Shown here one piece after another: positions 1-64,000 of a stretch of DNA of 64,000 bases. Every line of letters begins with the position of its first letter. Within the stretch, counting starts at the first letter, position 1. The notes below the pieces were generated by a model. It was not told the origin of the DNA and searched no databases. It saw nothing but the letters and a program-made list of their open reading frames with translations. Source of the stretch: Eucommia ulmoides (lineage: Eukaryota; Streptophyta; Magnoliopsida; Garryales; Eucommiaceae); the NCBI GenBank assembly GCA_016647705.1, contig CM028333.1, positions 8,382,616 to 8,446,615 on the forward strand. The letters run 5' to 3'. The translations under genes and the position numbers were made by a program.

Positions 1-134
1 GTGACTTTGTCACACCAAACAACCTTAGAGAACCAATAAAATGTCAAAAAGAAGAAACATCTTCCAAATGCATAAGTTTTCAACTCCATCATTATCCCTT
101 TTGTGTTACTTAAATTCAAACCTAATCACACCAA

Positions 135-733
135 AATCTTCAAAATAACAAATAAAACATCCCATCCAAACTAAATCTTTTGTGTTTTTATTCTATGTTT
201 CCCCTAAGTTCTCAATTAATTTCTCACCTATTTCAGTTCTTTTTATCTGTATCCTTTATGTCATTCAAATTGATTAACACTCTTACGAAAGATAAATTAT
301 TCAATATAACCCAAGCAAGAAATCATCATTACCTATTAAATATGTAGTAAAAAGAGAAAAATCAAGATTTGTAGTCTAGCGGTTACCTAGTGTGTTTTTC
401 TAGCTGAATCTCTAGGGGTCAAAACCCCTTTTCCCAACCGTTTGTACCCAAAAAAAAAATAAAAATGTCTTCAATATAACAAATAAACCATCCCATCCAA
501 ACTAATTCTTTTGTGTTTTATTCTAAGTTTCCCCTAAATTCTCAATTAGTTTCTACCCACCGATCTGTATTTCGATTTTTATATCAGTATCTTTGATATC
601 ATTCAAATTGGATAACACTCTTCTGAAAGAGAAATTATTCAGTACAACCATAGCAAGGGATCATGATTACCTATTACATATGTAGTAAAAAAAATAACCC
701 AAAAATTGTAATCTAGCGTGTTTCCCTAGTAGA
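135..733. repeat. Direct tandem duplication, about 330 bp per copy
   Basis: Two adjacent imperfect copies of one AT-rich block, about 135-463 and 464-733. Both begin with a CTTCAA(A/T)ATAACAAATAAA stretch, share the segment CATCCCATCCAAACTAA, and run in the same order through ATTCTCAATTAGTTTCT, CATTCAAATTG and ATATGTAGTAAAAA to a TCTAGCG motif. The second copy lacks part of the tRNA-like head present near 370. No coding potential is visible. A local duplication is more likely than a transposon because the copies abut. Confidence 0.7.
364..469 (+). mobile_element. Possible tRNA-derived SINE fragment
   Basis: The segment starts with TGTAGTCTAGCGGTTACC, which resembles a pol III A box, has a weak B-box-like GGGTCAAAACCCC about 40 bases on, and ends in an A-rich tail. 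No mature tRNA fold can be drawn from it. It may be an old SINE head lying inside the tandem duplication. Confidence 0.3.
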
Positions 734-740
734 ATAAATA

Positions 741-1259
741 GATCTAACTTTTTGGATTTTCATATTTATTTGTTTTTAATGTAAAATTAACACCACCTAA
801 AATCATTTGTATGAAATTTGAATTTCATTTTTATTATATTTTTCTTCTTTTTTATTATTGTTATTGTTCGGAAAATTTGATTTTTTTTGTGTATCACATG
901 TTTTTTTACTACATAGTTACGTAAACATACATGTTTGCCGTGTAGTAATGGCATGGGGACCCTATCCCTTATTTTAATATAAATATTTGTCTTAAAAAAT
1001 AAAAATATATGTATCTACACTTATTATATAAATTATAAATTAAAAAAAAAAAAAACCATAATTATGGGATAAAAATTTAGATGAGTGATCCATAACATAG
1101 TTAAATTTCTTTCCATGGAAAAAATCAATAAAATTAATTTAAAAATTTACAAGATCCGACCGCTCCTCTCCGGCTGAGTGCGACTGAGCCGAGCCATAAA
1201 GCTGGAGTTCCAAGTTACAGTCTTTCAACCACCAACTAAGCCAAGTCAAGCTGATAATG
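741..1259. other. AT-rich spacer downstream of the zinc-finger gene
   Basis: No gene or recognisable repeat is seen. The right part, next to the stop codon of the zinc-finger gene, should hold its 3' UTR because that gene is on the minus strand. I could not pick out one poly(A) signal with confidence. Confidence 0.5.
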
Positions 1260-1931
1260 TTACGGCGCGGCTGGCGCTAGACTGAGATGCAAATCCAAGC
1301 CGACTGGGTCATCAAAATTTGGCCCATCATCTCCTCTAGAAAACCTACTCAGTGAAGGCCCGTCAATCTTCCCATGACGGGCCATAATCGGCTGCGGCCC
1401 GACCGGCGTGAAGCTCGGCTCCCCTGCACCGCCGGCATACATTGACGGCCCTGCAGCTCTCCCACCGGTAGGTCCCTGCAAGGGAAACACGCAGCCGTGC
1501 GACACGTGGATGGGAGAAGCAGCGCGTGGGACGTACACCCACGACGGAGACGGTGGGCCGACCACCACCTGGCCCGACGGTGCGAGGAGGTGCGGTGGAG
1601 GGGCGAAGGCAGAGACTATGGGATTGCGCATGTACGAGACGGCGGCGTTTCGACTGGCTTGCATTTGGGCGCGCTTCAGTTGTTGCCGTTCTTTCTTGTG
1701 GGCGTTTTGGTGGCCGCCCAGCGCCTGGGAGTTGGCGAATTCCCGAAAACAGTACTGACACTCGTATTTCCGGCCTTCGGTGGCCGGAAAACTACCTGTC
1801 TCCGATGACCCAGATGGGGTCTTGGTTGATTCTACTTCTTCATCTTCCGAAACCGTGAAGCCAAAGAGTTTCAAACGTCCGTTGGTAGTGGCGCTCTCTC
1901 TTGGTTTTGTTTGGTAATCTAGTTCTGCCAT
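1260..1931 (-). CDS. Single C2H2 zinc-finger repressor, ZFP5/6/8-GIS type with EAR motif
   Basis: Single-exon gene of 223 codons. One plant C2H2 finger lies at residues 56-78 (C58, C61, H74, H78) with the plant-specific QALGGH motif, followed by a basic [11 protein letters not shown] stretch. Near the N terminus is a [12 protein letters not shown] box, shared with the ZFP5/ZFP6/ZFP8/GIS family. The C terminus carries LDLHLSL (about 212-218), an EAR repression motif. Family members act in the nucleus and link gibberellin and cytokinin signals to trichome and root-hair initiation; that role is known for the family and only inferred here. The start is supported by a TATA box about 160 bases upstream and by the conserved N-terminal box. 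The exact ortholog cannot be assigned by eye. Base composition is far more GC-rich than the flanks, as expected for a real coding exon. Confidence 0.9.
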
Positions 1932-2068
1932 ATAAATGTGTGTGTGTGTGTGAGAGAGAGAGAGACTGATTTAGAGAGAGAAAGAGTCTGATTTTAAGAG
2001 AGAGAGGTGGGTTAGAGAGAGAGAGAGATGAGAATTGAAGAAATAGAGGAGAGAGAGGGGGTGTGTCA
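1932..2068 (-). repeat. TG/GA microsatellite-rich 5' leader of the zinc-finger gene
   Basis: Directly upstream of the start codon, the plus strand shows a TG run (about 1937-1952), then several GA runs up to about 2060. On the gene's strand these are TC- and CA-rich leader sequence. With the TATA box at 2091-2100, transcription should start near 2060-2070, so nearly the whole 5' UTR is low-complexity pyrimidine-rich repeat. Confidence 0.6.
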
Positions 2069-2090
2069 ATGGAATTGTTGCATGTGGAGG

Positions 2091-2100
2091 GTATTTATAG
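2091..2100 (-). promoter_or_regulatory. TATA box of the zinc-finger gene
   Basis: On the minus strand this reads CTATAAATAC, a good plant TATA element, about 160 bases upstream of the start codon of the C2H2 gene and facing it. Confidence 0.65.
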
Positions 2101-3609
2101 AAGTGTAAAAGTTAATTTGCATTTTGTCTTCCTCCACCATTAACTCTCATGTGAGTTTTCTTCTGATTAATTTACTAATTTACCCTAAACCCTAAAGTAG
2201 CAAAGTCTAATACCTATTGTTAGGGTTCTATTTAAGTAATTCACTATTAATTATTCTTCTTTGTTATTTAAATAACATAAAGTTGGTCCACTTATATATT
2301 GAAATATTTTTAATGCCTTTAAAAATATTAATTTTTAAATTGTTTGCTATTGTGAGGACTTCCACTCAATCCTGCTATTAAATACCAGACTAGTTTTTGG
2401 CTATGCGAATTTTAGATTAATTTACATGTGTATTTTATTTAATTGTGTTAATTTAATTTTATATTTGTTGTGTTTGAGAAAATGTTTTGTATTAGTTAAT
2501 AATTTTTTTTATGTTATTTATGTGAGTTAATTATATATTATTAAGATTGTTGAACATATTTAAGGTATTTTTTTTAATATTTATTTTGAATTAATATCAT
2601 AAATGTTTTAGTTCAACGTGTTTAAACTGATAATATTTTTAAATGTTCGATTGAATGATAAAATTTTAGTTGAATATAATTTTAATACAAAAGAAATGTG
2701 CAATTGTAAATTCATTTTTTGTATTTGTATAGTAACAAAAATATCACATGATTGCATTTCAATTATTGTTAAATGATTTTTTTTTTTAAAGAATCTATTT
2801 TTTTTTTATTTGATTTGGTCCGTCATTGTTTTCATTTTTATTTTTTATCTTCTCTTTCTTTTCTGTCTTCTACTATCTCTCTAAATAATCAACCTACATT
2901 TACACACCCTCAACAAAAAATATGATTATATAAACCTTTATAAACCCCTAGTTTTATGAATATTAGATAACAACAAATAAAAAAATATAGTTACATTAAC
3001 TTCCATACACCAAAAAATCCCAAATATAATATATAAACCCTTATACATCCATAAATAAAAATATAATTATATACATCTTTATACACCAATATACAGAAAA
3101 TACAATTATTACATTTGTGCACCCTAAATAAAAATATATTATATAAGAAAAATTATATTTTTATCTTTTTAGAAATCAACAAATATTCAATCATACCCTT
3201 AAATTTTTACATTAAACAAATAGTCTCCAAAAAAATTTAATTATTTTAAATAAGATATTATTTGAAAAAATATAAATTTCCCAGAAATTATAGCGATGTT
3301 ATTCGTTTTTTTTCTAAAGTTCATAAAAAATGGATGAATGAACTGATATGTTATTTTCAAGATAATTTTTCTTTTTGAATTTTATATTAATTTATAATAT
3401 AATATTAATGGTGCAATTAATATTAGAATATTAGAAGGGGAAGGAATTAATTTCATATTATTAGTGGAATGAGTCAACTTTGACCATTCATTTTCCATTT
3501 TAACAGAATTGAAGAGATGACTAATAGTTAACTATCATTCATTCAAAGTCATGTCTTCATTTTTTAAGTTTTATTGTATGATTTAATTTGTGAAGTACTC
3601 CAGATTAGA
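2101..3609. other. AT-rich intergenic region, upstream of the zinc-finger gene
   Basis: Apart from the telo-box-like motif this stretch is AT-rich with many short poly-T and poly-A runs. I see no ORF with a recognisable family, no RNA gene and no clear transposon ends. Confidence 0.5.
2187..2196. promoter_or_regulatory. telo-box-like motif upstream of the zinc-finger gene
   Basis: AAACCCTAAA occurs about 90 bases upstream of the TATA box. This is the plant telo-box, bound by Myb-like factors and often found in promoters of genes of dividing cells. It is a single short motif, so function is only suggested. Confidence 0.3.
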
Positions 3610-3621
3610 GTCGAATATATG

Positions 3622-3816
3622 AACCAACAAGGTGTAACTCAAATGACAAGACACTTTAAGTTAAAGCAGTTGAGGGGTTTCGGCAAGATCAGGGATTCGA
3701 GTCTGCAGAAAAGCACTTGTTAGGAGGGGCAACTACGCACTCGGAACGAGACTTGTCTTGCACCCTATGTGGTTGTAGGGACAATCGTGAATATACCAAA
3801 AAAAAAAAAAAAAAAA
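3622..3816 (+). mobile_element. tRNA-derived SINE with poly(A) tail
   Basis: The head has an A-box-like TAACTCAAATGA and a good B box GGATTCGAGTC (about 3692-3702), about 60 bases apart. The body ends in a run of about 19 A at 3797-3816. Imperfect direct repeats flank it: GTCGAATATATG at 3610-3621 and GTTGAATACATG at 3817-3828 (10 of 12 identical), a likely target-site duplication. No protein is encoded. Together, promoter boxes, A tail and flanking repeats support an old SINE insertion. Confidence 0.65.
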
Positions 3817-3828
3817 AGTTGAATACAT

Positions 3829-6800
3829 GGAAAGAGACACCTCTTACCGATCTGACTAACAACTCCTGAGTTTGCTCTCTCTCTATATATTTAATGCTAG
3901 AACTCACAAGAGAGGCATAAGAAATAACTGCTAGACTATTAGGTTTGGGTTAAGTTTTGTATATAATATATAAACGTATATTTGGGGCGATTGGATTACA
4001 ACTTCTCTCTCTAGATCTCTCTCCCTGTTTAACCGACACCATCGCCAACCCATATTTCTCTCTCCCTAATGTCCTAAAGATCCAAATGCATGCAAACATG
4101 CAACACTTTGTCTCTCTCAGAGAATGATTATGTAAGTAGCTACAGCAACAATACCTAACCTAGCTCCAATACATTCCCAATCCTATACCGTTGGATCCAA
4201 TTTCGTCACCCCCTATGGCCCACGTGTCAACATCATATCCACCCTCCGTATCTAGAACTTTTACACACGCATGTTTCACACTGGGAGATAGACGATTGCT
4301 TTCCCTTCACTTTGTTGTAGATCGGCCGTTCACTTCCGTGAACGCAAGTCAATAGGGAAAAGCTTTCATGTATATACCTAATTACACTTTGCACCCCCTA
4401 CTTTTCATTTTCTTACTTTTTACACTGAATTTTTTAACACAAACATTATAACATTGCATGGTGCTTGTCCCAATAATTTAGACAATCAAACAAAAAGAAT
4501 TCATTACAAAATTTCACACAAAATATGAGATTTTAAACTTATAAGGCATAAAAGGACAATTTAGTGCACGAAGACACTTGTTATTGTGAATTTGGAGAAA
4601 TATCAGATGTGCGCAATTTTACTCCTATATACAGAGAGACTGTTTTTAAATTTTGAATCCGAAACTTTCAGGTCATGTGTTTTTGAGAGTTTTCATTTTG
4701 GGGTGAATAATTTAAATCATTTTGATTTGGATCAAAAGTTTGAGATTTTAAACTTATAATGCATAAATGTACGGTCCAATGCATAAAGATGCTCGCTATT
4801 GTGGATTCTGGAAAGTTTCAGATGTACATAACCTTACTCCTATATATAGAGATACAGAGAGAGTATTTTAAAATTTTGAATCCGAAACTTTCAGGTCACA
4901 ACGAAACAAAACCGTTGTAACCACAACTCACCCCACATATGATGGATGTAAGTGTAAATATGGTGAGCTCAGGTGTTCGAAAAGCTTGTTAATTAAAAAG
5001 CGTCCCATAGGCTACGTGGTGATGATGAATTATTGCTTTGGATGTTTGCGTGATTGACGTTGAAATTTTGTATAGTTTTTTAATAATTCTTAAGATTTCT
5101 CCGAATCTTACTAACTACACATGAGAAAGAGAGGCTTCACTAGAAAAGTAGAAATCCATAAAAATATAATTACACAAACATAATTGGGATTAATTATGCA
5201 TTTAGCCCCTCCAAAGGAAAATTTTTCTTTCACTTTTTCCCCATAACTATTAATTTTGATTATTTAATACCCCCAATCATCACCTTCCAGTTATTTCTAT
5301 TTTTTTTTTTTTAAAGTTAAGTTAATATTTGTTTTTGTTTTTTTAAATATTTTTTCAATTTTAATTATTATAAGAAAAAAACATAAATAAAAAGGATAAT
5401 TTTTGGGAGATCCTAATAAAATCTCTCAAAGCAAATATATTTTACTTTTAGTCCCATTTTATTATATTTCATGAAACACTAAGTTCCAATTATTGTTGCA
5501 TTGTCACTCGGGAGTCACCACCGGTCATCGAAACTCCGGTCATTGTTCGTTGATTTTTTTTTTCTAGATACAATCAACTAAAAATATACTAAAATATGCT
5601 CAAAAAATGTAACTGAAAAATTCATTAAAAAAATAATTAATCTAAAAGAAATAATTACATGTAACTGAAAAATGTACTATTTTTTATAGCTAAAAATTTT
5701 TTGGTGGCTAAACTTCGGCGATTGGAGACCTAAGGTCCGACGGCGGTGGCGATAGGTGACGATGGAAGGTGGCACTGGTGGCCGACCATGCAAACCGTCT
5801 TTAGAAATATTTGATTGAAAATATAAGAAATATTTGATTGAAAATATAAGTGAATATTGACTAAAAGATGAAATATAATTAAAAAATTCATACTTAAATT
5901 ACTTTAAGGGAGAAAAAAAAAAGGTTCTTCCAAAGTCTTCAGCCTAACCCGAAACATGACCCACCTTGTCTCCTCTTTCTTGTATCTTCTTTTGATAGTT
6001 GTTGTCATCTATCCCCTCAAGTCAAAATTTCCGATACAAGAAACTTGATCCTTCATCATTTTATCATCTTTGGGCAAAAGGTTAAACTCTTTCCGACCGT
6101 TAGATTCATCCATAATTAATCATGATTACGATGATATATAAAAATTAATTAGAACAATATAGAAACTAACAGAAAAGGTTCTCATAATTTATTTATTTTT
6201 TTTTGGATCTGAAACAAAAATAAAAACGCTAATTAGATGCCATTGCAATTCGTTTTTTTTTTTTTTTTTTTTTGAGAAATAATGGTATATAGGTACTTAT
6301 TCAAAAGCAAAATCCGCTTAAGTTCATAAATAAGGAGAGGGGTTGATTTTCTTGTCAATCAAAATTTGACTCTCTAAAAAAATTCTACAATAATTAAATC
6401 TTAAATTTAGTTCTGAATGCACCAGACTGATATGGGGGAATGTGCTTTTAAGATCATCCGAAAAGGTGATTAGTCGAGGTGTGTATAAATTAGTTCCGAC
6501 GTGTAAAAAAAAAAAAAAAAAATTCTCTAATTAACATGGGTTTCTAGGGGGGGACCAGAATTGCACCAAGACTAGTCTAGATTAGGGTTTAGAAATTAAA
6601 ATCCTCGTATACGATAAACCTAACCCACAGTTTTTGGTTTCGTGTGTTGGATTCAATGGCAATGATTTTCTCTCTCCTAACTCGATTATTCTCTCTCTCT
6701 AGGAGGGATGGTTAGAAAGTTCAGGTTTGGGGCCACTTTCACCCACTTGGGGTTGGGGACTCAAGAAGTTGGTCTGACTCATAAGTGGAAAAAAATGTGT

Positions 6801-6940
6801 TGAAATGACATTTTCCAATGAGGTGTGATTGATACCTCTCTTTCTTACTTGGGTATTGTTAGATTCATTATTTTCCAACTATTTTTCTCGAATTAGTATA
6901 TAATAATTCAATTAGACATCAAGTAGAACTTCCAAATATG
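3829..6940. other. Gene-poor AT-rich region
   Basis: No gene recognised. It contains a partial tandem duplication (4527-4900), a small repeat of AAATATTTGATTGAAAATAT at about 5806-5850, poly-T near 6255, and a short GC-richer patch at 5700-5800 without an ORF. An (AC)TCTCTCT-rich stretch near 4000-4080 and 6665-6705 is low-complexity. Confidence 0.45.
4527..4900. repeat. Direct duplication, copies about 150 bp, offset 215 bp
   Basis: GAGATTTTAAACTTATAA at 4527 recurs at 4742. Both copies continue through a variable middle to TTACTCCTATATA and then TTTTGAATCCGAAACTTTCA. They differ at many positions, so the duplication is old. Neither copy is coding. Confidence 0.6.
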
Positions 6941-6949
6941 ATAGCAGAG

Positions 6950-7600
6950 CAAAAATTATAGGAATTCTGCTAAAATTTCACATATAATTTGTGAGGATTT
7001 TTAAAGTAGTCTATATATGAAAGGAGTTATTCTGTTTGACACCATATGATTTTAAGTTGAAATCTCCTAATATGGTATTAGAATTAGATTTGAAAAGTCT
7101 CATTTGTTTGTTTTCGATTGTTTGAATGTTTGTCCTGTCTTTACTGTTTTTTTATCGCATCATGTACAAAACAAGATTGCACGTGAGGGTCGGTTAGAAT
7201 CCCACATTGAATTTGTGAGGCTTTCCAAAATACTCTATACATGAAAGAAGTTATTCTACTTGACACCATATGTTATTAAGTTTGAACCTCCTAACAAATT
7301 CATCTCATCATTCTCTCCTAATATGGTATCATAGTTAAGGCTATGAGAATTCATTTCTCATCTTCACTCGTAGTCAAGTCATCCGTGCAAACCAACGATT
7401 GCACTTAAGGGCAGGTTTCTTTTCCCACATCGATAACTCTTTTGATTTATATAGTGATGATTAGAAATGTGCAATCCCCGATTTACACGTATGATTTACA
7501 ATCGTATCATAATCTCTTACAATATTCTACCTCTCAATTATTCTAATGTGATATGAGAGGTTATGGAATTCCATCTCATCATTCCCTCCTAACAAGAATA
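6950..7600 (+). mobile_element. TRIM-like or small LTR retrotransposon remnant
   Basis: Three related blocks are seen (about 6955-7080, 7193-7335, 7425-7590). The middle block has TTAGAATCCCACATTG, AATTTGTGAGG, TTCTACTTGACACCATATG and CCTCCTAACA in order. The first shares AATTTGTGAGG, ATGAAAG.AGTTATTCT and GACACCATATG. After the middle block comes ATATGGTATCATAGTT (about 7322), one base pattern away from the TGGTATCAGAGC primer site of plant LTR elements. No coding domain lies between blocks. This looks like a decayed terminal-repeat element without genes. Exact ends could not be fixed. Confidence 0.4.
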
Positions 7601-7609
7601 AGTTATACT

Positions 7610-9164
<1,555 letters not shown>

Positions 9165-9353
9165 TGGTAAAGTATGTCCGTACCAACTTACGCACACTTC
9201 GACTGATCAGCTTTTCGGGTGATCTTAAGGACACATTTTCTCACATTGGTTCGGTGCATTCAAATTTACTTCTGAAATGTTCTTCAGGAAGATCGAACTC
9301 TGGCTAAAGTGTTCTTCAGGAAAGTAAATACCTCATCTTACCAATCAGACTAA
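9165..9353 (-). mobile_element. tRNA-derived SINE family, copy 1
   Basis: Related by eye to 34111-34320, 36600-36794 and 36825-37034. Read on the minus strand, the head has an A box TAGTCTGATTGG, then a B-box-like AGAGTTCGATCTTCC, a middle around GTGATCTTAAGG-like sequence (seen on plus as GGTGATCTTAAGGACACA), and an end rich in A/T. Shared landmarks on the plus strand are GTCCG, TTACGC.CAC.TCGA, CGATCTTAAG, and AGACTAA at the far end. Confidence 0.6.
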
Positions 9354-9354
9354 A

Positions 9355-9770
9355 GTTATGTTTGATAATCAAATAAGTGTTAAAAACTGAACAAATTAAG
9401 TACTTATTTAATTAAATTTGTTTGATAATTTCAAATTAATATTACTTAATTAATTAAGTGTAAAATTTTAACTTTATGTGCCTAAAATTTTCAATCAATT
9501 GGACTAGAATTATTTTTTTTCATTTAATGGACCATTTTACTCTCATAACCCTAACTCCGTTTTTATTTTTATTTTACCCTCATCGTTTCAGATCTCACTT
9601 TTAACAAATTTTGATTTTAATAAAATAATCAATATTTTTTATTTTCAGATCTCACATTTTTATTTTCATTTAATTTTTTTCGATATTATCTTGATTTTAG
9701 TAAAAAAAATTAAATTTGAGTGATGTAATGTAAATTAAATAATTTATGATATTTTTAGTAATTAAAACCA
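9355..9770 (+). mobile_element. MITE fragment, relative of 52574-53239
   Basis: Begins with TTATGTTTGATAATCAAA and continues with ATTAAGTACTTATTTAATTAA and TTAATTAATTAAGT, matching the left end of the element at 52574. Further in, both share GACCATTTT(A/G)C and, late, ATTATCTTGATT. The right terminal repeat was not found, so this copy is truncated or decayed. Confidence 0.45.
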
Positions 9771-9780
9771 AAAAAAAAGT

Positions 9781-11229
9781 TAAATTAAACAATGTGGGTA
9801 TGACTCACTAAGTCCCCTCCATGTATTCCAAGTGACACTAACCTACTTCTAATATAAAATTAAAAAAAAGTGGAGATTGGGTGGAGTTTAAGTCATGTGA
9901 TCTCTCTCTCTCATCCACATTTTATTACATGATATTCTTAAATTAATTAGCGATCCAACACGAAGCCTAAGCTTAGATTGATTATACAGTCTATAATGTC
10001 TAGATTTTAAAAAGAGAAAATTATAGATTGAACCCTTCACGTTTACATCAATTTTCAATGCTTACAATTTTTCAAAATTTATCCTTCAAGTTTAAAATTT
10101 TCAATAAAGTGCTCCTAAAAGTTTAATGTACAGAAACGTGTTTGATAAATATATTTTTGTTCTTAAAATTTTGGAAGTAATTTGAAATTATTTTCAAAAT
10201 TTCTTAAGAATCTGAGAAACAAAAAATGTTGATTCTATTTACGCATACAAAAAATATTCCCATTGTCATCCCACCGGCCACCACCCCCTCTCCCCCGCCG
10301 GACCACCACAATCACCCCGCCGGCCACCATACATTTATAGAAAAAAATAAATGTTGTAATTAAATATTATTTTTTGTTTATGTTCTTGTAAATTAAAAGA
10401 AACAATTTCAGGATAATAGTCGTTACCAAATATATTTCTCCAAAACAGAAACAAAATTATCATCCCATCCAAGTTTATTGAAAGTAGAAACAGAAACACT
10501 AACACTAACACTAACACTAACGAAACACTACAAAATTCAGAACCATTTGAGGGCCGGTGAAGGTGTGAGATGTAAGTTGGAGAGGTGACAAGTGTAATTT
10601 ATGGGTTAGAAATAAAGTAATTGAGGACTTTGAAATAAGATAATTGGATGAATGCCCCCCCCCCGTGAACGGAGAGATTGGAGGTTGGGCGGGTCAATCA
10701 AATAAGACAAAAGAAATGTGGGGTTGGGATTGTCAATAAAGTAAAACATCCGGACGGCTACATAAACACCACATAACATGTAAAAGCAAATGCTTTAGTT
10801 GGGGGACATCTGCACATGACAATCACTTAAACGTATAATATTGTTTTTTCCTTTTTTCCTTTTTTTTTTTTTTTTAAAAAAAAAGAGATTAAATTAAATC
10901 TATTTTTTTGGCTTGCCACGTGGACAGGTGGAGAAATCCATGCTGTACACCTTAAAAGACCACATGCCACGTGTACAAGTGGAGGAGTCAAGTAACCCTC
11001 GTTTTACTTCAATTGGATTAGCTCCCTTAGGTGGAGGAGTCAACTAACTCTTTAACTTCAATTGGATTAGCTCCCTTTTGGAAGGTGATGTATCTAAAAA
11101 TTTGGATTAGCTCCCTTTTGGAAGGTGATGTATCTAAAAATTTGATTGTACGAGTAAAAATTTGAAAAAATATACTTAGATATGGACCAAATATTTTTCA
11201 ACATGAGATATACAATAAATAGACTTTGT
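9781..11229. other. AT-rich spacer with short repeats
   Basis: No gene. It includes a short AACACT repeat at about 10491-10520, a GC-rich proline-codon-like patch at 10268-10330 (CCGGCCACCA repeated) with no long ORF, a CCCCCCCC run near 10659, GCCACGTG G-box-like motifs near 10915 and 10967, and a 40-bp tandem duplication at 11062-11141. Confidence 0.45.
11062..11141. repeat. Perfect 40-bp tandem duplication
   Basis: The unit starting TTGGATTAGCTCCCTTTTGG and ending GTATCTAAAAAT occurs twice in a row. A third partial copy of its first part (AATTGGATTAGCTCCCTTAG) lies upstream at about 11011. Confidence 0.85.
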
Positions 11230-11230
11230 C

Positions 11231-13320
11231 TTTATTAGAAGATGGAGTTGTTTAAGGATAAAATTAACATTGATGAATTATAGAAATCACATGAAGAAAT
11301 TAACAAAATGTGGAATGATATGACGAGTCATATTAGAGAGATAAGAAGAGAAATTTTAGGAGTTTTCAGATGAGGGGACCACAATATAAAGAAAATTAGT
11401 GGTGGAATTAGGAGGTCCAAAAAGTCGTTCGTGATAAGAAAATAGCTTATAAAAAAATGACAAAAATGTCGAAGCAAAGAGAGTTGGGAGAAGTATAAAC
11501 ATGCAAAAACAGAGGCATGAAAAATAATTAAAAAATAAAAGTTTTGGGCATATGATAATTTGTTTCCAAAGTTAGATACAAAAGTTGGAGAAATGGACAT
11601 ATTAAAACTTGCTAAGCGACATGAACGAAAGACTAGAAATATAGGAAGTGTCAGATGCATTAAAGACGATGATGAGAAGGTCCTGGTGAACGATGAAGAG
11701 ATTAGGGAGCGATGGAGAAGTTATTTTTATAGTTTATTTAATGAGAACAATGCTGGAGAATTTAATTTAGAATTGCCTAGTTTATCTTCAAATAAGATTT
11801 ATAAGTTTCATAGAAGAATCAGGGCATCGAAAGTTAGAATATCACTAAAGACGATGAAGATTGGAAGAGCAGTAAGGGCAAATGAGATCCTAGTAGAGGT
11901 GTGGAAAGATCTGGGCGATCTAGGGATAAAGTGGTTGACTAGATTTTTTAATGATATTTTGAGGACTAAAAGAATGTTTGATGACTGGAGGAGGAGTATC
12001 TTAATACCCATCTATAAAAATAAAGGGGATGTTCAAAGTTGCGCGAACTACCGAGGCATAAAACTTATGAGCCATACTATGAAACTTTATGAGAGAGTGA
12101 TAGAATATAGAATAAGACATGAAATGAGTATAGAATAGAACCAATTTGAATTTATACCCAGCCGATTAATCACTGAAGTTATCTATTTGCTTAGGAGATT
12201 AATGGAGAAATATAGAGAGAAGAAGAAAAATTTATATATGGTATTTGTGGACTTGGAAAAGGCATATGATCGGGTACCCAAAGAATTTTTGTGATGGGTG
12301 TTAGAAAAGAAACATTTATCCAATGTATATATTAAGGTAATTAAGGATATGTATGAATATACAGTCACTAGTATTCGAACAGGAGGAGACGATACTTGTG
12401 CATTTCCTATTAATATAGGCTTACATCAAGGATCATCTTTAAGTCCTTATCTCTTTATTCTAGTGATATATGAGCTAAAAAAAATATATTCAAGATGAAG
12501 TACCTTGGAGTATGTTATTTGCGGATAACATAGTACTAATGAATGAAAATAAAACAAGTCTTAATACTAAGTTAGAAAGATGGAGAGAAACCTTAGAGTC
12601 TAAAGGCTTGAAGGTTAGTAGAAGTAAGACGAAATACATGCATTGTAATTTTAGTAACACCCGAAGAGATGATGGTGATGTCAAAATTAGAGATGAAAAG
12701 GTTCCAAAGATGAATCATTTTAGATATTTAGATTCAATGATTCAGAGTAATGGAGAATTTGAGAAGGATATTACTCATAGAGTCAAGACAGGATAGTTGA
12801 AGTGAAGAAATGTAGTTGGGGTGATATGCGATTATAGGATACCATTGAAACTGAAAGAAAAATTATACAAAATTGCAATAAGACCGGCGCTTTTATATGG
12901 TTCAAAATGTTAGACAGTAAAAACAAAATATATCCAAAAAATTGGTGTAACAGAAATGAAGAAGTTACAGTAGATGAGTTGGAAGACGAGAATGGATAAA
13001 ATTAAGAATGAAACTGTTAGAGATAATTTAGAAATAAAACCCATCGAAGAGAAAATGAGAGAATCTTTTACTATGGTTTGGACATATGCATAGAAGATTT
13101 ATAAAAGTACCAGTGAGAAAATGTGATTTAATTCAAGTGCGGTGGGCCACTAGAGGGAGAGGTAGGTCTAAGAAGACTTGGGACGAGACTATTAGAATTG
13201 ATTTGATGACATTGAACCTGATTGAAGGATGACCCTTGATCGTTCGTTATAGCATAAACGGATTCATGTAACTGACCCTACTTAAATGGGACAAAAACTT
13301 AGTTGTCATTATTGTTGTTT
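11231..13320 (+). mobile_element. RTE-clade LINE, 5'-truncated and inactivated reverse transcriptase
   Basis: Broken coding sequence of an RTE-type non-LTR reverse transcriptase. Pieces in order: KYKHAKTEA near 11500, RNIGSVRCIKDDD and IRERWRSYF (11560-11740), SCANYRGIKLMSHTMKLYER (about 12040-12100), [12 protein letters not shown] (motif A, about 12245-12280), GLHQGSSLSPYLF (motif B, about 12418), and MLFADNIVLM (12512 on), where the second catalytic Asp of FADD is Asn. In-frame stops lie after about 12135 and at 12292. The apurinic endonuclease domain expected at the N terminus is absent. The 3' end reads CTGACCCTACTTAAATGGGA and ends at a TTGTTG-type short repeat (13300-13320), the usual tail of plant RTE elements. 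It cannot encode an active enzyme. Confidence 0.85.
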
Positions 13321-13698
13321 GTAGAATAAATTTATTAAGATGTTTCTATTTAAAAATAATATAAAAACACTTTTCCCTAAAATCTAAATCTTGAAATCAT
13401 TAATTGATTCCCAATTTCTCCTGATATTCAGAGAATCAAATTTTATTTGAATAAAATATTACTCAATTTAATATTAATCAAGCCTTATAGATATGGGTAT
13501 TTCTATTTCAGCTCCATTCCGACTATGAACTCATTATGCCTTAATATACAGGTTTTACAGTGGTTTTCACTCTCACCATTTGTCCTTGTGCCTCAATAGT
13601 TTGTCTGAACTTCGAAAACAAGTGATGAGACAATTTTCAAAAGTTCGAACAATGACTTATTTTCTCTTTTCAGTTTTTGAAATTTTTCTTTAGTTTAA
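13321..13698. other. Short spacer between RTE and Tourist-like element
   Basis: No gene or repeat recognised. TAA at 13696-13698 is the left target-site copy of the next element. Confidence 0.5.
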
Positions 13699-14732
13699 GG
13701 TTGTGTTTGGATAGGGTATTTGTAGAAGGGATTTCGTTTGGGGAAGGGATTTCAAAATACTCTTTTGACAAATCCCTTGTTTGGGTAAGAGAGGAAAGAA
13801 TTTGTCAAATCCTTTTAGGGGTGAATGAAGGGATTTGTAAATACTTTTGGGAGAGGTTGAATTTCTCAAATCCTTCCCTTCCCATTTTGCAAAAAGGACA
13901 CGGAGGTAATTTTCATAATTGTTATGAGATCCCCTCTTCAAGCCGCGATCTGTTCTTTCTTTTCTTTTTCCTTTTTTTTTTTTTTTTTCTTGTTTTTCCT
14001 TCTCATTCAACCAGCTCCCTCCATCGTCTGGTCTTCCTCCGTCGCCGTCGTCTGCTACTTCATCGTCATCATCTGGTTTCGATTGATTTCAAAAACGAAA
14101 TCGAAATCAATCGAAACCAAATCGAAAGGGTTTCGATTGATTTCGATTTCGTTTTTGAAATCGAAAACAAAATCGATTTCGATTTCAAAAACGAAATCAA
14201 TTTAGGGTTTCGATTTCTACTTAGATTTCGTTGCTTCGATTTAGGGTTTGTTCATCGATTTGGGTTTCGATTTGTTCATCGTGTTCATCGATTTGGGTTT
14301 CGATATCATTTCGATCATCATCTCGATTTCGTCTTCGCAATCGAAATATGTTCATCATGTTCATCGATTTGGGTTTGTTCATCAATGAGTTTCTGTTTTT
14401 GTTCCCAAATTCTGTTCGTCGACTAAATCAAACGACGATTGAATCGAAATCTCAATTTCGAAATTGAAATCATCTGAATTTGTTCTTCAATCGGTTGGTC
14501 TTCTTTTTTTTTCGTCTGATTTTCTCCATTTTTGTCTTCTTTTTCTTTTTCTTTTTTCTTTTTCAAAAGTGGGATAAAAGATAGATAAAAAAAACTATCC
14601 AAATACTTCAGTTCAAACAATCATCCAAACAACGGATTTGTAAAATGAAGGGATTTCAAAATTTAGGATTTTAAAATTCATTCATTTTACAAATCTCTTG
14701 AATTTATCAAATGCATTACCCCAAACGCAACC
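13699..14732 (-). mobile_element. Tourist-like (PIF/Harbinger) non-autonomous element, copy 1
   Basis: Starts GGTTGTGTTTGG and ends CCAAACGCAACC, so the termini are inverted repeats of the PIF/Harbinger type. TAA flanks both sides (13696-13698 and 14733-14735), the TWA target duplication expected of that superfamily. Length 1,034 bp. It is inverted relative to copies at 37185 and 43462: its right end (14640-14732) is the reverse complement of their left ends. The interior has a CT-rich tract, poly-T at about 13973-13989, and many short TCGATTTCGATTT-like repeats. Long open frames across it are repeat artefacts; no transposase is encoded. Confidence 0.8.
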
Positions 14733-14735
14733 TAA

Positions 14736-15025
14736 GATTCTTTCCTAATTGGCCCATTGCCGGAGATTTCTCAAATTTTCTAGGATGCATTTTCAGAGTA
14801 TTCTTTAATCTAGACCACTCTATCACATCTCGATTCTTTAAAACACAACAAAGTGCCAGGGTGGTGCGACATGCCAAAAAGGCACACTTCAAATTCAAAG
14901 ATATTGGAACTATGTATATTTTCAATATTATATATGTATTTGATAGCATAAAACGAAAGTATTATCAAACAAATTAAATATAATATTTACGTAGAGCCTT
15001 GATCAGAGCATCTAAGTCAAACATG
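14736..15025. other. Spacer between Tourist-like element and copia element
   Basis: Nothing recognised. Just under 300 bases of AT-rich sequence. Confidence 0.4.
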
Positions 15026-15030
15026 GTATA

Positions 15031-15939
15031 TGTTGAAACAAATGAATTTTAATTAAATTTTAAAATAAAAAGTGTCAAATGTACAATTTCCTCTAACCCT
15101 TTTATTCCACATTGGTTGGGAGAGGTGAAATTAATGAGGATATCTAGGGGTATGTGAGACATTTGGCGTGTGCCCCAAGGGGTACCCACATTTTGTGGAG
15201 GGGAGAGGAGTTACATCCCTACCGGTTTACCACGCGCGCGCGCCGCCACTGTCTGTTCGGTCGAGTCGAGTCGCGAGTGTGATGAGGTGGCACTTATTTA
15301 CTTTTTAGAAATAATATTTTTTTTAAAAACAGTTTAATTAAAAAAAAAAAATTAAAACGTTTGAATAATAATAAAAAAAAATAACGTTTTGAACCGTTTT
15401 AAATAAAAAAAACATTTAACATTTTAATAATTAAATTATTTAAACGTTTTTTTTTTTAATTTCTGTTTCAAAGATTTTATTTTTTTTCAAACGGTTTTTT
15501 TTTTTTTTTTTTCTCCTATAAATAAAGCTTTTTTCCTTAGTTTTAAGAACACAGAACAGTGTTCTGCTTCTATTTCTGCTCTCTTCTGTTTCTGTTCCGA
15601 ACTGTTCTGAAACAGTTTCGGTTTTCACTGTTTTGTTCTTCCGGAATTGTTCCGATCTGTTCCGGTACTGTTTCTTCAGTTCGATTTTGGTTTCCGAGCA
15701 GTTTGTTCGTTTTGCGAACAGTGTGTGGGGGTGTTTGGTTTTCGGGACTTCTACAGTGCAAAGAACGTCCTAGACAGAGAAGAATTCTGGGCTGTTTTAT
15801 CCTGGGGACGACGGGGCTGGTACATTGCTTGCACGTTCTTGGACAGAGCCGCGAAACGTCTTAAAGAGAGCGACCTAGTCCGCGACTCATCCCAAGAAAT
15901 TTTGGTAAACTCGTTCTTTATTTATTTTCTGCCACAACA
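15031..15939 (+). repeat. 5' LTR of the copia element
   Basis: 909 bp, TGTTG...CAACA. It holds a TATA box TATAAATA at 15517-15524, which puts transcription start near 15545-15555. Downstream is a stretch rich in repeated GTTCTG/CTGTTCCG words. At 15852-15865 is CGAAACGTCTTAAA, the exact reverse complement of sequence just after the LTR (see 15940-15955). Confidence 0.95.
15517..15524 (+). promoter_or_regulatory. TATA box in the copia 5' LTR
   Basis: TATAAATA in the context CTCCTATAAATAAAGC. The same context is kept in the 3' LTR at about 20633-20640. Confidence 0.6.
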
Positions 15940-15955
15940 TTTTTAAGACGTTTCG
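15940..15955 (+). promoter_or_regulatory. Primer-binding-site position; complementary to the element's own U5, not to initiator tRNA
   Basis: The first 16 bases after the 5' LTR read TTTTTAAGACGTTTCG. They do not resemble the usual plant site TGGTATCAGAGC. Bases 15942-15955 are the exact reverse complement of 15852-15865 in the LTR (14 bp). Adding 15940-15941 with 15866-15867 gives one G:U and one A:U pair, so the pairing reaches the LTR border exactly. The geometry fits self-priming as known for Tf1-type elements; that use is an inference. Confidence 0.5.
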
Positions 15956-15967
15956 ATATCTGCTAAG

Positions 15968-18900
15968 ATGTCTACTGATCACGATTTTAAACAAGTAACT
16001 GTTGATCTCAACAAACTCTTTCGTTTCGAAGGGTTTCATTTTAAAAGATGGAGACAGAAAATGTTATTTTTTCTTACTATCGAAAAAATAGCATATGTCT
16101 GTACAACCGAAAAACCTCAATTACCTCAAGTTCCTACAGACGCTCAGATCAAGAATTTAAGTCTAGGGAGGAAAATAATTTCCGTTGTAAGAATTTTATT
16201 CTTAATGGTATGTCTGATGATCTGTATGATTATTACTGCTCTAACAAAATTGCAAAGGAAGTTTGGGATGCTCTTTCGAAGAAATACGACACTGAGGAGG
16301 CTGGAAGTAAAAAATATGCTGTTAGTCGGTATCTGAAATACCAAATGACCGACGACAAATCAGTGAAAATTCAGTCTCATGAACTTCAAAAAATCGCTCA
16401 CGAAATAATTGCTGAAGGTATGTCCCTTGATGAACAATTTCAAGTTGCTGTTTTAATTGACAAATTACCCCTCTCTTGGAAAGATTTTAAGAATATTCTG
16501 AGGCATAAAACTAAAGAGTTTTCTTTAGAAAGTTTGATCACTCGTCTTCGGATTGAGGAGGAGGCCCGAAAACAAGATCAGAAAGATGAAGTGCTTGTTG
16601 TTTCTAACAACGCTCACAAAAAATCATCTTATGCTATTCTGAAACCTAAAGAAAAAAATATGAAAAATCAAAATCAGAATCGCAACCACAACAACCAGAA
16701 CAGAAATGTGCATCAAAATCATAATAGAAACAAACTCCCTTCAAGAAATAATTCTGAACAGTTTACTTGTTATAACTGTGGGAAGGCGGGCCATTTGGCT
16801 CGGAACTGTCGGCAAAGACGTCGTCCTGCTCCACAGGTGAATCTTACCAAGGACCAACTTATAACTATGATTTCTGAAATCAATATAGTTGGTGGATCTG
16901 AAAGGGTGGTGGGTAGACACTGGTGCTTCACGCCATGTCTGCTATGATCGTACCATATTCAAGTCTTATTCTGAAAGTGAAGACAAGAAAGTGTTGCTGG
17001 GTGATTCCCACTCCACTATTGTTGCCGGTTCTGGTGAAGTGCAATTAAAGTTTACCTCTGGAAAGACAGTCATCTTTAAAGATGTTTTGCATACTCCAGA
17101 GATGAGAAAGAATTTGGTTTCGGGCTATCTTCTAAACAAGGCGGGGTTCACTGAAACTATTGGGGCTGATTTGTACACCTTAACCAAAAATAATGTTTTT
17201 GTTGGAAAGGGATATGCAACTGATGGAATGTTCAAACTGAATGTTGAAATTAATAAAATTTCTTCTTCTGCTTACATGTTGTGTTCTTTTAATATTTGGC
17301 ATGCTAGACTTTGTTATGTTAACAAACGCATTATTAAAAACTTAAGTAAATTAGAACTAATTCCTAAATTGTCTTTGAATGATTTTGAAAAATGTGAATT
17401 TTGTAGTCAAGCTAAAATTACTAAAATCTCTCACAAATCAGTAATTAGAGAATCTGAATCTCTTGACTTGATACATTCTGATATTTGTGAATTTGATGGA
17501 ATCTTGACTAGGAATGGTAAACGCTATTTTATTACATTCATAGATGATTGTTCTGATTTTACTTATATTTATCTCATAAAAATAAAAGTGAAGCTTTTGA
17601 TATGTTTAAGAATTTTGTAATTGAGATTGAAAATCAATGCAATAAGAAAATTAAGAGATTACGTAGTGATAGAGGAACAGAATATGATTCCGATATTTTT
17701 ATTGATTTTTATAATTCTCGTGGGATTATTCATGAAAAAACTGCACCGTATTCTCCTGAAATGAATGGTAAGGCTGAAAGGAAAAATAGAATTTTTGCTG
17801 AATCAGTAGTTGCTATTTTACTTAACTTCGGTGCAGCTTCTCATTGGTGGGGTGAAATTTTATTAACGGTTTGCTATGTACTTAATAGAGTTCCCAAATC
17901 GAAAAGTAAAATTTCACCTTATGAAGTTTTCAAAAATAAGAAATCAAATTTGTCTCATTTTAAAACTTGGGGTTATTTGGCATATGTTCGAATTCCTGAC
18001 TTCAAAAGAAGAAAACTTACCAGTAGAGCTTATGAATGTGTTTTTATTGGTTATGCAGTAAATAGCAAAGCTTATAGATTTTATGATTTGAAAGATAGAG
18101 TTATCATTGAATCAAATGATGCTGATTTTTATGAATATAAATTTCCTTTCAAATTAAAGAATAGTGGGGGCTCGACTTCTAGTAATGAACCTATCATTAG
18201 AATTAATTAATCTGATAAGGAATTAGATATTGAACCTAGAAGGAGTAAACGACCTCGTACAGTTAAAGACTTTGGTTCGGATTTCTATGTATATACCTTA
18301 GAGGAGGATCCACTTACTCTCCAAGAGGCATTGTCCTCTATAGATGCCAATTTATGGCAAGAGGCTATAGATGATGAGTTAGACTCTCTCGAGTCAAATA
18401 GAACTTGGCATTTGGTAAATTTACCTCCTGGTTGTAAAACAATAGGATGTAAATGAATTCTTAAGAAGAAATTGAATCCCGATGGAACCATTGATAAATA
18501 TAAGGCTCGTCTTGTAGCCAAAGGGTTTAGACAAAGAGAGAATGTAGATTTCTTTGATACTTTTTCACCTGTCTCTAGAATTACATCTATTCGTATAAAT
18601 TTGAAAATGATGTTTGCATTATTATATGGATTTATGTGGATGACTTGCTAATCTTTGGTTCCAATATTCATGTTGTGAATAATGTAAAATTCATGCTATG
18701 TGCTAATTTTGATATGAAAGATCTTGGTGAAGCAAGTGTAATCCTTGGTATTAAAATAACTAGGTCTAAACATGGAATTTCTTTGGATCAATCTCATTAT
18801 ACAGAGAAGATTCTAAAGAAATACAATTATTTTGATTATAAACCAGCATGTACTCCTTATGACCCTAGTGTGAAGTTGTTCAAGAACACCGGTGATGGTG

Positions 18901-19583
18901 TTAGACAATCTGAGTATGCGAGCATCATAGATAGTCTTCGATATGCCACTGATTGCACTAGGCCCGACATAGCATATGCTGTGGGATTACTATGCAGGTT
19001 TACAAGCAGACCTAGTATTGAGCATTGACATGTTATTGATAGGATTATGAGATATCTAAAGAGAACTATGAACCTTAAATTATATTATCAGAAGTTTCCC
19101 GCTGTTCTGAAAGGATATAGCGATGCTGATTGGAACACCCTTTTAGATGACTCCAAGGCAACTAACGGTTATATATTTAGTATAGCTGGTGGAGCTGTTT
19201 CTTGGAAATCTAAGAAACAGACTATTTTGGCTCAATCTACTATGGAGTCTGAGATTATTGCACTAGCTTCGGCTAGCAAGGAAGCAGGGTGGTTAAGGAG
19301 CCTACTTTCTGATACCCCTTTATGGGAGAGACCGATTCCAGCTATCTTGATCCATTGTGATAGTACCGCGGCTATTGAAAAAATTCAGAACCGTTATTAT
19401 AACGGAAAAAAGCGACAAATACGTCGCAAACACAGCACTATTAGAGAGTATATCTCTACAGGGGGTGTGAAAGTGGATCATGTACGGTCTGATGATAACT
19501 TAGCCGATCCTTTGACGAAAGGATTAGCTCGAGAAAATGTTTACAAAACCTCGAAAGGAATGGGACTCGAGCCCATAGATTGA
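15968..19583 (+). pseudogene. Copia gag-pol, frameshifted and with an internal RT deletion
   Basis: Gag starts at 15968 (MSTDHDFKQVTVDLNKLF); its frame changes near 16150-16190 and again near 16905. The zinc knuckle CYNCGKAGHLARNC is at 16768-16809. Protease follows with WWVDTGASRHVC (from about 16907). The integrase zinc region has HARLCYVN where HxRLGHxN is usual, so the second zinc His is lost, then CEFC. The core has D (HSDICEF), D (RSDRGTEYD) and E (NGKAERKN), with a frame break near 17590. Stops occur at 18208-18210, 18454-18456 (TGG to TGA type) and 19026-19028. In reverse transcriptase, sequence from SRITSIRI jumps to the YVDDLLIFGS motif at about 18628; roughly 90-100 codons with catalytic motif A are missing. 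RNase H (YSDADW) to the end is open (19047-19583). No functional product is possible. Confidence 0.92.
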
Positions 19584-20127
19584 CAAGTCACTTGTGAGGG
19601 AAACCCAACCTATAGACTGGAGATCCCAAGAAATAGGTTCAAAGGGTAATAACAACTCATGAAGTGATATGAGAAAAATCATGCTATAAATTTGAGTTCT
19701 ATTTCATAAATGTGCTGTTTGAAGCATGATATCTTGAAGCGATAGAAGGTTGAGTTTTTATTAACTCTTAATGAGATCTATACTCTATTTGGAGTGGAGT
19801 ACCTAGCTACAAGAGTACTCTTGATAGATTCACCTATGTGAATGTGGAAGTGGGGCCGCTTCCTATGGAATTTTGGGCAAAATTCTCTAGAGCATTCACT
19901 ATACTGGGATATACATGCATGGCTGGAAAGCACGGGCTTTTGGACTACACCCTGATAGGGTTGTGTGTGTGATGTTGTTAGAGATAGAGTTCAAAATTAC
20001 GAGTTACTCTAGTATAATCTAAAGCATCTTCACTATGTAAAGGTTCAAGTCGATACACACCTTTTCTTATGCACAATCTTATATTGAATTATACTGCTCG
20101 ATGAAAAAAAATTGTTTTTAAAAATTC

Positions 20128-20138
20128 AAGTGGAGGAT
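20128..20138 (+). promoter_or_regulatory. Polypurine tract of the copia element
   Basis: AAGTGGAGGAT ends exactly where the 3' LTR begins; this is the typical place and composition of the plus-strand primer in copia elements. Confidence 0.75.
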
Positions 20139-21055
20139 TGTTGAAACAAATGAATTTTAATTAAATTTTTAGAATAGAAAGTGTCAAATGTGCAATTTCC
20201 TCTAACCATTTTATTCCACATTGGTTGGGAGAGGTGAAATTAATGAGGATATCTAGGGGTATGTAAGACACTTGGGGTGTGCCCTAAGGGGTACCCACAT
20301 TTTGTGGAGGGGAGAGGAGTTACATCCCTACCGGTTTACCACACGCGCGCCACCACCGCCGTCCGTTCGGCCGAGTCGAGTCGAGGCGCGCGTGTGATGA
20401 GGTGACACTTATTTACTTTTTAGATTTTTTTTTTTTTTAAAACAGTTTAATTAAAAAAAAAAATTAAAACGTTTGAATAATAAAAAAAAAAAATAACGTT
20501 TTGAACCGTTTTAATTTATTAACGTTTTAAATAAAAAAACGTTTAACGTTTTAATAATTAAATTATTTAAACATTTTTTTTATTTTCGGTTTCAAAGATT
20601 TATTTTTTTTTCAAACGTTTTTTTTTTTCTCCTATAAATAAAGCTTTTTTCCTCAGTTTTAAGAACAAAGAACAGTGTTCTGCTTCTGTTTCTGCTCTCT
20701 TCTGTTTCTGTTCCGAACTGTTCTGAAATAGTTTCGGTTTTGACTGTTTTGTTCTTCCGGAACTGTTCCGATCTGTTCCGGTACTATTTCTTCAGTTCAA
20801 TTTTGATTTCCGAGCAATTTGTTCGTTTTGCGAACAGTGTGTGGGGGTGTTTGATTTTTGGGACTTCTACAGTGCAAAGAACGTCCTAGACAGAGAAGAA
20901 TTCTGGGCTGTTTTATCCTGGGGACGACGGGGCTGATACACTGCTTGCACGTTCTTGGGTAGAGCCGCGAAATGTCTTAAAGAGATCGACCTAGTCCGCG
21001 ACTCATCCCAAGAAATTTTGGTAAACTCGTTCTTTATTTATTTTCTGTCACAACA
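20139..21055 (+). repeat. 3' LTR of the copia element
   Basis: 917 bp, colinear with 15031-15939. It differs by single changes, homopolymer lengths and a small extra block near 20513-20524. The self-complementary motif is CGAAATGTCTTAAA here (one C to T change), which would still pair by G:U in RNA. Confidence 0.95.
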
Positions 21056-21479
21056 GTATATAAGCCAAAATTCACTACATATTAAAATGGAAATCTATCT
21101 ACTGAAGAATTTATGTATGATAATATTTCCTTCTATCTATTGTCATTTTCCATGTCATACGAAGTTGATGATTTATATGCATGCATTTTCTTACACCGCC
21201 ACTTCTCCACCTGAAAGTGAAGATAGAATAGGAAAAATACAAAAGAGGGTCAACTAAAAAACTGAGTGAACAATTCTCATACGTTGTCATGGGTTTTGAA
21301 AATGATTTTTTTTTTGATCAAAAGTTTAGAACACAAAGTTGTTGTAGCCTTATCAAAAGATACCATGATGTAAATTTTCCCTACTTTTTGTGTGTGAATC
21401 TAGTATTCACGTTTTCGCATTTAATAAGATAAAAATTGATTAAGAAAATTAATTTGATTTAAAATTTTAAACTACCTAA

Positions 21480-24400
21480 TTCACTCCCCTCTTGGATAGA
21501 TATTTGATCCAATAATTGACATCAGAATCGAATCGACTTAACATCCTAACGTTATCGTTTAGGCACACAAATCACATGATGATATTTTATATGCATCTAC
21601 TTTTGAATGTGATAGATCTTTTGTGATAATGTTATTAATAATTCTCATAGTACTAATAACAATGATGATGATTATTATAATTAGAATGTCCATATTGGCA
21701 TAGAAAAATTATTTGCTTTTACACATCATTTTGCTAAGGAAAACTTGCGTTTAAAAAGAAAAATCGTTTCTTTTGAAAATAGAAGACAGAGTTTTAAAAA
21801 ATCTAAAATACATAAGGATATAGAAAACTATTGTGGAATAAAAGAGTTTTCATATGTTCTTTTGTAAATACACAATTTACTTTACAAAATAGATTGTCTT
21901 GAAAAAAAAAACCATTTTTTGAAAAATGATTTAAATATTTTAAAAGAAAATATTTCTATTTTTAGAACTTTTGAAAAAGAAAATGAGGTTTTAAAATCAT
22001 ATCTTGAGATTTCAAAAATTGAACATGAAAAATTAATTTTGAAAATTAAATCGATTGAAAATGAATATAGAGTTTTAAAAAATAATTTTGATATAGTTTC
22101 TAGAAAAATGTGATATCTTAATATAAATATTGATTTACTTACGAAAAATTTTAAAAAATCAAAATCTGACCTCAAGTCTATTTAAAGTGAACCTAAGAAT
22201 GTTCTCTCGTTTTTAAAAATGATATATGGAAGTGGATATGCTTCATTGTCTCACTATTTATCACAAACTCATGAATTGTAAATTAGCTATTGTTAAATGA
22301 TTCATGCCCTATTTTTCGTGCTATCTATTATAGTAATATCTTTAATGACCTGTTGAAGTTGAGATGTAATTATTGCAATAGTGTTGGACATTTAAAGTAT
22401 CTTTTCCTTTCAAAAATCCTAATTTGATTCTAACAAAAGTGGATCTAAAATGAGATAGATATCAAAGAACAACAATTAAAAATCTTGTCTAGAGTTACAC
22501 ATTGACAGAACTGGAACAAAAGGAGCAAATAGAAAATATATACAAAAACCAAGACGAAAAATAGTCACAAGCGACACGTGTAAAGAAAAATGTCATTGAA
22601 TCAAATGGTAATAATCAAAGGTTTAGAGGATACAGATAGACTGCGAAAAATAGTGTATCCAAATCAATCATTGGTATAAATGAGGTAACAAATGAAGTCA
22701 TCCTCAAGGACACCAGAGATACTCCTAACCCTTCGCAGTTAAAATTCATTAAGTTTGTTAAATAAGTAGGTGTCCATATTGCCAATTAGGTAAGTCGGTA
22801 TGAGTTTCTAAGACCCGTGCTAAATTTGTGTTCATTTGTTGTCTTAGAAATGTAGCACGGTGATTCTGAGAATCACATGTAATTGTATTAACATGTTTTT
22901 ATGCAATTTAATGATATCTAAATATGAAATTTAATAATTTTTGTATTATCAATCATGTGATAAAATGATTAAGTTCTTGCTAGTAAATACATTCATTGTA
23001 GTTTTTCTCATTCATCCTTCATGAAGAATGAATTCACTAGTATATTTTCAACACATGAGAAATTACGTTGATTACAATTTAATATCGGTATTTGATGTCA
23101 GTTGCATGTTCATATATTAGTAAAAAAAAAAATGTGTAATGTGCCTATATTCATGTTATTTTTTATCATCAAAATGTGTTGTATTAAGCTAATTTTCTAA
23201 AGAGTGCATCTTGATCTAAAATGACATCTTGGCCTCTATCATATTTGACATATTAAGGTCTTTTAAAATGATAAAATGATATATCTTCTATTGTTTTCTT
23301 AAATGATGCTTGTATAGAACCCTGATTTAACTAATAGGTTTGTTAGCTTCATGTATCTCATATGTGTTGATTTGAGCTCTAATTAGTTGGATTTGTTCTA
23401 TCAACTTGATGCGTCCATAGATGATAATATCAAATAAAGTTGATTCGATATGAGAACATGATATTCTCTTGTCAATCCCTACTTATTATTTGTGCCTCCG
23501 ATTGATATATAGGACCACAAATACTTTAAGTGATCCTACATGTTGTATGCTGCTTGGATTTGATCAATGATCAAATATGGTTTTGATGATAATTAATAGA
23601 TACATACTTGACTTCTACTAATGATTTTCTTGAAAGTAATGCTTCAAAGAGTTTCAAGTTATAAGATGATTCACGCAGAAATACATATTTATATCGAAAC
23701 TTAAAATTTATGTTAAGGATAAAAATGAAATTAATTCAAAGAGATATTTTTTGGAATCTGTTTCGACTCAATGGTAAAACAATCTTATTCTTGTATGATT
23801 GAAAGCGAAGTATATGTGATGTGAAATTACCATCGACTAATCTTATGTTCACAAAAATTGATTTGTATCTTTATGAACATCATACTTGATCATCTAGATA
23901 TACTTTGGTTATATGCCTACATGAGATTAAGTGTCATCTTGTCCTTGGAATTCCTTTGGTAGTCAATATCGCTTTCTTGGACAAAGTTGAGTCATGTGAT
24001 GATTATTAAATTTTATTATTTCTTCTATCACATGATATTGAGCTTTCTTTGAAAATCTCTATAAAATAAGTACAAGCATGATCTAGTTTGTCAGCATATT
24101 CGATTATCATCATATGATTTTAAGCTTATATGTTTGGTATCCTTTCTTGAATATGAAATTATGTCAATCTATTTTGATATCATCAGTACATTTATTTGAA
24201 TATATGACATCTCAATTCGTGTTTATCATTTTAGGATAAATTTGTTAAATTATTGATATTTTTTCAAGCGATTCTCTCTATTGGTATTAGTTGCTTAGTT
24301 GTATGCATGTTTCGTAGTACGAACAATCTGCAACATACATCTATAGTCTTCTATTTCTTAAACGATTATTATTCTGAAAGGGAGTTGGTATTTTATGAGA

Positions 24401-25500
24401 TAGCAACTTGAAAATATGTAGTTATCCATGTTTAAGCGTGTATTAAATTTATATACTTTAGTTTCATAAATATCTATATCATTTGTACGATTAGGTTATG
24501 CTCTATGCCCTAATGTGTTAACGATTATATGTTTTTTATTCTATCTGAAGGGGATGTTAACAAAGGGTATCATGTAATATGTAGCTTTAATTGAAAATAC
24601 TTGATTCCATGCATTATTGAGTTTATTAGATGATTTTGATGATCTTAACCTCCCCACTTTTTGAGATGATAAAGGAGGAGGAATTATGATGTTATCTGAA
24701 AAAAAATTATTTTGAAAATTTTCTTTTCTGGTGCATATCTATTTATTCACGTCATTGATGCATACATTCATCTTGAAACAATTGGTAATGTTTGATATGT
24801 TTCTCATTATGATCTGAAAATTAATTAAGAAAACCCGTCTTTATATTCAGGGAGGAGTGTGGTTAATGTTTTTTTTAAAGAAAATATCAAGTTAATTGTC
24901 ATCATCAAAAGGGAGGAGATTATTAACTCTGAGTATTATTTGATGCTTCGATGAAACAATTAACTTGAGTATTTTGTTGGACTAATTATTTTTTGAGATA
25001 TGATTACAAAGATTAATTCCAATGGTTGATGAGCAAAATAAGAAATCAACGTAAAAGTTCAAGTTTTCAATAGAAGTTGAAGAATATTCGATGAATTTTT
25101 TTCTAGGTAAAATAACTCAATTTCTTTATAAACTCTTGATACAACTTGATTAAAATCACTCACTGCACTCGAATTGATTTAATAAGTTTATGTGTGATTA
25201 AATTCATAGTCAGAAGTGATAAATTATGTTCTAAAAGAATTTTGTTTAAGAAATCAATCAACTAAGCTTTGATAAGAGGTCAAAATGGTATAAATACCAT
25301 ATTTAGGTCGACCACCAGATATAGGTTTCAAAAAAATAGAGAAAAAGACAATTTCTGTCAACAGATAGACTAGAGGACAAATACATATTCTAAACAGATT
25401 GATTGACAAGAAGAAACGGTCGACTGAAGAATCTTGAAAAAGCTGAAAATTTTGAACGTTACAAGTAAACGGTCAACCGATTGGCTTTGAATTTTTAAAA
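21480..25500 (+). mobile_element. Decayed SIRE/Maximus-like copia element, probable
   Basis: At 21480-21530 the sequence TTCACTCCCCTCTTGGA is followed by TTGACATCAGAATCG, a weak match to the primer site TTGGTATCAGAGC; this pair is typical of the LTR end and PBS of SIRE-like elements. At 21700-22120 is a Lys/Glu-rich coiled-coil gag-like frame (KENISIFRTFEKENEVLK). At 22365-22406 is RCNYCNSVGHLKYLF, a zinc knuckle whose last Cys is Phe. At 24893-24920 GTCATCATCAAAAGGGAGGA resembles the usual polypurine tract context of this lineage. A 3' LTR would start about 24921 and contains CGGTCGACTG and CGGTCAACCG. Most pol sequence is unrecognisable. The right boundary is uncertain. Confidence 0.5.
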
Positions 25501-26300
25501 TGATCTATAAGTTATTCCAAGATCTTTTAGCCTTGATTTTCATGTATGAACGTTTTATTTTTAAAAAAATAGATTGGTACGTGTATTATAGTTCACTTAT
25601 TTATTTAATTTCACTTTTAATTTATTTATTTTTAATGAAATGCTTTATTTTAGTAGATATGAATTTTATATGTATTTTATTATTTTTTTTATAAGCAAAA
25701 TTATTCAAAAGTTATTTTTGACATTTTAAATTTTTCAATGGAATGTTAAAAAATAAAATAAAATTCAATTGAACATATATAAGGATATGTATCTTTGAAA
25801 AATATATTTATATTACTAAAGTAAAATTTCATTCAACTTTTATTACTAAAGTGAACCTTGTTATTAATATATTTAGTCTATACAAGCAATTTTTTAATAA
25901 CTAATTTTTTGTATATTTGGAGGCCTCAAAATGATTCCCTTTTACTTTTAATACAGTGAGAACGGGAGCCAAAAAGAGAAGCAGAAATAGTTACAAAGGC
26001 CAAGAGAGAATACCAACAACCAAAGAGAAAAAAATATTTTACAACCAAACAAATGGAATCAGTATCTTTCATTATAGTCTACATACTGTGTTCTATAGAA
26101 GCCGAAATCAACCCAATTCATCCCCCCCAAAAAATACAAAAAAGATAAAAAAGTTACAGATAATTTCACAAACCTATAAAAAATTTCAACATTTCACAGA
26201 AAAAAAAAAAAAAAAAGAATAATAAGCTCAGCAACAGAACCCAGAAAAGAGAGAGCAAATGGCACGAAGATAAATATAAATGATTTTCTCAGGCAAATTT
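25501..26300. other. AT-rich region downstream of the ARG1-type gene
   Basis: The part next to 26300 should contain the 3' UTR of the minus-strand ARG1-type gene. There is a run of A at about 26199-26215. No other gene seen. Confidence 0.5.
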
Positions 26301-29300
26301 TCAACTACCCTTTTTATCAGATCCTTTAAGGTTAAGATTGAACCATTTCTTTTTGCTGGACTTATCTTTCCCTTCCGAGCTTCCTTCTTCAGTCGTCGGA
26401 CTCTCGACCTTAAAATCTTCTGTTGGGCTTTTGCCGTTGCTAAAGTGACCGCTCCCGCCACTGCTACTAACGACTGACCTCATCACCGTGAATGAAGAGT
26501 GGATGGTGTCTCTTTGTTTCAGCATCTCATCGACCTGTTTTCATTAGTACAGACAATCTTAAAACTTTGGTCCATGAGAAGACAGACAATTTCAATGAAT
26601 ATGGGGTCTGTTTGGTTTCATTTTCAGAAATAATTTTCTATTTTTGGGAAAAAAAAATCAACTACTACTCTTTTAACAACTCAACTCGAACAAGTTTACA
26701 AAATAATTCTTACAATGCTCAATCTCTCACATTACTACCTTTAATATTATACTTTTATTATTTTATAATTTTAGTTTCTTTATAATTTGTTTTACTTCTT
26801 TACACATTTTCACTACCACATATTTATCCAACAAACATCATTATTCTCGCTTTCAACATTATATTTCGATCAATCACATCACTTTTTTAACACATTATTA
26901 AGAAATATTCTGTTTTTCATAATTTTTTCTCGCAATTTTCGAAAATTGTTCTCAAAATTTTTCAGAAATATTTTTTGAAATATAAACCAAACAACACCAT
27001 AGACTTTCATCTAACGTCAAACATAGTGAGGGGTCTTCGGTGGCATATGTCCTAGTGTATCTGTTCTCGGATTACTATTTCAGCACCCAAAAAAACTATA
27101 ACTGAAAAAGAAATCTGTGAAAAAAAAAATTGCTTTGTTCCTGGGAATTTGTTCTAAGAATTTAGGAGCATCGCAGAAACAGGTTTGCTTTTTTATTCCT
27201 ATATTTACGTTTCTATTCCCACTTTAAAGAGAAATAGAAATTTGGAAACAAACAGGGCCTTACAGATTGCTTTTCCTGGCTGTATCGATTTGTCACTTCC
27301 TGGAAGCGAGCCAAAGCCTACAAAAAGTAAAACATAACATAGAATTGCATGATCAAGCATGTTTAGCCGAACAGAGATAAATGCATCATAGCCCCTAATA
27401 ATACAACCTTTCTGTATTCTGTCTCGAATTGGCGAAGCTCATTTCTCTTCCTCAAAATCTGAGCTTCGATATCTTTAAGCTTCTCGGTTGTCTCCTCGTA
27501 TGACTTTGCACATAGAGCCTCAATCGTATAGCTTGCAGTTTTGAAGAAATTATCTCCTGAAAAAAAAAATGGAAACAGAACGGATACTTCTCTTTAGGGT
27601 TTCATTCACATCTTGTGGAAGCAGATACTAAGTAAATGAAAGGACGAGTAACAGATAAAAATAAGCAGTTTCGGACCATAAACAGCAAATATGTGAGTGC
27701 CAGCTTTTAGTTCTGAGACTTCACAAGGCTGAAGGCCTTCCAGCCTTTTGAAGAAAGCAGCTTCAGGATCCTTGGCCATTGCTAACTGAACTACCAAAAG
27801 GATAAATTCATTACTACAATATGTAATAAAAAGTCGATGGGAGGAAAAACACACGTACCGCATTTACAGTTGAATCCATTCTGTACACTTGAAAATGTAA
27901 AAAATACATCCCTGCTGATGTCGCCTTCCCAGTTTTCTCACTATCTTCCTGTACATGGGTGTGACAATAGATGGTCAATTCCCTAAGGTAGCGTTTGGCA
28001 GCACAGAATTGAAAGCTTGGAATTGAAAATTGATATGAATGATGTATGTTTTTTTACGGCAGTCTGGTTTTTCTTCAATTAACAAATTGTACCATTTTAA
28101 AAATCAAGGGTCGGTTCTTCAATTCGTAAATTGTACCATTTTCTAATTAGTTCATTTATGCATTGTTATCCTTTTGTGTTTGGTTGTCTAAATTAAAAGT
28201 ACTCATGTTGGCTAGCTAACCATATTCCTTCTTGTTTAAATGCTATAAGTCTTGTGTAGTTGGAGTAAAACATGGTTAAAATTTAGTGTAATGCAAAAAA
28301 ATGTAGGTTTCTTTGGTCAACCAAACAATATGTAAAATTGATAAATTTGATTAAATCATGCATAAAATGAGAGATATATACAGATCAATCACGATTGAGA
28401 TAGTTCCAAAAATGGAATAATTTAGACAAGCAAACGGGCCCTTATACTTTTACTTGGATTCGTTACTAATTCCAATTCGTGGGTTCCAATTCTTTGGAAA
28501 GTTTATTGTTGTGGCAGTAAAGTTAATGAACTTGAAAAGATAATATAAGATAAATAGTTAAATACTGGAAAATTCCTGCGGTTTTTATACATGGTCAAAC
28601 TCGTAAAAATCAAAATGGTCAAAACTCGTTCCAGTAAGCTTCAGAAGGGCACTAGATTGTTTGTTATAACTGCCATGAAATAATCGAGAAGCTGGAGCTC
28701 ACCAAACAAAGTATATCCAAAAAGGCTTTAGAAACGGTATAGTTAATTTCACCAAATACAACAATAATCACTCCAATTTCCAGAAAAGATAATATGATTT
28801 GACCAATCATCATTGAAGATAGCTGATAAAAATACGCTGAAAATATGCCCCATTAATTATAGTTTTTTAACTTAACCCGGAATCTCACCAAAGGCACACG
28901 CAATGCCAAAACATCACTAATGTTACTTTGACTATATATCTAACAATTCACATACATTTTTTAATATCCCAGCTTGTCAAAATTGGCCTTCATTTAAATT
29001 TACTCTGTATCTAAGATCTATGGCTAGTTGTTTTTCAAAGAAGTGCAAAATAAAAGAATAACAGATATGTACAATTACCTGTAATGCCAGTCCATACCCA
29101 CCATTTGCATCTTGTTCGAAATATAATAGCTGGAAATTACATGTAAAAATTAAGAGTACAGATCAACGAAAATACATATATATCGATAAAACAAATCAGG
29201 TAAGGTTTTGCCTCCAAAAACTATGTTTTTGAATGAACATCTGGGATTTGTCGAAATGTGATATATCCACCTTTAATCAAATAATATCCAACAATTCCAA

Positions 29301-32300
29301 CTAAAAGAACAAATCTCCTCATCCCCTCATCCTAAGCCACCAAATCATTGTAAATTCAAAATCAAACAACCACCTTCTCGATGAAAACTATTAGGCAATT
29401 ACAAATACTAAAAGTGTATAAAACTCAAAACAATAAACCAAAATTCAAATTATTAAATTGCTTATTTTAACTACTTATTAGAGATTTTTCCTTAAACTAT
29501 ATAACTACAAACTAAGTCTATATTACTAGTAAATCACAGGAGAAATTTAAATGTTCTTGATATTATATTGGGAAATGTCTTTAGGCACGGGCAGCTACTA
29601 ACATAACACTATATAGTGTGTGTGTGTGTGTATATAGAAAGAGAGAGATGACCATAATATAATTCAATGATCGATATTTCAAAGAATTTAAATACAATAA
29701 ACATACTTTGAATTTGCTTTGCGCAGCTGAAGTAACTCTAACTACAACCCCTGACTGAGCTTGTTCTTCGCTAATAGTTACACCGAAGAAGTGGGCACAT
29801 TGCTTTTCTACCTGTAGAGCAAAATAAGTGAAGGACTACGACATCATGAGTTCCATCCTGATATCCTGAATAGAGAGAAAAAGAAGGCACACCTTTCCAC
29901 TAACTGATGTCCCAATAGGAAGAGGTCTGACTGTGACCGTCCCATTTAAAGCTTCTTCAAGCACATTAGCTGAAATCGTAGTCTTAATAGGGACACCAAG
30001 CTTGCTAAAGAAACAAAAATGAAAGAAAGAGAAAAGAAAACCCATAAGCAAGCAATGGGTCAGAATAAAAGGTAAAAGCACCCAAATTTGAAAAGCAATC
30101 GTAATAACCTGAATAATGCAGCAAACATTGTATTGACAGTTCCAAGGTTGGATAAATCAATTTCCATATCCATGCCATCAGCATCAAGAGCCTAATTATT
30201 CAATAAAAGAATCAAATGTTTAAAAAATTGTTAAGTTAGGAATATAGGGGAATTGGATAGACACTTTCTGTGCATACAAGTTTGTTATATTAGAAAGGGA
30301 GCACTAAAAAACAAACAAAGGGAAAGGGCAAATTGAAATAATGAAATCCATCAACTCATAAAAAGACAGTAGCTATATAACTGCTCCTAGCACACAAAGC
30401 ACAATTAAATTACAACAACAACTAAGCCTTTGTCCCACTTATGTAGGGTCGGCTACATGAATCCATTTACGCCATAAACTAAATTACGGATACGATATCA
30501 TGTTTCTTCTAATAAACTAAATAAACTAGGCATATCCTCAAATATACAATTCTACAGCACGTTTTCCACCAGTGAGCCAAAAGACTAGCAAGAATATGTG
30601 TTGAAGATGAAGATGCAGATGCGGTAGTCCAAATAAGATGAATAAGGACGTGTGCAAAACAATATTATTAATCGGATCAAGTATCAAACTTATTTGACTT
30701 TGACCGGTGGAATAAAGACAAAGCAACCCATTCATTAATAAATGTAATTTAACAAATACGCAAAACTTCAAATCAACAATAACTTTTTCACATAATATGT
30801 AGGAAATCCACCTATAGAAATTGAAATGCTGTAAAAGCATTAAAACTAAGGTCATGCCCTCCAATATGCGCCACCACATTAAAAATAGTCTTCATCATTC
30901 TCTAAAAGATAATTCCACATATAAGCAAGGTGTTCTATAGTTAAACCATGAAGCATCATCTCAAAATTCATAGTAGGAGTTGTCATCACCAAAATTTCAT
31001 GTCCATGTTAAAAAAAATAGTTATCACTTTATGTTGATCCCTCTAAAAGATCTCACATTGAGCTAATTTCACGATTGATTATATGGAAGAGGGGATCAGC
31101 ATCTCTATTTTGAATTTCTAGTAATGCTACTGAATTTAAATCATTAGCCTGCCTTTTCAATTGACCACCTTGCCTTGGGATGTTGGAGTATAAAGTCAAT
31201 AAAGGAAGAATAAGGAAAATTAGTTTTGAAGACTACTTTTTCAATGGCACAAGAGCATCAAAAACAAATACCAATGGGACTTCAGCATCATCAAAACACA
31301 TATATGCACATGCGTCAATTTATTAACATACATTAAGCCACTGATAACTATATTCAAAATTGGGAATAAGTAATTGGGAAGTCTTAACAATCACAACACG
31401 TAACCAAATGACCAGCTATTTAAGAACTTTTCGCATGTGCAATTCACATGCAACAAAACTGTGATGTGTGATCACTCTTCGACAGAAATAAGATCCTAGA
31501 AATACAGCAGCCACAGGAACAGTCAATTGAAGTGTTTTTGCTTGAGTGAAGTACAAGTAACAACACTCAAAGTAGTCTCTCTAACATAAATAAGATCTTG
31601 TAATATGGTGGGAATGCTCGCTCCGGATGCAATAAAATCTAATAAACTTACTTGACGAAGCCACTCACTAAAACAAATAAGACTTAACCAGTGCCACGCC
31701 ACGCTTTCTTTACTAGATAAGGGCATAACAAGATTTTAAATGATTACCTTCCAACTGGCAACAGAGTATACAAATTTAAGCAGCTCATATTTTACAAATA
31801 ATGCTGGTTGCCATGGATCCACAAATGGGCTATCTCACATGAAAAACTAAATAGCTTCTATTCTCATTTCCAATCATTACATCCTTGTTTAATTATGCTA
31901 GCCAAACTTATATAGTCTAGCTTTTTCCAATCATTACATCCTTGTTTAATTCTGCTAGCTAAACTATTATAGGCTAACTTTTTCCTCAATCTTGTTTTAT
32001 TCAGATTTTCTGCTAAATAAGCATTCCATAAAACACAGGACATTATGCACAGGCATAAAAATCTACTCCGGTTTCTATTGAACACCCCTTACGTAAACTC
32101 AATGAAAACACAGCATAAGCATCCCATCTATAAATTGAAAAAACAATAAGATGACCTGTAAAACCCTGATCCAATCAATTTTGATTTCTAGAGCTTCAGG
32201 AAAATGTAGTCGCACACAATTCACACAGACCACCAATGTTGATGAACCATTCACTTATCAAACAACTAGACGTGATAATTCATTCAATTTTGTCTACAAA

Positions 32301-33415
32301 ATCATGAACCTATGATCTGCAACTAATTATAACAATGTTCACTCTTCATAATTAGCTAAAGTATGAAACAGATCCTGCTGAAACCAACCATTGCCATTTA
32401 CTCCTTTCCGGATAAAGAGGGAGAACTTCTTCTAACAGAAAATTCCTAGTTATAATAAATGAAAAGAGCGAGTGTGGTAACACTACGAGCCTGTAACAGT
32501 GATAACAAAACATAGATCAAGTTGATACCATGGCAATAACCTCTTCCTAAATTCAAGGTGATCGCAAGGCAATAACATCTTAATAGCAGAAGAAAATCAC
32601 CTCAAACCCTGAATTGTCGTATTGCCTTCTTCTCTCCGGATCAGACAGAATGCTATAAGAATATGCAACCTCCTTGAATAGTTCAGAAGCTTCAGGGTTG
32701 CTAGCATTCTTGTCAGGATGATACCTGTCAACAATTTAATTTACTAATCGACCAAGCACACTAAATCAAAACCAGAATAATTAGAGTGACTATAAAGGAT
32801 GTCGTCTTGAATAATGCAACTAATAAATTAGGTCCATAAAAAGAAGAGGAATGGAAGTAAGTTCATCAAACCTTTTATGAAGAAGAATGCTTAAAACATT
32901 TAGATGCGCAACAACCAAGCAACGATAAACAAATGAAGTCAAAGTGAAATAAGCTCCAGATGTATAAAAATGCTGGCTTAGATTCAATTAACACTCTCGA
33001 GTCAAAGATATTTTTTCCACGTCATTTCCGACACTTGAAGCACGCTTTGTAAAACAAAAGAGAGTATTTATAAAAAAGAACTAGAACTAATCGTCTCCAA
33101 TTCAGAAAAGCTTCATTTGACCATAAAAATTGAATTCAGTGAGGAACAGTGAAATTCCTAATCAAATTCATATTCGTTTGATTCATAAAACTGAATGAAA
33201 AAACCCCATTTCCGTGGTCTCTGGACATAACAAACTTAATGCATAATAAACCTAGAAAAGAAGGAACTAAAATAAGATGGAACTTACTTGAGAGCAAGCT
33301 TCCTATAGGCAGTTTTAATCTCCTGATCAGAAGAATCTCTGGAAACGGATAACACCTCATAGGGGTCTCTTCTCATAGCCGGGGCTGATGGCCCCTCCAT
33401 CTTCGAGCCACTCAT
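26301..33415 (-). CDS. ARG1: ARG1-type DnaJ protein (ALTERED RESPONSE TO GRAVITY 1 family), 11 exons
   Basis: Coding exons, in gene order: 33288-33415, 32601-32724, 30109-30191, 29893-30004, 29707-29811, 29079-29129, 27859-27948, 27677-27785, 27408-27556, 27264-27317, 26301-26534. All junctions have GT/AG and the phase is kept, giving 412 residues, close to the known ARG1 length of about 410. The J domain spans about 17-80 with HPD at 45-47. The middle (about 85-270) is the ARG1-specific region with conserved runs such as [20 protein letters not shown] charged coiled-coil segment lies at about 285-345 ([20 protein letters not shown]). The tail ends [16 protein letters not shown]. In Arabidopsis this J-protein acts at endomembranes in early gravity signalling and lateral auxin flow; function here is inferred from strong similarity. 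A closely related ARL1 identity is possible. Several introns hold transposon pieces, and none touch coding exons. Confidence 0.95.
26602..26998. mobile_element. MITE in intron 10 of the ARG1-type gene
   Basis: The left end reads GGGGTCTGTTTGGTTTCATT and the right end, reversed, TGGTGTTGTTTGGTTTATAT, so the ends are imperfect inverted repeats with the GTTTGG core of Tourist/hAT MITEs. Further in, TTTCAGAAATAATTTTC and its reversed counterpart near 26965-26980 extend the similarity. A clear target duplication was not found. No ORF. Confidence 0.45.
27982..28443. mobile_element. Possible MITE in intron 6 of the ARG1-type gene
   Basis: Left end TAAGGTAGCGTTTGGCAG, right end reversed TAAGGGCCCGTTTGCTTG. 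The inverted similarity and the G/TTTG core suggest a decayed MITE. Without a target duplication or another copy in the window this remains a guess. Confidence 0.33.
30411..30480 (-). mobile_element. 3' tail of an RTE LINE in intron 2 of the ARG1-type gene
   Basis: The reverse complement reads GGATTCATGTAGCCGACCCT, then a GTGGGACAAAGGCTTAGTTG stretch and a TTGTTG end. This matches, nearly base for base, the last 70 bases of the RTE element at 13240-13320. It is a severely 5'-truncated insertion. Confidence 0.8.
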
Positions 33416-34110
33416 CCTGTCCTTTCTCTTTCCCACCGTAAACCCTTCCCTCCAACTATCTAAATTCCTCTTCCTCCCTTGAAAGCACCACTTCCTCTCT
33501 CCAAGTACCTACTCTTATCAATTATCTTCCAAATTTATAGAAACATTCTGGTCCGCAAATCTACAAACAAAGAGAATTCAACGAACAACTCCATCAAAAT
33601 TAACAAACAATTTACAACAAACGATCAAGATTTTCCAACAAAGAATACACCATATTCGAAACATTGGATCGCTGTTTTCCTTGGGATAAATGCCAAAAAA
33701 TTATAAAATTAATTGAGCTGCTATGGAAACAAGCTAAGATCTAATCAAAATATACTTATATAAACACGCAAGGAGAGCTAGGGTTCCGAGACTTACAGGG
33801 CGTCAAGAGAGAGAATGGCAGCCAACGAGGAAGCTTTCCCCCTTTCTTCTTCCTCTCCGTCTTCGTTCGAAAACTTGATTTCAGCGAAAATGATTTGACG
33901 CTCGTATGTCCCCGCACATACGTGACTATCTGCGTAATTACACTCTTAACTCTAATGTTAATGGTGTTGAGCATTTTCACCCCCTTGCAATAAAAACTGG
34001 AACAGCATTTTACCCCAATACCTAGAAAGAAATTAGGGCATAATTTGGTGGTGGTTTTTTTTCACCCCTGAAGTATTTTTTTTATTTTTTTTTATCTATT
34101 TTTGTTTTTA
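33416..34110 (-). promoter_or_regulatory. 5' UTR and promoter region of the ARG1-type gene
   Basis: Upstream of the start codon the gene strand carries a GTAAGT at 33791-33796 preceded by CCCT, a good donor site. This suggests a non-coding first exon above 33797 and an intron in the leader with an acceptor nearer the ATG; I could not choose the acceptor. A G/A-rich leader lies at 33416-33480. No clear TATA box was identified. Confidence 0.4.
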
Positions 34111-34320
34111 CGCTAAGATGTGTCCGAACTAAATTACGCGCACCTCGATTAATTATCTTTCTAGACGATCTTAAGAGCGCACTCCCTTACATTAGTCTGA
34201 TGCATTCAGAATTTAATTCAAAATTTAATTCTTAAAGTGTTTTCAAAGAGTAAACTTTAGTTGACAAGAAAAAAGAATATCTCTCCTTGACAATCGAACT
34301 AACAAGACAACCTTTGAGTT
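34111..34320 (-). mobile_element. tRNA-derived SINE family, copy 2
   Basis: Landmarks on the plus strand: TGTCCGAAC, TTACGCGCACCTCGATTAAT, GACGATCTTAAGAGCGCACT, TGATGCATTCAGAATTTAAT and CAATCGAACTAACAAGACAA. Read on the minus strand the head is TTAGTTCGATTGTC. The low-coordinate side is a T-rich tract (34070-34110), which is the A-rich tail of a minus-strand insertion. Confidence 0.65.
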
Positions 34321-35314
34321 TTTGTTGGTTCTAAGGGTATCTTTGGTTGGGTGGAAAAAACGGTAAAAGGAAAAATGAAAAAGAAAAAAAAAATGGAAAA
34401 TAATTATAATCTTGTTTGATAAGGAAAAACAAATGAAATAGAAAAGAAAAAAATGATGAAAAACAAGTTTTTTTTTCATCTCTAAAATTTGGGATGAAAA
34501 TAGAAGAAAAATTATTAAAGTTTGAGAAAAATTAACAAAATTACAATTATACCCTAGAATTATTTTTTCTCAATTCATTTTCTTTCTCAACCAACAACAG
34601 TAGAAAAAATAATTTTTTTTTTCTATAATAGATCGAAATATTATACTCTCATGTTTTTGTTTTTGTTTTTTTTTTTTTTTTTGTCGGAACCAAACTACTT
34701 GAGTTGAAAAAAAAGTTGCAACATATTCAATGAGATCTTATTTGGGGCATGATCATAATTTTTTCCGATGGTAAAAATGTCATGTCCTGCAACACAATAG
34801 GGGAAAAGGACACAAAAACTTAAATTAGAAGGTCTGAATAGACATTTGGCCTTTTATAAAAAACAATCAGTAAAGTTGTGTGGCAACAATATATTACGGT
34901 GACAATTTTTAATGTTTTTTTTTTTTTCATTACTATTAAATTTGTAATTCATTGTTCACCTAATTCAATCCATATAATAAATTTTTTTGAGAAATTTAAT
35001 AATTCTGTCGAAAATTTAAAATCACTACACATTATAAAAATTATTGTAATTTTTTAAATGTAAAAATTACACTATTACAGTGAGATTCGTATGGTACACG
35101 GTAATTTTGAATTTTTGAAAAAATTATTATAATTTTTGAACTGTAGGAACGAAAAATTTAAATTCTTGAATTACTCACAAAAAATCGCATTTTTTATTAC
35201 TTGAGATGGATTCAAATACATCAATTACAGGAACTATATGGCAAAAAGAGGGTGGCCCATCAGAAATATTGTAAAACTTTTTGTACCCATGTGTAATTTC
35301 AAGTACTCTCCAAT
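34321..35314. other. AT-rich spacer between the ARG1-type and receptor-kinase genes
   Basis: No gene. A block at about 34337-34700 starts with GGTATCTTTGGTTGGG and ends near GGAACCAAACTACTT; these ends are weakly inverted and could be a MITE, but I cannot support it. Poly-T at about 34666-34682. The last part should hold the 3' UTR of the kinase gene. Confidence 0.4.
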
Positions 35315-36525
35315 CTACTTTTCAAGCCTTCTCGTTTCAAATTCACTTGAAATTAGATCATGACTATCAAATGTAAGAGGCAACTCACTAAAATCGTCCT
35401 CCGCACTCCCAATTTCATGCTCAAATCTCACTCTTGGCGTTGGAGGAGAAAAGAATGAAGGTTTGGGGGGCATTCCAATGGCTTCCACCTTCCCGGCCAA
35501 CATTTCCACCACCTGGGTCATCGTCGGCCGTTCCGTCGGACTTATCTGAATGCACCAAAGACCGATCATTACCATCTTCCTCACCACCCGCCCTTCCTCT
35601 TCCACAATGTTCTCTGTATTGTTGTTAATTTCCTCTGCAACGACCAAATCGTGTAGCCAGCCGGGAAAATAAGCTTCGCTGGCGCTCGAATCGTCGATCT
35701 CCGGTTTGTAATATCTACTTTCCCCGACCATTCCCAATATCAGCATCCCAAAACTGTAGACGTCGGATTTGTGGGATGGGTTTCCGAGGTTTCTCATGAA
35801 AATCTCCGGAGCGATGTAGCCGATGGTTCCCCTTGCGCCGCCGGTCATCGTGACGGCACTTCGGCTCCGGGAATACACCTTCGCGAGCCCGAAATCGGAG
35901 ATCTTGGGAGTGAAATCCCGATCTAGGAGCACGTTCTGGGGCTTGATGTCGAGGTGTAAGATCCTCGATTCACACCCGTTGTGCAAATACTCGATCCCGT
36001 GAGCAACGCCGACGGCGATTTCAAGCAGCTTCTCCGGTCTCAGACTAGGGTTCGCCGACAGCAAGTCATCCAACGATCCGTTGGGCATGAACTCGTAGAT
36101 CAGCGCCCGTTTCGAGCCGTCCCAGCAGAAACCCAGCAGGCGTATGACGTTAACGTGGTGGATTCTTCCGATCGTCGCGACTTCGTTGAAGAAATCGTGG
36201 CCGTTGTTGTTGCCTCTCCGATTCTCGAGGACTTTGACGGCGACCGGACGTCCGTCGACCGGTAACTCTCCCTTGTAGACACTGCCGTACCCTCCTTCTC
36301 CGAGCTTCTCTTTGAAATTCTTGGTCATCTTCTTTATATCACTGTACGAGTGGTTCGTCAGTAGCATCGATTGATACTCCTTGATGATTTGCTTGGCGTT
36401 TCTTTCTTCTTCTCGAGCTGAGTTTTTCGCTAAGTAAGATCTGAAAATGGCGGACGTTTTGTGTCTGAATCTGAATACGAGGTACGGAAGAGCCAAAACC
36501 ATGACCGAACTTGCAGTTGCAACAC
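35315..36525 (-). CDS. Exon 3 of the LRK10-like gene: membrane segment and kinase domain
   Basis: Encodes the part from the second half of the membrane helix (VATASSVMVLALPYLVF) through the full Ser/Thr kinase domain to the stop. All subdomain landmarks are present: glycine loop, Lys of VAVK, HLD loop (Arg of HRD replaced by Leu), DFG, APE, DVYSFG, and WCIQ..PTERPTM near the end. There are no stops or frameshifts. The acceptor at 36526-36527 is preferred to the upstream in-frame Met at 36535 because it joins in phase to the 37069-37106 exon. Confidence 0.92.
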
Positions 36526-37361
36526 CTATGTACATTGATGAGAAACATCACGAAGAAGAAGAAGAATATTTTAAGATTTTTTTTTATTCTTTTTCGGTTT
36601 CACGGTAATCACCTCCCGCGCACTTCGAAATCACTCTCCGGGGGTGATTTTAAGGATGATCTTAAGGGCGCATTTCGCCACAACAATATAATACATTTAA
36701 GATTAAATTTAAGATTTAATTTCCTGAGTGTTCCCAAGAAAGTCGAACCTGGGTTGACAAAGATAAAAGGGTCAACTGGACTAACACCTCTTGGATAAAT
36801 TCTATATTTTTTATTTTATTTTATGATAAGGTGCGTCCGAATCAGCTTACACGTACTTCTACTAATCACCTCATCAAACGATCTTAAAAGTGCACTCCCC
36901 ACATTGGCATGATGTTATCAAAATTAAACTCAAAATTTAATTCTCTGAGTGCTCGTAAAAAAAGTTGAACCATGATTGATAATGAAATAGAGTACTTTCT
37001 TTTGCCAACTAGACTAACAGTAGTTCTTGAGTTTAAAAATTAATGTAAGAATCAGAAGATTTTCTTACCTACAATGAGCTTCCATTTGTTTGATTTTCTT
37101 TTGTGCCTGCAATAAGAGGATGATCACAGTGAACACGGTAAAAATTTCATGTGAATAGTTTGAACTTTGATGGTCGACATTAAGGTTTCGTTTGGATAAG
37201 GGATTTGATAAATCCAAAAATTTTGTGAAATAAAGTGATTTCAAAATCCTAAATTTTGAAATTCCTTCATTTCACAAATCTGTTGTTTGGATAATCGTTC
37301 GAAGTGAAGTATTTGGAATATATATTTTTTTTTTGTTCTATTTTTTATCACTTCTGAAAAG

Positions 37362-37393
<32 letters not shown>

Positions 37394-40300
37394 AGAGGAA
37401 GTTCAATCCAAGAACAAATTTGGCCATCTCCATCGCCAAGAACAAATCTGGCTGTCGCCGGTGATTTCTGGACATCACCATCGCAAAAACCAAACAAGAG
37501 CACACTCGCAATCGTTGTTGTCGTCAGATCAAAATTGTCGCAATCGAAATCGTTGGGCGATTGATGACGACGAGCGGACGATTGACGACGACGGACGATT
37601 GACGACGAAGAGCGATGATCGATGAAGACCGAAGCAGACGACAAAGCAGCAGAAGCAGAAGAAGAGGCAGAAGCAGACGACGAGCGAAGCTGAAGACCGA
37701 AGCAGACGACGAAGAACGAAAAACGAAATCGAACCCTGAATAGGGTCCGATTTCAAACCAGCAGCAGAAGCAGAAGAAGAGGTAGAAGAACAAAGAAGAG
37801 TAGAAGAACGAAGAAGAGACGAAGAACAGGCAAAAGAACGGTGATGAAAGGATTTCACAAATTACACATCTCCTAAATTCATTTCTAAATCCATCCATTC
37901 ACCCAAAAAGAATTTCACAAATCTTTTCTCCTAACCAAATAAGGGATTTGCCAAAAATGGATATCAAAATCCCCTAACCAATTGAAATCTCTCCTACAAA
38001 TCCTTCATCCAAACACAACCTAATAGAACATGTATTGTTAATTCTATGTGAACTCTATGGTCGCGTTTGGTTAGTGCTTGTGCTTTTCTATTTTAGTTCT
38101 AATAAATTTGAATTGTGTTAAGATAATTGAGAAGTGGGAGAAAAATCATGAATTGATATTTTGAAAAGTGATACTAATATAATATAACGATGTACACATA
38201 TTTATAGGGGAAGTGAGGATTAGGGTTTTGCCCTAATGGGCCACGTGGGCCAAACTCATATAATACATTAACATCTCCTCTCAAACTCAAGGCGGTAAGT
38301 TAGAGGTGAACTTGAATTTAGAAATCAAAGAGTGAAAGCGTCTAGGTGAATGAGCCTTAGTGAAAATGTTTGCTGTCTAATCGGCTGAACTGACAGATTG
38401 TAGACGAATCGTATTCTGAAGAATGTGATGACGGATGAAGTGTCAATTAATCTCGATGTGTTTTGTACGCTCGTGGAATACATTATTGTGAGCGATCTGA
38501 ATAGCACTCATGTTGTCACAGTGTAGGGTAGTGGCAGCAGGAGAAGAGATGCCCATATCAGCGAGGAGCCATCGAAGCTAGATAAGTTCTTGAGTTGCAT
38601 CAGCTATGACACGATATTCAGCTTCAGTACTGGAGCAAGAAACTACAGTCTGTTTCTTACTACGCCAGGAAATGAGAGAATTGCCCAAAAAGAAACAGTA
38701 ACCAGTGGTTGAACGTCTGTCAGTGGGGTCTCCGGCCCAATCGACATCAAAATAAGCTTGTAAGAAGGGAGTAGACTGAGCTGAGAAATGAAGCCCATGA
38801 AATAATGTACCCTTGAACCGAAGAATGTGAAGAACAACCGAGTAATGGGTAGTCCGAAGAGCGGATAAGAACTAGCTGACCTGAAAAATAACATAGGCAA
38901 TGGCAGGGCGAGTGACAGTGAGGTATACAAGACTTCCAACCAGTTGGCGATATAGAGTGACATCCTGAAGAAGTGAACCATCAAGTGGCGTAAGTCTGAC
39001 ATTCGGCTCAAGAGGAGTAGTGACAATGGTTGAGTCAGTGATCCTAGCATTGGAAAGGAGATCCGAGGCATATTTGGCCTGAGAGAGAAAATATCCTTCA
39101 AAACCCGATGAGACTTCAAGACTAAAAAAATAGGTAAGTACACCAAGGTCTTTCATCTAAAATTGGCCACTTAGAAACTTTTTGAGTTTAGAAATGTCGC
39201 ATATATCATCTCTAGTGATAACCATATCGTCCACATATAGTAAAAGAAAGATAATATCATTGGTAGTATGGTGAATAAACAGAGCCGAATCATGAGCACT
39301 AGGTCTGAACCCAAACTGATGAATACTAGTACTGAATTTTGCAAACCAAGCACGTGGAGCTTGTTTTAAACCATATAGAGCACGGCGAAGGCGACAAACT
39401 TTATTTCGAGGAGCAACCAAGCTAGGAGGAGTATACATATATACTTTCTCAAGAAGATCGCCATTGAGAAATACATTTTTGACATCCATTTGAAAAAGAG
39501 TCCATTTTCAAATGGCAGCAACAGCAAAAAGTGTACGGACAGATGTTAGCCTCCCCACTAGAGCAAATGTCTCTTCATAGTCAATACTATATTCCTAAGT
39601 AAATCCCTTAGCAACAAATCGAGCTTTATATCGTTCAACAGAACCATCAGAAATCATCTTGATCTTAAACACCCATTTTCACCCAATAAGAATTTTTCTA
39701 GGGGGTAGATCTACAATATCCCAGGTATGAGTTTTGGCGAGGGTTTGACGTTCTTCGTCCATTGCTTTCTACCAAAGAGGATTAGTACTAGCCTCCTTAT
39801 TAAATTGAGGCTCATGCAGATGAAGTATAGTGGAAAAACAATGAAAATCAGAAAGGTAATGTGGAGGATGAGTTACCCTGGTAGAGCGACGAGGGTGATC
39901 TGGGGCGTGGGTGTCAATGGAAGGCGGTACAAGATTATCGACTACAGGAAAAATCTCAGGCATAGTTGCTAGAGTTGAAAGGGTGAGATCAGTTAGTAGT
40001 TCTAGAATGGGTTCAACTGGTGGTTTTGGGATGGACTTAGCATAAGATGCAGGGCTAGGCTCAACTGGTAGTGCTGGAGTGGACTCAACAGTAACTGGAA
40101 CTTTATTATCTGGAAATAATTCAATGGATAGATCAGTAAAGAATCTGGAGTTGGTGAGGGTTGACATGTCAAATGACCGTAAGGAAGAAAACATTTGATG
40201 TTCCCAAAAGATGACATGTCGCGAGATACGAATGGTTTTAGAAGTGGGATCCCAGCATCGATACCCTTTATGTTCGATGCCATATCTAAGAAAACAACAC

Positions 40301-43300
40301 AGACGAGCCCTTGATTCTAATTTGCTGTGTTCATATGGTTTGAGAAGAACAGAACAGGCGCAACCAAAGACTCTGAGTTCAGAGTAATCAGGAGTTTTAC
40401 CGAAAAGGCGTTCAAATGGAGACTGATTTTGGATTGTAGCGGAAGGGACACGGTTTATTGTGTAAATGGCTGTGAAGGCAGCCTCACCCAAAAAACGCTC
40501 AGGACATGATGAATAAATTAGGAGAGCACGAACTGTGTCAAGAATATGTCTATGTTTGCGTTCAGCTTGTCCATTTTGTTGTAATGTACTAGGACACGAG
40601 CGATGGGGGAGTGTGCCATTTTTGTGAAGTAGGTTAAGAAAAACACGATCCTTGTAGTCCATTGCATTATCTGAGCGAAAAACTTTGATATTTCTAGAAA
40701 ATTGAGTTTAAACCATAGAAGAAAACTTAGAATATATTTGGAATAGTTTGGATCGATGTTTCATAAGAAACAACCATGTATATCGAGAGTAGTCGTCCAT
40801 AAAGATAACAAATTAACGAAGACCACCAATCGAGGTATGAGGAGAAGGCCCTCAAATATCATAATGAATTAGATCAAAGGGTGCAAGAGAAATAGACTGA
40901 TTCTCTTTGAAAGGTAGGGCTGGTTGTTTGGCAAGTTGGCAATGGATATATTTGAAGGACTCATGTTGAACTGAACCTAACTAACCACTAGAGAGAAGCG
41001 ATTTGAGTCGGTTAGAAGAAGTGTGGCCTAACCGAGCATGCCAAAGTTGGGATGGTGAGAGAGACACTGGTGGTTGTGGATATAAGGATGAGGAAGAGAA
41101 TACTGGCAGTAGTGGTGAGGTTGCATAGGTTGATGAAGGGATATTTGGTTGTGGTGATGATAGAGTTGGAGATGGAAGGTGTAAACTGGTAAATTCAAAT
41201 AGGCGTCAACCTTACGACCAGTCCCAAGAGTTTTTCCTGTCCGAGGATCCTACATACGATAACCACTATTAGAAAATATGACTTCAAATCTCAATTCACA
41301 AAGTTGCCCAACAGACAAGAGATTTAAGGTGAGGTTTGGAATCAAATACGTGATAGGAATAGAAAGATGGGAAGTAAAAACTTGATCGGTATGTGTAACA
41401 GGCATTTGAGAACTATCAGCAGTATGAATATTAGGGATATTCATCGCGGATAGTTTGGTGGAAAAAAATATTGGGATCAGATGTCATGTAATTATAACAG
41501 GCAAAATCAAAGAATCAAGAGAAATTACCTACAGTAAGTGAGAGAGTAAGGGAAAAATTTGTACCAGTACCAATTTTGGAGAAGATATGAAGGAGAAATG
41601 AGGCCAAATCTGCAATAGCCATGGTGACAGTAGAGAAGGTAGGGTCTAAATCCTCTTTGGCATTGATAATGAGCGAAGAACCCACAGACATCGTTGTTAA
41701 ACCTGTGGAAGCTGTTGTCATGGATGGATTCAGAATGCCAAAATTGTCTATGAACCGGTATTAAATCTCCAAGAACCGGGCGAGAAACGGGTGAACCGGC
41801 GTAGAAACCACGCGAATATGAAGAAAAATATATACTGTGAGCCTCAAATCACAAAACGGAGCTCGGAAACAGAATCAGAACGTCGAAAAATCCCAGGAAC
41901 CGGTCCCAGTTTATAGAAAACTAGTGAACAAAGGCCTGAACCGGGACAAAGAATGTACTGATGACGTGGCGTTAACTGGGTGCTGAGGTGGCGCTGACGT
42001 GGAAATTAGTAAACACTTATGTGGCACGGGTCAACGATGATGTGGCACTGACTAGGTGCTGAGGTGGTGCTGAATAGGTTGTTGATAGGCTAGGCTGCAA
42101 GTTGATCTGACACGCCACGGATGGGCGGTGCGTGCGGCGGTTTCCGGAGATGGACTTTACAGTTTTGGAATCGTCTCGTCGAGACGGTTTCGTTGGTATA
42201 TTGTGGAGTGAATTTGGAGCCCTAGTTGAGGCGGTAGAGCCAAATATCCGAGATGATGGGGCTAGTGGTTACTGCAAGCTGTTGGTGGCGCGTGTGAGCG
42301 CATTAATACTCCGATGACGGTGATTTTGGTGGCGTTGTGTTCATCTCTGCAAGACGAAGTCGGTGGTGTGTGAGTTGTTTATATCGGAGTGGTGATGAAA
42401 CCTATAGCAGTGACGAAATCCGCGGGAGAAAAGAGCTGGCAGTGGCTACAGAAGCTTTAGGGTTTTGAATTTTTTTTAGATAGAATACGTCCAGAAAAGA
42501 TTTGCTCTTGATACAATATTAAGATAATTGAGAAGTGGAAGAAGAATTATGAATTGATATTAAGAAAAATGATACTAATATAATACAACGATGTACACAT
42601 ATTTAAAGGAGAAGTGGGAGATAGGGTTTTGCCCTAATGACCCACGTGGACCAAACCCATATAATTCTTACTTTTATTCTCATTTAAAAAAAAATTTAAA
42701 ATATTTTGAGAATAATGCTCGTCATCAAATATTTCTATTTGGGAACAACTCAAAACAAAATTTCATCCACACAAAAGTAGAAACACTAAACGCCACCCAA
42801 ATTACTCTTACCAAATAAATAAAAATTAAATAATATATTCAGTATCATGAAAAACTACTTTCAGAATTAAAATAATATATTCAGTATTATGAAAAACTAC
42901 TTTCAGAATTAAAATAATCTTTCTCCTTTTCACAAAAAAAGAATAAATTCAGCAAGTTATTTTTTAAAAAAAATTAAAAACTATTTTACAATTGCAAATC
43001 TATCATATATTTTGTCATCAACAGCATTAAAAAGACAATTAATGTCAAAAACAATTAATGTCACATTTTGGGGAAATCCCATTTACACCTCTGGAACTAT
43101 TGACCATAATCACGAGAATCTCCTTAACTATTAAAATTAGACAAAAAATTTCAAAGATCCCAAGACATAAAACCACCACTTGTAGGGGTCCCATATTGAC
43201 CATAATCACGAGAATCTCCTTAACTATTAAAATTAGACAAAAAATTTCAAAGATCCCAAGACATAAAACCACCACTTGTAGGGGTCCCATTTTAATGAAG

Positions 43301-46300
43301 GGTGATGGAACCCCTATAAGTGGTGGGTTTATATTTTAGGACTTTTGAAGGATTTTTTTTTTAAATTACATGGGACACCCTTGAACTCTTTGGTCAATGA
43401 ACATTCAAACCCTCAGTTCATTTTGTATGCCGAAAATACCCTTTAACAGTCAATTTTGTAAGGTTGCGTTTGGGTAAGGGATTTGTGAAATGAAGGGATT
43501 TCAAAATCCTGAATTTTGAAATCCCTTCATTTCACAAATCCGTTGTTTGGATAATTGTTCGAAGTGAAGTATTTGGTATATATATATATATATATTTGTT
43601 CTATTTTTTATCACTTCGAAAAAAATAAAATAAAATCAATCCAAGAACAAATCTGGCCATCTCCATCGCCAAGAACAAATCTAGCCGTCGCCGGTGATTT
43701 TTGGCCATCGCCATCGCAAAAACCAAACAAGAGTACACTCGCAATCGTCGTCGTCGTCAAAATCATTGCAATCGTCGTCGTCGTCGTCAGATTGAAATCG
43801 TCGCAATCACCATCAAAATCGTCGGACGATTGACGACGACAGACGGACGATTGACGACGATCGATGAAGACCGAAGCAGACGACGAAGCAACAAAAGCAG
43901 AAGAAGAGGCAGAAGCAGAAGGTCGAAGCAGACGACGAAGAACAAAAAACGAAAAACGAAATCGAACCTAAAACGAATTCGAACCCTGAATAGGATTCGA
44001 TTTCAAAATCGAAATCGATTTCAAACCAGCAGCAGAAGCAGAAGAAGATTCATAAGCAGACGACGAGCGAAGCAGACGACGAAGAACGAAAAACGAAATC
44101 GAACCTAAAACGAATTCAAACCCTGAATAGGATTCGATTTCAAAATCGATTTCGAAAAACGAAATCGATTTCAAACCAGCAGCAGAATAAGGGACAGAAG
44201 AACGAAGAAGAGCAAAAAAAAGAAGAATGGTGATGGAAGGATTTCACAAATTACACTTCTCCCAAATTCATTTCTAAATCCCTCCATTCACCCAAAAAAG
44301 AATTTTACAAATCCTTTCTTCTATTACCCAAACAAGGGATTTGCCAAAAATGGATTTCAAAATCCCTTAACCAATTGAAATCCCTCCTACAAATCCTTCA
44401 TCCAAACACAACCTAATTGTTGACCGTATTGACCATTTTTCATGACCAAATTGCCCTTATTTACCCTTTGTCTAATGACTAAATTGCCTTAGTTATTCCC
44501 TCCAATTGAAAACATATGAAATGACCTAATTGCCCTTCTCCTTCTTCATCTCTTTAATTGAACGATCGTTCCCATCGTTCCCAGCTTCCCCTCCAATTCA
44601 CGGCGTGCATCGCCGTATACGCCACCAGCTCCACCGCCTCTGCCTCATTCATCTCCGGCAACCCCACTCTCTTATCCAAAATCCTCCCCAAATCTCCGGC
44701 CAATATCTCCGGAACTGCAAAATCCACCACACTCACCGGCACACCACCCTCCCCACTCTTGAATATCGCCCTCTTCGCCGTCAAAAGCTCAAGCAAAACA
44801 ACCCCCAACAATGGAGGAGGAGAAAGAGAAAAAGATGAATCGTTAGAAAAACCAGGTCCCCAACAGATGACGGAGAAATTATCGGTAGTCAATCCACATG
44901 TAAAATCCAAACCGGCGACGATCGATTCGAACTGAATTTTGCCGGGGACATTCGTCGGAAACCTCCCGGCGCCACCCCAACACACAACTCTACCATTCAA
45001 TCTCCGAATCGCACAGGTGTGATTTGCCCCGAGGGCCAATCCGGAATATTCGTAAGCGGAAATCGAAGGAAAATCGAGCTGACCGCCGTCGTTACTTCCT
45101 CTACAAACCAGAAAACCGGTGGTGTTCAACCCACAGGCGTGGCTATCGCTGACGAAGATAGTGGACATGGTGGTGTTGGCGAACTGGGTTTGAATCACGC
45201 CGGCCAAATTGCTGCCACCCCAGCACATGATTATGCTGTTGTTGATTAGGATCCCGCAGGAGAAGCCTAACCCAGATGAAATTGATCGGAATCGCTCCGA
45301 TTGAGATGAAATCGAATCACCTCTCCAGCACCGGACGTCGCCGGTGCCGTTCGTCAGGGAACAAATCTGATTGTCTCCGATCGTCAGATCTTGCAAAAGA
45401 ATCGATTCGTTGAAATAGAGTCTTTTCGGGGTGAAGTCAGAGTTCCAGCATACGAGGCTGAAGCCGGCGGACCTTATTCCGCAGAAAACGTTGCGGCTGC
45501 CGGCGATTGTGATGGTGATGGAGCACGGAGCAGAGAGAGCGTTGGAGATGGTGGGGATGAACAGAGGTGTAGAAGAGAAGACAACGAAGAAAGAGAAAAA
45601 GAGGAGAAAAAAGAAAGAGAAAAAGAAAAAAATAAAGGAAAGGGCTAAGGGCAATTTGGACATTTACTATCTGAGATTATTTTATTATTTTTTTGTTCTG
45701 AATTAGTAAGGGCAAAATGGTCAATTCATTAAAAATTGCTCCGGCAGGGGGTCACCGTGATAATTTTGCAAGTTTTAGGGGATGCATGTGAAATTTCACT
45801 ATAATTGAAGGGATGTAAATGGTATTTTCCCGTCACATTTTTGTCTGGATTATGGGAAATATTATTGGAAATATTATTAAAATTGTAGATATACTCACGT
45901 GGCAGAATCACAGACGTCCTTACAGAGGCAGGTGACTGTTTTTGTGCTGAGATCGTATCCACACCGTCCATTCTCTTGTTGACAAGTCCCACAGCCGTCA
46001 ACGGTGCCCCATTGCAGCGGAAATCCATCGCTCAGCAAATCGGGCAACAGTTCCATCTGCCGATCACCGGATCCACCGTTGACTCCGGCTGTAGTGAAAT
46101 TTAAAAAGCCGTATCTAGCGAGGCTTGCCCTGAACACCGGTAGCGTTAACAGCTGGCAACCGATCGGCGTCACCACCGGCTGACTCTCTATCGGCGGCCC
46201 TCGTTGATTCTGCTTCCAGCTTTCGTTATGCCATAGATAAAGCCACGGGCCTTCATTGCACCTGACATTCCCAACAACCGGCGGCGCGAGACTTCGATCA

Positions 46301-46785
46301 AGCTCGTGCGGGCACTTGAAGAAGGTGAAATAATAGTCCATCCGAGGTGCTGCCTCGAGGGCGCCGGTATCGGAAGTTTCGGAGAACGAGAGGTTCCCTA
46401 GGGATCTACATGAGCTGGAGCGGAGATCGTCAATTAGTTGGTGGTCGACGACGGTGACGAGATTTTCCGTCAGATAGAGGTCCTTGACTCGGTAAGATCG
46501 GCCGGAGAGCTGAAGGGTGGGTACGGAAGTGGTGGAATCACATGCGATCTGGAATCCGTGGAGGCCGCAGGAGTACCGGCCGGAGCCGAAAGTTTCGAAG
46601 GAGGAGAAAGGAAAGCTGAAGGTTATGTTGCCGCAGACGAATGGTGCGCAGAGGTCGTAGTAGTTCGATTGGTTGTTCTCCGATTGGGCGGCGGAGAGAA
46701 TGAACAGTAATGGCGGTAGCAGCAGTAGCCACAGTTTTTGCGGCATCATTTTTTCCGGCGTAAACTTGAATCCGTGCGTGATCAT
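35315..46785 (-). CDS. LRK10-like receptor kinase (Lr10/LRK10L class), 3 exons with an 8.8-kb first intron
   Basis: Exons: 45899-46785, 37069-37106, 35315-36525. Donors are GTGAGT and GTAAG, acceptors CAG and TAG. The joined length is 712 codons including stop, with phase kept at both junctions. The 38-base middle exon adds HKRKSNKWKLIVG before the membrane segment. Domains (numbering from 46785): signal peptide around 13-35 (a second Met at 13 may be the real start), GUB_WAK galacturonan-binding-like region about 42-110, Cys-rich WAK-associated end about 262-293 (GCGTCQQENGRCGY), transmembrane about 306-326, kinase about 380-670. Kinase motifs: GEGGYGSVYKG from about 384, VAVK (Lys about 406), HLDIKPQN in place of HRD (non-RD type), DFG about 519, APE about 547. 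Members sit in the plasma membrane and act in defence or stress signalling. Whether the long intron is still spliced is unknown. Confidence 0.85.
36600..36794 (-). mobile_element. tRNA-derived SINE family, copy 3, in intron 2 of the receptor-kinase gene
   Basis: The best-preserved head. On the minus strand: A box TTAGTCCAGTTGAC (36771-36784) and B box AGGTTCGAC (36742-36750). The low-coordinate side is T-rich (36570-36590), so the A tail lies there. Shares GATCTTAAGGGCGCA and the AATTTAAT-rich body with the other copies. Confidence 0.65.
36825..37034 (-). mobile_element. tRNA-derived SINE family, copy 4, in intron 2 of the receptor-kinase gene
   Basis: Starts GATAAGGTGCGTCCGAATCA; further on CAAACGATCTTAAAAGTGCA and CTCAAAATTTAATTCTCTGA. 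On the minus strand the head has TAGTCTAGTTGGCAAAAG, a full match to the pol III A-box pattern. It lies only about 30 bases from copy 3, in the same orientation. The A/T-rich tail is at about 36800-36824. Confidence 0.7.
37185..38020 (+). mobile_element. Tourist-like element, copy 2, in intron 1 of the receptor-kinase gene
   Basis: GGTTTCGTTTGG at the left and CCAAACACAACC at the right, flanked by TAA at 37182-37184 and 38021-38023. 836 bp. Same orientation as copy 3 (43462). The interior has a poly-A run at about 37363-37391 and a purine-rich block of GACGA and GAAGCAGA words. Open frames on both strands come from these short repeats. No transposase. Confidence 0.82.
38116..38273 (-). repeat. 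3' LTR of the short-LTR copia element
   Basis: Read on the minus strand it begins TGTTAATGTATTATATGAG and ends CTTAACA. It contains a GGCCCACGTGGCCCATTAGG block and a TATAAATATG motif that may be its TATA box. Confidence 0.8.
42517..42672 (-). repeat. 5' LTR of the short-LTR copia element
   Basis: Colinear with 38116-38273 (for example the plus-strand words AAGATAATTGAGAAGTGG, CGATGTACACATATTTA and AGGGTTTTGCCCTAATG occur in both). Its outer few bases are lost or changed. Confidence 0.8.
42673..43100. other. Intron spacer, AT-rich
   Basis: No gene. Contains a short direct repeat of about 45 bases (ATATATTCAGTAT.ATGAAAAA type) at about 42832-42915. Confidence 0.4.
43101..43291. repeat. 96-bp tandem duplication, two near-identical copies
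   Basis: Copy 1 is 43101-43196 and copy 2 43197-43291. Both read TGACCATAATCACGAGAATC through to ACCACTTGTAGGGGTCCCAT without a visible difference except at the last few bases. The near-identity points to a recent event. The apparent ORFs on both strands are artefacts. Confidence 0.92.
43462..44413 (+). mobile_element. Tourist-like element, copy 3, in intron 1 of the receptor-kinase gene
   Basis: GGTTGCGTTTGG to CCAAACACAACC, flanked by TAA at 43459-43461 and 44414-44416. 952 bp. Just inside the left end is a perfect 29-bp-arm hairpin (43479-43541). The interior is rich in CGTCGTCGTC and CGACGACGA words and carries repeated GAAATCGATTTC-like palindromes around 44000-44175. No transposase. 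Confidence 0.85.
43479..43541. repeat. 63-nt perfect hairpin in Tourist-like copy 3
   Basis: Arms 43479-43507 and 43513-43541 are exact reverse complements (29 bp) around a CCTGA loop. The corresponding place in the other two copies has the same design with mismatches. Confidence 0.9.
44554..45663 (-). pseudogene. CRINKLY4-related receptor (CCR4/CCR3-like), internally deleted
   Basis: An open frame of 369 codons. Residues about 1-35 form a hydrophobic signal segment. Six Cys/Trp-containing crinkly (RCC1-like) repeats follow, each with a C(G/S/A)(I/L) and a V.CW(G) end, for example VFCGIRSAG, FSCGILINN, HTCAIRRLNG and VICWGPG (about 60-275). Directly after the last repeat the protein continues with GVVLLELLTAKRAIF and FAVPEILAGDLGRILDKRV, which is the C-terminal end of the CCR-type kinase domain. 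The transmembrane helix and most of the kinase (glycine loop, Lys, HRD, DFG) are missing, so an internal in-frame deletion has joined the two ends. The last 20 residues also depart from the family. It lies inside intron 1 of the LRK10-like gene on the same strand. It could still give a secreted ectodomain, but is best called a pseudogene. Confidence 0.8.
45899..46785 (-). CDS. Exon 1 of the LRK10-like gene: signal peptide and ectodomain
   Basis: Encodes signal peptide (MMPQKLWLLLLPPLLF, starting at the internal Met 46749 or the upstream Met 46785), the galacturonan-binding-like region with FVCGNITFSFPF and a Cys-rich end GCGTCQQENGRCGYDL. Several N-linked glycosylation sequons are visible (NQS, NIT, NLS, NES, NFT). 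The donor CAC/GTGAGT at 45899/45898 fits the next exon in phase; without splicing a stop follows three bases later. Confidence 0.9.
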
Positions 46786-49700
46786 TTGTTATCTGTAATT
46801 GGGACTTCATTTTTTTTTAATTATAAAAAAAATGGCAGTTGACAACTAGACCCCGTAAGTCGTCGATATTATTTCTTCGAGGTTTTTTGGATTATTAGGC
46901 ATGGAAAACGTAGATAGAGTTATTTACCTTTTTAGATTTTTAAAATTGCGAATATCTTTAACTAATGTTCATTTAAACTTTTTTATTTTCTTAAAGCCAA
47001 ATGGTCGATTTATGTCCCTTTTTTATCTGTTTTTTTTTTTTTTTAAATTATTATCCATCAATAAACCGACCATAATTGATAATTAAATATAATAAATATA
47101 TTTTTTTTCTTTTTTGAAAAATAGTCAAATTTTAAAAAATTAAATATAAAAGTTCAATTTTCAAAAAAAAAAAAATCTAAAATTAATAAAAAATATTTAT
47201 TTATAAAAATTAAATATATAAGATTTTAAAAAACTATTTTATAAGATTTTAAAAAAAATTAGGGGAGGTGTTCGAGAAATTAACAGATGGGGGAGGTGTT
47301 GGAAAAATTAAGGTGTTGTGGAAATTAGGGGGGGGGGGAGGCAGAAAAAAAAAATCAAACAGATTGAAAACGGAAGCAAATTGGTCGTTTTGCACTAGAA
47401 GAGTAAAAAATTTGAAGGGACATTAGTAAGAGATTTTTGCACAATTTTAAAACCCTAAAAAGGTAAAGAACTTGATAGCGCGCCTTTGAACGTGTCCATA
47501 AAAAACGTTACGTTATTTTGATTTTTTTTAAGTCATTTATAAAACATTATATAAATACATAAAAGAATAACAATAAACACAAATTTAGGTATCACAACCC
47601 ACTTTTAATAGATTTTATACTGAACTCACTTTACCTTTATTTACTTTTATATATATATTGAAGTGTTTCGAATTGTGGTTAACATTATCGTTGATAGGTA
47701 CATAACTTTATTTATAAATTATAACATTAGGGAACATAAAAAATGGAGAAAAAAAAACATAAATTCAATATTTAATTTTTCCTCCTTCACTTTAGATACT
47801 TCATTTTTTAGTATTTTTTTTTTAATTTTATATATTTTAGTTTTGGGGTTGTATTTTATTTCCGTTCTTTATTTTCAATTTGTAGTTCCTATTTTTCTTT
47901 TTTCTTTTTTGATATTAATTTCTTATTTTTTGTTTATTTAATTTTTATTTTATAATTGTTTTTTTAATTTTGTTTTTGTTTTTCATTATTCAATATATAT
48001 ATATATATATATATTTTATTTTCTATGTTTTCATTTTTGTTTTTGTTTTTATTTTTATTTTTTTTTTTTGTTTTCCATCTCTATTATAAACTATAAACTA
48101 ATAGAAAATAAAAATATTAAGATAAAACGTGACTACAATCAAATTTTAAGCATAAAATTTATAATATTTTATTTGAAAATTGAACATGCAAATTGATGGA
48201 CAATTGTTCATTCCTAAATATATGAATAGTAAAATATTAGAAAGTAAAAGTCAACTATACTCAAATTTTAAAAATAAAATTGATACTTTATTCGATTTAA
48301 AAAATGAGGTGGTTCATTGGAATGCAAATTTAGGTTTCTTTCCTTGAATTTAAAAATTAATAAAAAAATATAATGTAAATTACAAGAATAAAAAATATAG
48401 TTATTTTGTTAAAATTATAACTATTAACAGATAATATTTTGCTATTTTGTTTCCAATTTTATCCTTTTTCGTGCAATTTTCATGTTCTAAATTACAAAAT
48501 TATGTAAATTAAAGGATTTGATTTCAAATTTCACTTAAGATCTTTGACTTATATTAATTTTAAAATAGATAAATAAATAATTAAAAGAAAAAGAATAATT
48601 CTATTTTAGTATTTTTAAAATAGATAAATAAATAATTAAAAGAAAAGGAATAATTCTATTTTAGTAATTCATCTAATTTTTTAATTCCAAACTGAGAAAA
48701 AAATAAAAATATTAAATATTAAGATAAAATGTAACTACCATCAAATTTTAAGGGTAAAATTTATAATATTTTATTTAAAAATTGAACATGTAAATTGAGA
48801 GACGGTTGCTCATTCCCGAATATATATGAATATTAAAACTTTGAGAAGTAAAAGTCGACTATGCTCAAATTTTAAGAGTAAAATTAATAATTTATTCGAT
48901 TTAAAAAATAAAGTGGTTTCATTTAGATTTCTTTCTTTAAATTTGAAAATTAATTTAAAAAAATATAATGTAAATTAGAAGAATAAAAAGTGCATTATAT
49001 TGTTAAAATTGTGATTATTAATAGATGAAAGATTAAAAATGACATATTTTGGACTATTATGAAAATATTACGAAATTAAAAACAATATATATTTTAAAAT
49101 AATATGCAAATATTAAAAGTTAGGGGAAAATTATAAATATGGCTAAACTTTTAAGGGTGAATATGTAATTTTGAGCAAAGAATATTGAAAAAAAAAAGAA
49201 GAAGGACAAAGTTGAAAAGAAAATAACAAAACTGCCATTTAGCCAGCTAATTACCTCTTTTATATTATCTATGGATAAATTTCTTCTACTAATATAAAAT
49301 TAAATAAAAAAATTTAGGAGAAATTTATTATTTAGACCTTAAGAGCTATAGATATTCAAAAATGAACCTTCCATTACTGTAATAAATTTTTTAATTCTTA
49401 AAAAATAATCATCTGTCCTTTGATCATCTTTTACCCATAATTCACACAAAATGCCATTTTTGTAGAATATTCAATTTTTAAAATTGAAAAATTTAATATA
49501 TAGACCATAAGAGATATAGAAATACAAAAATAGATACTATAATAAATTTTTTAGTCTCCAAAGATGTTTTAGAAAATAGTTATCTGTTCTTTAACTATTT
49601 TTTTTCTATTATTTACATATAATGTCATTCTATAAAAAAAACAAAAAAATAAACAAATAAACAAATGTGAACATTCATATTTTTATTTTACTATTTTTAG

Positions 49701-50530
49701 ACATTTTAATATATTTTAACGCTGAATGTGCTACTGTAAATATTTACAATTTTTATGTAAACAATTACGTTTTTTGTTATGGTCATACGATTTTTCATTT
49801 TACATTTTTTTTTTGGAAAATTACTGTTTACTCCCAAAATAAGTTATTGTTCACCGTTTAAACCCATCCGCCTTTTATTGCACCGAAAACTCTTATCGTC
49901 GGCCTTTTCTTGCACCGATTAGTCTATTTTCCAAAAATGTCCGGCGAAGAGATGATCGAAATGCCCCTCCCGCAAACATCTTCAGAAACCTAATGTGTTT
50001 CAGTCAATCGATCGTCAATAGATGATGAACAACTCTTCGATTTGATTCTTGAAATTGTAGCGAATAACCTTACCTAGTGTATATAGCATCATAAACGAAG
50101 AACATGAACTTCGATTGAGATCCAGCTCTGTGAGCATAAGCAGCGTCGTGAGGAACAAAAACTTGATTTTGTCGATGATTCACCTTTCGGCCAGAATAGT
50201 GATGGTAGGTGGAGTAGAAGCAATTCAAATTCAAGTTCTGGAAGTGGAGTGGCGGATTCAGGGGTTATTGTTTTAGAGATTCATCAAGATCAAACAAGGT
50301 ATACAATGAATTAGAGAGAAAGAAATAGAGAAAGAGAGAGAGATTAAAATAAATGAAGATGCACGAATCTAGAGAGAAATAGGAGCTTTGATAAAGTGCA
50401 CGAATCTATCGAGAGATGAGAGGAGGAATGGAGGTGCACATTTTTCTTATCTTGACAGTTGGAGATATTTTCTTATCTTGATTTGATTATTTACACTTTG
50501 TACCCTGCATATTTTCTTTGTTTGTGTTTA
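46786..50530. other. AT-rich spacer upstream of the receptor-kinase gene
   Basis: The first few hundred bases should be the promoter of the receptor gene, but no clear TATA was chosen. The rest is extremely AT-rich, with T runs, a TA tract at about 47993-48014, a 330-bp duplication (48103-49030), a 50-bp tandem repeat near 48552-48665 and poly-G at about 47331-47339. At 50110-50313 a short open frame (EIQLCEHKQRREEQKLDFVDD) looks like a worn gene fragment of unknown origin. No intact gene seen. Confidence 0.45.
48103..49030. repeat. Dispersed duplication: 48103-48435 and 48707-49030
   Basis: Both blocks run through ATATTAAGATAAAA, ATCAAATTTTAAG, ATTTATAATATTTTATTT, AATTGAACATG, GTAAAAGTC.ACTA.. 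and TTATTCGATTTAAAAAAT in the same order, with many substitutions. Between them lies a near-perfect ~55-bp tandem pair (TTTTAAAATAGATAAATAAA type), a version of which also occurs at about 53250. Confidence 0.65.
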
Positions 50531-50890
50531 CAATTGATGTTACATTCAACATCCACAGGTGTTGCATATAACATTATATGGTTTATAACCGTGGATACAT
50601 AAAATAAGAAAATAATTGATATTACATTCAATATCCATATGTGTTGAATGTAACATCCACGCATAATACGATCTACAAAAACATGAGAACAATTGATGTT
50701 ACATTCAACATCCACATGTGTTGAATGTAATATTATATGGATTTTACTCTGCATACATAAAATAAGAGAACAATTGATGTTACATTCAACATCCACATGT
50801 ATTGAATGTAATATCATGTGGATTTTACTCTGCACACATAAAATAAGAGAACAATTAATATTATATTCAACATCCACATGTGTTGAAATA
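50531..50890. repeat. Minisatellite, about 81-bp unit, 4-5 copies, with palindromic core
   Basis: CAATTGATGTTACATTCAAC-type starts occur at about 50531, 50613, 50690, 50771 and 50852. The unit contains ACATTCAACA and TGTTGAATGT a few bases apart, so each copy can form a hairpin. The last two full units are nearly identical. Open frames on both strands are made by the repeat. Confidence 0.85.
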
Positions 50891-51666
50891 CGATCTATAC
50901 GTTCAAAAAATATGATTACCATATCGTTAAAAAGATAACATTTTACAGATTAATACAGTGTAAAAATATTAATTTTACAACATCAAGAACTACGAAAATT
51001 TTTTTGTGTTTTGATATTAGCATTATGAGGGGTATTTTGGTCCGAAAAAGGCAAAATGAGCTATTGGTGCAAAAAAAAATAGTTAGGCTTGATCGGTAAT
51101 TTCTTCCGCATTTTGGGAGTTGGTGGTGCATGTTTCTTTTTTGTTTGTTATGCTCACCAAAATGATAGAAAATAACATTCACCTTCTAGTGTTAAGATCA
51201 TTCACCCTACTATTTAAATTTAAAATAGTTGTGAATATTTAAGGAAAAAGTTGTAAAACATTAAAAAAAAATCTAAAGACAATCAAGAACAAAGAATAAA
51301 AAAGGTTGAAAATAAAACCCTAAGGCCAACAAAACAAACCGGTGTGAATATTCACCAAAAATCAAAATTGAATAAAAAAAATTGATAAAAAACAAATCAA
51401 TGTCAACATTTCAATGAACATTCACAAAAAAAATAACTTTGTATGAATGGTCACATAACACACAAAAAAAAAAAATAAAAAAAATAAAAAAAAAAATTAC
51501 AAAATATTCACAAATCAATGAGAACAACAGAATCAAAATATTAATTTTGTAATAGGATCTAAAAAAATTTGGAATGAACATTCACCAAACACAATAAAGA
51601 TTCACCAAAAAATATCCCGTATAAAATATTCTAACTACTATTTTAATAGTTGTGAAAGTTTAAGGG

Positions 51667-51701
<35 letters not shown>

Positions 51702-52249
51702 CCAAAACTAAATAAGGGGGTAAAAAATGTAATTGAGAACCATCCACCATTGAATAGCAAAAGAAACCTTTACTTTCGGAAACAAAACAGAGACTGAAAC
51801 AAAATAGAGGACACATGCGAAGCTCCTATTTTCGTCGTCGTCACCGCTTCGTTCTCCGTTCGTCGCCGATTGTCCGTCGGTCTTTATCGTTCCAGATTTG
51901 GAATGAACCATCGCCCACCGTGGCCTCAAGCCCCAAACCTACTCATCGACGAATCTGGCAATCAACCTGTCACGAACGAACGGCGGCGAATGACTCCGGC
52001 TAGGATTGCAACTTAGAGAGAGAGACGGTCACGAACGGCCGACGACGGAGAGAAAAAGAGAGCACGGCGATAGATCTCGAACGGTGGCAGAGAGAGCAAC
52101 TGTCAACGAAGAGAGAGCGACGGTCGCGGCTATGAGAGATGACGATGAAGAACAGTGAAAATGGAGAGAGATGGAGTGGAGAGAAGAAACAACTGATAAT
52201 TGAGAAATAGAAAAGAGAGGTGTGGCTACAGAAGCAGGGCTAATCTTTA

Positions 52250-52291
<42 letters not shown>

Positions 52292-52573
52292 AAAGGCTAT
52301 AATTATCTGTTCACTGTATACAAATAATTAAATATTAACAATCTTTTTATAAAGAACTAAATAATAATATTTTTACTTTAAAAAAATTATCAAGGTGAGA
52401 GTATAAAATTTGGATTAAATATTAAAAAACTCAAAAATTAATCTTGGTTCAAATATACATTACACTAATTATTTTTCAAACAATATTTTATTTTTATAAA
52501 ATATTATAGGTATATAAACAAAATTAAGTAAATTAAAGGATTTGGTGGAATTTCTTGAAATATATTTAACTTA
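50891..52573. other. Spacer with low-complexity A-rich and GA-rich tracts
   Basis: Poly-A at about 51679-51701 and an AAAAATAAAA tract near 51465-51500. A GC-richer block at 51800-52190 has short open frames on both strands and many GAGAGAG and CGGTCACGAACG-like words; I cannot link it to a gene. A CT then TA microsatellite occupies 52249-52290. Confidence 0.4.
52249..52290. repeat. (CT)n(AT)n compound microsatellite
   Basis: A run of CT repeats followed directly by AT repeats, ending in AAAAGG. Confidence 0.9.
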
Positions 52574-53239
52574 GGCCATGTTTGATAAAAAAATTAAGTT
52601 AATTATATTAAATATTTAATTAATTAAGTTTGTTTGATAAATGTAATTAGTATCACTTAATTAATTAAGTTAACTTAAAAATTAAGTCAAAATGTGAGTA
52701 AAAAATTAAGTCAAGACTCTTTCATTTATTTCATTTTACTTAATGCACTCTATTATTTTTCACTTAAAAATAATTATGTTTTGACCATTTTGCCCTTAAT
52801 CCCCTGTGAGGATTTAATTAGAATTGAGATTAATGAGAATTTAATTAATTTTGGATTATTTTATGGTTTTAATTTTATTTTATATTTAAATTATTGTTAT
52901 AATTTAATTTAAGCAATCAAACTATATAAACAAATACATAATATTTACATATTTTTGGGTTAATTTCTACTTTTAATTTTAATATTATTATTATTTTTTT
53001 TTAAAAATGTCACCTTGATTTTATTGTTTTGTTCTCAATTTTTTTTTTCTTCACATTATCTTGATTCAAATGTAGTTATGTAAATTAAACAATTTTCAAC
53101 ATACAAAATTTGTACTTATCAAACAAATAAAAAAAATTCAGCACTTAAATTTTCAGCACAATTTTATCAAACAACCTTCTTAAATTTTCAGCACTTAAAA
53201 TTTCAGCACTTAAAAATTAAGTTGTTATTAAACAAGTCT
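52574..53239. mobile_element. MITE with TTA target duplication
   Basis: Left end GGCCATGTTTGATAAAAAAA; right end reversed AGACTTGTTTAATAACAACT. TTA occurs at 52571-52573 and 53240-53242. The sequence outside the element on both sides resembles the uninterrupted sequence at about 48505-48620, which supports an insertion here. 666 bp, no ORF. A truncated relative is at 9355-9770. Confidence 0.65.
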
Positions 53240-53402
53240 TTATATTGTTTTTAAAATAGATAAATAAATAATTGAAAGAAAAGGAATAATTCTATATAGT
53301 AATTCATAATTTTTTAATCCATCGACTTTAGCACTTTATGTCAAATTTATTACTTTATAATATGTTAATTAATCAACACTTACTAATAACTTAAAACTCA
53401 AA

Positions 53403-54340
53403 TTAAAATTTATTTATTTTTTTCCTTAAAAATGTTTCCAAATACTTCCTGATTTTAACCTTCCTAGTTAAATTATCCAAATTACTATTGAGGTCGGACT
53501 CAACACTATTCCAGAAATTAGCAATCAATGGTTTGAAGTTAGGGTGGTCTATCCACATGGCTTCAAACCTGAACGGGCGAGAATGATTCAGAAAATTAAC
53601 CCCTAAAACATGAATTAAGAGATAGGAGTGGTCAGAATACGTATGCGGTAGGTTTTCAACCCTAGTCTCAGGGAAAGAAGAACACCAAGCCTCATTAGCC
53701 AAAGCCCAATCCAACCTTTTGTTGACCCTTTGGCCATGCACATCAGTCCCAGACTAGGTCATGGACGAGTCACTCGCTCCAAGGTCATTCAGTCCACAAG
53801 CATCAATGTTAGAATTGGAGGAATTAATCCAGCGAAAAATTAAAGGCATTGTCGGATCCAGTTTTTTTAGCCCGAGTGTTGATATTGTTAAAGTCCCCCA
53901 CAACCAACCAGGGAGAGTCATTGAGTTGGGAAAAACTCTTCATCTCATTCCAAAGCTCTCTTCTCTTACTAGGGTTCGGGTTACCATAAATGACTGAAAT
54001 GATCCACTCCTCAAAACCCACCATGAAAATTTTCGCATGTATCACTTGATTAGTAACATGAATCTGGTTGACAATGACCTTATCAAGACACCAAATGACC
54101 TGGATGCCCTCTGCACGCCCAACAGGGTCTATGTGAATAGTAGCCGTCAGTCCCAAGGAGACAAAGAAATTTCCCATAGACCTCATCTTGACCTTTGTTC
54201 CCAGGATAAAGACAATCTCAGGCCTTTTCACATTAAATATATTTCGAAAAACATTCTGGAACCTGTCATTTCCAGCACCTTGACAGTTCCAAGTAATGAT
54301 TCTTGTTGATGTCGAAAAATAGTAACCGGTCAATAGTATG
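53403..54340 (-). mobile_element. L1-type LINE fragment: endonuclease domain only
   Basis: Starting at the high end, the minus strand encodes RIITWNCQGAGNDRFQN (APE endonuclease start), FILGTKVK, VIYGNPNPSKRRELW, SPWLVVGDFNNI, and after a frame break or stop RVNKRLDWALANEAW and PHTYSDHSYLLI, the conserved endonuclease end. The frame closes in KKINKF, written by an A-rich stretch (53405-53425). No reverse transcriptase follows. The usual L1 truncation removes the 5' side, so loss of the 3' part is unusual; early polyadenylation or a deletion could explain it. Confidence 0.8.
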
Positions 54341-54371
54341 GTATAGAAAGATATTAAGGACACAAGACTGC

Positions 54372-54964
54372 TGATGGCGTGATTAGCTTAGTGAATTCAG
54401 GGGTGCTGACGACCTTCGAGCTGAGCTCCACTCTTTCACTCTGAGCACCTGCACAAAGACTCACCGGGGTTGTGCCCGGTGAAGTCCCTCCGGCGTGAGA
54501 GTAAGTATCCTTGGGAGAAGGGCTAAAAGTGCTCTGGTGTCCGTAGAGAAGACGTATTGTCGGGTATTGGATACCATAGTGTATTTATAGGCGCCAGACT
54601 CAATTAGCGCCGCAAAATTAGAGAGTCGAGCTCGGGTTAATTAACCTAATCTGCTGAGCAGCCAATGAACAGATGGATTAGTGCTCTGATCATCTAGGCT
54701 GGGCTTTTGGGCCCACCTGTAGAGGCCCACGCGCCGAATCCCAAGACGGCTCGGAGGGGCCCCGAGTATGGAGATGACGAGTAAAGGGTGCTTGAGTTCG
54801 TAAGTCCGGCCCGAATTTATTCACCCAAGGGAGACGATCCTTAGCTCAGCTCGGAGGGCACCCTAGCTCGACGCAGAGGGGATTTTAGCTCCCAGCCCGG
54901 CTGTTTTTTCATAGTTGGGCAAATATTGACCACATGGTACACCTGATGAGATTTCCCTATATCA
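54372..54964 (-). repeat. 3' LTR of the Tat gypsy element
   Basis: 593 bp. On the minus strand it starts TGATATAGGG and ends CACGCCATCA, so the ends form a TGAT/ATCA inverted pair. A TATA box CTATAAATAC is at 54581-54590. The 5 bases outside are ACTGC (54367-54371); the other side of the element is not in the window. It is inserted within or next to the L1 fragment. Confidence 0.7.
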
Positions 54965-55289
54965 GTTGTCCCCCAAGTCCCGAGGGCGAGAGTGGAACGT
55001 AACGGGCTCGGGATTTCCAAGAAGCAAACCCGTAGAGACTTGGTATCCGCTTCTAAGGGGCTACAACCTGATTTATATTGCGGTCGGATAAAAAACGGAT
55101 GAGAGTGACCCGTTTGTAGTAGTTTAGCTGGATTGGAAGGTGGAGAGGGCACGTAAAAAGACTCTAGGGATGAAAAATGGCTTCAAGAAAGCTTGAAGGA
55201 GTGGAATCCAGGTTGAGAGATTGAGAAATCGTCAGCTCGACACACCTTTAGACCGGATCAAATTGTACCTCTCAGAAGAAACTTCGTGT

Positions 55290-58200
55290 GTAGGGTATGT
55301 CCGAGCTAGGAGTATGGTAGCTTGTTAGCTTAGACATATCCCCTGCTTTGGCCTTCTTTTTCAAGGGTTGAAGGTTGAACCTTTTACTTTTGACAATGTC
55401 CGAGCTGAGAGTACGACAACTTGTCAGCTCGGACATTTCCCCTGTCTTGGCCTTCTTTTACAAGGGTTTGAAGTTTTAGCTTTTCCTTTTGACAATGTCC
55501 GAGCTGAGAGTACGGTAGCTCGTCAACTTGGACATTTCCTTTGCCTAGGTCTTATTTTTTAAGGTTTGAAGGTTGATCCTTCCCTTGTTGACAATGTCTA
55601 AGCTGAGAGTACGACATCTCATCAGCTCAAACATTTTCTCTGCCTTGGTCTTGTTTTCGAGGGTTGAAGGTTGAGCCTTTCCCTGTTGACAATGTCTGAG
55701 CTGAGAGTACGACAGCTCATCAGCTCGGACATTTCCTCTGTCTTGGTCTTCTTTTTTGAGGGTTGAAGGTTGAGCCTTCTCCTATTGACAATGTCTGAGC
55801 TGAAAGTACGACAGCTCGTCAGCTCGTACATTTCCTCTGTCTTGGTCTTCTTTTTCAAGGGTAAAAGGTTTGAGCCTCCCCCTTTTTTGATAATATCTGA
55901 GCTGGGAGTATGTAGGCTCGTTAGCTCGGACATTTCTTCTGCCTTGAACTTCTTTTAAGGGTGAAAAGTTTTATCCCCCCTTGTTTTTGATAAGGTCTGA
56001 GCTGGGAGTACGTAGGCTCTTCAGCTTGGCCATTTCTTCTGACTTGAACTTCTTGGAAGGGTAGAAAATTTGAGCCTCCCCCCTTTTGATAATGTCTGAG
56101 CTGAGAGTAGTAGGCTCGTCAGCTCGAACATTTATTCTGCCTTTAACTTTTTTGAACGGTGAAAAGTTTGAGCCTCCTCTTTTTTTGATAATGTCCGAGC
56201 TGGGAGTACGTAGGCTCGTCAGCTCGGACATTTCCTCTGCCTTGAACTTTTTTTAAGGGTGAAAAGTTTTATCCCCTCTTGTTTTTGATAATGTCTAAGC
56301 TGGGAGTACGTAGACTCGTCAGCTTGGCTATTTCTTCTTACTTGAACTTCTTGGAAGGGTAGAAAGTTTGAGCCTCCCCCATTTTGATAATGTTCGAGCT
56401 GAGAGTAGTAGGCTCGTCAGCTCGGACATTTATTCTGCCTTGAACTTCTTTGAAGGGTGAAAAGTTTGAGCTTCCCCCCTTTTTGATAATGTTCGAGCTG
56501 GGAGTACATAGGTTCGTTAGCTCGGACATTTCTTCTGCCTTGAACTTCTTGGAAGGGTGGAAAATTTGAGCCTCCCCCCTTTTTGATAATGTCCGAGCTG
56601 GGAGTACGTAGGCTCGTCAGCTCGGATATTTCTTCTGACTTGAACTTCTTGGAAGGGTAGAAAGTTTGAGCCTTCCCATTTTTTTGATAATGTCCGAGCT
56701 AGGAGTACGTAGGCTCGTCAGCTCGGACATTTCTTCTGCCTTGAACTTCTTGGAAGGGTGAAAAGTTTAAACCTCCCCCTTTTTGATAATGTCCGAGCTG
56801 GGAGTACGTAGGCCCGTCAGCTCGGACATTTCTTTTGCCTTGAACTTCTTGGAAGAGTGGAAAGTTTGAGCCTTCTCCCTTTTTTATAATGTCCGAGCTG
56901 GGAGTATGTAGGCTCGTTAACTCGGACATTTCTTCTGCCTTGAACTTCTTGGAATGGTGGAAAGTTTGAGCTTTCCCCCTTTTTGAGCTCGGACATTTCT
57001 TTTGCCTTAAACTTCTTGGAAAGGTGGAAAGTTTGAGCCTCCCCCATTTTTGATAATGTCCGAGCTGGGAGTACGTAGGCTCGTCAGCTCAGACATTTCT
57101 TCTAATTTGAACTTCTTGGAAGGGTGGAAAGTTTGAGCCTTCCCTTTTTTTGATAATGTCTGAGCAGGGAGTACGTAGGCTCGTCAGCTCGGACATTTTT
57201 TCTACCTTGAACTTCTTGGAAGGGTGAAAAGTTTGAGCCTCTCCCCTTTTCAATAATGTCCGAGCTGGGAGTACGTAGGCTTGTCAGCTCGGACATTTCT
57301 TCTGACTTGAACTTCTTGGAATGGTGGAAAGTTTGAGTCTCCCCCTCTTTTGATAATGTTCGAGATGGGAGTACATAGGCTCGTCAGCTCGGACATTTCT
57401 TTTGCCTTGAACTTCTTAGAAGGGTGGAAAATTTGAGCCTCCCCCCTTTTTGATAATGTCCGAGCTGGGAGTACGTAGGCTCGTCAGCTCAGACATTTCT
57501 TCTGACTTGAACTTCTTGGAAGGGTAGAAAGTTTGAGCCTCCCCATTTTTTTGATAATGTCCGAGCTAGGAGTACGTAGGCTCGTCAGCTCGGACATTTA
57601 TTCTGCCTTGAACTTCTTGGAAGGGTGAAAAGTTTAAGCCTCTCCCCTTTTTGATAATGTCCGAGCTGGGAGTATATAGGCCTGTCAGCTCAGACATTTC
57701 TTCTGCCTTGAACTTCTTGGAAGGGTGGAAAGTTTGAGCCTCCTCCCTTTTTGATAATGTCCGAGCTGGGAGTATGTAGGCTCGTTAGCTCGAACATTTC
57801 TTCTGCTTTGAACTTCTTAGAATGGTGGAAAGTTTGAGCTTTCCCCCTTTTTGGGCTCGGACATTTCTTTTGCCTTAAACTTCTTGGAAGGGTGAAAAGT
57901 TTGAGCCTTCCCCATTTTTGATAATGTCCGAGCTGGGAGTACATAGGCTCGTTAGCTCGAATATTTATTCTAATTTGAACTTCTTGGAAGGGTGGAAAGT
58001 TTGAGCCTTCCCCTTTTTTGATAATGTTCGAGCTGGGAGTACGTAGGCTCGTCAGCTCAGACATTGTTTCTACCTTAAACTTCTTAGAAGGATGGAAAGT
58101 TTGAGCCTCCCCTCTTTTCGATAATGTCCGAGCTGGGAGTACATAGGCTCATCAGCTCGGACATTTCTTCTAACTTGAACTTCTTGGAATGGTGGAAAGT

Positions 58201-58412
58201 TTAAGTTTCCCCCTTTTTTGATAATGTTCGAGCTGGGAGTATGTAGGCTCGTCAGCTCGGATATTTCTTCTGCCTTGAACTTCTTTTAAGGGTAGAAAGT
58301 TTGAGTCTCCCCTCATTTTGATAATGTCCGAGCTGAGAGTACGTAGGCTCTTCAACTCGGACATTTATTCTGATTTGAACTTCTTGAAATAGTGGAAAGT
58401 TTGAGCCCCTTT
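55290..58412. repeat. Satellite-like array, about 100-bp monomers (about 31), hairpin in each
   Basis: Monomer starts (TGTCCGAGCTG) recur at a spacing of about 99-101 bases, for example at about 56590, 56691, 56790 and 56890. A consensus monomer has TGTCCGAGCTG, a spacer GGAGTACGTAGGCTCGT, then CAGCTCGGACA: 11-bp exact inverted arms. It then has TTTCTTCTGCCTTGAACTTC and a pyrimidine-rich CCTCCCCC segment. The 55.3-55.9 kb part is an older variant with GAGAGTACGACAGCTCG. Two shortened monomers at about 56975 and 57843 mark an 868-bp internal duplication. Many minus-strand frames beginning MSELTSL are products of the repeat. Confidence 0.93.
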
Positions 58413-58675
58413 GCTTCACACATGGCATAAGGGTGACATGTGCTCCCCATTGTGGCTTGCATGGGAAGCCTACATCACAACCGTTGGATGGGCGCCACGT
58501 GGCTGTAGGCACTTTAATCTATGCATCCACAATCATTGGCCTGGGCGACCTTTCGTCTGGGCATATCCTCTTTTCTTAAATGGGGTCCCCTGCGTTTATT
58601 TGACACTTGCAAAATTTCCAAAGCTCTTCCTTCCTTCTCGGCATTGGTACTTTTTTTCTCCTTTGTCCGAACAAA

Positions 58676-61225
58676 ATGTCGGTGTCCTCTTCTTCTTCTT
58701 TCTTTTCATTTTCTGGTTTGATCTCCAGCTCGGGGTCTGACTCCTCGGAATGGTCTTCTGCCAGTTTCCTCTCATTCAAGGTAGGGCGTCGTCCTGCTCC
58801 AAGAGACATCTCATCTACTGCCATGGCTAGGATCTACGAAACGAGCGGTGCGATCCAGTTATTCCTGGTCGACCGTGCGGTTGAGGTGAGCCGTGCTGAT
58901 GAGAGCGGTGGGGCATCTACATCACATGATGCTGGAGTCGGGGTCCTTCTCGAAACCTTCACTGTGGTGGAGATCCCCACCAGCATCTCCATACCCAAGC
59001 TACTTCGTGAAAACGAGGTGTATAACGTTGGGCCAGAAAAACTCCACATAAAAGTCCCGATCTCGAGCTCGATGTGGAACACGAAAATGAATATGACAGA
59101 AGAGTCCGTCCTCCACTGCTGGAGTGAATACTTCTTCCTAGAGGGGGTCAAGACTATTGTTCCCGGGCCCGATGATTGGGCATGCATGCCACCAGCTGGT
59201 TTTATGACCGTCTACAAACAACAGCTGGTGGAAGGTCTTTGATTCCCTCTCCACTAGTGGATCCAGGCCCTCTGTACGGAGTACCGTTTGTGTCCGTCAC
59301 AAATTGCTCCAAATGGTATAAGGGCCCTGGTGGCGTCGTAAATCATCTTCTGGGCCGAGAGACTCGAGCCGAGCGTCGAGCTCTTCAAGGCTCTATTATT
59401 TCCCAAGCCAGTTCCCCGAGACGCTGGGTGGTGCTATATCTCGTCTAGGTCAACTTTCTTAAAGGACCTGGACTCTTTCATTCACAATTGAAAGCCCCAG
59501 TTCTTCTATCTCGGATGGAGCGGTTGGCAATCCGGCCCGGAAGAAGAAGGAAAATACCCCCTCCAGATGGAATGGAGAAAAGTCGGTAAGACTGTGGTCC
59601 CTTGGGGGGGATTTTGGCTCTTGAATTTATCTTTACCTTTGCACTAATAACCTTTCGTTCGTAATTTTGGGCGGTTAAAGAAGTACCAAAGAGGAAGAGC
59701 CCGGAACTAAGCAAAGAGATCGCAGAGCAGAGGGAGAAGGTTCTGAGGACGGTCTTCAGGGACATAAACACCCTACTCGATTCTCATATCTTCACAGTCT
59801 ACTGGTACTTACCACCAGGCGCCCCGTTCATACTCGACTTTCCCTTTGATTCAGACAACAGTAAGAAATTTTTGCTTTGTCAATCCTTCATACTTGGAAA
59901 TTTTATGTGTGTTATGATCGATTCGCGCAGATATTCTTATGTAGAATTGGATGCTACCGGCCTGGACATAGAGATTTTTAAATATCTTGTTGAATATTGC
60001 AGCTATGGACAAGGTAATGGCGGTTTAGAAGCTCTTGGAAAATAAATCCAAAGAGGCTGTCGAGATGGCAAAGACTACCGGTTCCAAGCACACTGGCAGA
60101 TCCCAGGCCGCCTAAACATCCTAGCTTCCTCCAACACCAGCCCAGAGCAGCTCTTACGCTCTTCCTGGGGTCGTGATAAGAGACATCCCGCAGTCAAAGT
60201 CGGGCTCTCACTAGTCTGCGCATACTCTGAGTGGTGACTCATCACCCTGTGCTTCCAACAAAGAGAAAATGAAGGCCCACGAAGGTAGGCAGAAGAAGCA
60301 CAAGTCCTCAAAGAGGGCCAATTTCATGGCCGGGGCCTCTTCCGAGCTGACGGTTGATGTTTCATTTTTTGGGATCCCAAACATTGGGTTTTCGACCGAT
60401 CGTGCATTGCTAAGGAGCCCAGAGGTGATGCTTGGCTATCTCTGCCGCATGACCCCTCCCAACGACAAGAACTTGATGGATGAGGAGAGCACAGGCAACC
60501 TCATGTGCCAGGCCGTCTGTGACCAGATCTTGGTAAGAACCCCACTAGTTCAAGTTCCATTTTGCTTTTGTCAATTAATTTTTCTAAGTGTGACGAATTT
60601 GCCGCCCTTATGCATTGTATGCTTCGGATGTCAGTAGTGTTTGACTGGATCTTTGAGACTGCGATGGAGGTGTCAATGCTCTGGTCGGAAAAGAATGCGG
60701 CGGAAGCAAGGGCAAACAGACTAAACGATGACCTCCAGCTTGCCACCCAAGCCCATTACAGCCTTCAAGCCAAAAACGTTCTTATTACCAAAGAACGGGA
60801 CGATTTTCAAAGACAAAAGGTCGACTTGGAGAAGAAGGTGGACGAGCTAGAGAGAGGTTGAAAAAAGAAGAGCTGCTTAGAGGAAAGGCCATCTGGAGAG
60901 CCGAAAAGAAGGCCGTCGAGGATTACAAATTGAGCAGAGAATTCGAGAACCTTAAATACGAGTTGGCTGCGGAGTACATGGATGACGGCCATAAGGCCAC
61001 GATCTGCTTTCTTCAGAGCCATTACCCAGAATTCGACTGCTCGGGCGTTGGGATGGAATTTCCAAAACAAAGAGAGCTAGCGGTGGAGCGGGCAGCCGAA
61101 GGGGCTTCTTAGGAGCAAACTCGTAAGGCGGGGGTTGAAGAAGTAGGCGATGAGGAGGCCGAGGGGGATGAGGACACCACCGTCGATATTGTGGACGTTG
61201 AAGGTGTGTCCGGAGAAGAATAGGT
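58676..61225 (+). pseudogene. Antisense ORF of the Tat element, gypsy-type transposon domain (Transposase_28-like)
   Basis: Lies on the strand opposite to pol. The first open part (58676-59242) starts MSVSSSSSFFSFSG and holds a DDWACMPPAGFMTVYKQQL stretch, then a TGA where the family has an Arg before FPLH. Reading through that and a TAG gives PSQIAPNGIRALVASYIIFW-like sequence, as in the plant putative gypsy-type transposon domain. Later parts (60269-60637, 60620-61112) encode a DKNLMDEE region and a long Glu/Lys-rich coiled coil (KERDDFQRQKVDLEKKVDELERG), ending in an acidic tail before 61225. Several stops break it. Its function in such elements is not known. Confidence 0.7.
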
Positions 61226-61878
61226 CTCCCAGCTCAACTATTTTTGAAGACTTAGAACTTTTTGCTTGTTTTTTTTTTTTTTTTTAATTTTGTTATGACT
61301 GTGTATATGGGCACGAACCCCATCGATGTAATCCCTCACTTTTTTCCTTGAATATAATACACGAGATTTTTGAGCAATTACTTGTCCCAAATTCCTTCTC
61401 GCTTCTTCCTTCTCTTTTAGGATGTAGTAGGTGATTTGTTTCGACCTTCAGCCTGTGACTGAGTAAATGGGCACGGACCTTATTAATGTGCTCGGGATAG
61501 CGTTGTAGACTTTAAACTTTTAATTTTCCAAAATTTACCACCCGTGTTGAGCCCTTGTAGACCTCAGCTCGACATTCTTCTTGTAGATGTCCAAATTCAT
61601 GGTTGTTTCGAGGGCGTAGCTCGGCCAAAAATTTATACTTGCTTATTTTTGTTTTGAAATCCTTTTGGTCAAGATTTTCTAAAGTTATATTTACCCTGCT
61701 CCCTCCGCCTATACTGGGAGTAGTTTCATTGCTCGTACTATTGGCTATGATGTGGCTCGTCGGATCAGTCCGCGATGTATCTAGGTATTCCGGAGTATTG
61801 CTTTGGTAGCATATTATTTCTTGAAAAACCATTACATTGATATCAAAATACATTACACTTGGCACGAAAATGAAATGA
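61226..61878. other. Spacer between pol and the antisense ORF
   Basis: Includes a poly-T run at about 61269-61287 and a repeated GTGACTG/TGACTGTGTATATGGGCACG-like phrase near 61300 and 61460. No separate gene. Confidence 0.4.
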
Positions 61879-64000
61879 TTACAAAATGATCTCAGTTCTA
61901 TAGTGATATTGCTTGAGATGGTAGGCATTCCACGGGTGTCGTAGTGGAATGCCTTCCTCGGTCTCGAGCTCGTATGTGCCAGGTCTTGCAATTCTGACGA
62001 TGCGGTAAGGTTTCTCCCAGCTGGGGGCCAACTTTCCTGTATTTTGCTCCTTAGTTACTAAGGTAACCTTCCTTAGGACGAGGTTTTTGACTTCAAAATG
62101 GTACGAACGCACCTTTCTATCGTAGTATCGAGCTGCCCGTTGTTGGTAAGCCGCTTGGCGTATTTGAGCATTCTCTTATCATTCTTCTAGAAAGTCCAAG
62201 TTGAGGGCCAACATTGTGTTATTCGTTTATTGGTCCTAACCCCTGACCTACGTTCAAATGGTTGGCAATTCGATCTCCGCAAGAATTACGGACTCGGATC
62301 CAAACGTCATTCCGTACGGTGTCTCTCCCATTGGGGTTTGGGAAGTGGTATGGTATGCCCAAAGAACGGGGTAAAAGTCCTCCACCTACCTTTCCTTGGT
62401 CTTGTCGAGCTTGGTCTTCAAACCTTATAGGATTGTTCGGTTCGTGACCTCGACCTGGCCATTAGCCTGTGGGTGACCTGGTAACACGAAATGAGTTCGG
62501 ATACCCAAGCTGGAGCAAAAAGAAGCAAACAAATCATTGTTGAATTGAGTGCCGTTGTCAGATACAATTGCCTTTGGGATCCCAAATCGGCACACCATTG
62601 ATTTCCAGACGAAGTCTCAGATTTTTTCTTTGGTGATGCACGCTAGGGGTTCAGCCTCCACTTACTTGGTGAAGTAATCAATAGAGATGACCAAGAACTT
62701 TCTCTAGCCGGTGCCCTGAGAAAAAGAGCCTAACATATCTATTCCCTACTGCGCGAAGGGCCATGGCTCGTCATTGGCACCGTGGTTATTGGAGGTAAAT
62801 GAGGATAGGGGCCGAAACGTTGGCATTTGTCGTATTTTTTTACAAATTCACTCGCGTCCTCTAGTAGTTTTGGCCAAAAATACCCTTGGCGGAGCAGTTT
62901 GCCAGCCAGAGCCTTGTCTCTCAAATTATTGCCACATATCCCCTCATGGACTTCTCTCATGACGTAGTCGGCCTCTTATTGCTGTAGACATTGATAATAT
63001 AGGCCAGAGAAGGAACGTCAGTAAAGGATCCCATCCATAATGCAGTGTCTGGCAGACCTGTATCGCATCCTCATTGTCTCGTTGTGGTTGTCGGGTAGTG
63101 TTCTGTCTTCCAAATATTTTCGTATTGACTTCATCCAAGTGAGATGGTCGCTGAGCTCACAGATTGGCACCATCTGGTCAGATATCTCCATGCTTGGAGC
63201 ATCTAGGTACTCAATGGGCACGCTCTGCTTCAGAGTCAATGCTACTGCAAAATCTAGGTTTGCCAAGGCATCAGCGTGTTGGTTCTCTTCTCGGGGTATT
63301 TTTGATACATGGATTTTTTTAATTTTTTCCATCAGGGCTTTGACCCTTTCAAGATATGCAGTCATACTAGGATCCTTGGCCAAATAATCTCCGTTGACCT
63401 AGTTGACGACTGGCTGAGAGTCGCAGAAGACGGACAACGTTTTCACATTAAATTCCCGGGCTAGGCAGAGACCGGCTAGTAGAGCCTCTTATTCAGTCTC
63501 GTTGTTAGTTGCTCTGAACCCCAGTCTTAGGGCTTATTCGATCTCTTCGTTGTCTGGGGCAACGGGCATTACTCTCGCCCCACAACTGTTGGTGTTGGAC
63601 GATCCGTCGGTGAACAGCCTCCACATTGTTGAATCAGAATCTGGATTTGAGTTCCCTAGCGCTCCCTCCATTTCCATGGTTTTAGCTTCCGGGTTGATGG
63701 CAGGTGGCTCTGGGTCCTCAGGAAATGTGAGCTCGGTGATTAAATCCGCTAGGACCTGGCCTTTAATAGCTGTCCGAGAGTAATATTCATTGTGGAACTG
63801 ACCCAGCTCGAGGCTGTACTTCATTAATCACCCCGAGACATCTGGTGAATGTAAAATTTGCCTTATCGACTGGTTAGTTAGGTAAACGATCATATAGGCG
63901 TGGAAGTATTGTTTCAGCTTCCGAGATGCCACCAGCAAGGCGTAAGCCACCTTTTCAAATTTGGTGTATCTAGTTTTGGTATCCAAGAGGATCCTGTTGG
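61879..64000 (-). pseudogene. Tat gypsy pol: end of RT, RNase H, integrase; several stops
   Basis: From the window edge: TKFEKVAYALLVASRKLKQY (end of RT/RNase H link), a stop, LGQFHNEYYSRTAIKGQVLAD, FTDGSSNTNSCGARV (RNase H start), IPREENQHADALANL (RNase H end). Then integrase: EVHEGICGNN and KKYDKCQRFG (zinc region, 62739-62960), a core with SDNGTQFNNDLF and GQVEVTNRTI (about 62400-62720, broken by stops), and a C-terminal part WEKPYRIVRIARPGTYEL (61879-62112). Stop codons replace residues expected to be Gln, Arg or Trp, as C-to-T decay would produce. Confidence 0.85.

Follow-up and report, generated by a model that had tools for sequence, protein, structure and literature searches.

A Ty1/copia element of Eucommia ulmoides with a primer-binding site complementary to its own LTR: a candidate for self-priming

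The window analysed here, a stretch of 64,000 nt of Eucommia ulmoides DNA, contains a Ty1/copia LTR retrotransposon that spans positions 15031-21055 (Table 1) and whose two LTRs have a TGTTG start and a CAACA end in common. The coding region of Ty1/copia elements is arranged in the order GAG, protease, integrase, reverse transcriptase (RT) and RNase H, and the same order is found here, with gag, Pol_BBD, GAG-pre-integrase, the SH3-like integrase domain and RVT_2 detected by Pfam and RNase H by alignment. The RNase H piece at 19029-19580 has no Pfam match and is recognised from its alignment to the copia-like record L001 alone. This copy of the element is old and defective. The gag piece (16045-16944) and the ATG at 15968 lie in different frames, so that the frame is broken, and the middle of RT is missing, since the RVT_2 match is confined to positions 24-69 and 156-242 of the 244 positions in the profile. 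The LTR pair differs by 33 transitions and 17 transversions across 895 aligned positions (K2P 0.058), which at the substitution rates commonly used for plants, 1.3e-8 and 7e-9, corresponds to about 2 to 4 million years. From its sequence, the copy looks immobile. A search of Rfam over 15000-21100 returned a sole match with E up to 1, to snoR26, which at 23.7 bits falls below the gathering threshold of 47 and was taken as chance.

Table 1. Coordinates of the element and its features in the window
Feature	Position	Strand	Basis or remark
Target-site duplication GTATA	15026-15030 (5' copy) and 21056-21060 (3' copy)	.	Flank both LTRs
5' LTR, TGTTG...CAACA, 909 bp	15031-15939	+	LTR alignment and blastn pair with 20139-21055
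TATA-box-like motif TATAAATA	15517-15524	+	Motif in sequence
Proposed self-primer segment CGAAACGTCTTAAA	15852-15865	+	In 5' LTR
AAGAAA, then T-rich stretch	15894-15899	+	Possible poly(A) near-upstream element, from sequence
TT spacer between 5' LTR end and 14-nt complement	15940-15941	+	
Primer-binding site (PBS) TTTAAGACGTTTCG	15942-15955	+	Exact reverse complement of 15852-15865
First ATG 3' of PBS	15968-15970	+	In frame of first reading frame 15947-16336
gag piece: Retrotran_gag_2 and CCHC zinc knuckle	16045-16944	+	Pfam
Protease-region beta-barrel (Pol_BBD) and GAG-pre-integrase	16889-17617	+	Pfam
Integrase piece with C-terminal SH3-like domain	17557-18207	+	Pfam; resembles other copia-like integrase regions
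RT pieces (RVT_2)	18457-19025	+	Pfam
RNase H piece	19029-19580	+	36% identity to homologous region of copia-like record L001
Purine-rich tract AAGTGGAGGA	20128-20137	+	Just before 3' LTR
3' LTR, 917 bp	20139-21055	+	LTR alignment, blastn pair, target-site duplication
3' LTR copy of primer segment	20968-20981	+	One C to T change at CpG, G:U pairing kept

The window also holds a second, heavily decayed copia on the minus strand (38118-42665, with LTR pieces at 42665-42519 and 38264-38118), which shares 29-38% identity with the first in the integrase, RT and RNase H pieces and carries a PBS-like sequence, TTGTATCAAGAGCAA, that resembles a degraded tRNA-Met site. Three related stretches of 0.8-1 kb (37183-38024, 43476-44417 and, inverted, 13698-14733) end like GGTTGTGTTTGGATGAAGGATTTG and look like non-autonomous DNA transposons; two of them form direct repeats flanking the second copia. 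A tandem array at 55297-58407 comprises roughly 30 copies of ~100-bp units with 80-87% matches, and several longer periods are present in it too.

Outside the window, relatives of the element were sought among viral contigs, scanned both with the RT piece and with an alignment, and among phages, searched with the RT piece, and none was found in either; plasmids yielded no DNA match to the LTR plus PBS. Copia-like fragments were recovered from bacterial genome contigs at three loci out of 92 pattern matches (37-39% in RNase H), and two plasmid records gave copia-like matches at 36-40%. None of the five copia-like loci, L001 to L005, is a close relative of the element. L001 (NZ_CP115454.1) and L002 (NZ_CP115302.1) are entered as "plasmids" of rhizosphere Kitasatospora and Streptomyces isolates and are probably plant contamination labelled as bacterial plasmids, while L003 (NZ_QPKJ02000033.1), L004 (BMWJ01000027.1) and L005 (QHXS01000117.1) are contigs of bacterial assemblies that encode pieces of a copia polyprotein and are likely to be eukaryotic contamination.

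The PBS of the first element is complementary to a segment of its own 5' LTR. It had been claimed in the first-pass annotation that 15942-15955 is the exact reverse complement of 15852-15865, and this is confirmed, the plus strand of the LTR segment and the minus strand of the PBS being identical at 14/14 positions; the complement begins 2 nt past the 5' LTR end (15939). Two further observations of that annotation hold as well, namely that the 3' end of the primer segment faces the LTR border and that the 3' LTR copy (20968-20981) differs by a single change, a C to T transition that still pairs as G:U. A perfect 5' segment beside a 3' copy altered at a CpG is what post-insertional decay would be expected to leave: since a new insertion starts out with two identical LTRs, the intact 5' copy is consistent with full pairing at that time and with subsequent decay of the 3' copy. 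Among the duplex partners scanned over 15551-21055, with starts adjoining the PBS itself omitted, the LTR segment gives the most stable duplex with the PBS (-21.3 kcal/mol), as compared with -19.5 kcal/mol for the 3' LTR copy and -12.2 kcal/mol for the best unrelated site.

The pairing had also been extended in the first-pass annotation to 16 pairs, by one G:U and one A:U, so as to reach the LTR border precisely. This longer version does form when the duplex is folded in isolation, the -21.3 kcal/mol given above being its energy, but in the minimum-energy fold of the 201-nt leader (15800-16000), which holds all 14 pairs, bases 15866-15867 pair inside the loop and not with 15940-15941. Because these last two bases pair elsewhere in the leader fold, 14 pairs and a 2-nt spacer constitute the safer reading. 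Pairing of 16 bp up to the exact border was likewise rejected as a requirement, since in L002 CAACA and TGG seem to be set apart by 2 nt, in a comparison of border spacing that comprised L002 only, whose LTR end is not mapped, and left out L004 and the second window copia. Taken over its full length, the 201-nt leader shows no unusual stability (z -1.45, with 17/200 shuffles folding as low). Three similar short motifs lie around the primer segment in the LTR, at 15764, 15832 and 15855 (AACGTCCTAGACAGAG, CACGTTCTTGGACAGAG and AACGTCTTAAAGAGAG), as if the primer region had grown by local duplication.

Priming by a whole tRNA depends on a TGG, which complements the terminal CCA, close to the LTR border; in tRNA-Met-primed copia elements it lies within 0-5 nt of the 5' LTR and continues as the complement of the tRNA 3' end. 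No TGG occurs in the 30 nt that follow the 5' LTR here, which rules out a tRNA 3' end as the primer. To this extent the earlier description of the PBS as not tRNA-like stands; for internal tRNA pieces the comparison covered two plant tRNAs, initiator Met and Ile, in which the longest matches to the PBS are 8 nt and 4 nt, respectively. ARAGORN found no tRNA in the window. The standard tRNA-Met PBS, TGGTATCAGAGC, is present in two of the five copia-like records (L002 and L004, probably contaminating plant sequence); the motif was not found in L001, L003 and L005, where no 5' LTR junction was recognised. At the three other junctions compared, complementarity to the neighbouring LTR or upstream DNA runs to at most 7 nt in L002, 6 nt in L004 and 4 nt in the second window copia, the LTR being taken as the 620 nt upstream in the first two and as 150 nt in the last.

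Priming of copia elements by internal tRNA pieces has been described. Bianca is primed by a half tRNA-Ile, and Osser, Bryco and part of Gymco-II by a half tRNA-Met (PMC6317226), while the PBS of the fungal FunCo1 corresponds to an internal part of tRNA-Lys (PMC5445492). In elements of the Bianca and Osser type, the tRNA fragment to which the PBS is complementary ends at the LTR border. The element described here resembles all of these in having no PBS for a tRNA 3' end, but differs from them in that its PBS matches at most 8 nt in the Met and Ile tRNAs compared, against 14 nt in the LTR. Alternatively, the complementarity might be a structural stem like the U5-inverted-repeat stems of retroviral leaders, serving packaging or dimerisation or controlling translation close to the gag ATG, with a tRNA fragment as the true primer at the same site. 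In the predicted fold the 14-bp stem does lie immediately 5' of the ATG at 15968. The use of internal tRNA pieces by some copia elements (PMC6317226, PMC5445492) and the 8-nt match of the PBS to the initiator Met sequence point in the same direction. That match, however, starts 10 nt from the LTR border, where the 3' end of a primer would be misplaced; the LTR match is longer and begins after only 2 nt, and the site fits no tRNA 3' end. We consider a structural stem combined with a tRNA-fragment primer unlikely.

Pairing of a PBS with the element's own LTR has precedents in plants. In the survey of plant LTR elements by Neumann et al. (2019; PMC6317226), 12% are predicted to be self-primed, and among the copia elements the prediction falls on the TAR lineage (which includes Houba, Osr-1 and Fourf), an earlier proposal of self-priming for Houba and Osr-1 being cited there. 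The rule applied in that survey asks for complementarity to the 5' LTR over 10 bp or more, with a start 0-5 bp past the LTR end (PMC6317226). With 14 bp at offset 2 the element falls within this rule, and for that reason it is best regarded as a further case of a kind that has already been predicted computationally and published, the idea of self-priming itself not being new. On sequence grounds, the element probably belongs to the TAR lineage or near it. It is, as in TAR, a plant copia in which the PBS right after the 5' LTR is complementary to that LTR and not to a tRNA; the copy here is, however, defective, and the likeness is drawn from the PBS criterion. For plant copia elements, self-priming is given as a prediction in the survey (PMC6317226), and among open-licence papers no bench test of it was seen. 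The suggestion in the first-pass annotation of a self-primed mechanism agrees with the best-supported reading of the sequence, but such a mechanism is no surprise for a plant copia, as the prediction for TAR has been published (PMC6317226).

It is likely, in our judgement, that the PBS of this old, defective plant Ty1/copia element, which probably falls in or near the TAR lineage, pairs with the element's own LTR transcript and not with a tRNA. The claim of self-priming is built on one element, the strong statistical match detailed below, the missing tRNA site and the published lineage-wide pattern. It could be argued instead that self-priming happened once, by accident, in a family that is normally primed by tRNA, and that LTR sequence was thereby copied into the position of the PBS and has decayed since. 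The copy is a single, defective one, and in LTR reverse transcription copying of the primer into plus-strand DNA would give an exact match in one step, both of which would suit such an accident. As a whole lineage with self-complementary PBSs has already been published (PMC6317226), a private accident is unnecessary, and we hold it to be rather improbable.

The expectation for a 14-nt match over offsets 0-5, calculated from the LTR composition, is 1.8e-5. When the LTR was shuffled with its dinucleotides preserved, 1/3,000 shuffles reached a match of at least 14 nt and 2/3,000 one of at least 13, and none of the 4,139 interior positions tested likewise exceeded 11. These figures uphold the earlier statement that a coincidence at this place is very unlikely. 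Long runs of A/T do occur in the LTR, and elsewhere in the window an LTR match of at least 14 nt is reached at 146 of 62,038 positions; these are A/T-rich runs, since of the 45,266 14-mers outside the LTRs with at least 4 G/C, the PBS alone has an antisense match in the LTR. A chance match favoured by A/T-rich sequence, in spite of these runs and of the one shuffle that reached 14 nt, is disfavoured by the small expectation and by the unique match among the G/C-filtered 14-mers, and we regard it as extremely improbable.

Under self-priming, the segment 15852-15865 would anneal to the PBS at 15942-15955 in the packaged RNA, and the RNase H of the element would cut after 15865, freeing a 3'-OH for minus-strand synthesis; the primer would end at 15867 instead if the G:U and A:U pairs form. 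In Tf1, the RNase H domain reportedly cuts the corresponding duplex. Reverse transcription would then copy 76 nt, from 15941 back to 15866, as the first DNA. The TATA-like motif at 15517 would place the transcript start ~30 nt 3' of it, near 15550, and hence the primer segment ~300 nt inside the predicted transcript, so that the internal position proposed in the first-pass annotation stands with the start as a prediction from this motif. A cut in cis would remove everything 5' of 15866, most of the leader, from the template. The first DNA could then be transferred to the 3' end of the RNA only with an R that runs on past that position, so that strand transfer would need such an R or another source of primer. 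The AAGAAA motif at 15894-15899, a possible poly(A) near-upstream element, and the T-rich stretch behind it would allow a poly(A) site, and with it the R/U5 border, near 15915-15930, so that R would run past 15866. If R stops earlier, the primer would have to come from a second packaged RNA, whereas an R that contains the segment would make the 3' R a further possible source. The attached primer, once copied into plus-strand DNA, would rewrite the PBS in each cycle, which would explain the exact match. We offer it as a tentative proposal, and one more open to doubt than the pairing itself, that the copia self-primes from deep inside R and not from the 5' end, with an R extending past the cut or with the 3' R or a second RNA as donor, and that the rewriting of the PBS in every cycle locks the two sequences together.

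In the yeast gypsy element Tf1 self-priming has been demonstrated, and it is implicated in the relatives of Tf1 among the Tf1/sushi chromoviruses (Tf1, Tf2, Tj1 and Tosmo1-3); the primers of Tf1 and Tj1 are the 5' end of the RNA (PMC10085805, PMC4600332). The element shares with this group a PBS complementary to its own RNA and a primer that would be released by cleavage within the 5' portion of the transcript. The Tf1/sushi elements, as described there, belong however to the Ty3/gypsy chromoviruses; their primer is the extreme 5' end of the RNA, and two additional duplexes join PBS-adjacent sequence to the LTR. The element here is a copia with the segment ~300 nt inside its predicted transcript and with no significant extra duplex between the flanks of the paired segments. 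In Tf1/sushi elements the integrase follows RT and a chromodomain is present, whereas here the integrase piece precedes RT and no chromodomain is found among the Pfam matches; the copia domain order excludes membership of Tf1/sushi. As regards a three-duplex "pretzel" leader, the primer-PBS duplex is present, and an extension of the stem through the flanks (15833-15847/15959-15971), considered as a Tf1-like feature, was rejected as not significant, being equalled by 221/5,000 shuffled flanks and by 278/4,120 interior 22-mers.

The fungal GalEa elements are also copia elements without a tRNA PBS and have a structured element, the Conserved Hairpin Site, in its place, but the authors who described them found no LTR complement to that site (PMC5445492), whereas one is present here. 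For one plant Tcn1 element, neither a tRNA PBS nor self-priming was found (PMC2864245), a reminder that predictions differ. The term "self-priming" in PMC2206039 and PMC4659654 refers to a PCR method only.

The finding adds one example and opens no new kind. Being a clean 14-nt case with an internal primer position, it makes the prediction for plant copia elements concrete: the expected cut is narrowed to 15865 or 15867, the first DNA piece is predicted to be ~76 nt long, and the strand-transfer problem would have to be solved by the position of the R/U5 border or by a second RNA. If priming from deep inside R is true, it would differ from that of Tf1 both in the source of the primer and in the first strand transfer.
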